Source of the DNA: Planctomycetota bacterium
GTDB taxonomy: Bacteria; Planctomycetota; SZUA-567; H5-PLA8
Direction: 5' to 3'
Assembly (NCBI GenBank): GCA_026184295.1
Contig: JAHCJK010000037.1
Coordinates: 1 to 38,048 of the forward strand
Length of the DNA stretch: 38,048 nucleotides
Numbering within the stretch: the first letter of the stretch is position 1; each line of letters begins with the position of its first letter. The position numbers and the translations under genes were made by a program. This document shows positions 1 through 38,048 of this stretch, piece after piece. The notes beneath the pieces are model-generated. The model saw only the letters and a list, made by a program, of their open reading frames with translations, did no database searches and was not told the DNA's origin.

Positions 1-602
1 AACGTCGCGAGGTCCTTGCGCGGGGTCAGCTTGGCGAAGGTGGCCACGAGCGGCAGGCGTTCGCCTTCGGGGGCGGGCGCCTGCGGTTCGCGCGCGGGCA
101 GGTCGATGCCGATGGTCACCACGCGGACGAGTTCCTTCGGCACGTGCGCGTCGTTGACCAGGTTCTCGCGGATCGCTTCGCTGCACGCGATGACGGCCTT
201 GCAGCGCCCGTCCACGCGCAGCCCGCCTTTGCTCTGGTAATGCTGGATGCTCAGCACGTAGGAAAGGTCCAGCGCCTGCGCGAGCTTCTGGCAGACGGGC
301 GCGGCGAAGGCCGAGAGCCCGTGGATCAGCGAGGGGTTGCGCGCCTGCGCCCACGCGATCAGCCGCCGGTGCACGAACGGCCGGAAGAACCCGCCCTGCA
401 TCCCGGGAAAGACTTCCACCGAGGCCTGTTCTTCCTTGCCGAAGAACCCGGCGGGCGGCGCGTCCGGCGCGGCCAGGCGCGGCGAAAGCCCCACGCCCAG
501 CAGCCCACGCAACAGCAGCCCGGCATAGACCGTGTTCCCGCCCGGCCGGAGGGACTCCGAGACGAGGACGATCGAGGCCTTGTCCTGCGGGATGATGCTC
601 AT
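1..602 (-). CDS. Glycosyltransferase family 4-like protein, N-terminal part (runs off the window)
   Basis: The frame is open from an ATG at 602 to the left edge and gives about 200 residues. It begins with a beta strand ending in VSESLRPGGNTVYAGLL, the usual opening of GT-B glycosyltransferases, in which a Gly-rich turn precedes the first helix. It continues with LIHGLSAFAAPV, a central VIACSEAI segment and PLVATFAKLTPRKDL near the edge. The last two match the linker and start of the donor-binding domain in GT4 enzymes. Such proteins transfer a sugar from an activated donor to a lipid, glycan or protein at the cytoplasmic face of the membrane. The gene lies 54 bp downstream of the ABC permease on the same strand and may be co-transcribed with it. 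No strong ribosome binding site is visible. The catalytic C-terminal half is outside the window, so the substrate cannot be judged. Confidence 0.8.
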   Translation of the reverse strand, partial: MSIIPQDKASIVLVSESLRPGGNTVYAGLLLRGLLGVGLSPRLAAPDAPPAGFFGKEEQASVEVFPGMQGGFFRPFVHRRLIAWAQARNPSLIHGLSAFAAPVCQKLAQALDLSYVLSIQHYQSKGGLRVDGRCKAVIACSEAIRENLVNDAHVPKELVRVVTIGIDLPAREPQAPAPEGERLPLVATFAKLTPRKDLAT

Positions 603-656
603 AGGGCGGTTATGCTAGGCGGTTTCGCATGCGGAGAAAAGGGGCGAACGCGCCGC

Positions 657-2495
657 TCAGCCTTTGAACATCTCGCCCCATTTGCGGCCCAGGAAGGTCC
701 CGGCCGCGATCAGCGAGAGCGCCATGAAGGCCAGCGCGAAGAGCCCCAGGGCCGAGGCGAGCTGGTCTCCGTCGCCGGGGCGTTCGAAGAGCTTCACGAT
801 CGCCTTGGTCAGCGGGAAGCTGCCCGCTTCCGTCGCCAGGATCAGCGAGTCGCTCACTTCCAGCATCGCGAAGGCGAAGGCCAGGATCGCCCCGGCGGCC
901 ACGTTCGCGGCGATCAGCGGCACCGTGACGCGCGCCATCACCCGCGCGGGTCCGTAGCCGAGCCCGCTGCCGGCCTCTTCGAGCGAACGCGGGGTCTGTT
1001 CCAGCCCCGCGACGCAGGCGCGCGTGGTGTACGGCAGCCTCCGCACGGCGTAGCTGAGCACCAGGAAAAAGCCGACGGGCAGGATCGCCTTGCCCTTGTC
1101 CCAGTAGGCCCCGATGTAGCCGAAGGCGAGCACGATGCCGGGGATCGCCAGCGGGGCGAGCGTGAGCGCGTCCATCGCGCGGCCCCACCAGCCGCCGCGC
1201 CGCACGATCACCCAGGCGCACGCCAGCCCCAGGATCACGTCGATGGCCGTGCTGCCCGCCGAATAGAGCAGGCTGTTGCGCACGCCGCTCTGCGCGACCG
1301 GATGCGAAAGCGCCTCGCGGACGTGCTCCGTCGTCCAGCTCGACGGCATCGCCGTCATCACCCAGTGGTCGGCCAGGCCCGCCAGGAAGACCGCCACGTG
1401 CGGCAGGATCGCAAGCGCGATCACCGCGGCGTGAAAGCCCAGGCAGCAGGCGCGGTGCGAGCCCGAGAGCGCGCGTTCGCCGCCGCGCGACGCGCCCTTT
1501 ACCCCCGTGCCGCCGGTCGTGCCGGATTTCGCCAGCGCCCAGCGCGTGATCCCGAACAGCGCCACCACCACCAGCGTCACCACCGCCACCAACGCGGGCG
1601 CCGCGGGGTTGCTCGTCTGTTCGTTGGCCAAGGAGTAGATCTGCTGCGCGACGACTTCCTGGTAGGAAAAGATCAGCGGCGTGCCCAGGTCGGTAAAGGC
1701 CCCGATAAAGACCAGGCTCCCCCCGGCGACAAACCCGGGAATCGAGAGCGGCAGGACCACGCGGCGGAAGACCTGCCAGGGCGGCAGCCCCAGGTTGCGC
1801 GCCGATTCGAGCAGGCTCGGATCGACGTTGGAGATCGCGGCCGTGAGGTTCAGGTACAGCAGCGGGTAAAAGTGAAGCACCATCACAAGGATGCAGCCGA
1901 CGATGCGGTATTCGCCCAGAAAATCGATCGGGTGGGCTTCGTGGACCAGGCCGAGCTTGACCAGGATCAGGTTGACGGTCCCGAACTTCGCGAGCATGCG
2001 CCGCAGGCCGATCGCGCCCACGAACGGCGGCAGGATCAGCGGCATCAGCAGCAGCCCGCCGAGCAGCGCCTTGCCGGGGAACTTCGCGCGAGCCTGCCAG
2101 TACGCCAGCGGGTAGGCTAACAGAGCGCAACAGAACGTAACAGCCGCCGCGAGGAAGAGGCTGTTGAGAATCCAGCGCCACTGAGGCGCGTCGGAATCGA
2201 AGAGGCCCGCGACGTGCCCGGCGGTCCAGCCGGCCTGCTGTACTAAAAGCGTCTCGCCTTCCGTGGGCTGGCCGGAGGGGAGATCGTTCAGGGCGCGGAC
2301 GGAGGCTTCGGAAACGCCGGTGCGCCGGGCAAACGCGGCGAGGTCCTCGCCCTTCCCCACCCGCTCGCGCAGTTCCTGGGTGCGCACGGCCGACCCCATC
2401 GACTGAGCCAGGGGGCGCAGAAGTCCGAACCAGAAAAAAGCGGCCAGCAAAAGCGCGGCGGCGGCGGGGAAGAGGGAGTCCTGGATACGGCGCAC
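657..2495 (-). CDS. Fe3+-type ABC transporter permease (two fused permease modules) with LysM-like loop
   Basis: This 612-residue membrane protein has two copies of the binding-protein-dependent permease fold, as in the FbpB/AfuB/SfuB iron permeases. Each copy carries an EAA-type loop that contacts the ATPase: LLESARNLGLPPWQVFRRV in the first half and SLEEAGSGLGYGPARVM in the second. The start is GTG at 2495, chosen because GAGG lies 7 bases upstream. Residues 7-27 form the first membrane helix. Residues 43-87 then resemble a LysM domain (VGKGEDL, GVSEASVRALN, EGETLLV) and should lie in the periplasm before the next helix near 110. No ATPase is present in the window. A matching substrate-binding protein lies at 17119-18174, far away and on the other strand, so their partnership is only an inference. 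Confidence 0.87.
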   Translation of the reverse strand: MRRIQDSLFPAAAALLLAAFFWFGLLRPLAQSMGSAVRTQELRERVGKGEDLAAFARRTGVSEASVRALNDLPSGQPTEGETLLVQQAGWTAGHVAGLFDSDAPQWRWILNSLFLAAAVTFCCALLAYPLAYWQARAKFPGKALLGGLLLMPLILPPFVGAIGLRRMLAKFGTVNLILVKLGLVHEAHPIDFLGEYRIVGCILVMVLHFYPLLYLNLTAAISNVDPSLLESARNLGLPPWQVFRRVVLPLSIPGFVAGGSLVFIGAFTDLGTPLIFSYQEVVAQQIYSLANEQTSNPAAPALVAVVTLVVVALFGITRWALAKSGTTGGTGVKGASRGGERALSGSHRACCLGFHAAVIALAILPHVAVFLAGLADHWVMTAMPSSWTTEHVREALSHPVAQSGVRNSLLYSAGSTAIDVILGLACAWVIVRRGGWWGRAMDALTLAPLAIPGIVLAFGYIGAYWDKGKAILPVGFFLVLSYAVRRLPYTTRACVAGLEQTPRSLEEAGSGLGYGPARVMARVTVPLIAANVAAGAILAFAFAMLEVSDSLILATEAGSFPLTKAIVKLFERPGDGDQLASALGLFALAFMALSLIAAGTFLGRKWGEMFKG

Positions 2496-2624
2496 GCGCC
2501 ACCTCGACGGGCAAAACTATTCCTGAACGGCGAGTCTGTATTTTGCGGGATGCCGGGGCCGGACGCCAGTGCACCCGGCGTATTAAAATGGCGCGGTCCA
2601 AAATGCGTTTTTTTACTGCGAAAT

Positions 2625-2654
2625 GTGACGTGGCGTGCTATCCTGTTACGTCAC
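2625..2654 (+). promoter_or_regulatory. Inverted repeat over a possible extended -10 upstream of spoVG
   Basis: Arms GTGACGT (2625-2631) and ACGTCAC (2648-2654) are perfect inverted copies separated by 16 bp. The spacer contains TGCTATCCT, which reads as an extended -10 element (TATCCT at 2639-2644), and no good -35 is present. The start codon of spoVG is at 2685. A dimeric regulator bound to both arms would cover the -10. This is a visual reading. The rest of the 189-bp gap between the divergent permease and spoVG shows no gene. Confidence 0.35.
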
Positions 2655-2684
2655 TTCCATTTTATATGGCACCCCGGAATCCTT

Positions 2685-3116
2685 ATGAGAATCACGCGCA
2701 TTCAGATCACACTTGCTGGCAGCCCGACCGATAAGCTTCTCGCCTTTGCCGTGGTCACCTTCGACGACTGTTTCGTCGTCCACGATATAAAGATCATTCA
2801 AGGGGCGAAGGGCATTTTCGTGGCCATGCCGAGCCACAAGATCACCGACCGCTGCCCCTATTGCGGCGGGAAGAACAGCATCCAGTCGCAGTTCTGCAAC
2901 CAGTGCGGCAAGCGCCTGCTGGCCAACCGGTCGCGCGTGGACACGCAGGGGCGCACGAAGGTCCACGCCGACATCGCCCACCCGATCACCACCGAATTCC
3001 GCCAGGAACTCCAGGCCGCCATTATCAAAGCGTACGAGGAAGAAGCCGAGCACGCCAAGGAACGCGGCTTCGCGGGAGCCCCCAATGGCGCCGACGCCGG
3101 CCCTGAAGAAGCGTAG
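2685..3116 (+). CDS. spoVG: SpoVG family protein with inserted zinc ribbon
   Basis: The 143-residue product has the SpoVG fold split in two. Residues 1-50 (MRITRIQITL, FVVHDIKIIQG, GIFVAMPSHK) match the first part of SpoVG. Residues 96-120 (ADIAHPITTEFRQELQ and the following helix) match its end. Between them sit four cysteines (C57, C60, C71, C74) in a CPYC-x10-CNQC arrangement typical of a structural zinc ribbon, followed by a basic stretch. Ordinary SpoVG is shorter, about 85-100 residues, and passes directly from AMPS to the DIAHP segment. SpoVG proteins bind DNA and RNA and regulate division, virulence or other genes in Firmicutes and spirochaetes. The start at 2685 is the first Met that aligns with the family; the frame is open further upstream without similarity. 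The ribosome binding site is weak (GGAAT). The histidine kinase gene follows 100 bp later. Confidence 0.85.
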   Translation: MRITRIQITLAGSPTDKLLAFAVVTFDDCFVVHDIKIIQGAKGIFVAMPSHKITDRCPYCGGKNSIQSQFCNQCGKRLLANRSRVDTQGRTKVHADIAHPITTEFRQELQAAIIKAYEEEAEHAKERGFAGAPNGADAGPEEA

Positions 3117-3216
3117 GTTCGCGCTCTCCGGCAGGTTTCATCGGTTCTTCGCTTCCGTTCCGCCCCTGGAAATGGAAAATGCTCGCGTTCCTTCCCTCCC
3201 GGCACGAGGCGCGCGC

Positions 3217-5115
3217 ATGCTCGTCCTGGTCGTCGATCCCGATGAATCCACCGGCCGCCGCATCGCCGATGGCCTGCGCCGCATGGGCCACCGCTGCGCC
3301 CTCGCGCGCGACGCCGCGGGCGCGCGCCGCGCCCAGCGCAAGGAACCCGCGCCCGTCGCCATCGTCGCCTCGGGACTGCCCGTCGCCGAGACCGCGCGCG
3401 TCTGCGCGCGCCTGCGCGCCGGGAACGCCCGCACGGTCTTTCTGGCGGGCGGCCTGGACGACGGCGCCGGAGCCGCCGAAGTCTCCGCGCTGGCGTCCAG
3501 CACCGACCTGGTCTTCCGCCCCTCGCCCGATCCCGCCACCCTGGACCTGCAGCTCCGCGGGCTCCTGACCCACGCCGAAGCCGCCGCGGGCGCCGCCGCG
3601 CGCGAACACCCCGAGCGCCTCCCGCACCTCGACGACGCCATGACCGAACTCGCCGCCGAGATCGTCGAGCGCCGCGACGCCGAGGACGCCCTGCGCCACC
3701 AGAAGCACCTGCTCCAGATTCTGGTCGAGAACGTCCCCGCCGCCGTGGCGATGTTCGACACCGAGATGCGCTACGTCGCCGTCAGCCGCCAGTGGAAGGA
3801 CAACTGCGGGCACGGATCGCGCGACGTGATCGGGCTCAGCCATTACGTGACCGAGGCCTGGGTGACCGAGCGCTGGCGGCAGGCCCACCGGCGCAGCCTG
3901 GGCGGGCGCATCGAACGCTGCGACGAGGAATTCGTGGAGTTCCCCGACGGGCGCAAGGCCTGGATGCGCTGGGAAGTCCGGCCCTGGTTCACCAGCGAGA
4001 AGCGCATCGGCGGCGTGATCATCTTCACCGAGAACATCACCGAGCGGAAGGTCGCCGCGGAAGCCCTGAAAGAACGCGAGATGCTCTACCGCGCGCTCTT
4101 CGACAGCGTGCCCGTGGGCCTGGGCGTCGCGGACATGAACGGCAACCTGATCGCGTTCAACGATTTCATGCTCATCCCGGGCGGCTACACGCGCCGGGAC
4201 ATCGAACGGATCCGCAACGTCGCGCTGCTGTACTACGATCCGCAGGACCGCGCGCGCGCCCTGGAAACCGCCCGCAGCCAGGGGTACCTCGACCGCTTCG
4301 AAGTGCGCTTCAAGCGCAAGAACGGCGGGTACTACTGGGCGCTGATGAGCCTCAAGCAGATCGTCATCGGCGGGCAGCGCTGCTGGCTCTCGATGTGCGA
4401 AGACATCACCGAACGCAAGAAGGCCGAGGCCTTCGTGCAGGCGCTCACCCAGCGCGTGCTGTACGTCCAGGAGGCCGAGCGCCGCCGCGTCGCGCGCGAA
4501 CTGCACGACGGCGTCAACCAGTTGCTCACCGCGGCCAAGTTCCGGCTCGAACGCCTGGGCGCCGCGCGCAGGAGCGAAGCCGCGCCGGGCGAGGTCCGCG
4601 AGGTCCGCGACCTGCTCGACGAGGCGATCCAGGAGATCCGGCGCATCGCCCAGAACCTGCGCCCCGCGGTGCTCGACGACCTGGGCCTGATCGCCGCCGT
4701 GCGCAGCACCTGCGAGGAGATGCGCCGGCGCACGGGCGTGGACGTCTCCTTTCAGAGCGTGCGGCTGCCCAAGAAACTGCCCGGCGAACTGGAGATGGCG
4801 CTCTTCCGCATCACGCAGGAGGCGCTCGCCAACGCCGAAAAGCACGCCGCCGCGCGCCACGTCAGCGTGCAGATCCGCCGCGAACGCGCCGGCTTCGTGC
4901 TCAGCGTCAAGGACGACGGGCGCGGCTTCGTGCCGCGGGCCGTGCGCGTGATGCGCAAGGGCCGCAAGCCCGGCCTGGGCCTGGACCACATGACCGAGCG
5001 CGCGCGCCTGGCCGGCGGCCGGCTGGAAATCCGAAGTTCGCTGGGCGGCGGCACCGAAGTCGTCGCGCGCCTGCCGCACGCCATGCGCAACACGCGGAGG
5101 GCCGCCGCATCATGA
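3217..5115 (+). CDS. Soluble PAS-domain sensor histidine kinase (NarL/DegS-type), degenerate receiver at N-terminus
   Basis: The 632-residue protein has no membrane segment. Residues 1-110 look like a receiver fold (VLVVDPDE at the first strand), but the usual phosphoacceptor strand reads AIVASGLP without Asp and the conserved Lys position reads FRPSP, so it is probably a pseudoreceiver. Two PAS domains follow, at about 165-285 and 290-405, each ending in an ENITERK or EDITERK motif. The HisKA_3 box RRRVARELHDGVNQ carries the predicted phosphorylated His430. The ATPase domain has NAEKHA, DDGRGF (from D566) and GLGLDHMTERA. I chose ATG 3217 because GAGG lies 7 bases upstream; an in-frame ATG at 3172 has poorer signals. 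It should autophosphorylate and pass phosphate to the response regulator encoded next, whose ATG overlaps its stop as ATGA. The signal is unknown; the PAS domains suggest a cytoplasmic cue such as redox state or a small ligand. Confidence 0.9.
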   Translation: MLVLVVDPDESTGRRIADGLRRMGHRCALARDAAGARRAQRKEPAPVAIVASGLPVAETARVCARLRAGNARTVFLAGGLDDGAGAAEVSALASSTDLVFRPSPDPATLDLQLRGLLTHAEAAAGAAAREHPERLPHLDDAMTELAAEIVERRDAEDALRHQKHLLQILVENVPAAVAMFDTEMRYVAVSRQWKDNCGHGSRDVIGLSHYVTEAWVTERWRQAHRRSLGGRIERCDEEFVEFPDGRKAWMRWEVRPWFTSEKRIGGVIIFTENITERKVAAEALKEREMLYRALFDSVPVGLGVADMNGNLIAFNDFMLIPGGYTRRDIERIRNVALLYYDPQDRARALETARSQGYLDRFEVRFKRKNGGYYWALMSLKQIVIGGQRCWLSMCEDITERKKAEAFVQALTQRVLYVQEAERRRVARELHDGVNQLLTAAKFRLERLGAARRSEAAPGEVREVRDLLDEAIQEIRRIAQNLRPAVLDDLGLIAAVRSTCEEMRRRTGVDVSFQSVRLPKKLPGELEMALFRITQEALANAEKHAAARHVSVQIRRERAGFVLSVKDDGRGFVPRAVRVMRKGRKPGLGLDHMTERARLAGGRLEIRSSLGGGTEVVARLPHAMRNTRRAAAS

Positions 5116-5789
5116 AGCGCAAGACCACGCCCGTCGCCGCCCGAATCCGCCTGGTGCTCGTGGACGACCACCGCCTGGTCCGCGAGGGCCTGCGGGCCTG
5201 CCTTTCCGAACAGGCGGGCATCGAGATCGTCGGCGAAGCCGCCGGCGGCCAGGAAGCCCTGCGCCTGATCCCGCAGACGCTCCCGGACGTCGTGCTCCTG
5301 GACATCAACATGCCGGACCTGAGCGGCCTGGACGTCGCCAAGCAGCTTTTGAAGAAGCTTCCGGACCTGAAGATTCTTTTCCTCACCATGCACGAGAACA
5401 AGGAGTACGTGCTGGGCGCGGCGCGTTCGGGCGGGCGCGGGTACGTGCTGAAGGACGCTTCGCCGCGCGAGCTGATCTACGCGATCGAGGCCGTGCACAA
5501 AGGCGGCGCGTTCCTCAGTTCGCAGGTCTGCAAGGAACTGCTGGCCGATTACGCGCGCATCCCCGATCAGGCCGCCCCGCCGGTCAAGTCGGCCCTCACC
5601 GAGCGCGAATCGGAAGTGCTCGCGCTGATCGCCGAAGGGATGAGCAACAAGGAGATCGCGAGCCAGTTGAAGCTGAGCGTGCGCACGGTCGAATCGCACC
5701 GCGAACACATCATGCGCAAGCTGGACATTCGCTCGACCGCCGGGCTGACCAAGTACGCCATCACCGCGGGCATCACCCGCATTACGTAG
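5112..5789 (+). CDS. NarL/FixJ-family response regulator
   Basis: The 225-residue protein is a full receiver plus LuxR-type DNA-binding domain. The receiver has the acidic pair D18-D19 (LVDDHR), phosphoacceptor D64 (VLLDINMP), a Thr at T92 (LFLTMHE) and K114 (YVLKDAS). The C-terminal domain at 160-225 carries LTERESEVLALIAEGMSNKE and the recognition helix SVRTVESHREHIMRKL. It starts within the stop codon of the histidine kinase gene (ATGA), so the two are translationally coupled and form a cognate pair. It most likely binds DNA as a dimer when phosphorylated. No further gene follows in the same direction for over 2 kb, so its targets are elsewhere or in its own control region. Four TACGTA hexamers lie at and just after its stop codon. 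Confidence 0.93.
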   Translation: MKRKTTPVAARIRLVLVDDHRLVREGLRACLSEQAGIEIVGEAAGGQEALRLIPQTLPDVVLLDINMPDLSGLDVAKQLLKKLPDLKILFLTMHENKEYVLGAARSGGRGYVLKDASPRELIYAIEAVHKGGAFLSSQVCKELLADYARIPDQAAPPVKSALTERESEVLALIAEGMSNKEIASQLKLSVRTVESHREHIMRKLDIRSTAGLTKYAITAGITRIT

Positions 5790-5854
5790 GTTCCCGGTCC
5801 GTACGTAAAACTACGTAGCCCACGGCTCCGTATTAGTTCCAGACCCCGTACGTA
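5783..5854. promoter_or_regulatory. Cluster of four TACGTA palindromes downstream of the response regulator
   Basis: TACGTA occurs at 5783-5788 (overlapping the stop codon), 5802-5807, 5812-5817 and 5849-5854, and a TACGTG follows at 5953. Four copies of an AT-containing 6-bp palindrome within 72 bp is unexpected in GC-rich DNA. They could be protein-binding sites or remains of a repeat. No promoter or gene starts here that would explain them. Confidence 0.25.
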
Positions 5855-5985
5855 CTCTCACAAGTGGATAAACCGGAGTCGGCGGGCGATAAAGGCTCCA
5901 CCGAGGCGCGGCCCTGGGAGAAGCGCCCCGGTATACCATCCCCGCCTGCCAGTACGTGAACCTCCACCGGCTTCTAAGGGCAACA

Positions 5986-6004
5986 CCCGGGAATCGATCC
6001 CGGG
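5986..6004. other. Short GC-rich hairpin in the gap after the two-component genes
   Basis: CCCGGGA (5986-5992) and TCCCGGG (5998-6004) form a 7-bp stem around a 5-base loop. A run of six T lies 17 bases further on at 6023-6028, too distant for a standard intrinsic terminator. Weak termination for the two-component operon is possible. The rest of 5790-6242 holds no convincing gene. Confidence 0.25.
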
Positions 6005-6041
6005 GGTGGTATTTGTTGGGCATTTTTTGAGGTACTTGTTC

Positions 6042-6226
6042 ACCGCGGAGGCGCTGAGGACGCGGAGAACGGCGACTGCACACACCACTCGTACACAAAC
6101 GAATTCACGTACAACTAGCGAACGATACGAGGGCACAAGGCCAGGGCGGCGATTGTGGGGATTGCCCCGCGTTGCCCCGCTTTTTTTCCGCCGGGCCGTT
6201 CTCCGCGTCCTCCGCGCCTCCGCGGT
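6042..6226. repeat. Pair of 32-bp inverted repeats in the intergenic gap
   Basis: The arm at 6042-6073 (beginning ACCGCGGAGGCGC) is the reverse complement of 6195-6226 with one mismatch in 32 positions. Both are built from the purine-rich unit GCGGAGGACGCGGAGAA, a type of dispersed intergenic repeat I recognise from several bacterial phyla. The 121 bp between the arms contain no gene with recognisable homology. The pair could be two insertions of one dispersed repeat in opposite orientation, or the ends of a small non-coding element. The right arm ends 16 bp before the stop of the decayed regulator gene. Confidence 0.7.
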
Positions 6227-6242
6227 AAAAATACCGCCCCGC

Positions 6243-7903
<1,661 letters not shown>

Positions 7904-7950
7904 GGACGCCTTCCTGATATTCCTGCGTTCGGATACGTTACCTCGTAAGT

Positions 7951-7979
7951 ATCCTATGCCTCGAAGCTTCCAATGTCTA
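7951..7979 (-). promoter_or_regulatory. Candidate sigma70-type promoter of the decayed NtrC-type regulator
   Basis: On the minus strand TAGACA (7979-7974) and TAGGAT (7956-7951) are spaced by 17 bp, 48 bp before the ATG at 7903. This matches five of six bases of the -35 consensus and four of six of the -10 consensus. No start-site data are available. The remaining divergent gap up to the Xer gene at 8068 shows no other clear promoter. Confidence 0.35.
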
Positions 7980-8067
7980 CCCCTCTTAGTCTGCAAAGCG
8001 TTTGACCTCACGCGTTTTGTTTCATCGGACGATACAGGGGTTACGTGATTGGGTATCTGGAGTTACC

Positions 8068-9051
8068 GTGCAAGACTCCGATCTTCCGCTGGCCGGCGAA
8101 CGCGCCTCCTTTTTAGAGCACCTGACGGTGGAGCGCGGGCTCTCGCCCCATACGGTTCACTCGTACCGCCGCGATTTGGCTTATTTCGCCGAATTCTGCC
8201 GCGACGAAGGCCTGGCCGCGCCGCGCGCGATCCGCGACGAGACCATCGCTTCCTTTTTGGGCAGCTTATCCGGACGCCGCGGGCTTCAGGCCGTCTCGGT
8301 CGCGCGCGCGCTTGCCGCAGTGCGCGTCTTCCTGCGCTTTCTCGTCCAGGAAGGCGTCCTCCCCGCCGACCCCAGCGCCTCGGTAGACCGCCCGAAACTC
8401 TGGCGCCGCCTGCCCAAAGTCCTCTCGCAGGAACAGACCGCCTCGCTCGTCGCCGCGCCCACGGCCGCGGCCTATGTCCCGATGGATTTGCGCGAACCGC
8501 CCGCGCCGGGCGAAGCCCCCGCGGCCGCCAAGGCGTCCTGGAAGCGCCTGCCGATCCGCGACCGCGCGATCCTGGAACTGCTTTATGCATCGGGCCTGCG
8601 CGTCAGCGAACTCTGCGGCCTGACGCTCGACGCGCTGGACCTGGAGACCGGCGTCGTCCGCGCGACCGGCAAGGGCAGCAAGACCCGCATCGTCCCCGTC
8701 GGCCAGGACGCGGTGCACGCGATCCGGCGCTACCTGGTCCACGTGCGCCCCAAGTACACGGGCAGCAAGGACGGGAACCACCTTTTCCTCAGCAAAGGGC
8801 GCCGGCCGATGACCCGCCAGGCCGTCTGGGCGCTGGTCAAACGCCACGCACGCAAAGCAGGACTGAACCAGAAGGTCAGCCCGCACGCATTGCGTCACTC
8901 CTTCGCCACCCACCTGCTGGAAGGCGGGGCCAACCTGCGCGCCGTCCAGGAACTGCTCGGCCACGCCGACATCAGCACCACCGAAATCTACACGCATGTC
9001 GATGCGCAGCGCCTACTTAAGGTCCATCAGCAATTTCACCCGCGGGCCTGA
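8068..9051 (+). CDS. xerC/xerD: Site-specific tyrosine recombinase, XerC/XerD family
   Basis: The 327-residue protein has the SAM-like N-terminal domain (FLEHLTVERGLSPHTVHSYR) and the catalytic domain with every active-site residue in family spacing: R178 (ASGLRVSEL), K202 (ATGKGSK), H273 and R276 (SPHALRHSF), H299 (LGHADIS) and nucleophile Y308 (TTEIYTHV). I chose GTG 8068 because GGAG lies 5 bases upstream; the frame is open to an ATG at 8002 without a good ribosome site. Between the two domains, about residues 131-158, is an Ala/Pro-rich insert of some 25 residues absent from E. coli XerD. Xer proteins resolve chromosome dimers at dif, so this is probably a housekeeping copy. Still, no dif-like site is seen here, and a role as an integrase cannot be excluded. 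It stands alone in its transcription unit. Confidence 0.9.
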   Translation: MQDSDLPLAGERASFLEHLTVERGLSPHTVHSYRRDLAYFAEFCRDEGLAAPRAIRDETIASFLGSLSGRRGLQAVSVARALAAVRVFLRFLVQEGVLPADPSASVDRPKLWRRLPKVLSQEQTASLVAAPTAAAYVPMDLREPPAPGEAPAAAKASWKRLPIRDRAILELLYASGLRVSELCGLTLDALDLETGVVRATGKGSKTRIVPVGQDAVHAIRRYLVHVRPKYTGSKDGNHLFLSKGRRPMTRQAVWALVKRHARKAGLNQKVSPHALRHSFATHLLEGGANLRAVQELLGHADISTTEIYTHVDAQRLLKVHQQFHPRA

Positions 9052-9123
9052 ATGGCAGACGTTCGTGCAGCACCTGCGTGGTCGCTACGTCCAACTAGAA
9101 ACCAAAGATTGGATTTCGACTAT

Positions 9124-9151
9124 TTGACTTCGGCACAATGTGCATTAGACT
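9124..9151 (+). promoter_or_regulatory. Candidate promoter with embedded palindrome for the zinc-ribbon/TPR gene
   Basis: TTGACT (9124-9129) and TAGACT (9146-9151) are spaced by 16 bp, and the ATG of the next gene is at 9185. The spacer contains the perfect palindrome GCACAATGTGC (9133-9143), well placed for a repressor that blocks RNA polymerase. This is a visual assignment only. Confidence 0.4.
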
Positions 9152-9184
9152 TGTACTTGGGTGCGGCTCTAGACCGGCGGTTTT

Positions 9185-10816
9185 ATGAAAATCTTTTTCT
9201 GCGAAGGCTGCGGTAAACGCCTGACCGATTCCGACCTCGAATCGGGGAATGCCGTCGATAAGAAGATGGCCGGCATCTTCTGCCAGAAGTGCGGCGCCGG
9301 CGTCGAGACGCAGGAAGCCTCCACGCGCAAAACCAGCACGGCCGTCATGCCGCAAAACACCGCCGGCGCGGGCACCGTCGCGGTCGCTCCGCGCAACAAC
9401 CGGTCTTCTCAAACGCGCGTCGCCCCCGCGGCCCCGCAGCGGACCTCCGGCGCGCATGTCGTCCCTCGTACGGTAAACCGCAACGCCTCGTCCTCCACGA
9501 TGTACTTCGCGCTCGGCGGGGGCGCGCTGGCGCTGGTGGTCATCTTCGGCATGTTGCTCCGCGATGCCCCCACCCCGCCGGCGATGCGCACCGCCAAGCC
9601 TAGTGCCACGGCCGAGCCCGCCCCGCTTCCGCCCCGGCCGCAGCAGACGGTGCAGGAGATCAAGTCCGAGTCGCCGCCCCGCGAACTGCCGCCCCGCCCC
9701 GATCCTCTGCACGGCGCGGACAGCCGCGAAGAGAAAGCCTCCAAGGCCTTCGACGAAGTGCGCGCCTTCAAGGGCCTGGACGAGAAGGACGCCGCCGGGC
9801 GCGTGGAAGCGCTGGAGGCCTTCGTCAAGGAGTACGGCGACACGATGGCCGGCGCGCGGGCGCGTTCGATGATCGCGAACCTGAAGAACCCGCCCAAGCC
9901 GGCGCCCGCGGGCGACACGGTCAACGACCCGCAGGTGGCCTTCGCGCGCGGCGTGGAATCCGCAGGGCGCAACGACCACGAATCGGCCCTGAAGTACTAC
10001 AACCGCGCGCTGGAACTGCGCCCGGAATTCCTCGAAGCACTGGTCAATCGTTCGGTCGTCCGGCGGGCGCTGTACGACATCGACGGCGCGCTGGCCGACG
10101 CCGAGAAGGCCGTGGGCCTGAACCCGAATCTATGGCAGACCCAGGCGCAGATCGCCATCTGCCTGCTCGCCATGGGCCGGACGGAGGATTCCTTCGCCGC
10201 GATCCAGAAGGCGCGGGCGCTGCACAGCCAGCCCGACGGCCTGGAGAACTTCATCCGCCAGCAGGGCCAGGCGCTCGCCGTCGTCTACCAGGGCAAGAAA
10301 CTGGAAGGCAAGACGCTGACGCAGAGCGCGGAATTCGACGCGCGCGGGCGCTACCTGATCGCGGCGGGCCGCTACGCCGAAGGCGTGAAGGACATGGAAG
10401 AGGCGTTGCGGCTGGACGAGACCGCGGGCCCGCGCGGCGGCTTCCAATGGCTGATGCTGGCCCACGAAAAGACCGCCAACTGGAAGGCGCGCCTGGACGC
10501 GGCCAGGCGCTGGGCCGAATCGATCCCGCAGTTGCCCGAGGCCCTGAACGCCTGCGCGTGGGAACTGCTGACCAGCAAGGACGAGACCCTGCGCGACCCC
10601 AAGCTGGCGCTCGCCTACGCCAAAAAGGCCGTCGAAATCCTGCCCCTGCCGCCTTCGGCGATCCTGGACACCTACGCGCTGGCGCTCTTTCGCAACGGCC
10701 AGAAGGAAGAAGCGATCGCGCAGGAACGCAAGGCCATCGAGGCCCTGCCCGCCGGCGCCACCGCGCAGGCGCGCAAGGAATACGAGGACCGCCTGAAGGA
10801 ATTCGAAGGCAAGTAG
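9185..10816 (+). CDS. Membrane protein with N-terminal zinc ribbon and TPR repeats
   Basis: The 543-residue product begins with a zinc-ribbon-like module (C6-x2-C9 and C33-x2-C36), followed by a Ser/Thr/Pro/Ala-rich linker. One membrane helix lies at about 105-125 (MYFALGGGALALVVIFGMLL), and a Pro-rich stretch follows. The C-terminal two thirds is helical. From about residue 248 it shows TPR units (VAFARGVESAGRNDHESALK, YYNRALELRPEFLEALVNRS, and ADAEKAVGLNPNLWQTQAQI), and more repeat-like helices run to the end. The topology would place the zinc ribbon in the cytoplasm and the TPR domain outside, or the reverse. TPR domains bind proteins, so it is likely an assembly or scaffold factor, but I do not recognise a named family. 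It ends one base before the stop of the convergent site-2 protease gene, which also carries TPR-like repeats. Confidence 0.82.
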   Translation: MKIFFCEGCGKRLTDSDLESGNAVDKKMAGIFCQKCGAGVETQEASTRKTSTAVMPQNTAGAGTVAVAPRNNRSSQTRVAPAAPQRTSGAHVVPRTVNRNASSSTMYFALGGGALALVVIFGMLLRDAPTPPAMRTAKPSATAEPAPLPPRPQQTVQEIKSESPPRELPPRPDPLHGADSREEKASKAFDEVRAFKGLDEKDAAGRVEALEAFVKEYGDTMAGARARSMIANLKNPPKPAPAGDTVNDPQVAFARGVESAGRNDHESALKYYNRALELRPEFLEALVNRSVVRRALYDIDGALADAEKAVGLNPNLWQTQAQIAICLLAMGRTEDSFAAIQKARALHSQPDGLENFIRQQGQALAVVYQGKKLEGKTLTQSAEFDARGRYLIAAGRYAEGVKDMEEALRLDETAGPRGGFQWLMLAHEKTANWKARLDAARRWAESIPQLPEALNACAWELLTSKDETLRDPKLALAYAKKAVEILPLPPSAILDTYALALFRNGQKEEAIAQERKAIEALPAGATAQARKEYEDRLKEFEGK

Positions 10817-10817
10817 C

Positions 10818-12170
10818 CTACGGCCCGCCGCGCAGCGCTTCTTCCCGGCGCGCGCGCAATGCCTCGGCTTCGGCCTTGCGCGCGGGGTCCCGGCCCACCA
10901 CGTTCGCCAGGTCGCTCAGCACGCGCGCCAGGTCGGCGTGGTGCTTGCCCTGCACGCGCTCGCGGAATTCCAGTTCGCTGCGCAGGCAGGCCTCGGCTTC
11001 GGCCGGCTTGTTCATCCCGTCCAGGGCCAGCCCGAGCATCTGCAGGCTCTTGGCGCGGCGCAGGTCGTCTTCTTTAAAGCCTTCCGCGGCCCGCTGCGCC
11101 TCGCGGAAGTGCTCCTCCGCGGCCGTGAAGTTCCGCGCCTTGTAGGCCCGCACGCCCTCCGCGATCGATTTATCGAAGCCGTAGCCCTGCGCGAAGGTGA
11201 AGACCACCAGGGCCACCAGCCCCGCCACGAAGGTGCCCAGGCAGGCGAAGATCAGCACCGTCGAGGCCAGCCAGTCGGGGGCCTTGGCGCACAGGCGTTC
11301 CCACAGGTCGCGCGCGTGCATCGCCAGCGTCTTCAAATCGGCCGAAGGGAAGGTGCACGTGAGTTCCGGGAGCACGACGTAGGCGACTTCCAGCGGCATC
11401 CTGGTCTCGGACTCGTCGAGCGGCCCGATGCCGAGTTCTCGCATCTCTTGAACTTTGGTTCCTATGCGCCAGGCGTTGGGCGCCGACGTGAGCACGAAAA
11501 AGCCGATGACGCCGAGCAGCCAGCTTCCCAGCAGCACGCCCGCGCCCATGCCCACCAGGCCCGCGACGACGCGGAAGCCGGTCTCCAGGTGGCGGCTGCG
11601 CACGAAGAGGACCTCGTTCACGAAGCGCCCGCCGTCGAGCGGATAGATGGGGATCAACTGGAAGAGGTTGAGGATCAGGAAGAGCGTGGCGAGGTGCCGG
11701 AGGTTCGGGTCGGGATGGGCGAGGTTCACGCAGTACAGGGCGATGCCGATGTGGATGCCGGGGAGCGGGCCGAGCAGGCAGACGACGGCCTGCTTCCAGC
11801 CTTCCACCTGCGTCTTCCGCCCCGAGACCGCCGCGCCCAGGAACGGGATGAAGAACATTTTCACGTTGCGGTAGTTGAAGATCCGCATGCCGATGTAGTG
11901 CCCGCTTTCGTGAACGAAGAGCACCAGGATCAACAGCGCGACGTCCAGCACCGGGCGCTGCAGCAGGCCCAGCGCGGTGAACGCGAACAGCGAACAGCCC
12001 AGCACGACGACGGTGTGCAGCCAGCCTTTCTTCTCCTGGTCCAGTTCGTCCATGGCCGCGAGCAGCGCTTCGGGGGTGACGGGGGCCTGGGCGACGGCGC
12101 GCGCGGGCCGGGCCGGCCGGGGCGGCTTGGGCGGCGGCGGGTCCTGCGGGAGGTTCGGATCGCTTTCCAT
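10818..12170 (-). CDS. Site-2 protease family (M50) intramembrane metalloprotease with TPR-like C-terminal domain
   Basis: The 450-residue protein has a Pro-rich cytoplasmic start, then several membrane helices carrying the S2P signature. The first zinc-binding motif is HESGH (H87, E88, H91) in VLFVHESGHYIGM. The second is YPLDGG with D179 as third ligand. These residues hydrolyse peptide bonds within the membrane, as in regulated proteolysis of anti-sigma factors. A further membrane helix lies at about 300-325. It is followed by roughly 125 residues of helical repeats resembling TPRs (GVRAYKARNFTAAEEHFREA; SLQMLGLALDGMNKPAEAEA), which probably bind substrates or partners. No PDZ domain is apparent, unlike RseP. 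The gene is convergent with the zinc-ribbon/TPR gene. The ribosome binding site is weak (GAG). Confidence 0.88.
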   Translation of the reverse strand: MESDPNLPQDPPPPKPPRPARPARAVAQAPVTPEALLAAMDELDQEKKGWLHTVVVLGCSLFAFTALGLLQRPVLDVALLILVLFVHESGHYIGMRIFNYRNVKMFFIPFLGAAVSGRKTQVEGWKQAVVCLLGPLPGIHIGIALYCVNLAHPDPNLRHLATLFLILNLFQLIPIYPLDGGRFVNEVLFVRSRHLETGFRVVAGLVGMGAGVLLGSWLLGVIGFFVLTSAPNAWRIGTKVQEMRELGIGPLDESETRMPLEVAYVVLPELTCTFPSADLKTLAMHARDLWERLCAKAPDWLASTVLIFACLGTFVAGLVALVVFTFAQGYGFDKSIAEGVRAYKARNFTAAEEHFREAQRAAEGFKEDDLRRAKSLQMLGLALDGMNKPAEAEACLRSELEFRERVQGKHHADLARVLSDLANVVGRDPARKAEAEALRARREEALRGGP

Positions 12171-12234
12171 GCGCTCGGGCTCAGCGTACTTAGCCGCCGC
12201 CCGCCCGCAAGGCGCGTGAAGCCCGTCGGCTCAC

Positions 12235-12262
12235 TTGTCCCCGCGCGCGCTTGGGTTAAACT
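12235..12262 (+). promoter_or_regulatory. Candidate promoter of the dehydrogenase gene
   Basis: TTGTCC (12235-12240) and TAAACT (12257-12262) are spaced by 16 bp, 35 bp before the ATG at 12297. Each hexamer matches four of six consensus bases. It lies in the 126-bp gap between divergent genes. Confidence 0.35.
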
Positions 12263-12296
12263 GAGAGGCAGGAAACGCTCAAGGAGAGCCAATAAT

Positions 12297-13382
12297 ATGG
12301 GTTCGCATCGCATCGCCGTCATGCCCGGCGACGGCATCGGGAAAGAAACCATCCGCGAGGCCATGAAGGTGCTTCGCGCCGCCGAACGCAACGCCAAGGG
12401 CGCGTTCAAGCTCGAGACGACCGAACTGGACTGGAACAGCGACTACTTCGTCAAGCACGGGCGCATGATGCCGGAAGACGGCATCCAGGTGCTGCGCGGC
12501 TACGACGCGATCCTTTTCGGCGCCGTGGGCGATGCGCGCGTGCCCGAGCACGTCAGCGTCGCGCAGACGATCCTGGCGATGCGCCGCGGGCTCGACCAGT
12601 GGGCCAACATCCGCCCTGCGCGCCTGCTCGCCGGCGCCCCCTGCCCGCTCAAGGACAAGCAGCCCGGACAGATCGACTTCGTGGTCGTGCGCGAGAACAC
12701 GGAGGGCGAATACGCCGACGTCGGCGGCAACCTCTTTGCCGGCACGCCCAACGAAGTCGCCGTGCAGAGCGCCGTCTTCACGCGCCGCGGTACCGAACGG
12801 ATCCTGCGCTACGGCTTCGAACTCTGCCGCAAGCGCAAGAAGCAGGGCGTCGGCCGCGGCAAGCTGACCAGCGTAAGCAAGCAGAACGCCCAGCGCCACA
12901 GCCAGGTCTTCTGGCACAAGGTCTTCGAGGAAGTGCGCAAGGACTACCCGGACATCGAGTCGGGCTTCCTGTACATCGACGCGGCCTGCATGGACCTGGT
13001 CCGCAAGCCCGAGGCGTTCGACGTGATCGTCTCTTCGAACCTCTTCGGCGACATCCTGACGGACGTGGCCGGCGTGGTCGTGGGCGGCCTGGGCATCGCG
13101 CCCAGCGCCAACCTGAACCCCGACAAGGCCGCGCCGAGCATGTTCGAGCCCGTGCACGGGAGCGCGCCCGACATCGCGGGCAAGAACCTCGCCAACCCGC
13201 TCGCCGCGGTGATGGCCGGCGCGATGATGCTCGATTTTCTCGGCGAGGACGCCGCGGCCAGGACGATGTCCAAGGCCGTCGAATCGGTGCTCGCCGATCC
13301 CAAGGCGCCCAAGACGAAGGACTTCGGCGGCAATGCCTCCACCAGCGAAGTGGGCGACGAGATCGCCGCGCGCCTGGGATAG
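12297..13382 (+). CDS. Tartrate/D-malate/isopropylmalate-type decarboxylating dehydrogenase
   Basis: The 361-residue protein is a complete member of the isocitrate/isopropylmalate dehydrogenase superfamily. It has the GDGIGKE turn near the N-terminus, the RENTEGEY substrate loop, the metal-binding SSNLFGDILTD strand, and the cofactor loop FEPVHGSAPDIAGK. The segments LDQWANIRPARL, PCPL and FVVVRENTEGEY, with FTRRGTERILRYGFEL after them, resemble tartrate and D-malate dehydrogenases (TtuC/DmlA) more than LeuB. The lack of neighbouring leu genes points the same way. These enzymes oxidise a 2-hydroxyacid with NAD+ and a divalent metal and then decarboxylate it. Isocitrate or homoisocitrate remain possible substrates. 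AAGGAG lies 10 bases before the ATG. The small unknown gene, shikimate kinase and thioredoxin follow on the same strand. Confidence 0.88.
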   Translation: MGSHRIAVMPGDGIGKETIREAMKVLRAAERNAKGAFKLETTELDWNSDYFVKHGRMMPEDGIQVLRGYDAILFGAVGDARVPEHVSVAQTILAMRRGLDQWANIRPARLLAGAPCPLKDKQPGQIDFVVVRENTEGEYADVGGNLFAGTPNEVAVQSAVFTRRGTERILRYGFELCRKRKKQGVGRGKLTSVSKQNAQRHSQVFWHKVFEEVRKDYPDIESGFLYIDAACMDLVRKPEAFDVIVSSNLFGDILTDVAGVVVGGLGIAPSANLNPDKAAPSMFEPVHGSAPDIAGKNLANPLAAVMAGAMMLDFLGEDAAARTMSKAVESVLADPKAPKTKDFGGNASTSEVGDEIAARLG

Positions 13383-13418
13383 TCCGTAAACGCAGAGAAG
13401 AAGAAAGGAACCGCAACG

Positions 13419-13775
13419 ATGCCCATGACCGACGTCGTCGTCTGCACCAAGAACCCCGACCTGACCGGCAGCGTCAAGGCGGCGCTCGAGGCCGGACTGG
13501 CCGGCAAGGAGATCAAGGTCGCCGAGCACAACGCCGTGCGCCTGGGTCTCCTCAAGACGCCCTGCCAGCGCTACGGCGCGTACGTCTGCGAGAACGGCGA
13601 CGACGCGCACGTGATCGAAGTCTACGCCAAGGCCTTCCACCGCCAGGCGTGGCTCGACAAGCTGATCTGCATCGTCAGCAAGGACGCCGAGGTGCAGAAG
13701 TACGCCGAGAAGGACGGATTCCCCTGCTTTGGCGAACCCGCCGAACTCGCCAGTTACCTGAAGAGCAAGAACTGA
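13419..13775 (+). CDS. Conserved-looking small protein of unknown function (118 aa)
   Basis: I do not recognise this protein. It is soluble, with an alternating strand-helix pattern. A first strand TDVVVCTKNP is followed by a helix (GSVKAALEAGL), then KEIKVAEHNAVRLGL, a short Cys-containing segment TPCQRYGAYVCENG, the strand DKLICIVSKDAE and a final helix PAELASYLKSKN. This resembles a small Rossmann-like or receiver-like fold without conserved phosphorylation residues. Three cysteines before residue 60 and two later ones are not arranged as a metal site. AAAGGA lies 9 bases before the ATG, and base composition and codon use match the neighbours, so it is a real gene. It lies 36 bp after the dehydrogenase gene and 45 bp before shikimate kinase, probably in one transcript. 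Confidence 0.75.
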   Translation: MPMTDVVVCTKNPDLTGSVKAALEAGLAGKEIKVAEHNAVRLGLLKTPCQRYGAYVCENGDDAHVIEVYAKAFHRQAWLDKLICIVSKDAEVQKYAEKDGFPCFGEPAELASYLKSKN

Positions 13776-13820
13776 ACGCGGTAACCGGGGTGGGTCTGGG
13801 TCAAAAGCAGGGTATCGGGC

Positions 13821-14357
13821 ATGAACGTCGTACTGATCGGTTTGCGGGGCACGGGCAAATCCACGTGCGGTAAACTTCTGGCCGGCCGCCTCGGCTGGCT
13901 CTTTCTGGACACCGACGAACTCGTCCAGGAACGCGCCGCCAGGAGCATCCGCGAGATCTTCGACGAAGGCGGCGAGGCGCTCTTCCGGCAGCTCGAATCG
14001 GAGGTCGTGCGCCAGGCCGCGCGCCACGAAAACGCCGTCATCGCCACCGGCGGCGGCGCGATCCTGGACCCCGAAAACGTCGCCGACCTGCGCCGCCAGG
14101 GCTTCGTCATCCACCTGACCGCCAACCCGCGGGAACTCTGGAAGCGCATCGAGGCCGACGTCAAGAGTTCCGCGCAGCGCCCCAAGCTCACCAACCGCAC
14201 CCTCAGCGGCGAAGAGGAACTCGAGAAGCTCCTCCTCGCCCGTTCCGCCGCCTACGGCCGCGCGCGCGACGTGGAACTGAGCGTCGCGGGGCGCACGCCC
14301 GATCAGGTGATGGACGCGATGCTGCTGCTGCTGCGGGCGCGCGGCGTCCTGAAGTAG
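13821..14357 (+). CDS. aroK: Shikimate kinase
   Basis: The 178-residue protein has the usual length and motifs of shikimate kinase, which phosphorylates shikimate at O-3 with ATP in the pathway to aromatic amino acids. Walker A is GLRGTGKST (residues 7-15). The DTD motif (D30, D32) binds magnesium and shikimate. R56 in EALFRQLE and the GGG at 77-79 (ATGGGAIL) bind the substrate. The lid region has RPKLTN in place of the common RPLL. The gene lies in a row with the dehydrogenase and the 118-residue protein. No other aro gene is in the window, as is usual when these genes are scattered. Confidence 0.93.
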   Translation: MNVVLIGLRGTGKSTCGKLLAGRLGWLFLDTDELVQERAARSIREIFDEGGEALFRQLESEVVRQAARHENAVIATGGGAILDPENVADLRRQGFVIHLTANPRELWKRIEADVKSSAQRPKLTNRTLSGEEELEKLLLARSAAYGRARDVELSVAGRTPDQVMDAMLLLLRARGVLK

Positions 14358-14438
14358 GCCCGCGCGCGCCGGCCCGCGGCGCTTTCCCATGTCTTGACGA
14401 GGCAGCGGCGTATGATACGGTCGCGAGGCGGGGGGAAT

Positions 14439-14500
14439 AAATCGCGCGGGCAACGCGATTTAGAGTCGCCCTGAAAGCGCCCGCCGGACAGGACGGGCGC
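14439..14500 (+). other. Two consecutive hairpins in the thioredoxin leader
   Basis: Arms AAATCGCG (14439-14446) and CGCGATTT (14454-14461) form an 8-bp stem with a 7-base loop. Arms GCGCCCG (14477-14483) and CGGGCGC (14494-14500) form a 7-bp stem with a 10-base loop. Both lie between aroK and the thioredoxin start at 14529, and the second ends 12 bases before the AAGGAG ribosome site. They might stabilise or regulate the mRNA, or the second might end read-through from aroK. No known riboswitch motif was recognised. Confidence 0.35.
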
Positions 14501-14528
14501 GGCCTGATACATAAGGAGCACGACGACC

Positions 14529-14861
14529 ATGGGAGCTGCAACGGTAGCGGTAACGGACACCTCCTTCGACACGGAAGTCGAACAACACAACGGGTTCACG
14601 CTCGTGGACTTTTGGGCCGAATGGTGCGGGCCCTGCAAGATGATCGCGCCGGCGCTGGAAGAGATCGCCACCGACTACGGCGAGAAGCTGAAGGTCGCCA
14701 AGGTCGATGTCGATGCCAGCCCCGACACCGCCTCGAAGTTCGGGATTCGCTCGATCCCCTGCCTCATCCTCTTTAAGGATGGCAAGCAGGTCGATCAGCG
14801 CGTGGGCGCGCAGAGCAAGGCGCAGCTCAAGGCCTGGCTCGACGGCAAGATGGCCGGCTAA
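14529..14861 (+). CDS. trxA: Thioredoxin
   Basis: The 110-residue protein is a standard cytoplasmic thioredoxin. Its active site WCGPC (W32, C33, C36) follows the strand TLVDFWAEW. The buried Asp is D27, and the cis-proline is P77 in RSIPCLILF. The residue after the cis-proline is Cys (C78), where most thioredoxins have Thr, giving a third cysteine next to the active-site disulfide. It reduces protein disulfides using electrons from thioredoxin reductase, which is not in the window. AAGGAG lies 11 bases upstream of the ATG. The gene is preceded by a 171-bp leader with two hairpins and followed by a strong terminator-like hairpin, so it probably has its own transcript. Confidence 0.95.
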   Translation: MGAATVAVTDTSFDTEVEQHNGFTLVDFWAEWCGPCKMIAPALEEIATDYGEKLKVAKVDVDASPDTASKFGIRSIPCLILFKDGKQVDQRVGAQSKAQLKAWLDGKMAG

Positions 14862-14888
14862 AAGCCGCGCTGCGGTCGAAGGTTAGCT

Positions 14889-14916
14889 AAACGGCCTCCC
14901 TTCGGGGAGGCCGTTT
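14889..14916 (+). terminator. Strong hairpin terminator after trxA
   Basis: AAACGGCCTCCC (14889-14900) pairs perfectly with GGGAGGCCGTTT (14905-14916) around a TTCG tetraloop. The stem is 12 bp and starts 28 bases after the trxA stop. The stem's own terminal T residues are followed by GCAT, so the U-tract is short. The rest of 14917-15080 holds no gene; GGTATAAG near 15030 is a weak possible -10. Confidence 0.8.
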
Positions 14917-15080
14917 GCATACGCCCGGATGCCACAGGTGCATCTTTTCACGCGAGGTCGAAAAGAATCCGAAGCAAATCCGTAATCTATTGATTAAGAG
15001 ATGCCCCGGAGATACGTTACGAGAATAGGTATAAGGACCGGCCGAGACAACGCTTAGCACGGCGGCCCAAGGAGATCACG

Positions 15081-17051
15081 ATGTCCACGGCGGCCCTTAG
15101 CCTCGACACCCGCTCGGCCCAGCGCCGGCTCCAAGGCCTGGTCGATCAGGCGATGATGCGCCTGCGCCTGCACGAGGCGCTCAAGGCCACCGTGCTCTCG
15201 GGCACCGTCGTCGCGTGGCTGCTCGTCCCCATGCTGCTCGCCGACAAGCTCTTCGCGCTCAGCGCGCTCGGCTTCAGCATCTGGATCGTGTGGGCCGGAC
15301 TGGCGGCGCTCTGCATTCCGTACATCCTCTGGCGCGCATTCTCGAACCGCATCCACGAACAGTTCGCCGCGATCGTCGCCGACGAACGCCTGGGGCTGCA
15401 CTCGCGGCTGGCCACGGCGCTGACGCTCGACCCCGACGACGACTCCGGCTTCAGCGAAGCCTTCTTCCACGAAGCCGCCGACCGGCTCGCGAAGCTCGAT
15501 CCGACCAAGGCCTTTCCCATCCGCATGCCGAAGCTGGCGTACGCGATCCTGCCCGCCGCGGCGATCGCGGCCGCGATCTTCTACTTCGTCCCGCAGCGCG
15601 ACCTGGCCGGCTTCGTCGCCAAGGCGCAGGAAAAACGCCTGGCCGAAGACCTGAAGCAGAACTCGGTGAAGAAGCTGCAGGCGACGCTGGACGACCTCAA
15701 GAAGGACCAGAACGCGACGCCGCCGGAGGACTCGGCGCAGTTCAAGGTGAACCAGTTGATCAAGAAGGCCGACCAGATCGCCAAGGAACTGAAGGAAGGC
15801 AAGCGCGACCCCAACGAGGCCGTGATCGCGCTCGCGGAACTGAAGCGCGAGATCGGCGAACAGCGCGACAAGATCGACGGCGACGGCAAGGACCTGTCCG
15901 AACGGCTGAAGGGCCTGAGCGAGAAGGACCTGAACCTCGAAGAGAACGACTACACGAAGGAGATCTCGGAGGCGCTGAAGCAGGGCGACGCCGAACTTGC
16001 CGCGCGCGAGATGCGCAAGCTGGCCCGCAAGATCAAGAACGAGGTGATGAACGACCCGAACAAGACGGACGAACAGAAGGCCGAAGAGATGAAGAAGCTC
16101 CAGAACGAGATCGAGAAGCTGGCCGGCGCGCTGGAGGACGAAGGCGAGGTCGGCAAGGACCTGATGGAAGCCGCGAAGCAGTCGATGAGCGCCGCCGAGT
16201 ACCAGCAGCTCCAGGAAGAGATCAAGAAGCAGCTCAACGAGCAGGAAGGCAAGAACAACCAGACCATGGGCGAGAAGCTCGAGGAGCAGCTCAACGAGGC
16301 CGCCGAGGAACTGGAGAACCAGGACGAAGGCGGCGAGAACGAGTTGAGCGAAGAAGAAGAGGATGCGCAGGATCAGCTCGACCAGCTTGAGGAAGGCGTG
16401 GACAGCACCATGGAGGGCCTGACGGAGCAGTCCGGGTCCTGCCAGGGCTGCAAGGAAGGCGAGAACGGCCAGAAGAGCGGACAGGGCAGCGGCAAGAAGG
16501 CGGCCCGTTCCAGCAAGTCGGGCAAAGCGGCCCGCGGCGGCAAGCGCATGGCGGGCCAGAAGTCCGGCGCGAAGGAAGGCCAGGACGGCGACAACGGACC
16601 CAAGGGCAAACAGAGTTCCTCCGGCGGCAACGAGGGCGGCGACAAGAACCAGGGCGGCAAACCCAACTCGGGCTTCAGCGGGCCGAACGAGGGCGGTCCG
16701 GGCATGGGCAAGCGCGCCTACCGCGACGGCGACGCGCTCTTCCAGAGCGAGATGGTGCGCGGGAAGATGCAGAGCGGCGCGATTACGGGCCTTTCGCACT
16801 TCCGCGGGCAGGGCGCGAAGGGCGATGCCCCCACGCAGTACGTCCAGGCGCTGACCGCCGCCGAACAGGACGCGACGAGTTCGCTGGAAGTGGACCGCAT
16901 CCCCGCCGACGCGCGCGAGATGGTGAAGGACTACTTCAGCAAGCTGAAGGAAGACACCAGCGGCAGCATCAAGCCCGCCGTGGCTCCCACGCCCGCGGGC
17001 AACGACCCGGCCCCCGCGCCGAAGGCCGAAGGCGAAGCCCTGAAGGAATAA
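15081..17051 (+). CDS. DUF4175-like membrane protein with long coiled coil and low-complexity tail
   Basis: The 656-residue protein has two membrane helices at about 35-57 and 62-84, a soluble segment containing DERLGLHSRLATAL, and a third helix at 153-171. A long charged coiled coil of Glu/Lys/Gln heptads follows at about 175-450. After it come a CQGC pair (C454, C457) and some 90 residues rich in Gly, Lys and Ser. A final compact domain (GDALFQSEMVRGK; VDRIPADAREMVKDYFSKL) closes the protein. The N-terminal part and the terminal RIPADAREMVKDYF motif resemble large DUF4175-type proteins found near MoxR ATPase and VWA-domain genes. No such genes are seen here. Its function is unknown; the architecture suggests an envelope scaffold. 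AAGGAG lies 8 bases upstream of the ATG. Confidence 0.8.
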   Translation: MSTAALSLDTRSAQRRLQGLVDQAMMRLRLHEALKATVLSGTVVAWLLVPMLLADKLFALSALGFSIWIVWAGLAALCIPYILWRAFSNRIHEQFAAIVADERLGLHSRLATALTLDPDDDSGFSEAFFHEAADRLAKLDPTKAFPIRMPKLAYAILPAAAIAAAIFYFVPQRDLAGFVAKAQEKRLAEDLKQNSVKKLQATLDDLKKDQNATPPEDSAQFKVNQLIKKADQIAKELKEGKRDPNEAVIALAELKREIGEQRDKIDGDGKDLSERLKGLSEKDLNLEENDYTKEISEALKQGDAELAAREMRKLARKIKNEVMNDPNKTDEQKAEEMKKLQNEIEKLAGALEDEGEVGKDLMEAAKQSMSAAEYQQLQEEIKKQLNEQEGKNNQTMGEKLEEQLNEAAEELENQDEGGENELSEEEEDAQDQLDQLEEGVDSTMEGLTEQSGSCQGCKEGENGQKSGQGSGKKAARSSKSGKAARGGKRMAGQKSGAKEGQDGDNGPKGKQSSSGGNEGGDKNQGGKPNSGFSGPNEGGPGMGKRAYRDGDALFQSEMVRGKMQSGAITGLSHFRGQGAKGDAPTQYVQALTAAEQDATSSLEVDRIPADAREMVKDYFSKLKEDTSGSIKPAVAPTPAGNDPAPAPKAEGEALKE

Positions 17052-17118
17052 CCCGCGCGCCGCGCCGGTCCGCGAACGCCCGTCTCCCCCGCCCTTTCAA
17101 TACGCCCGAGGCCGCGTC

Positions 17119-18174
17119 ATGTCCGCGAAGATGGTGGTGCTGGTGCTCGTCGTGTTGATCGCCGCGGCCGTGGCGCTGGCGTGGGTCTCCCCGCCGAAGC
17201 ACGGCGTGGTCGTGTACACCTCGGTCGATTCCGAATTCGCGAAGCCGCTGGCCGAACGCTTCGAGCGCGCCACCGGCATCCCCGTGGTGCTGCGCACCGA
17301 CAGCGAGATCAGCAAGACGACGGGCATGCTCGGCCGGCTGCGCGAACTGAAAGACCGCCCCGACGGCGACGTCTTCTGGAACAGCGAACTCAGCGCCACG
17401 CTGCTGCTCGCGCGCGACGGGCTGCTCACGCCCTATGTTTCGCCCGCGGCCGCCGCGATCCCCGCCGACTTCAAGGATGCGCAAGGCCTGTGGACGGGCT
17501 TCGGCTGCCGCGCGCGCGTGCTGGTCTTCAACACCGAACGCGTGAAGAAGGAAGACGCGCCGAAGCGCCTGGAAGACCTGACCGATCCCAAGTGGCGCGG
17601 ACGCTTCTGCATGGCGCGCCCGATGTTCGGGACCACGCGCAGCCACCTGGTCTCGCTGGTGCTCGCGATGGGCGAAGAGCAGGGCCTCGCGTTCCTGCGC
17701 AAGCTGCGCGAGAACGCCACCGCCGGAGCCCCCGCGCGCCCGTGGATCGTGGACGGAAACTCCGCCGTGCGCGAGCGCGTCGCGGAAGGCGTCTTCGACC
17801 TGGGGCTGACCGACACCGACGACGTGTACGTCGCGCAGGACCGCAACCGCCCCGTGGATCTGGTGATGATCGGGCAGACGGAAACCTGGCCGGGCGTCTA
17901 CCTGATTCCCAACACGGTCGGGCTGATCGCCAAGGGCCCGAACCCGGAGGCGGGCAAGAAGTTCATCGACTTTCTGCTGCGGCCCGAGACCGAGGCGTGG
18001 CTGGCCGAACAGGGCGCGCGGCAGATTCCCGTGCGCGCTGAGGTGCCCGTGCCCGCCGGGCGCCCGAAGCTGGCCGATCTGACCGCCGCGAAGGTGGACG
18101 CGGCGAAGCTCCAGGCGGAAATCGAGCGCCTGAGCGAGACGATCGACAAGCTGGTGCGCGGCGAGATCAAGTGA
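17119..18174 (+). CDS. Fe3+-type ABC transporter substrate-binding protein with C-terminal helical extension
   Basis: The 351-residue protein begins with a hydrophobic helix (residues 5-23) without a lipobox cysteine, so it is either a cleaved secretory signal or an uncleaved anchor. The body matches the FbpA/AfuA-type binding proteins: VVVYTSVDSEFAKPLAERF, FERATGIPVVLRTDS, GDVFWNSE, GFGCRARVLVFNT, LTDPKWRGRFCMARP and LGLTDTDDVYVA. These bind ferric iron or, in related groups, phosphonates, sugars or thiamine. After about residue 312 it continues into an extra helix (AAKLQAEIERLSETIDKLV), probably a coiled coil. GAGG lies 8 bases before the ATG. A permease of the matching class is encoded at 657-2495 on the other strand; no ATPase is found here. 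It may follow the coiled-coil membrane protein in one transcript, 67 bp apart. Confidence 0.88.
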   Translation: MSAKMVVLVLVVLIAAAVALAWVSPPKHGVVVYTSVDSEFAKPLAERFERATGIPVVLRTDSEISKTTGMLGRLRELKDRPDGDVFWNSELSATLLLARDGLLTPYVSPAAAAIPADFKDAQGLWTGFGCRARVLVFNTERVKKEDAPKRLEDLTDPKWRGRFCMARPMFGTTRSHLVSLVLAMGEEQGLAFLRKLRENATAGAPARPWIVDGNSAVRERVAEGVFDLGLTDTDDVYVAQDRNRPVDLVMIGQTETWPGVYLIPNTVGLIAKGPNPEAGKKFIDFLLRPETEAWLAEQGARQIPVRAEVPVPAGRPKLADLTAAKVDAAKLQAEIERLSETIDKLVRGEIK

Positions 18175-18196
18175 CCCCGCCGCGCGCGGCTCACTT
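18169..18196. terminator. Bidirectional hairpin spanning two convergent stop codons
   Basis: AAGTGA (18169-18174) and TCACTT (18191-18196) are inverted copies that contain the stop codons of the two convergent genes. Between them the 12-bp palindrome GCCGCGCGCGGC (18179-18190) extends the potential stem, leaving four unpaired C on one side. It could stop transcription from both sides; no T-run follows. Confidence 0.4.
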
Positions 18197-19693
18197 CTGC
18201 CCGCGGGTCTTGTTGTAGAATTCGCGCAGCTTGGCGCGCTCTTCGTCGTTCAGCTTCCCGTCGCCGTCCTCGTCGAACTTCTTCACCGCTTCCTTGATGA
18301 GGTCGCGCAGGTTGGTGCCTTCGCCGCCGCCGAAGATGCTGCGTCCCGCCGCGGCCTTGAGCGCCAGCGCGTCGGTCTCGTGCTCGGGCATCACCTGCAC
18401 CCAGCAGAGCGCCATCTCGTCGGTGGTCTGCTCGCCCCACGTCACGCGCTTGGGCGGATTGCTGGGATTGCGCGGGTTCCCCGTGGAATTGTCGTAGGTG
18501 AACTCGACTTCCACCTTGGTGCCCTTGGGCAGCTTGACCGGCTTCTCGTACATGTACTGCCCCTGCCAGTTGAAGTCCCAGTCCTTGATCCAGATCAGCG
18601 GCGTCACCGAGCCGTCGGGCAGGTAGGCGTTGCATTTGATGTCCTTGGCCAGCAGGTGCGCGTGCGGCGCGATGCCGATGGCCTCCATGTCGATCGTCGT
18701 GGTCGTGGACTCCTTGATCGTGTAGGCCTTCTCGCCGGCGGGGATGTCGATCTTGCGCCCGCGCATGGTCAGCGCGGCCAGCGTGCGTGTGGGCGGCTTC
18801 TTGCTGTAGTAGATCCCGACTTGCGAAAGCTCGCTCTCTTCCTTGCCCGTCGGATGGAAGTGCAGCTGCAGGACCAGGTCGGAACCTTTCTTGATCGCCT
18901 TCGCCGTGCCTTCGGGCAGCGGGCGCGGCAGCGCCCCCGGCGCCCAGCCGCCCAGTCCGCCCGTGGGCAGGAAGCCCGGCCCGCCGAAGCTCGCGAAGCC
19001 CGGCAGCGGATCGGCTTCGTCCTTCTTGCGCGCGGTGCCAAGCGAATCGAGGAAGAGCAGCGCGTGGTGGACGACCTTGCGGTTGCCCGGGCGGTACTCG
19101 ACGGCGCTGACGTACTTGTCCTCGTCGATGGGAATCGGGATCACGAAGCAGCGGTAGACGTCGCGCCCTTCGGCCGCGACCGTGTAGGCCTCGGGCATCT
19201 TCAGCACCAGGTCGGGCGGTCCGAGCTGCCAGCCTTCGGTGAACTTGGGCGCTTCGGGCAGGTCCTTGGCGTCGCCTTCGGGCGAACCGTCGTCCACCCA
19301 CTGCTGGATGAGGCCGATCTGTTCGTTGGTCAGGCGGCGCGCGTCGTGGAATTCGCCGTAGCCGGGCTCGGCCTTCCACGGCGGCATCAGGCGGTCCTTG
19401 ACGATCATCGCGATCTGGACGTCGCGCTTCTGCGCGTCGCGGTAGCTGCCGAGCGGGAACGGCGCGATCTCGCCGTTGCGGTGGCAGGACATGCAGTTGT
19501 TGAAGAGGATCGGCGCGATGTGCTTCGTGTACGTCACCGAGCCCTTCGGCTTCGCGAGGTACGGCGGGTCGGCGGGGAGCGCGGCGGGCTTGGCGGTCTT
19601 GTCCGCCTCGGGCGCCGCCGCGTCTTCCGCGCGCGCCGCGCAGGCGAACAGCACGCATCCGCAGAGTCCGGCGACGACGAGACGCGCGTTCAT
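18191..19693 (-). CDS. Secreted cytochrome c / copper type II monooxygenase-like protein with C-terminal EF-hand
   Basis: The 500-residue protein starts with a secretion signal (about 1-22). A c-type cytochrome module at about 54-140 has one haem motif, CMSCH (C67, C70, H71). A two-domain fold resembling copper type II ascorbate-dependent monooxygenases (PHM/DBM family) follows. H209-H210 (KVVHHALLF) and H278/H280 (LQLHFHPTGK) are candidate ligands of one copper; H344, H346 (APHAHLL) and M381 (GQYMYEKP) fit the His-His-Met site of the second. The C-terminus carries a full EF-hand loop, DEDGDGKLNDEE from D474. PHM-like enzymes hydroxylate carbon with O2, so haem could feed electrons to the copper site; the substrate is unknown. 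It overlaps the redoxin stop by ATGA and is the second gene of that pair. The LFAC at the signal end is a poor lipobox. Confidence 0.87.
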   Translation of the reverse strand: MNARLVVAGLCGCVLFACAARAEDAAAPEADKTAKPAALPADPPYLAKPKGSVTYTKHIAPILFNNCMSCHRNGEIAPFPLGSYRDAQKRDVQIAMIVKDRLMPPWKAEPGYGEFHDARRLTNEQIGLIQQWVDDGSPEGDAKDLPEAPKFTEGWQLGPPDLVLKMPEAYTVAAEGRDVYRCFVIPIPIDEDKYVSAVEYRPGNRKVVHHALLFLDSLGTARKKDEADPLPGFASFGGPGFLPTGGLGGWAPGALPRPLPEGTAKAIKKGSDLVLQLHFHPTGKEESELSQVGIYYSKKPPTRTLAALTMRGRKIDIPAGEKAYTIKESTTTTIDMEAIGIAPHAHLLAKDIKCNAYLPDGSVTPLIWIKDWDFNWQGQYMYEKPVKLPKGTKVEVEFTYDNSTGNPRNPSNPPKRVTWGEQTTDEMALCWVQVMPEHETDALALKAAAGRSIFGGGEGTNLRDLIKEAVKKFDEDGDGKLNDEERAKLREFYNKTRGQK

Positions 19694-20280
19694 GGTTTTC
19701 GTTCCTCTAGGGACTGGATAAAGCAGCCGACGGCCTTGGTCTCGGGGGTCGGCACGGCCTTGCCCGCGGCGACGGCGTCGAGCGCCTCGCGCAGATCCTT
19801 CGTGGTCGCTTCGGTTCGCTGCTGCGTAAAGCCGACGTTGCGGTCGTCGATGCGCCCGCGGTAAAGCGTCTGGCCTTCGGCGCCGACGACGAAGGCCTCG
19901 GGCGTCACCTTCGCCTTCAGCCGCTTCACCAGCGCGTGCTTGGGATCCATCAGCACCGGGCAGGCGTAGCCGAATTCCTGCGCGTGCTTCTTCGCGGACT
20001 CGACGGTGACGTCGGGATCGACATGAACGAGGTAAAAGGCGATGCCCTGCTTGCCGCAGGCTTCGCACAGGCGCTTGATCTCCGGCGCGTACCCGTTGGC
20101 GACGGGGCAATCGACGGTGATAAAGATCACGACCGCGGCCTTCTGGCCCTTGGCGAGTTCCAGCGGGTGGCGCTCGGCGCCGTCGAGGTCCTTCAGCGCG
20201 AGCGCGTCTTCGGCATGCGCGAGCGAGACGGCGGCGACGGCCGCGAGTGCGAGCGCGATCCAGCCTCCTCGATTCCGCAT
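19690..20280 (-). CDS. Secreted redoxin (AhpC/TSA-like thioredoxin fold)
   Basis: The 196-residue protein has a signal peptide (cleavage likely after AHA, residue 23) and a thioredoxin-like fold: AAVVIFITVDCPVANGYAPE, then FYLVHVDPDVT and AKVTPEAFVVGAEGQTLYRG. The active site has one cysteine, C58 in DCPVANGYAPE, rather than CxxC. This CPxxNxYAPE form is typical of a redoxin group common in planctomycetes and acidobacteria. C72 and C75 could resolve a disulfide. The ATG at 20280 has GGAGG 7 bases upstream; the frame is open further without signals. Its stop overlaps the ATG of the cytochrome/monooxygenase gene, so the two are translated together. It may reduce the partner's copper or cysteines, or detoxify peroxides, outside the cytoplasm. 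Confidence 0.87.
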   Translation of the reverse strand: MRNRGGWIALALAAVAAVSLAHAEDALALKDLDGAERHPLELAKGQKAAVVIFITVDCPVANGYAPEIKRLCEACGKQGIAFYLVHVDPDVTVESAKKHAQEFGYACPVLMDPKHALVKRLKAKVTPEAFVVGAEGQTLYRGRIDDRNVGFTQQRTEATTKDLREALDAVAAGKAVPTPETKAVGCFIQSLEERKP

Positions 20281-20359
20281 ACCGCCGTCCTCCGCGCACA
20301 CGATCCGCCGATTAGACACCGCGCCCCGGCCCGGTTGTTACACGTCTTCCTCAAACGAC

Positions 20360-20382
20360 GCTCCCCCTGGAACAGGGGGAGC
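20360..20382 (-). terminator. Hairpin terminator of the EF-hand gene
   Basis: GCTCCCCCTG (20360-20369) and CAGGGGGAGC (20373-20382) form a perfect 10-bp stem with a 3-base loop. It lies 28 bases past the stop of the minus-strand EF-hand gene and 80 bases before the redoxin start. On the minus strand the stem is followed by GTCGTTTG, a poor U-tract. It separates the EF-hand and redoxin transcripts. Confidence 0.65.
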
Positions 20383-20409
20383 ATGCCGCGTCGCTGCGCT
20401 TCCGATGCG

Positions 20410-21135
20410 CTAGTTGCCGTTCAGAATCTTGTCGATCTCGGCCTTGGCCTTGGCGCGCTCCGCGTCGGACATGTCGGTGACGCTCTCTTCCTTCTCGGCC
20501 TCGTTCTTCTTTTCCATCCGCCCTTCGCGGCCCAGCGGGCGGCGTTCGCCGCGCTTGCTGAGCAGTTCCTGCGCCTTGGCCATTTCCTTCTCGTCCAGTT
20601 TGCCGTCCTTGTTCTCGTCGAAGCGTTCGACCAGGCGCTTCTTCAATTCCTGGCCTTCGGGGCTGTTCATCTTTTCCATCTGCTCAAGCACCTTCGCAGC
20701 TTCCTTCTCGTCCACCTTGCCGTCCTTGTTTTCGTCGTAGCGTTCGACGGTGTGCTTGCGCATCTCGGCGATCTTGGCCGCCATCTCGTCCGGCACCTGG
20801 GCGGGCAGGTCGTCCTTGCCGTTCAGCGACTTGGAGATGTCCTTGATCGCGTCGGTGCGTTCGGCGCCGGTCAGTTTCTTGTCCTGGTTGGCGTCGAACT
20901 GTTCGAGCAGGCGCGCGTACATGTTGGCGCCTTCGCCGTAGCGCGAATCGCCGCCCTTCTGAATCTTCTTCACCTTGCCGGTGGGCTTGGCGGGTTCGTT
21001 CTCGGCTTCCTTCAGGCGCGCTTCCAGTTCCTTCTGCGCCTCGGCGTCGGGCTTGGGCGCGTCCTCGCAGGCCGCCCGGGCCATCCAGGCACCGGCGACA
21101 ACGCTGAGCAGAACCGTCAGGGGGATGCGCGGCAT
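20410..21135 (-). CDS. Secreted EF-hand calcium-binding protein
   Basis: The 241-residue protein has a signal peptide (residues 1-22). A charged helical region follows, then three EF-hand loops: DANQDKKLTGAE (81-92), DENKDGKVDEKE (134-145) and DENKDGKLDEKE (173-184). The last two match the calcium-binding consensus fully. The first has Lys where the conserved Gly is expected and may bind weakly. The C-terminal 50 residues are Lys/Glu-rich. Such proteins probably bind calcium in the periplasm or at the surface; no enzymatic domain is seen. ATG 21135 is preceded by AGGAG at 6 bases. The neighbouring cytochrome/monooxygenase also has an EF-hand, so both may respond to calcium. A hairpin follows the gene. 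Confidence 0.85.
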   Translation of the reverse strand: MPRIPLTVLLSVVAGAWMARAACEDAPKPDAEAQKELEARLKEAENEPAKPTGKVKKIQKGGDSRYGEGANMYARLLEQFDANQDKKLTGAERTDAIKDISKSLNGKDDLPAQVPDEMAAKIAEMRKHTVERYDENKDGKVDEKEAAKVLEQMEKMNSPEGQELKKRLVERFDENKDGKLDEKEMAKAQELLSKRGERRPLGREGRMEKKNEAEKEESVTDMSDAERAKAKAEIDKILNGN

Positions 21136-21162
21136 ACGTGGCTCCTGGGGACCCTTCTCCTT

Positions 21163-21190
21163 TATATAGAATAGCGTACCGCGTACCAAA
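21163..21190 (-). promoter_or_regulatory. Candidate promoter of the EF-hand gene
   Basis: On the minus strand TTTGGT (21190-21185) and TATATA (21168-21163) are spaced by 16 bp, with the ATG 28 bp beyond. A direct repeat GGTACGC-GGTACGC lies in the spacer region. The AT-rich -10 stands out in this GC-rich sequence. Confidence 0.35.
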
Positions 21191-21303
21191 CTGCACAAAA
21201 TCAAAGATCGTTGGCCCGCCTTGGGTTGCAGAAGTGCACCTGTGCCAACCTCTTGCGGGAAATCTCGGCACGCGAAGTCGGTTGTGGGAAGAAACGACAC
21301 GAA

Positions 21304-21356
21304 CGGCAGTGAACAGTGGTCAGTGAACAGCAGTGAACAGTGAACGGCAGTGGACG
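21304..21356. repeat. Short block of GTGAACA-type repeats, inverted relative to the main heptamer array
   Basis: The block contains repeated CAGTGAACAGT elements with irregular spacing (also around 21447-21488). The unit GTGAACA is the reverse complement of TGTTCAC, the unit at the right end of the main array at 22202-22331. The two blocks are therefore inverted copies about 900 bp apart. No gene is seen here. Confidence 0.65.
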
Positions 21357-21360
21357 GCGG

Positions 21361-21440
21361 GTGTTGTTGTAGGACAGGCGTCTCGCCTGTCTGTTGCTTT
21401 CCCTGCGCGAACTCCTTGGAATTGGATGGTTCCGCGACCC
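21361..21440. repeat. 80-bp direct repeat, copy 1, with GGCGTCTCGCC hairpin
   Basis: This copy is identical to 21491-21570 at 76 of 80 positions. It contains GACAGGCG (21373-21380) and CGCCTGTC (21384-21391), an 8-bp stem with a TCT loop. I recognise the hairpin as a dispersed intergenic repeat common in planctomycetes and related bacteria, which gives spurious TGVSPV or TGETPVP peptides when translated. Confidence 0.75.
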
Positions 21441-21490
21441 TTCAGTGGTCAGTGAACAGTGGACAGTGGACGACGGGGGACAGTGAACGC

Positions 21491-21570
21491 GGGTTGTTGT
21501 GGGACAGGCGTCTCGCCTGTCTGTTGCTTGCCCTGCGCAAACTCCTTGGAATTGGATGGTTCCGCGACCC
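21491..21570. repeat. 80-bp direct repeat, copy 2
   Basis: Second copy of the repeat at 21361-21440, offset by 130 bp, with four mismatches. The same hairpin lies at 21503-21521. The 50 bp between the copies carry CAGTGAACAGT-type heptamer fragments. Confidence 0.75.
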
Positions 21571-21601
21571 CTTCAGGGTCGGTCCTTAGCGCGGCATCGT
21601 T

Positions 21602-21646
21602 CCAGGGGCGTTGCCCCTGGCTATTTTCCTTCGGCCCTTTGGGCCG
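21602..21646. repeat. Twin hairpin element next to the heptamer array
   Basis: CCAGGGGC (21602-21609) pairs with GCCCCTGG (21613-21620) around GTT. CGGCCC (21632-21637) pairs with GGGCCG (21641-21646) around TTT. The two adjacent perfect hairpins look like another dispersed non-coding repeat of the same genome. No gene is present. Confidence 0.55.
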
Positions 21647-21697
21647 ACGGCGCATGACGACCCTGGGCTGGTTAACGGATCACTGATACCAGTTTCT

Positions 21698-22331
21698 TGT
21701 TGGCTGTTGGCTGTTGGCTGTTGGCTGTTGGCTGTTGGCTGTTGGCTGTTGTTGTTACGTTGGCTGTTGGCTGTTGGCTGTTGGCTGTTGGCTGTTGGCT
21801 GTTGGCTGTTGGCTGTTGGCTGTTGGCTGTTGGCTGTTGGCTGTTGGCTGTTGGCTGTTGGCTGTTGGCTGTTGGCTGTTGGCTGCTGGCTGTTGGCTGT
21901 TGGCTGTTGGCTGTTGTTGGCTGTTGGCTGTTGGCTGTTGGCTGTTGGCTGTTGGCTGTTGGCTGTTGGCTGTTGGCTGTTGGCTGTTGGCTGTTGGCTG
22001 TTGGCTGTTGGCTGTTGGCTGTTGGCTGTTGGCTGTTGGCTGTTGGCTGTTGGCTGTTCGCTGTTCGCTGTTCGCTGTTCGCTGTTCGCTGTTCGCTGTT
22101 CGCTGTTCGCTGTTCGCTGTTCGCTGTTCGCTGTTCGCTGTTCGCTGTTCGCTGTTCGCTGTTCGCTGTTCGCTGTTCGCTGTTCGCTGTTCGCTGTTCG
22201 CTGTTCACTGTTCACTGTTCACTGTTCACTGTTCACTGATCACTGATCACTGATCACTGTTCACTGTTCGCTGTTCACTGTTCACTGTCCACTGTTCGCT
22301 CGCTGATCACTGATCACTGTTCACTGACCAC
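21698..22331. repeat. Heptanucleotide tandem repeat array in three zones
   Basis: Zone 1 (21698-22054) is TGTTGGC repeated about 49 times, with two short insertions near 21745-21760 and 21911-21917 and one TGCTGGC variant near 21885. Zone 2 (22055-22201) is exactly 21 copies of TGTTCGC. Zone 3 (22202-22331) mixes TGTTCAC, TGATCAC, TGTTCGC and single variants. Adjacent zones differ by one base in the unit (GGC to CGC to CAC), and phase is kept across the borders. The array is open in several frames only because the unit lacks stop codons; it is not coding. It ends four bases before the nagB stop codon. Similar heptamer arrays occur between genes in other phyla. Replication slippage or unequal exchange explains the homogeneous zones. 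Confidence 0.95.
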
Positions 22332-22335
22332 CGAA

Positions 22336-23079
22336 CTAAATCCTTTCCGCCGCCGCCTTGTCCAGCACGAAGGTGCAGTCGGCGTGGTCTTGCAGCAGGC
22401 TGGCGGGGACGTCGGGGGTCTTGGGGCCCTTCACGGCCTTGGCGACGATCTCGGCCTTCTTCGCGCCGATGGCCACGAGCAGCAGGCGGCGCGCGTCGAG
22501 GACCGTTCCGACGCCGGCGGTGAGCGCGTGCGGCGGGACCTCGGCGGGCGTCTTGAAGAATCGGCCGTCGGCGTTGCTCGCGAGCGTGCTCTCGGCCAGC
22601 GCGACCTTGCGCGTGCGGCTGTCGGCGGGCGAACCGGGTTCGTTGAAGGCCACGTGCCCGTTGGTCCCGATGCCCAGCAGCCACAGGTCGATGCCGCCGC
22701 AGGCCTTGATCTTGGCCTCAAAGCTGGCGCATTCGGCGTCCACGTCGGCCGCGGCTCCGTTGAGGACGTACGTATTCCACGGGCGGACGTCGAGGTGGTC
22801 GAATAGGTGCCTGTTCATGTACGTGCGGTAGCTCTGCGGATGTTCGCACGCGATCCCGTGGTACTCGTCGAGGTTGAAGGCGTGGACGCCCGCGAACGAG
22901 ACGCGCTCGGCCTTGCTCAGCCGCACGATCTCCGCGTAGCTGCGCTCGGGCGTGGAACCGGTCGCCAGGCCCAGCACCGCGCCGGGACGATCGCGCACGA
23001 GCGAGACGAACTGACCCGCGACGTGCTGCGCGACGGCCTCCGGCGTGTCGAGCACCAGCAGCTTGATGCGAGAAGCCAT
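22336..23079 (-). CDS. nagB: Glucosamine-6-phosphate deaminase
   Basis: The 247-residue protein has the usual NagB length and motifs: phosphate-binding loop LGLATGSTP, FNLDEYHG with D71, and GIGTNGHVAFNEPGS with N140, H142 and E147. NagB converts glucosamine-6-phosphate to fructose-6-phosphate and ammonia in the cytoplasm, the last committed step of amino-sugar breakdown. Asn at 140 replaces the Asp of the E. coli enzyme; I recall Asn in Bacillus-type NagB as well, so activity is expected. GGGAGGG lies 8 bases before the ATG. It is the third gene after the ROK regulator and the NagB-LmbE fusion on the same strand, with gaps of 60-72 bp, so an amino-sugar operon is likely. The stop codon lies four bases from the heptamer array. 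Confidence 0.93.
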   Translation of the reverse strand: MASRIKLLVLDTPEAVAQHVAGQFVSLVRDRPGAVLGLATGSTPERSYAEIVRLSKAERVSFAGVHAFNLDEYHGIACEHPQSYRTYMNRHLFDHLDVRPWNTYVLNGAAADVDAECASFEAKIKACGGIDLWLLGIGTNGHVAFNEPGSPADSRTRKVALAESTLASNADGRFFKTPAEVPPHALTAGVGTVLDARRLLLVAIGAKKAEIVAKAVKGPKTPDVPASLLQDHADCTFVLDKAAAERI

Positions 23080-23139
23080 CCGCGTTTCCCTCCCCTTGCC
23101 CCGTCTACCCTGCGCGCATCCGCCAGAACGGGCCTGCGC

Positions 23140-25485
23140 TTACGCTTCGGTCAGCTTGCGCAGCGCGCGCGTGCGGTTGAAGAACTCCTGCGGTTCCATC
23201 GCGATCAGGAAGTTCATCCCGCGCGAGGCGCGCATGCGCGGCACGGGGTGCTCGTAGAAGAACTCGCGGCCCAGGCAGTGCTGGAGCACGCTGCACTGGT
23301 TGACCATCACGCGCTGCGCCAGGTCGCAGAACGGCCCGTCGTACTCGTAGCTGGGGAAGCTGGCCGCGCGCTGCGAACCGTAACAGGTGTTGAAGGCGCT
23401 GCGCATCGTCGAGAGCGAGTTCATCGAGACCGGCACGTAGACGTTGGCTTCGGCCGGATGGAACTTGTACCAGACGTTGCGGTAGCCCCAGACTTCCACC
23501 TTGCGGTCGGGGAATTCCTGGAGGTACAGCTTCAGCGCCTCGCTCGTCGCTTGCAGGACCTTGTAGTGCGTGTCGGGGCCCGCGCCTTCCGGATCGAGCG
23601 TGACGGTGAGGATGTCCGGCTGCGTGTCTTTCAGCAGCTTCAGGATCGGCTCGACGTCGCGCTGCATCTCGGGCTGCGGCGTGAAGATGTCGCCGGTGTA
23701 AAAGCCCAGGCGCAGATGCGGGACGTGCTCGCAGTTGAAGCCCAGGTGCGCCCAGGTCAGTTCCTCTTCCCATTCGCGGAACATGCCCTTCAGGCGCTGC
23801 ACTTCCTTGGTGTCCTTCTGCCCGGGGTAGCGGCTCTTCAGGTACGCGGTCAGGCGGTCGATCTCGGCGCGGAGTTCCGCGGCGGTCCACTTGCCGGTCA
23901 GTTCGACGAGATTGCGGAGCAGGCGGCGCGCTTCGGATTCGTCCTTCATCTCCTGGCTGTTCGCGGCCACGCCGTCAAGGTGCAGGTAGATGTCCTCGTT
24001 CTTCTCCTGCAGGTTGCCGGGCGCGTATTCCTCGTTGATGCGGTCGAGCGTCAGGACGTTGCGGGCCAGGGCGCGCTCGAGCTTCTCGAAGATCGAGAGC
24101 ACGTAGCCGTTGGTCACGGAGGTGAAGCCGCTGGTCAGCGTCGCGAAGTAGTGCTTGTTCTTCGGGCTGCGGACCAGGTGGACGATGTAGGGCAGGTAGC
24201 CGAGCATGATGTCGTCGTGGTGCGGGCCGGTGTGCAGGAAGGTCACGCCCGCGATGTCCCGGGTGCCGCGGTCGATGCGTTCCTTGATGCGCTTGGTCAC
24301 GCCGTCGGCCAGCGTCTTCAGCGCCTTGGCGTCCTGCGGGAGGAAGTCGCCCAGGCGGTCCTTCTTCAGGTCCGCGGGAGTCACGTCGGACACGCGCTTG
24401 CGCGAGGCGTTCGCGATGTCGATGAGGATGCGTTCGCGTTCGACTTCGGGCAGTTCGGGGCCGAGGGCCTGGAGCTGCAGGCGGCGGCGTTCGATCAGCA
24501 GGCTGGCGGCGCCGCGGGTCAGGTAAAAACGCCCGCCGGGCACTGTCTGGAGGCAGGTCGCGGGGTAGTTCACCGAGACCGGGTTCTCGATCGCGTCGCG
24601 GACGACCTTGGCCTTGCTCTCGCCGGCGGCCATCACGATGGCGGTGACGGTGGGGTTGCCGGTGATGGTCTTCAGGCCGACGGTGACAACGACCTTGTCG
24701 CGGGCGACTTCGATGCCGCCCAGGTCCGTCGCGGACGCCGCCGCGGTCTCGTAGTTGATGGGGCTCAGGCGCGTGGTGCTGAAGTGGTCGGAGCCGCGGA
24801 TGTTGAAGCCGATGTGCCCGTCGGGCCCGATGCCGCCGAGGAAAAAGCCGATGCCGCCGAGTTCCTGGATGCGCCCTTCGAATTCCATCGCGGCCTGGTC
24901 GGCCCCGCCGATCGCCTGCGCCTGGAGCTGTTCGAGTTCGTTGCGCGGCGCGCGGTAGCGCAGCGAGAGGTCGATCTTGCCGCTGGGGAAGACCCAGTCG
25001 AGGTTGCGGCCGGCCGGCGCGCCGACGGTCCAGGTGTCCATCAGCAGCGCGCGCTTGGGGTCGAGCCCGAAGCCTTCCAGATAGAAACGCTTGATGTAGT
25101 GCCCGAAGCCGTTCTCGTGCTCGGGATTCATGGGGAAGAATTCGTCGATCTGGACGAAGCGCACCCCGGACATCTCGGGCTTGTGCGCGTGGTCCAGGCC
25201 CCAGGCGTCGAGTTCGGCCTGGATATCCTTCTTGTCCCACTCGCGCAGGATGCGCTGGGTCCACTTGATGAAGTGTTCCGGCGTCTTGCCCGTCGGCAGC
25301 GAGACCACGCCTTCGGGGTTGAGCTGGAGCCATTCGACGAAGCGCAGCGCGACGAGCTTGCCCATGGTCGGGAAGTCGGGCACTTCGACGATGCCGGCCT
25401 TTTCGGCGGGGGCGTACATGAGCTTGCGCCCGGCCTTTTCGAGGATGACGGTTTCGAGGTTGGAGTGGACGTTGTACGTTCGCAT
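23140..25485 (-). CDS. NagB-LmbE fusion: glucosamine-6-phosphate deaminase-like domain plus PIG-L-type deacetylase domain
   Basis: The 781-residue protein has an N-terminal NagB-like domain (about 20-340), with VSLPTGKTPEHF, VQIDEFFPMN (D114) and GGIGPDGHIGFN (D222, H224). A helical linker and a LmbE/PIG-L domain from about 405 follow, with the zinc-type motif PHHDD (421-425, in HTGPHHDDIMLG), CEHVPHLRLGFY and LDPEGAGPDTHYKVL. PIG-L enzymes remove acetyl groups from GlcNAc derivatives. The fusion could therefore deacetylate an acetylated amino sugar and then act on the product, replacing NagA. In the deaminase domain the relay Glu of NagB (FNE) is Ile (I229 in GFNIRGS), so its chemistry may differ. 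Long NagB-LmbE proteins of this kind also occur in Bacteroidetes. There is no signal peptide. The gene lies between the ROK regulator and nagB. Confidence 0.87.
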   Translation of the reverse strand: MRTYNVHSNLETVILEKAGRKLMYAPAEKAGIVEVPDFPTMGKLVALRFVEWLQLNPEGVVSLPTGKTPEHFIKWTQRILREWDKKDIQAELDAWGLDHAHKPEMSGVRFVQIDEFFPMNPEHENGFGHYIKRFYLEGFGLDPKRALLMDTWTVGAPAGRNLDWVFPSGKIDLSLRYRAPRNELEQLQAQAIGGADQAAMEFEGRIQELGGIGFFLGGIGPDGHIGFNIRGSDHFSTTRLSPINYETAAASATDLGGIEVARDKVVVTVGLKTITGNPTVTAIVMAAGESKAKVVRDAIENPVSVNYPATCLQTVPGGRFYLTRGAASLLIERRRLQLQALGPELPEVERERILIDIANASRKRVSDVTPADLKKDRLGDFLPQDAKALKTLADGVTKRIKERIDRGTRDIAGVTFLHTGPHHDDIMLGYLPYIVHLVRSPKNKHYFATLTSGFTSVTNGYVLSIFEKLERALARNVLTLDRINEEYAPGNLQEKNEDIYLHLDGVAANSQEMKDESEARRLLRNLVELTGKWTAAELRAEIDRLTAYLKSRYPGQKDTKEVQRLKGMFREWEEELTWAHLGFNCEHVPHLRLGFYTGDIFTPQPEMQRDVEPILKLLKDTQPDILTVTLDPEGAGPDTHYKVLQATSEALKLYLQEFPDRKVEVWGYRNVWYKFHPAEANVYVPVSMNSLSTMRSAFNTCYGSQRAASFPSYEYDGPFCDLAQRVMVNQCSVLQHCLGREFFYEHPVPRMRASRGMNFLIAMEPQEFFNRTRALRKLTEA

Positions 25486-25557
25486 GATGGTTGGCCAGCC
25501 CGGTCCTTGTGTTGGAGGTTAGGCGAAGAGCGGGCCCCGGCCGCTCTCCTGTGCCGT

Positions 25558-26916
25558 TCAGCGGTCGCGCGTGGCCTGGCGGTTCATCGAAAGCCGCCGC
25601 CAGCGCGAGAGCCCCTGCTCGACTTCCTTCACCGACTGAAAGCGCTGCTTGCGACCGCGCTTGTCCGGCGGCTTCTCGGCCTCGTGCCCGACCTTGAGCG
25701 GGCGGCCTTCGGAGACGGCGAAGAGCTTTTCCGGCTCGTCGAAGAGGCTTTCGAAGATCAGCATCGAGCCGCCGATGGCGACGGCGTCGCGTCCGAGCGC
25801 CGAAATCTGGATGCGCGTCGGCTGCTGCAGAATGGGGAGGACCCGCGCGCGGAAAGTCCGCTCGATGGCCTCGTTGAAGACGCGGTAACCGTGCACGAGC
25901 ACCTCGCCGCCGAAGACGATGGTCTCGGGGTTGAAGAAGTTGACCAGGTTCGCGAGCCCCAGGCCGATGTACTCGGCCGCGCGCGTGACGACGTTGGTCG
26001 CCAGGCGGTCGCCCTCGTCGGCCGCGCGGAAGACGTTCTCGGCGCTGATCGACTTCAGGTTCAGGCTCGTGGCGCTGCCCATGCTCGACTGCACGCCCTT
26101 GCGGATCGCGTCGAGCGCCTGGTTGACCACCGCCGAAGGCGAGGCCAGGCTTTCCAGGCAGCCGTAGTTGCCGCAGTAGCAGATCGGCCCGGAAGGCTCC
26201 ACGATCGTGTGCCCGAACTCGCCCGCGTTGCGCGTCGCGCCCACGTACAGGCGGCCGTCCACTACGATCCCGCAGGCGATGCCGTGGCTGATGCTCAGGT
26301 AAAGGAGGTCGCGGGCTCCGCGCGCGCCGCCGTGGCGGCGTTCGGCCAGCGTGGCCGACTGGACGTCGTTGCCGAGCTGCGCGGGCAGGCCCAGGCGCTG
26401 CTCGAGCAACTGCGCGAGCGGCACGTCTTTCCAGAGTTCGCGGTGCGGGAACTCGCGCGAGATGCGCCCGTTCTCGTCCGTCAGCCCCGAGATGCCCAGG
26501 CCGACGCCGATGGGCTTGCGCTGGGCCGGCGCGCGGGACTTCAGCATCTCCGCGACCTGAAGCAGCGACTCGACCATCGCGTCCTTCTCGAGCGCGATCT
26601 CGTCGGGGCCCTGGACGCGGTCGAGCACGTTGCCGCCGAGGTCGGCCAGCACGCCGCGGATGCCGGTCAGGCCCATCTCGAGCCCGATGACGGTGGCGAA
26701 ACCGGGGTTGAGGATGAGCAGTTCGGCGCGGCGCCCGCCTTCGGACTTTTCGAAGCCGTCGCCGGTGATCAGCTTGGCGTCGATCAGTTCCTTGGTCAGG
26801 TTGGAGATCGTCGGGAGGTTGATGTCGAGGGATTCGGAGAGCATCGGGCGGCTGGCGCGTCCGAGTTCGCGAATCATGTCCAGGATGCGGACCTTGTTTT
26901 CGAATCGATTGGCCAT
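25558..26916 (-). CDS. ROK-family transcriptional repressor (NagC/Mlc-like)
   Basis: The 452-residue protein has a winged helix-turn-helix at about 22-50 (SRPMLSESLDINLPTISNLT) followed by a ROK domain. The zinc site of ROK proteins is complete: H236 in GEFGHT, and C246, C248 and C253 in ICYCGNYGCLE. The ATP-binding DxGGT motif is degenerate (GLEMGLTG), which fits a sugar-phosphate-sensing repressor rather than a kinase. The last 45 residues (KPPDKRGRKQRF onwards) are basic and extend beyond the family. ATG 26916 has AGGAA upstream; the frame is open to 26982 without similarity. It heads the cluster with the NagB-LmbE and nagB genes, so it most likely represses them and the divergent oxidoreductase until an amino-sugar phosphate binds. 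Confidence 0.9.
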   Translation of the reverse strand: MANRFENKVRILDMIRELGRASRPMLSESLDINLPTISNLTKELIDAKLITGDGFEKSEGGRRAELLILNPGFATVIGLEMGLTGIRGVLADLGGNVLDRVQGPDEIALEKDAMVESLLQVAEMLKSRAPAQRKPIGVGLGISGLTDENGRISREFPHRELWKDVPLAQLLEQRLGLPAQLGNDVQSATLAERRHGGARGARDLLYLSISHGIACGIVVDGRLYVGATRNAGEFGHTIVEPSGPICYCGNYGCLESLASPSAVVNQALDAIRKGVQSSMGSATSLNLKSISAENVFRAADEGDRLATNVVTRAAEYIGLGLANLVNFFNPETIVFGGEVLVHGYRVFNEAIERTFRARVLPILQQPTRIQISALGRDAVAIGGSMLIFESLFDEPEKLFAVSEGRPLKVGHEAEKPPDKRGRKQRFQSVKEVEQGLSRWRRLSMNRQATRDR

Positions 26917-27150
26917 GGTTGAGGTTCCTGAAGGCCCACGGAAAGATTGAATCGCTACGAAAACTTTATTATGTGAAATCACTCATAGCAAGGAGATTGT
27001 CGATAAAATCGTATTCTTTATATCTATATTATAATTAAGTATCGCTAATTTCGCTTTCGTTTCTCGCTAAACTGCGTTGATCTAACCGCTTGTCGAGTAT
27101 CATACGAGCCTTCCCCTGGCTTCTAAAACTCGATGGAAAGGGCTACCTTC
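26917..27150. promoter_or_regulatory. AT-rich divergent control region of the amino-sugar genes
   Basis: This 234-bp gap is sharply AT-rich, most of all at 26940-27050, in GC-rich surroundings. It separates the divergent ROK and oxidoreductase genes. TCGCTA occurs three times on the plus strand (26952-26957, 27042-27047, 27064-27069). For the oxidoreductase, TTGTCG (26997-27002) and TATCTA (27021-27026) with an 18-bp spacer are a possible promoter, and a TATAAT lies at 27030-27035. Operators of the ROK protein are expected here, but I cannot define a palindrome. No gene is seen. Confidence 0.5.
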
Positions 27151-28146
27151 ATGAGCACGCGCACGCGCTGGGCCATCCTGGGCACGGGCATGATCGCCCG
27201 CAAGGTCGCCGCCGCCGGCAAGCTCAGTTCCGAATACGCCCTCGCCGCCGTCGGCAGCCGCGACCTCCCCAAGGCCCAGGCCTTCGCCAAGGAGTTCGGC
27301 GACGCGGAGACCAAGGCCTACGGCAGCTACGAAGCGGTGCTCGCCGATCCCGCCGTCGAAGCCGTCTACATCAGTTTTCCCAATGCCATGCATCACGAAT
27401 GGACGATCCGCTGCGCGCAGGCCGGCAAGCACGTGCTCTGCGAAAAACCGCTGGCCGTCACGCCCGCGCAAGCCCAGGAGATGATCGCGGCCTGCCGCGA
27501 GCACCGCGTGCTGCTGATGGAAGCGTTCATGTACCGCTGCCATCCGGCGGCCTTCCTGATCAAGGAGACGGCGGCCTCGGGCGTGATCGGCGACCTGCGC
27601 TATATCCGTTCGAGCTTCTGCTTCGGCACCCCGGACCTCAAGAACGTGCGCATGAACTCCGACCTGCACGGCGGCGCGCTGATGGACGTCGGCTGCTACT
27701 GCGTGAACTTCTCGCGCTACATCTCGGGGCAGGAGCCGGTGGAAGTCGCCGCGGTCGCGGAGTTCGGCGCGCAGAGCAAGGTGGACGAGATCTTTACCGG
27801 GACGCTGCGCTTCGCGGGCAACGTCCACGCGCAGTTCCACGTCTCCTTTCACGGCAGCGGGTACCGCTCGACCGAGGTCATGGGCACGAAGGGCTTTCTG
27901 CGCATCGAGAACCCCTGGTTCGCGGGCGCCAACGAGTTCCTCGAAATCGTGGCCGGGAAGGACTCGAAGAAGATCCCCTTCCCCGCCGGCGACCGCTACC
28001 AGATCCAGTTCGAACTCTTTGGGCGGGCAATGCGCGGGCAGGGCGCGCTGCCGTTCGAGCCCGAGGACGGCCTGAACAACACCATCGCCATCGACGCGCT
28101 GCTCCAGGCGGCACGCACAGGTTCAGCGGTGCGGATCAAACGCTGA
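27151..28146 (+). CDS. Gfo/Idh/MocA-family NAD(P)-dependent oxidoreductase
   Basis: The 331-residue protein has the N-terminal Rossmann motif GTGMIA (residues 11-16). The family's CEKPLA motif, with catalytic K99, follows VEAVYISFPNAMHHEW. The C-terminal domain has MEAFMYRCHPAA and GGALMDVGCYCVNFSRYI (D179). These features resemble the glucose-fructose oxidoreductase / dihydrodiol dehydrogenase branch of the family, which oxidises or reduces sugars and polyols using a bound or free nicotinamide. The substrate is unknown. No signal peptide is present, so it is cytoplasmic. ATG 27151 has AAAGGG upstream and is preferred over ATG 27133. It is divergent from the ROK-nag cluster, so it probably belongs to the same sugar regulon. 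The GntR-LacI regulator follows 125 bp later. Confidence 0.88.
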   Translation: MSTRTRWAILGTGMIARKVAAAGKLSSEYALAAVGSRDLPKAQAFAKEFGDAETKAYGSYEAVLADPAVEAVYISFPNAMHHEWTIRCAQAGKHVLCEKPLAVTPAQAQEMIAACREHRVLLMEAFMYRCHPAAFLIKETAASGVIGDLRYIRSSFCFGTPDLKNVRMNSDLHGGALMDVGCYCVNFSRYISGQEPVEVAAVAEFGAQSKVDEIFTGTLRFAGNVHAQFHVSFHGSGYRSTEVMGTKGFLRIENPWFAGANEFLEIVAGKDSKKIPFPAGDRYQIQFELFGRAMRGQGALPFEPEDGLNNTIAIDALLQAARTGSAVRIKR

Positions 28147-28232
28147 GCGCATTTGAGCAGTCTGTTACCCCATTCACACGTGCAAAGTATTTAGAAACAA
28201 TGCTTTAAAAATTCTCATAAACATATATGTTT

Positions 28233-28256
28233 CCAGAGAACGACCCCGGTCTCTGG
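28233..28256. promoter_or_regulatory. Candidate operator or hairpin before the GntR-LacI regulator
   Basis: CCAGAGA (28233-28239) and TCTCTGG (28250-28256) are perfect inverted arms around 10 bp, 15 bp before the ATG at 28272. AT-rich sequence (28190-28228) precedes it, fitting a promoter. If the regulator started at ATG 28227 the repeat would be coding. An autoregulatory operator or an mRNA hairpin are both possible. Confidence 0.4.
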
Positions 28257-28271
28257 TGTATAGCTAGTATC

Positions 28272-29501
28272 ATGACGCCGCTGCCCTCCCAGCCAACATC
28301 CCCCCGCGCGCCCAAGCATCAGCGCGTGCGCGAGACGCTGCGCCGCCAGATCATGGAAGGGCTGTATCCCCCGGGTTCGGCGCTCCCGCCCGAGACCGAA
28401 CTCCCCAAGCGCCTGCGCGTCAGCAAGATCACGGTCGTGCGCGCGCTGAACGAGCTGGTGCGCGAAGGCCTGGTGGTGCGCCGCCGAGGGCGCGGCTCGT
28501 TCGTGGCCGATCCGGCGCAGCGCCCGCTGATCCCGGGGCGCTTCCTCAAGCTGGGCGTCCTGGTGCCGTTCTCGGTCTTTCCGGATTACCGGTACGGTTC
28601 GGCGCAGAACGAGATGCTGCGCGCGGCGCTGGCGACGTGGGGCATGGAACGGGCCGAGCCCGAGTTTCCCGGCGCGGCCGCCGACCAGGCCACGCAGGGG
28701 CGCTTCACCTGCGAGCCGCGGGGCTGCATGGTGAGCATGATGGGCGAAGAAGTGAGCGCGCACCCGATGCACCCGCCGCTCCAGGCGGTCAAGGCCGCGG
28801 GGTTGGACGGCATCCTGACGTGCAGCATCGTACAGGAAGCCTGGATGGCCGAACTGCTCGCGCTGGGCATCCCGACCGTGATCGTGGACTACCCGGCCGA
28901 ACGCTTCATCCTCCAGGCCGACCAGGTCTACTTCGATCCGCTGCCGGGCTACCGCGCGGCGGTGAACCACTTCGTCGCCGCGGGCCTGAAGCGCATCCAT
29001 TTCGTCGGCGGGCTGATCCACAAGCCGTTCGGGCGCTACGAAGACCGCCCCCGCGGCGACGCGTATTACACGCCGGAACACACGCAGCGCGACCCGGACA
29101 GTTTTCTGCGCCTGGCCGCGTGGCGCGAGACCATGACCCAGCACGGCCTGGACGCGCCCGAATCGAACGTGCACTACGCCTGGTCCGAAGGGAAGCACGC
29201 CGCCGAGACCGCGCTGCGCCTCGCGGACCTGCCCGCGGACCGGCGCCCGCAGGCGGTGGTCTGCCACGGCCTGGGGCAGGCGCAGGCGGTGCTCGAAGTG
29301 TTCGCCACGCGCGGGCTGCCGGTGATGACCGCCGGCGCGACCGATGCCGCGGGCCACGGCCCCGCGCTGCGCATCGTCGCGTCCAACGCGGACCTGGGAC
29401 GCACGGCGGCCTCGCTGTTGCTCTGGAAACTTCAACTTCCCTCGCGCCTGCCGCTGCGGGTGGGCGTGCCGATGGCACTTTCGAAGGAGAGCGTACGATG
29501 A
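28272..29501 (+). CDS. GntR-LacI hybrid transcriptional regulator (AraR-like architecture)
   Basis: The 409-residue protein has a GntR winged helix at about 15-79 (KHQRVRETLRRQIMEGLYPP; PPETELPKRLRVSKITVVRA; RRRGRGSFVADP). A periplasmic-binding-protein-like sensor domain of LacI type fills the rest (LKLGVLVPFSVFPDYR; LDGILTCSIVQEAW; IPTVIVDYPAERF; GLKRIHFVGGLIH; QAVVCHGLGQA). AraR of Bacillus has this layout and responds to a sugar. The ligand is unknown. Neither ATG 28272 nor ATG 28227 has a good ribosome site; 28272 is preferred because it starts close to the conserved domain and leaves the inverted repeat at 28233 non-coding. Its stop overlaps the start of the first propeller gene (ATGA), so regulator and propeller proteins are co-transcribed and translationally coupled. 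Confidence 0.88.
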   Translation: MTPLPSQPTSPRAPKHQRVRETLRRQIMEGLYPPGSALPPETELPKRLRVSKITVVRALNELVREGLVVRRRGRGSFVADPAQRPLIPGRFLKLGVLVPFSVFPDYRYGSAQNEMLRAALATWGMERAEPEFPGAAADQATQGRFTCEPRGCMVSMMGEEVSAHPMHPPLQAVKAAGLDGILTCSIVQEAWMAELLALGIPTVIVDYPAERFILQADQVYFDPLPGYRAAVNHFVAAGLKRIHFVGGLIHKPFGRYEDRPRGDAYYTPEHTQRDPDSFLRLAAWRETMTQHGLDAPESNVHYAWSEGKHAAETALRLADLPADRRPQAVVCHGLGQAQAVLEVFATRGLPVMTAGATDAAGHGPALRIVASNADLGRTAASLLLWKLQLPSRLPLRVGVPMALSKESVR

Positions 29502-32119
29502 TGGGAGTTCGAACGGTCCTGGCGTGCGCCGCGATGCTGCTGGCCGGAAGCCTGCTGGCGGGCGACGTCCGCTTTGCGACGCCGCCTTCGGCGAAGCAGA
29601 ACGGCGGACAGACGGAGATCGCCTTCGCGCTGGCCGCGGCCGGCGACGTGGAAGTGGCGGTGCTGAACGCCAAGGGGGACGTCGTGCGGCATCTGGCCGC
29701 GGGCGTGCTGGGCGGGGACAAGGCGCCGCCCGAGCCGCTCAAGGCGGGCCTGAGCCAGACGCTGGCGTGGGACGGCAAGGACGACTTCGGCAAGGCCGCG
29801 CAGGGCGGGCCGTTCAAAGTGCGGGTGCGCGCGGGCCTGGGCGTCAAGTTCGGGCGGCTGCTCGGCGCGGATCCCTACAACTTCGGCAGCATCGACAGCG
29901 TGGTCGGCGACGAGGACGGCAACGTCTACATCGCGGGTTCGCGCGGCGAATCGAACCAGATGGCGATGTGCGTGCGCGTCTTCGACGCCGAAGGGCGCTA
30001 CCTGCGCGAGATCGTGCCCTTTCCCGCCACGGCCGCGCCGGGCTCGATGAAGGACATCGCGCGCTGGGACGAGGAGGCCAAGACGTTCTACCCGCGCAAC
30101 CTGCGCAACCTCAACCCGGACTTTTACGGCCAGCCCGGCGGCACCTGGGGCAACGCCGCGCTCAAACTGCTCAGCGCGTCGAAGAAGAACGGCGTGATCC
30201 TGACCGACGGCGCGCGGCTCTTCGCGATCACCGCCGAAGGCCAGGTGCGCGACGATAAGTCCGTCATCCGCAACCTGGGCGGCGCGAAGAATTCCGGCGG
30301 CGGCCCGTCGCACGTGGCGATCTCGCCCGACGGCAAGTGGGTCTACCTCTCCGGGCCGTACAGCAACACCAACCGTTACGGCTATAAGTACGAACCCGCG
30401 TTTCCGCCCGGGCGCGTGTACCGCACGCCCCTGGCCGGCTCCGACAAGTTTTCCGAATTCGCCACCGTCGAGGTGGCCCACACGGAAGGCAACGGCGGCG
30501 CGTGGGAAAAGTCCGCCAAGGCGCTCCAGCATTTCACCGAGCCCAAGGGCCCGCTGATGGGCATGGCCGTGGACGCCAAGGGCCAGGTGTACGTCGCCGA
30601 CCGCGAACACGGCTGCGTGGCCGTCTTCGACGAGAACGCGAAGCGGATCGGCAAGATCGACGTCGTCAACCCGAACCTCGTCGCCATCCACCCCAAGTCC
30701 GGCGCGATCTACGTCACGCAGCTCGACTGCGTCGGCTACGGCGTCTTTCAGTGCACGCTGCTCAAGTTCGAGAACTTCCAGGACGGGGCGAAGCCGGTCG
30801 CGACGTACGATTTCCCGCAGGGGAACAACGCCAACCGCAACCAGAGCATGGCGCTGGCGGCGGGCAAGGACAAGACGGTGGTCTGGGTCGGCGGGGTGAA
30901 GGGCGGCCTGGCGCAGTTGGAGGACAAGGGGTCCTCGTTCGAACTCCTGCAGAACAAGTTCGTCCAGAAGGAGAGCATCCCGCGCGACTGGTACCGCCTG
31001 GCCGCCGACTACGACAAGGACACGATCTACCTCTCCAACGGCACCAACCGCATCTGGAAGTACGACGGGCTGAGCGGCGAGGGCGACCTGCTGAAGCAGG
31101 CCGACGGGAAGCCTTTCCACGGCACCGACCTGGCGGTGGGCTACGACGGCCTGCTGTACGTGCGCACGGGTTCCGGGTACTCCGGCCCGATGGAACGCTA
31201 CAACCGCGACCTGACGCCCGCGCCGTACGCGGCCACGGGCACCCACGTGCTGAGCGGCTACATTTACAGCCGCATGGGCTGCGGCTTCGCCGAACGCGGC
31301 CTGGGCGTGGGCCCGGACGGTTCGTGCTACATCACCTTCATGTACAAGTGGGTCGCGTACGCGGTGGGCGCCTTCGGGCCCGACGGCAAGCCGCGCAACG
31401 GCAAGTACCTGGCGGGCAAGTTTCCCACGCCGCCGCTCCCCGAAGGCAAGAAGCCGGAAAAGAGCCAAACGTATCCGGAGGACTGGAAGACCGCGATCAT
31501 CGGCCCGGTGCCGTCGATGTCGGCCAACCTGCGCGTGGACCTGAAGGGCAACATCTACCTCGGCATGATGTACCGGCCCAAGGATTTCACGCCGGCCAAG
31601 GGCTTCGAAAAGGACCAGGGCTACCGCGTCTCGGTCGGCAGCGTGGTCAAGTTCGGGCCCGAAGGCGGCGAGATGCCCGGCGACGAAGGCGCGCCCTCCG
31701 CGGCGAGCCTGAACGGCGTGCTGAACACCTACCCGGGCCTCGCCCCCTTCAGCAGCTCGGCCGAAGCCTTCGGCGGGAACACCTGCTGCGTCTGCCGCGT
31801 CCCGCGCTTCGACCTCGACCGCTACGGCCGCCTGGCGCTGCCCAACGCGATCACCAACTCGGTGCTGATCTACGACAACGCCGGCAACCTGATTCTGGAA
31901 TTCGGCAAGTACGGCAACTTCGATTCGCAGTACGTCAACCCGAACCTGGAAAGCGGCAAGCAGAACAAGCCCACCGCCGGGGTCCCCGAGATCCCGCTCG
32001 CCTGGCCCACCGGCGCGGGCTTTTCGGAAAAGCACATCTACGTCAACGACACCTACAACCGCCGCGCCGTGCGCGTGGACACGACCTACGCCGCCGAAGC
32101 CACCGCCGACGTGAAGTGA
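29498..32119 (+). CDS. Secreted FlgD-Ig / beta-propeller protein, paralogue 1
   Basis: The 873-residue protein has a signal peptide (about 1-21, ending LLA before GDVRF). A FlgD-type Ig-like domain follows at about 30-115 (VAVLNAKGDVVRHLAAGVLG; LAWDGKDDFGKAAQGGPFKV). Many propeller-like repeats come next, such as VVGDEDGNVYIAGSRG, MAVDAKGQVYVADREHG and RIWKYDGLSGEGDLL. Near the end is an invariant motif CCVCRVPRFDLDRYGRLALP (C763, C764, C766), then AWPTGAGFSEKHIYVNDTYN. NHL-type propellers bind proteins, glycans or RNA; no catalytic residue set is recognised. It is the first of three tandem paralogues. ATG 29498 overlaps the regulator's stop (ATGA), with AAGGAG 8 bases upstream. Function unknown; the GntR-LacI partner suggests a carbohydrate-related role. 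Confidence 0.82.
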   Translation: MMGVRTVLACAAMLLAGSLLAGDVRFATPPSAKQNGGQTEIAFALAAAGDVEVAVLNAKGDVVRHLAAGVLGGDKAPPEPLKAGLSQTLAWDGKDDFGKAAQGGPFKVRVRAGLGVKFGRLLGADPYNFGSIDSVVGDEDGNVYIAGSRGESNQMAMCVRVFDAEGRYLREIVPFPATAAPGSMKDIARWDEEAKTFYPRNLRNLNPDFYGQPGGTWGNAALKLLSASKKNGVILTDGARLFAITAEGQVRDDKSVIRNLGGAKNSGGGPSHVAISPDGKWVYLSGPYSNTNRYGYKYEPAFPPGRVYRTPLAGSDKFSEFATVEVAHTEGNGGAWEKSAKALQHFTEPKGPLMGMAVDAKGQVYVADREHGCVAVFDENAKRIGKIDVVNPNLVAIHPKSGAIYVTQLDCVGYGVFQCTLLKFENFQDGAKPVATYDFPQGNNANRNQSMALAAGKDKTVVWVGGVKGGLAQLEDKGSSFELLQNKFVQKESIPRDWYRLAADYDKDTIYLSNGTNRIWKYDGLSGEGDLLKQADGKPFHGTDLAVGYDGLLYVRTGSGYSGPMERYNRDLTPAPYAATGTHVLSGYIYSRMGCGFAERGLGVGPDGSCYITFMYKWVAYAVGAFGPDGKPRNGKYLAGKFPTPPLPEGKKPEKSQTYPEDWKTAIIGPVPSMSANLRVDLKGNIYLGMMYRPKDFTPAKGFEKDQGYRVSVGSVVKFGPEGGEMPGDEGAPSAASLNGVLNTYPGLAPFSSSAEAFGGNTCCVCRVPRFDLDRYGRLALPNAITNSVLIYDNAGNLILEFGKYGNFDSQYVNPNLESGKQNKPTAGVPEIPLAWPTGAGFSEKHIYVNDTYNRRAVRVDTTYAAEATADVK

Positions 32120-32144
32120 CGGCGCCGAACCTCAGGAGACGGCC

Positions 32145-34760
32145 ATGAAGATCGCGCTTCCTTTCTTGATGACGGCCCTGCTCGCCTCGGGCGCCCTCGC
32201 GGGCGAACCGTCGTTCTCCAACCCGCCCGCGGCCAAGAAGAACGGTTCGGAGGCCACGGTCGCGTTCGCGGTGAGCGCGAGCACCGACATCGAGGTCTCG
32301 GTGCTGAACGCCAAGGGCGACGTCGTGCGGCATCTCGCCGCGGGCGTGCTGGGCGGCGAAAAGCCCCCGCCCCCGCCGCTCAAGCCGGGCCTGAGCCAGA
32401 CGGTGGCGTGGGACGGGACGGACGATTTCGGCAAGCCGGCGCAGGGCGGGCCGTTCAAGTTCCGCGTGCGCGCGGGCTCGAAGTTCAAGTTCGGGCGCTT
32501 CATCGGCGAGGACCCGTACACGTTCGGCTCGGTGGACGGACTGGCCAGCGACGAGGAAGGCAACCTGTACATCAGTTCGTACGCGGGGACGCACAATCAG
32601 GGCGCGCGGACGGTGCGCGTCTACGACGGGCAGGGGCGCTACCTGCGCGAACTGGCGCCCTTTCCCGCCAGCGTGGACCCCGCGGGCATGAAGGACGTGG
32701 CGCGCTGGGACGCGCAGGCCAAGGTCTGGCGTCCGACCAACCGCTCGTGCCTGAACCCCGATTTCTACAACTGCCCCGGCGCGGCGCTCGTCTCGGCCTC
32801 GAAGTCCAACGGCGTCTTCCTCGCCGACCGCAACGACGTCTACGCGCTCAACGAGGACGGCAGCGTGAAGGGCGCGGCCGTGGGCACCAAGCAGAAGCCC
32901 TGGCCGACCTTCGACGCCAAAAACGGCGAAAACAACCACTACGGGCATCCCTGGCACTACCACGAAGGCGTCGAATGCTTCTCGGCCTCCCCCGACGGCA
33001 AGTGGCTGTACCTCGCCGGGCCCGTCCCGAACGCCGAGAAGCGCAAGAAGGAAGACCCGCGCTTCCCGCTCGGCGGCGTCTACCGCATGCGCCTGGACGG
33101 CAAGGACGAGATGAAGCTCTTCGTCTCGCTGCCGATCCCCTTCGACGGTGCCTGGGCCAAGGAAGGCGGGAAGATCTACGGGCGCACGGGCCCGATCCAC
33201 TTCGTCGGCGCCGACGCGAAGAACAACGTCTACGTCCCCGACCGCAACGGGAACCGCGTGGTGGTCTACTCCGAAGACGGCAAGCAGATCGGCGAAGTGA
33301 GCGTCAAGAATCCGCAGCAGATCGTCGCGCATCCGCGCACCGGCGCGTTTTACGTCCTGCGCATGGTCTGCAACGGCTGGTGCACGCACGCGATGGCCGT
33401 GGAGAAGTTCGACAGCTTCGCGCCGGGCAGCAAGCCCAGCGCCGTCTACGACAAGTTCCCGAACAAGGTCTCGCCGCGCATCACGGTGACGCAAAGCGGC
33501 ACGCGCACGCTGGTCTGGATCGCCGGCCTGCCGGAAGGGATGATCGCCCTGGAGGACAAGGGCAGCGCGCTGGCGCCCGTGGAGACCGGCTACAAGCGCA
33601 ATCCCGACGCCCAGATCGACTGGAACCGCCTGGCCGTGGACTACGGGCGCGACGAACTCTACGTCGCCGACGGCGGCAACCAGATCTGGCGCTACGACGG
33701 GAAGACCGGCGAAGGCGGGCTGTTGAAGCGCAAGAACGGCCAGAAGGTCGCGGCCGTGGACCTGGCCGTCGGCTACGACGAACTGCTCTACATCCGCACG
33801 GGCGAAGGCTTCACCGGGCCGCTGGAACGCTACACGCGCGACCTGGAACCCGCGCCGTATCCGGGCGGCACGCACGTGATCAGCCCCACGATCTACAGCC
33901 GCTTCGGCGTCGGCAACTGCGAGAAGGGCGTCGGCGTCGGGCCCAAGGGCGAAGTGTACATCTCCTTCATGTACGACTGGACCCTGTACGCGGTCGGCGG
34001 CTTCGGCGGCGACGGCAAGGCGCTGAAGGGCCTGTACCTGGATGGTAAGTTCCCCGCGAAGGGCGACGGCCTGAAGGGCTACCCGCCCGAACTGCGGACC
34101 TCCATGATCGGCCCGATCACGGCCGCTGGCGGCGGGGTGCGCGTGGACCTGCAGGGCAACATCTACCTGGGGCTGGACGTGAAGCCCGCCGGCTACGCGA
34201 TGCCCGGCTTCCTGAAGGGCGACGCGGTCGGCGAACGCTGGTACACGAGCATCGTCAAGTTCGGGCCCAAGGGCGGCGCGATCCTGGGTATCAAGGACAG
34301 CGAGAGCAAGCAGCCCGAGGCGCCCAAGATCGAGCTCGAGAACAAGCTGACGGCGGAGAACGCGCTGAACATCTACCCGGGCCTCGGCCCGGTCAGCGGC
34401 CCGGGGCCGGGCGGGAACAGTTCGTGCTGCGTCTGCCGCGTCCCGCGCTTCGACGTCGATCGCTTCGGGCGGCTGGTCATGCCCAGCGCGTTCGCGGCCA
34501 ACGTGCTCATGTACGACAATGCGGGCAACAAGATCGCCGAACTGGGCGCCTACGGCAACTTCGACTCGCAGTACGTGAACCCGAACACCGAGGCCGGCAA
34601 GCAGAAGAAGCCGACCATCGCCTCGCCCGAAATCCCGCTCGCCTGGCCCACGGGCGCGGGCGTCAGCGAGAACCACATTTACATCAACGACACCTACAAC
34701 CGCCGCATCGTGCGCGTGGACAAGGCGTTCTCCGCCGAGGCACTGGCCGACGTGAAGTAA
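32145..34760 (+). CDS. Secreted FlgD-Ig / beta-propeller protein, paralogue 2
   Basis: The 871-residue protein repeats the layout of its neighbour: signal peptide (MKIALPFLMTALLASGALA), FlgD-type Ig domain (VSVLNAKGDVVRHLAAGVLG; VAWDGTDDFGKPAQGGPFKF), propeller repeats (LASDEEGNLYISSYAGTHNQ; QIWRYDGKTGEGGLL) and the C-terminal CCVCRVPRFDVDRFGRLVMP motif (C761, C762, C764). Compared with paralogue 1 it has a distinct central insert around KQKPWPTFDAKNGENNHYGH and extra Cys in MVCNGWCTH. The Ig domain and the last 100 residues are the best conserved parts, and the propeller loops diverge most, as expected if the loops bind different ligands. AGGAG lies 6 bases before the ATG. It follows paralogue 1 by 25 bp and precedes paralogue 3 by 13 bp. 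Confidence 0.82.
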   Translation: MKIALPFLMTALLASGALAGEPSFSNPPAAKKNGSEATVAFAVSASTDIEVSVLNAKGDVVRHLAAGVLGGEKPPPPPLKPGLSQTVAWDGTDDFGKPAQGGPFKFRVRAGSKFKFGRFIGEDPYTFGSVDGLASDEEGNLYISSYAGTHNQGARTVRVYDGQGRYLRELAPFPASVDPAGMKDVARWDAQAKVWRPTNRSCLNPDFYNCPGAALVSASKSNGVFLADRNDVYALNEDGSVKGAAVGTKQKPWPTFDAKNGENNHYGHPWHYHEGVECFSASPDGKWLYLAGPVPNAEKRKKEDPRFPLGGVYRMRLDGKDEMKLFVSLPIPFDGAWAKEGGKIYGRTGPIHFVGADAKNNVYVPDRNGNRVVVYSEDGKQIGEVSVKNPQQIVAHPRTGAFYVLRMVCNGWCTHAMAVEKFDSFAPGSKPSAVYDKFPNKVSPRITVTQSGTRTLVWIAGLPEGMIALEDKGSALAPVETGYKRNPDAQIDWNRLAVDYGRDELYVADGGNQIWRYDGKTGEGGLLKRKNGQKVAAVDLAVGYDELLYIRTGEGFTGPLERYTRDLEPAPYPGGTHVISPTIYSRFGVGNCEKGVGVGPKGEVYISFMYDWTLYAVGGFGGDGKALKGLYLDGKFPAKGDGLKGYPPELRTSMIGPITAAGGGVRVDLQGNIYLGLDVKPAGYAMPGFLKGDAVGERWYTSIVKFGPKGGAILGIKDSESKQPEAPKIELENKLTAENALNIYPGLGPVSGPGPGGNSSCCVCRVPRFDVDRFGRLVMPSAFAANVLMYDNAGNKIAELGAYGNFDSQYVNPNTEAGKQKKPTIASPEIPLAWPTGAGVSENHIYINDTYNRRIVRVDKAFSAEALADVK

Positions 34761-34773
34761 AAGGAGGAACTCG

Positions 34774-37374
34774 ATGCTGCGCGCATTCTCGATCCTGATC
34801 CTGTTCGCCGGTTCGCTGGGCTGGGCCGCGGACGTGTCCTTTGCCACGCCGCCAAGCGCCCGGAAGGACGGCGACAAGACCACGATCGCCTTCGCGGTCT
34901 CCGCCCGCACCGACGTCGAAGTCGCGGTGCTCGACGCCAAAGGCGGGATCGTGCGGCACCTCGCCGCGGGCGTGCTGGGCGGGGAACAGGCGCCGCCGCC
35001 GCCGCTGAAGGCGGGCTTGAGCCAGTCGCTGGCGTGGGACGGCAAGGACGACTTCGGCAAGCCGGCGCAGGGCGGGCCGTTCAAAGTGCGGGTGCGCGCG
35101 GGGATGCGCGTGGCCTTCGGGCGCTTTCTCGGCGGGGACACCTGCCGCTTCGGGACCGTCAACGGCATGGCCACCGACGCCGACGGCACGCTGTACGTCT
35201 CCGGGTTCATCGGCGAGACCAACCAGAACATGATCACCGTGCGGGCCTTCGCGCCCGACGGCGGGTACCGGCGCACGCTGCTGCCGTTCCCGGCCGACCT
35301 GAAGCCCGAACAGTTGAAGGGCATCGCCGAATTCGACGCGTCGAAGAAGGGCTGGATTCCCAACAACCAGAACAGCCTGAACCCGACCTTTTATCCCTGG
35401 GGCACGGCCGACGCGAACGTGATCGCGGCGACGCGTTCGGCGGTGACGCTGGCCAGCGGCATGACGGTCTTCCGCTTCGACCCGCGCGGCGGGCTGATCG
35501 ACGGGCCCTCGCCCATGTGGTCGCCGGCCGCGAAACTGAAGTGCCCCACGTGGCTGCGCATCCAGGTGGCGGCCTCGCCCGACGGCAAGTACCTGTACTA
35601 TTCGAACGTCGCGGGCACCGTCTACCAGCCGAAGAGCTTCAAGGACACCGATCCCAACTGGCCGCAGGGGCGCGTCTACCGCCAGGAGGTCGGTTCGGGC
35701 AAGGACCCGCAGCCGTTCTACGACCTGGAACTGCCCGACTGGGAGAAGCAGAAATACTGGCTGCCCGACGCGTGGAATAAGCGCACCGCCGCCTACGGCC
35801 TGTGCGTGGACGCCAAGGGACACGTGTACGTCTGCGACCTGGTCAACCAGGGCATCGTGGAAGTGGGCCCCGACGGCAAGAAGATCGGCTTTACCAAAGC
35901 GCCCTGGCCCGAACGCGTGCACGTGGACGAAGCCAGCGGCGCGTACTACGTCGTCAGCCGCCTGGAGCAGCCCAAGGACGGCCAGGTGCTGAAGAAGCTG
36001 GTCAAGATCGCCGGGCGCGGCGACGCGGGCAGGATCGCCGCGGAATTCCCCTTCACGCAGCACGGCGTGGGCGAAGCCACCGCGCTGGGGACCATGGACG
36101 GCAAGCCGGTGCTCTGGGCCGGCGGCGGCGGCGAACTGCTCTGCATCCGCGACGCCGGCGCGAAGCTGGAACTCGTCGCGACCAAGTTCAAGCCCGACCC
36201 CGAATCGCAGCCCGATTACAACCGCCTCTGCGCCGATCCCGTGCGCGACCAGGTCTACGTCAACACCGGCACCAACCGCATCTGGCGCTACGACGGCAAG
36301 ACCGGGCAGGGCGAACTCCTGAAGGACAAGGGCAAGGTCTTTTACGCGACCGACCTGTCCGTGGGGTACGACGGGAACCTGTACATCCGTTCGGGCGAAG
36401 GCTACAGCGGCCCGCTGGAACGCCGCGACACGGAACTCAAGCCCGTCCCCTACGCCGCCACGGGCTCGCACGTGCTCACGCCGTACGTCTACAGCCGCAT
36501 GGGCGTGGGCTTCAGCGAACACGGCATCGGCGTCGGGCCGGACGACCGCTGCCTCTTCATCTTCATGTACGGCTGGAACAAGTACTGCATCTCGGCCTTC
36601 GGCGGCAACGGCAAGGCGCAGCCGGGGAACTACCTGAAAGGCAAGGTGAACGAGCCCGACCCCAAGACGGGCAAGCGCCCGATGCCGGAAGAGATCAACT
36701 CCGCGGTGATCGGCCCGCTGCCGATGTCCAACGGAGGCCTGCGCATCGATCCGCAGGGGAACATCTACGTCGGCATGCGCCTTTCGCCCGAGGCCGCCGG
36801 CGCGCCGCCGGGCTTCGAAAAGAACAACGCGTACAAGAGCTGGATCGGGTGCGTGGTGAAGTTCCCGCCCGAAGGCGGCACGGTGCTGAACACCGAGGCC
36901 AAGGAAGACCAGGGCGCGGCGGAAGGGACGCGCGTGCCGGTCGTTCACGCCGGGATGAAGATGGAACTCGTCAACGCGCTGAAGATCTACCCGGGGGTCG
37001 GATCGTTCAGCGGGGGCGGCTGGGGCGGGAACAGTTCGTGCTGCGTCTGCCGCGTGCCGCGCTTCGACGTGGACCGCTTCGGGCGGCTGGCGCTGCCCAA
37101 CGTGGTCACCAACAGCGTCACGATTCTCGACAACGCCGGCAACGAGATCCTCACTTTCGGCAAGTACGGGAACTTCGACTCGCAGTTCCGGAACCCCTAC
37201 GCGGAAGGCAGCGCCAAGGACCAGCCCGCGATCGCGGAGCCCGAAATCCCGCTCGCCTGGCCCACGGGCACCGGCTTCAGCGAGAAGCACGTCTACGTCA
37301 ACGACACCTACAACCGCCGCGTCGTCCGCGTGGACAAGGCCTACGGCGCCGAAGCGCTCGCCGACGTGAAGTAG
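34774..37374 (+). CDS. Secreted FlgD-Ig / beta-propeller protein, paralogue 3
   Basis: The 866-residue protein has a signal peptide (MLRAFSILILFAGSLGWA), a FlgD-type Ig domain (VAVLDAKGGIVRHLAAGVLG; LAWDGKDDFGKPAQGGPFKV) and propeller repeats (MATDADGTLYVSGFIGETNQ; LCVDAKGHVYVCDLVNQG; RIWRYDGKTGQGELL). The shared CCVCRVPRFDVDRFGRLALP motif (C756, C757, C759) and the same AWPTGTGFSEKHVYVNDTYN ending follow. Its ribosome site, AAAGGAGG 6 bases before the ATG, is the strongest of the three genes. Stretches of high DNA identity with paralogues 1 and 2 cover the Ig domain and the C-terminus, pointing to duplication followed by divergence of the middle. It ends 22 bp from a convergent LacI-type regulator. 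Function unknown; a secreted or surface role is inferred from the signal peptide. Confidence 0.82.
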   Translation: MLRAFSILILFAGSLGWAADVSFATPPSARKDGDKTTIAFAVSARTDVEVAVLDAKGGIVRHLAAGVLGGEQAPPPPLKAGLSQSLAWDGKDDFGKPAQGGPFKVRVRAGMRVAFGRFLGGDTCRFGTVNGMATDADGTLYVSGFIGETNQNMITVRAFAPDGGYRRTLLPFPADLKPEQLKGIAEFDASKKGWIPNNQNSLNPTFYPWGTADANVIAATRSAVTLASGMTVFRFDPRGGLIDGPSPMWSPAAKLKCPTWLRIQVAASPDGKYLYYSNVAGTVYQPKSFKDTDPNWPQGRVYRQEVGSGKDPQPFYDLELPDWEKQKYWLPDAWNKRTAAYGLCVDAKGHVYVCDLVNQGIVEVGPDGKKIGFTKAPWPERVHVDEASGAYYVVSRLEQPKDGQVLKKLVKIAGRGDAGRIAAEFPFTQHGVGEATALGTMDGKPVLWAGGGGELLCIRDAGAKLELVATKFKPDPESQPDYNRLCADPVRDQVYVNTGTNRIWRYDGKTGQGELLKDKGKVFYATDLSVGYDGNLYIRSGEGYSGPLERRDTELKPVPYAATGSHVLTPYVYSRMGVGFSEHGIGVGPDDRCLFIFMYGWNKYCISAFGGNGKAQPGNYLKGKVNEPDPKTGKRPMPEEINSAVIGPLPMSNGGLRIDPQGNIYVGMRLSPEAAGAPPGFEKNNAYKSWIGCVVKFPPEGGTVLNTEAKEDQGAAEGTRVPVVHAGMKMELVNALKIYPGVGSFSGGGWGGNSSCCVCRVPRFDVDRFGRLALPNVVTNSVTILDNAGNEILTFGKYGNFDSQFRNPYAEGSAKDQPAIAEPEIPLAWPTGTGFSEKHVYVNDTYNRRVVRVDKAYGAEALADVK

Positions 37375-37396
37375 CCCGCGCGCGCCGGCCGGGCGT

Positions 37397-38048
37397 TTAC
37401 GCCTTCGGCGCGACGAAGGAATGCCGTTCGCGCCAGACGCAGGGGACGCGCACCTGCGGCGCGGGCGAGGTCCAGCGGGCGAACAGCCGCGCGGCCTCCA
37501 GCCCCAGCACTTCAAAGTCGCACGCCGGACCCGAATAGGGCGACGGCGCGCGCTGGTTCTGAAAGCAGACGATCCCGAAATCCCGAGGGACCTCGCGGCC
37601 CATCTCCCGCGCGGCCCGCTCGAGAACCTCCGCGACGGTCCCGTCGGCGCAGACGGCGGCGGTGTAGGCCGGCTGGGCCTTGAAGACCGGCCGCAGCGGA
37701 TACGTCGGCAGCGACTTTTCCGGCAGCATGTTGAAGACGGCCTCGTTGCGCGCGGGCAGGCCGGCCTCCTTCAGCGCCGCGAAGTACCCTTCCATGCGTT
37801 CGCGCGAGTCCGGATCGACGTCGGCGAGGTGGTAGAGCACGCGCCGCACGAACGCGATGCGGCGGTGCCCCGCGGCGGCCAGCCGCAGCACGGCGTCGCG
37901 CGCGGCTGCGCGGTTGTCCACGCTCACCGAACCCAGTTTGCGCCCGAACGGCACGTGATCGGCCAGCACCACGCGCAGGCCGAGCGCCTCGTAGTCGCGC
38001 AGCGTCGCCGGCAAATAATGGTCGAGCAGCACGATGCCCTTCAGCGGC
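37397..38048 (-). CDS. LacI-type transcriptional regulator, ligand-binding domain (5' part outside the window)
   Basis: The frame is open to the right edge, and the visible 216 residues are the C-terminal part of a LacI/GalR-family sensor domain. Hallmarks are GLRVVLADHVPFGRKLGSVS, VDNRAAARDAVLRLAAAGHR, RRIAFVRRVLYH, YTAAVCADGTVAEVLERAAR, and VPRDFGIVCFQNQ. This domain binds a sugar or related small molecule. The DNA-binding part lies beyond 38048, so LacI and GntR-LacI types cannot be told apart. Apart from the partial end, no disruption is visible. It is convergent with the third propeller gene, so two sugar-type regulators flank the propeller operon. Confidence 0.85.
   Translation of the reverse strand, partial: PLKGIVLLDHYLPATLRDYEALGLRVVLADHVPFGRKLGSVSVDNRAAARDAVLRLAAAGHRRIAFVRRVLYHLADVDPDSRERMEGYFAALKEAGLPARNEAVFNMLPEKSLPTYPLRPVFKAQPAYTAAVCADGTVAEVLERAAREMGREVPRDFGIVCFQNQRAPSPYSGPACDFEVLGLEAARLFARWTSPAPQVRVPCVWRERHSFVAPKA

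Follow-up and report, generated by a model that had tools for sequence, protein, structure and literature searches.

The window analysed here, a 38,048-nucleotide stretch of DNA that makes up the whole of contig C294 in a planctomycete genome of 6.39 Mb and 362 contigs, carries an operon in which an AraR-like regulator and a putative palindromic operator precede three paralogous genes for secreted propeller proteins (A, B and C). The predicted regulation of this operon is well supported in silico. We lean towards an AraR-type autorepressor operon whose three secreted products capture or process extracellular glycan. Within this model, we infer repression, the class of effector and the glycan function, and the regulator may act by activation in place of repression. 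The features of the locus are as follows.

25558-26916, minus strand: ROK/NagC-type regulator, divergent syntenic neighbour (domain models)
27133-28146, plus strand: Gfo/Idh/MocA oxidoreductase, syntenic neighbour (Pfam; same position in locus L081)
28219-28232, no strand: putative operator, a perfect 14-bp palindrome AAACATATATGTTT (core ACATATATGT) upstream of the regulator
28242-28251, no strand: putative second palindrome, degenerate (GACCCCGGTC), centred 21 bp away from the first
28254-28261, plus strand: TGGTGTAT box, probable promoter element (TGGTGTA enrichment)
28272-29501, plus strand: AraR-like chimeric regulator, 409 aa (Pfam, genome scan, PDB profile matches), with a GntR HTH at 28320-28505 and a LacI-type sensor at 28962-29324 (Pfam)
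29498-32119, plus strand: paralogue A, secreted Ig/NHL-propeller protein, 873 aa (Pfam, alignment, AlphaFold2), with an Ig-like domain at about 29573-29851, a C-terminal NHL half at 30953-32116 and a CxC pair at 31787-31795
32145-34760, plus strand: paralogue B, secreted, 871 aa (Pfam; orthologues in genome G001, 81% identical, and in genome G004, locus L088)
34774-37374, plus strand: paralogue C, secreted, 866 aa (Pfam; orthologues in G001, 68% identical, and in G004, locus L089)
37397-38047, minus strand: second LacI-type sensor gene, convergent and truncated at the contig end (PF13377, 61.1 bits)

In the proposed mechanism, the effector-free GntR-LacI repressor would bind the palindrome at 28219-28232 together with a weaker one 21 bp downstream. 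Bound beside the TGGTGTAT promoter box, it would silence the three co-transcribed genes together with its own. Docking of a small sugar or sugar acid in the LacI-type domain would then release the repressor, leading to joint production of the secreted proteins A, B and C. These would most likely capture or process extracellular glycan, each acting on a different linkage or fragment, and sugar freed from the glycan would serve as the inducer.

The layout of the locus agrees with such an operon. The original prediction placed three tandem paralogues directly behind a GntR-LacI hybrid regulator with an ATGA overlap, and inspection of the sequence bears this out: genes for proteins of 873, 871 and 866 aa follow the regulator, whose TGA at 29499-29501 overlaps the ATG of paralogue A at 29498. 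All four genes lie on the plus strand, separated by gaps of 25 bp (A-B) and 13 bp (B-C). Both halves of the hybrid exceed their Pfam cut-offs, with 64.5 bits for GntR (PF00392, cut-off 27) and 37.1 bits for the C-terminal Peripla_BP_3 domain (PF13377, cut-off 26.5). A PDB profile search matched the regulator to both the DNA-binding domain (4egy) and the effector domain (3tb6) of AraR.

The putative operator, which was absent from the original prediction, provides the strongest evidence for wiring between regulator and operon. AAACATATATGTTT is unique in the source genome at 0 mismatches and is the sole match in the window at up to 3 mismatches, where 0 are expected. The two palindromes are spaced like the tandem pairs of perfect sites at L081 and L078 (21-22 bp). 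Before the syntenic regulator of G001, which belongs to the same genus, the core ACATATATGT is present as two copies with a spacing of 22 bp. G004, which represents another genus of the same family, has a single copy ahead of each of two operons, one of them ordered Kelch gene, regulator, family gene. The core thus precedes orthologous operons in three genomes and two genera, with TGGTGTAT following it. The TGGTGTA element is itself enriched near the starts of hybrid regulators (18/94, versus 7/685 for other genes; Fisher p 1.5e-12). A perfect ACN6GT palindrome lies near the start of 14/31 regulators in the clade of the window regulator and of 16/811 other genes (p 3e-14), such that about half of the clade regulators are without one by the same start-proximal test. 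Among hybrids outside this clade the count is 1/63, which confines the operator claim to the clade. A strict operator pattern searched in 17 genomes returned 16 sites, of which five look like chance; the other 11 are palindromic or near-palindromic, and each sits no more than about 100 bp upstream of a clade regulator or, in a single case (L088 of G004), of an operon-heading Kelch gene. Near matches are also seen elsewhere, at C124:19567 in the source genome, with an off-symmetry base, and at C1:2233631 in G004.

Inspection of the recognition helices suggests that the centre of the palindrome covaries with the helix, based on 16 sequences uncorrected for kinship. The helix SKIT goes with ACATATATGT in 4/4 cases, whereas S(S/N/D)(T/S)T helices have a GC-centred palindrome and G(K/N)QT helices a CG-centred one. 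Because the SKIT regulators are closely related to each other, they do not represent four independent events. It is possible, if short of an even chance, that the clade forms a repertoire of private AraR-type switches, where one regulator with its operator was copied often, helix and palindrome centre co-diverged to leave no cross-talk, and every copy controls a separate set of secreted propellers (NHL/Ig or Kelch). If true, this would be a modular design for glycan sensing and foraging that is undescribed so far and distinct from Sus-type PULs.

Conservation of the triplet itself was evaluated by comparison with related genomes. The regulator and the triplet, in unchanged order, recur in another genome of the genus (L081/L040), which indicates that the arrangement is not due to chance. 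Orthologues in G000 and G001 are 74% (A), 81% (B) and 68% (C) identical, compared with 45-54% between paralogues, and dN/dS values for these orthologues are about 0.27, 0.19 and 0.37, respectively. A tree of 54 rows pairs each of A, B and C with its G001 orthologue and places G004 genes with B and C as well. The G004 orthologues of B and C lie far apart at two loci, and both loci have a close homologue of the window regulator (57% and 55% identical) and the same operator. Taken together, the grouping and identities indicate that the three lines arose before the genus divided and have stayed separate since, an argument for distinct roles. By tree and dN/dS, A, B and C are stable 1:1 orthologue lines under purifying selection.

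The three proteins of the window share 48-52% pairwise identity. Each begins with a hydrophobic N-terminal signal sequence and terminates in AE(A/T)xADVK, in agreement with the signal peptides and shared ending first described, and the propeller repeats are recovered as NHL (PF01436) above the Pfam cut-off of 20 in all three (25.7, 21.8 and 25.5 bits for A, B and C). Of the proposed FlgD-type Ig domain, the Ig-like character holds in A, B and C and the FlgD_ig match is marginal, at 26.8, 23.7 and 22.9 bits against a curated cut-off of 27 (PF13860). At about 870 aa, the term giant overstates their size. Modeling of A with AlphaFold2 (mean pLDDT 85.9, pTM 0.90) yields a confidently predicted all-beta domain at the N terminus followed by numerous short strands, and the C-terminal half modelled alone (pLDDT 81.0, pTM 0.86) matches six-bladed NHL propellers in profile and fold searches, with TM-scores of 0.57-0.66 (target length) for most NHL and designed-propeller matches. 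Structural matches for full-length A are generic tandem propellers with low TM-scores of 0.14-0.36 (query length), and so no functional reading is drawn from them. The likely architecture, as modelled, is an Ig-like domain plus two propeller-like halves.

We next consider how general the link to the regulator is. Hybrids account for 31/142 of the nearest non-family neighbours of family genes versus 6/235 of genes at a distance of four or more (p 2e-9), for loci chosen because they hold the family, a choice that leaves distance unbiased and the sample limited. Among adjacent regulators tested with Pfam, 10/10 contain both GntR and Peripla_BP_3. Since the hybrid profile was built from neighbours, coupling was rechecked by independent Pfam scans of the source genome, where a GntR-LacI hybrid lies beside all six family loci that are uncut by contig ends. 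Across all sampled loci, a hybrid lies within two genes of 36/90 runs, and 65/90 runs are single genes as opposed to 25/90 in tandem. The proposed tie between a sugar-type, AraR-like regulator and genes for secreted paralogues thus recurs in other genomes and is common, short of universal. The possibility raised at the outset, that homologues are usually single genes without a regulator, does not describe the home taxonomic family; in the whole sample most runs are indeed single genes and well under half are coupled.

Behind most clade regulators, another gene begins on the same strand within about 100 bp, often one with a signal sequence; these genes encode family members, Kelch proteins and others. 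Directly behind hybrids, 45/66 genes pass a crude signal-peptide rule; when family members are left out, the same rule is passed by 26/46 versus 220/699 elsewhere (p 0.001). This breadth bears on a different explanation, in which the regulator controls nearby secreted proteins in general and is paired with the family by accident, two expanded families having met. The source genome does hold 65 PF13377 and 57 PF00392 matches, and clade regulators head Kelch and other secreted genes too, but adjacency to the family is enriched about ten-fold (odds ratio 10.7) and both the operator and the order of the triplet persist from genome to genome, such that we judge an accident to be very unlikely.

Other explanations concern the proteins rather than the wiring. 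A, B and C might be enzymes (lyase, lactonase or dehydrogenase-like) that act on sugars or sugar acids through a CxC metal or redox site, in place of lectins. The CxC pair (C764, C766) is the sole conserved cysteine pair among 104 divergent family members, kept in 93% and 92% of them, and the NHL-type C-terminal half counts the propeller lactonase 8djf and virginiamycin B lyase 2z2o among its fold neighbours. SGL (SMP-30/gluconolactonase, PF08450) exceeds its cut-off of 26.3 bits, with partial coverage, in A and C only, and reaches 20.8 bits in B. The fold matches, however, are generic for propellers, the best being binding domains (TRIM/Thin NHL) and designed propellers; no known catalytic set is found, and roughly 7-8% of the divergent members are without CxC. 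We therefore regard enzymatic activity as rather unlikely while giving it weight because of the CxC pair and the propeller-enzyme fold neighbours. Somewhat less probable still is a variable cell-surface or matrix coat of adhesins, expanded for surface variation and selected by sugar-type regulators. The family is patchy in Planctomycetota, present in 14/294 genomes (profile search, E <= 1e-40), but strongly expanded where it occurs: WDGxDD motif matches, which also pick up other FlgD_ig-like proteins, number 45, 59 and 28 in G003, G011 and G007, compared with 0-2 per genome for a reversed control pattern. Copies often come with their own regulator and operator word. These large paralogue expansions would suit a coat, but the C termini of A, B and C, inspected by eye, reveal no anchor, sorting signal or transmembrane segment, and three stable lines under purifying selection do not resemble rapid turnover. 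The family profile is matched by 129 genes in the loci retrieved; gene calls in relatives come from a home-made caller based on codon usage, and their starts may be off.

The favoured glycan role of A, B and C, including the lectin-like binding first proposed, is a candidate function suggested indirectly by the LacI-type sensor and by the GH123-like and Kelch partners. Neighbours sharing an operon with family genes include Kelch propellers (24/87), GH123-like proteins (7/87) and one GH130. The GH123-like matches are mostly partial (profile positions of about 2-160 of 324), and the GH123 co-operon partners come mainly from one expanded genome. GH123-like genes number 59 in G011, 17 in G007 and 4-8 in the home taxonomic family. 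Transport, uptake or complete catabolic genes are not consistently linked to family loci, and SusC/SusD is found neither among the 25 commonest of the 67 families matched by the 87 co-operon neighbours nor among the scanned window genes. The loci thus resemble PUL or CAZyme clusters in having a local sugar-type regulator and secreted, carbohydrate-related neighbours (GH123-like, Kelch, one GH130), and differ from them in the absence of SusC/SusD from those 25 families and in the small number of classical CAZymes. In Planctomycetota, no CAZyme cluster has been functionally characterised, to the knowledge of the authors of a published study (PMC11131199).

Among known regulators, the closest comparison is AraR of Bacillus subtilis, a GntR/LacI chimera that recognises palindromic boxes, two of them in some promoters, and whose sugar-controlled regulon includes polysaccharide degradation (PMC4494728, PMC4218819). 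AraR and the window regulator share an N-terminal GntR winged helix and a LacI-type sensor, as well as palindromic operators, predicted here, with some AraR promoters likewise two-boxed. The operators themselves differ in sequence and symmetry, being ACN6GT here and At(T/A)tGTaCGTAcaa(A/T)T for AraR. In addition, the sites described here are found at a single operon in which the regulator gene comes first or close to first, the targets are secreted propellers, and dozens of hybrids occur per genome. With known NHL propellers (TRIM71, Thin, the PknD sensor and the SGL family), the proteins share NHL repeats and a six-bladed-type fold in the C-terminal half; they differ in combining an Ig-like domain with two propeller-like halves, in being secreted, in CxC and in their regulator-linked tandem arrays. 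The ScyD/ScyE/ScyF proteins of the scytonemin cluster show weak NHL-level sequence similarity and differ in length and context, and identity with them was rejected (at most 39.1 bits against an NCBIfam cut-off of 350, and 31.6 against 80). A PVC-type heme-binding CxxCH identity was likewise rejected (12.7 bits against 122.2, in one copy; the conserved motif is CxC), as was similarity to hydrazine synthase, far under the model cut-off.

Both component families, the GntR/LacI chimera and the NHL propellers, are already known. In the literature searched, mostly outside subscription journals, we found no published description of the present protein family, nor of its repeated wiring to hybrid regulators, of a clade-specific operator whose centre varies or of the conserved triplet. 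The analysis turns hypothetical proteins into a testable system, comprising a predicted repressor with its putative 14-bp operator, operons in several genomes that are predicted to be co-regulated, and a predicted helix-to-operator rule. The effector of the regulator would disclose the substrate of a large uncharacterised family of secreted proteins.

The surroundings of the operon were also compared between genomes. The Gfo/Idh/MocA gene is missing beside the orthologous operons of G004 and appears to be a neighbour by synteny, at most a candidate member of the system. An amino-sugar reading suggested by the nagB, ROK and MocA neighbours was rejected: these genes are conserved within the genus only, and their absence at the G004 orthologues makes the hint weak. 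At the other end of the window, the truncated second LacI-type sensor gene scores 150 with the hybrid profile.

Inspection of a locus from another genus of the family (G004) reveals that the operator sequence ACATATATGT precedes a Kelch gene at the head of an operon, which directly links the Kelch proteins to the NHL propeller proteins.

L088:11590-13944, G004: Kelch gene, regulator and propeller-family gene, in operon order

Elsewhere in the window's own genome, an M14 zinc carboxypeptidase gene (L076:8149-9366) immediately follows a family gene. Regulators of the window regulator's clade are also immediately followed by genes for very large secreted proteins, of 1834 aa (L163:10235-15739) and 1712 aa (L170:2458-7596).

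Two further window genes were compared with G001, a second genome of the same genus.

23140-25485, minus strand: protein of 781 aa, encoded between nagB and the ROK regulator
37397-38047, minus strand: LacI-type regulator, convergent with the triplet and truncated where the contig ends

The 781-aa protein has no Pfam match at 1e-5 and is absent from the nagB-ROK regulator interval of G001. At the position matching the truncated regulator, G001 carries a GntR-LacI hybrid alongside a fourth family gene, which is divergent; the two regulators align at 41 bits and are not close relatives.

In G011 (RA.bin114), ~59 GH123-like genes (e.g. L104-L114) are expanded together with the propeller family; for most of these genes, the match to the catalytic profile is confined to its first half.

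Follow-up and report, generated by a model that had tools for sequence, protein, structure and literature searches.

The window analysed here, a stretch of 38,048 nucleotides from a member of the Planctomycetota, carries three tandem genes whose products share a cluster of cysteines near the C-terminus, and it raises the question of which of these cysteines matter and what they do in an exported protein. The first gene, P0001 (29501..32119, + strand), encodes 872 amino acids with a predicted signal peptide, a putative FlgD-type Ig domain and two beta-propellers, and is member 1 of what is called here the CxC family. It is followed by its paralogues P0002 (32145..34760, +; 871 aa, 51% identity to P0001) and P0003 (34774..37374, +; 866 aa, 48% identity to P0001). 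The CCVC codons were located at 31784..31795 (+) in P0001 (C762-C763-V764-C765), at 34425..34436 (+) in P0002 (C761-C762-V763-C764) and at 37039..37050 (+) in P0003 (C756-C757-V758-C759); the family-wide pair corresponds to C763 and C765 of P0001. In the ORF translations, CCVCRVPRFD-x-DR-[FY]-GRL was matched exactly and in the same frame in all three proteins. This reading, together with the nucleotide positions, confirmed the claim of an earlier note on this DNA that CCVC occurs in the same context in all three propeller proteins. The sites it gave were right, apart from an end at 37047 that falls three bases before the end of the last cysteine codon, while its cysteine numbers for the first protein (C763-C764-V765-C766) are one too high, a difference that a start one codon earlier (ATG ATG) would explain. 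It had also stated that the motif is not a CxxCH haem site, and this holds, as the motif reads CCVCR in every case; a c-type haem protein was ruled out by the sequence of all three proteins. Gene conversion was considered as the source of the identity among the three copies. Because a genome of the same genus (G001) possesses three copies of its own, whose neighbouring letters are different, selection would be the preferred explanation.

The signal peptides were called by eye from the N-termini. A candidate for the Ig-like domain of FlgD (PF13860) lies between residues 33 and 111 in the three proteins (E 5e-06 to 9e-05), with scores of 26.8, 23.7 and 22.9 bits, all below the curated cut-off of 27. 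The NHL repeat scored above its Pfam cut-off (20 bits) in P0001, P0002 and P0003 (25.7, 21.8 and 25.5 bits), the best stretch lying within the C-terminal half only for P0002 (832-856). P0001 and P0003 also exceeded the cut-off of Pfam SGL (34 and 29.4 bits), a likeness to the SMP-30/gluconolactonase-like region; the match is short and is best in the first half of each protein, at a distance from the motif. AlphaFold2 modelling of P0001 with 102 relatives resulted in a double propeller (pLDDT 92.9, pTM 0.93), with six blades per half as counted from the predicted strand list. The C-terminal six-bladed NHL-type propeller, which bears the motif (residues 486-872; 30956..32116, +), was modelled equally well alone (pLDDT 93.3, pTM 0.93). 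When the C-terminal half was compared with the PDB, 6xg7 (Z 22.0, rmsd 3.0, 242 aligned) and Pizza6 3ww9 (Z 19.9) were retrieved, so that model and fold search both describe a six-bladed propeller; the searches, run with two models, are evidence on fold and not on function. Based on the Pfam matches, the AlphaFold2 models and the matches to NHL propellers, P0001, P0002 and P0003 are predicted to be exported proteins with a putative Ig domain and two propellers, and are members of one large family.

The fold of the C-terminal half is that of the NHL six-bladed propellers (Thin, TRIM71, TRIM2/3, Brat and the PknD sensor domain). Unlike those, it is here the second of two propellers and is exported behind an Ig domain. 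No NHL family was seen described with a CxC pair in the loop that holds it in the present family. Pfam and NCBIfam gave the family no name beyond general repeats, and the sequence search found no solved structure recognisable as a close motif-bearing relative. In the accessible parts of the literature on the family, its organisms, this type of propeller, and CXC or vicinal disulfides, no description of the family was recognised.

Conservation was evaluated in an alignment of 180 distinct motif regions, taken from named relatives and from 294 genomes of the phylum (family in 14 of 294 at E 1e-20). The named relatives, 80 of 139, are mostly Planctomycetota MAGs and include Gemmataceae, Pirellulaceae, Phycisphaerae and one Fibrobacteres MAG; they were retrieved with patterns that held no Cys and included PRFD[VL]Dx[YF]GR, which lies beside the motif. 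C-x-C was present in 169 of the 180 regions, whereas 10 lacked both cysteines and 1 had a single one. Rows gapped at both Cys columns were dropped, and if L159_7578, which is clearly without the pair, is counted, the figure becomes 169/181. A protein-level retrieval that used no DNA pattern (60 relatives searched, 10 of them with the family) gave CxC in 92 of 97 sequences covering the region, those of the own genome among them. The median pairwise identity of the family is about 29% and the background frequency of Cys is 1.3%. Only two Cys columns of the family alignment are more than 50% occupied, C763 (95.7%) and C765 (93.3%), the next being at 47% and 40%. The spacing C-x-C-x7-D-x3-R is kept in 167 of the 169 CxC members, and the middle residue of the pair is of 16 kinds (V in 53 and A in 33 of 169). 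Judged from these alignments, the conservation of CxC is not due to chance. The own genome has nine family genes, one of which is cut by a contig end before the motif region; seven of the other eight contain CxC (three CCVC; CHC, CIC, CAC and CNC), the exception being P0005. Some members depart from the common architecture. In L010 391-2946 (own genome, contig C79) most of the first propeller is missing and a different N-terminal domain precedes the Ig domain (by eye), and L083 279-4001 is a 1241-aa family frame with about 390 extra residues beyond the second propeller. A further member was seen in L141, a locus titled Propionibacteriaceae that is probably a binning error.

The first cysteine, C762, behaved differently from the pair, being present in 29 and absent in 140 of the 169 CxC members. 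On the tree, built with FastTree only from 165 of the 180 regions with the motif columns masked, its state changed about 10 times when scored within all CxC rows. An alternative count that ignores rows outside both groups gave one change for CCxC; the first count was relied on because it uses all CxC rows. The 11 rows without CxC lie on one side of a single branch with support 100, which corresponds to one change. On this unrooted tree the change may be a gain or a loss of the pair. This clade, well supported and mostly reading RFGVD-x-YGR, includes P0005 (L005 1432-4023) and members from L037, L054, L055, L060, L150, L155, L156, L164 and L167, and is a natural control for the Cys site. The earlier note had taken all three cysteines as invariant and the vicinal pair as the point, and neither is borne out, the rarity of C762 and its repeated changes leaving only C-x-C as a family feature. 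What stands from it is that a secreted propeller carries several cysteines in a conserved motif: the check on a wider family that it had proposed was passed by the C-x-C pair and failed by the first Cys. By this reading of the alignment, C-x-C rather than CCVC is the true family signature, and the motif is to be restated so.

In the full model of P0001 a strand ends at 747 and a loop runs up to 768, followed by a short innermost strand (769-772) and then by strands 778-782, 787-791 and 797-801. From these boundaries, C763 and C765 are predicted to lie in the second propeller, within the loop that precedes the innermost strand of blade 5. Propeller loops of this kind are found on the face that binds ligands, close to the central channel. 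Given this usual geometry, the motif loop would be placed on that face, at the mouth of the channel. Apart from the C-terminal tail, it is the least confident part of the domain: residues 756-765 have a pLDDT of 65 in the domain model, where most values elsewhere are 93 to 98; in the full model the values were 63 (751-760) and 81 (761-770). A weakly predicted loop in an otherwise confident model is consistent with a site that may be shaped by something outside the model.

Possible partners of the pair were searched for by comparing columns at least 85% conserved in 154 CxC rows with the 11 CxC-less rows. No column of H, D, E, N, Q, K, R, S, T, Y or W was lost with the pair, and besides both cysteines only four glycines (G401, G526, G629 and G723) change with CxC. 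A co-lost metal ligand was rejected, as no further column with C, H, D or E among these was co-lost, and a disulfide to a third conserved cysteine was likewise rejected, with the next Cys columns at 47% and 40%. Taken together, the pair appears to have no conserved partner within the chain. The remaining cysteines were counted in 162 full-length rows from an approximate start of the mature protein. Among the 125 full-length CxC members that lack the first Cys, their number ranged from 1 to 21 and was odd in 58 and even in 67; in 27 CCxC members, 14 were odd and 13 even. They thus seem unconserved and of random parity, with no sign of disulfide pairing seen. In the host genome (G000, 93.9% complete) no model match to DsbA, DsbB or VKOR was obtained. 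Among 16 family-bearing genomes DsbA was found in 4 and VKOR in 1, and in the phylum at large DsbA was matched in 21 of 79 genomes, so that its rarity characterises the phylum as a whole rather than the family. The absent Dsb system and the cysteine parity lower the case for a structural disulfide. The lack of a co-lost ligand, of a partner Cys and of a detected Dsb system would narrow the options without deciding among them.

Modestly favoured is a two-thiol site, located where the channel of the second propeller opens and used for a soft metal or for thiol chemistry, at a likelihood that we would place a little short of even. The two thiols would work jointly as one site and would most likely stay reduced, either binding a soft metal such as Cu(I), Zn or a similar ion or reacting, as thiols, with a ligand seated at the mouth of the channel. 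In some subfamilies CCVC would contribute its first Cys as an optional third thiol. This reading is favoured by the retention of CxC in 169/180 regions at 29% median identity and in 92/97 of the pattern-free set, by the fixed spacing to the blade, and by the pair behaving as a single unit, both cysteines being absent in 10 of the 11 exceptions after one change on the tree. The loop pLDDT of 65 would fit a site formed with a factor that was not modelled. Against a routine disulfide speak the unconserved other cysteines (58:67 odd to even), the failure to find DsbA, DsbB and VKOR in the host and the strain of a CXC disulfide, described in the available text of PMC2672033 as an 11-membered ring with a PDI-like potential. 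On the other hand, the gain or loss of the pair is not accompanied by that of any third conserved Cys, His, Asp or Glu, so that there is no sign of a classical protein metal site with three or four ligands; export may expose the thiols to oxidation; and the absence of DsbA, common in the phylum (no match in 58 of 79 genomes), is compatible with another oxidant.

Ranked second is a structural disulfide between C763 and C765, stapling the long loop at the channel mouth, which we consider possible, at roughly one chance in three. Export of the protein, the keeping and losing of the pair as a unit with no third ligand co-varying, and the shorter loop before the blade in the pair-less clade (by eye) would all suit such a staple. 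It has against it the ring strain and PDI-like potential just cited, the missing DsbA, DsbB and VKOR of the host, and other cysteines that are unpaired by number or position.

In tuned redox motifs the middle residue is constrained, unlike in the CxC found here, where it is free to be any of the 16 kinds observed. This speaks against a redox-active dithiol that would cycle between dithiol and disulfide on a partner protein or substrate, as does the absence of thioredoxin-like families from the 25 commonest listed per batch for 108 neighbours. The idea draws on CXC disulfide/dithiol peptides (Woycechowsky and Raines 2003, as cited in PMC2672033), which, in the part of that source available, have the same two-Cys spacing and a PDI-like potential; these are peptides and not propellers, and the explanation is considered improbable.

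In PQQ alcohol dehydrogenases the Cys pair is placed on the active-site side of the propeller. The propellers of these enzymes have vicinal disulfides, as far as the accessible text of PMC13384848 goes, and both adjacent cysteines are present in P0001, P0002 and P0003, which could suggest C762-C763 as a functional bond of the same kind. The likeness extends to a propeller with a Cys pair; the differences are a CxC instead of CC, a six-bladed NHL fold and no PQQ family match above cut-off. The only PQQ propeller family hit was PF13360 in P0002 (E 0.08, 13 bits against 27.6), and a PQQ dehydrogenase was rejected. With the first Cys missing in 140 of 169 members, a vicinal Cys-Cys was rejected as a family feature, and a functional bond of this type is very unlikely; the strained vicinal bond would not be a general function, but at most an extra of some subfamilies. 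Equally remote are intermolecular disulfides to other envelope proteins, which would suit an exported protein of Planctomycetota, whose wall is described as protein-layer stabilised in the consulted part of PMC3035269, but for which two cysteines at fixed spacing within a propeller loop exceed the need, and for which DsbA, DsbB and VKOR were not found.

The surroundings of the genes bear on the wider role. Just upstream of P0001 lies a GntR-type regulator with a LacI-like ligand-binding domain (28227..29501, +; Pfam GntR 7.5e-18, Peripla_BP_3 4.8e-09), and a Gfo/Idh/MocA oxidoreductase is also found upstream. Convergent to P0003 is a frame open at the contig end (37397-38047, -) that, by eye, resembles the ligand-binding half of a LacI-type regulator, and because of it the three genes seem to be flanked by two sugar-type regulators. 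In relatives, 108 direct neighbours, picked by codon score from 70 named loci in which one organism's loci can repeat, comprised 12 Kelch-repeat proteins, 7 GH123, 6 sulfatases and at least 5 GntR among the families listed, namely the 25 commonest of each of two batches. The neighbouring Kelch propellers often carry a C-G-x2-3-H patch (L110, L009, L142, L172, L137 and others; for example YCGQDHN, YCGANHG and FCGTGVHG), perhaps a second Cys/His site. Por_Secre_tail (Pfam) was matched in 5 of the 56 neighbours of the second batch, and the C-terminal tails of some Fibrobacteres members resemble type IX sorting domains (by eye). Tails and neighbours would together support export and a link to glycans. 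Since sugar-type regulators adjoin the genes, and Kelch propellers, GH123 glycosidases and sulfatases occur beside those of relatives, the wider role would probably be in the uptake or breakdown of particular glycans.

The fullest statement of this view, which as a whole we regard as rather unlikely, is that of a large class of exported planctomycetal double propellers with a C-x-C two-thiol centre where the channel of the second propeller opens, which would bind a soft metal or react with a substrate in hosts mostly lacking the usual disulfide machinery. If true, this would amount to a propeller active site of a new kind, whose duplication and diversification went along with loci for glycan use. 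A dithiol that stays fixed amid a drift to 23-50% identity points strongly to a working site. Family matches number about 20 or more in each of several related genomes (19 to 38 in G003, G004, G007, G008, G011, G038 and G045, pieces counted apart), which is a strong expansion of the family in these uncultured Planctomycetota, and with such numbers the family may be a large share of their exported proteins. Solving the site would test whether exported CxC pairs in Dsb-less bacteria are metal sites or disulfides, and would assign a function to many hypothetical proteins at once.
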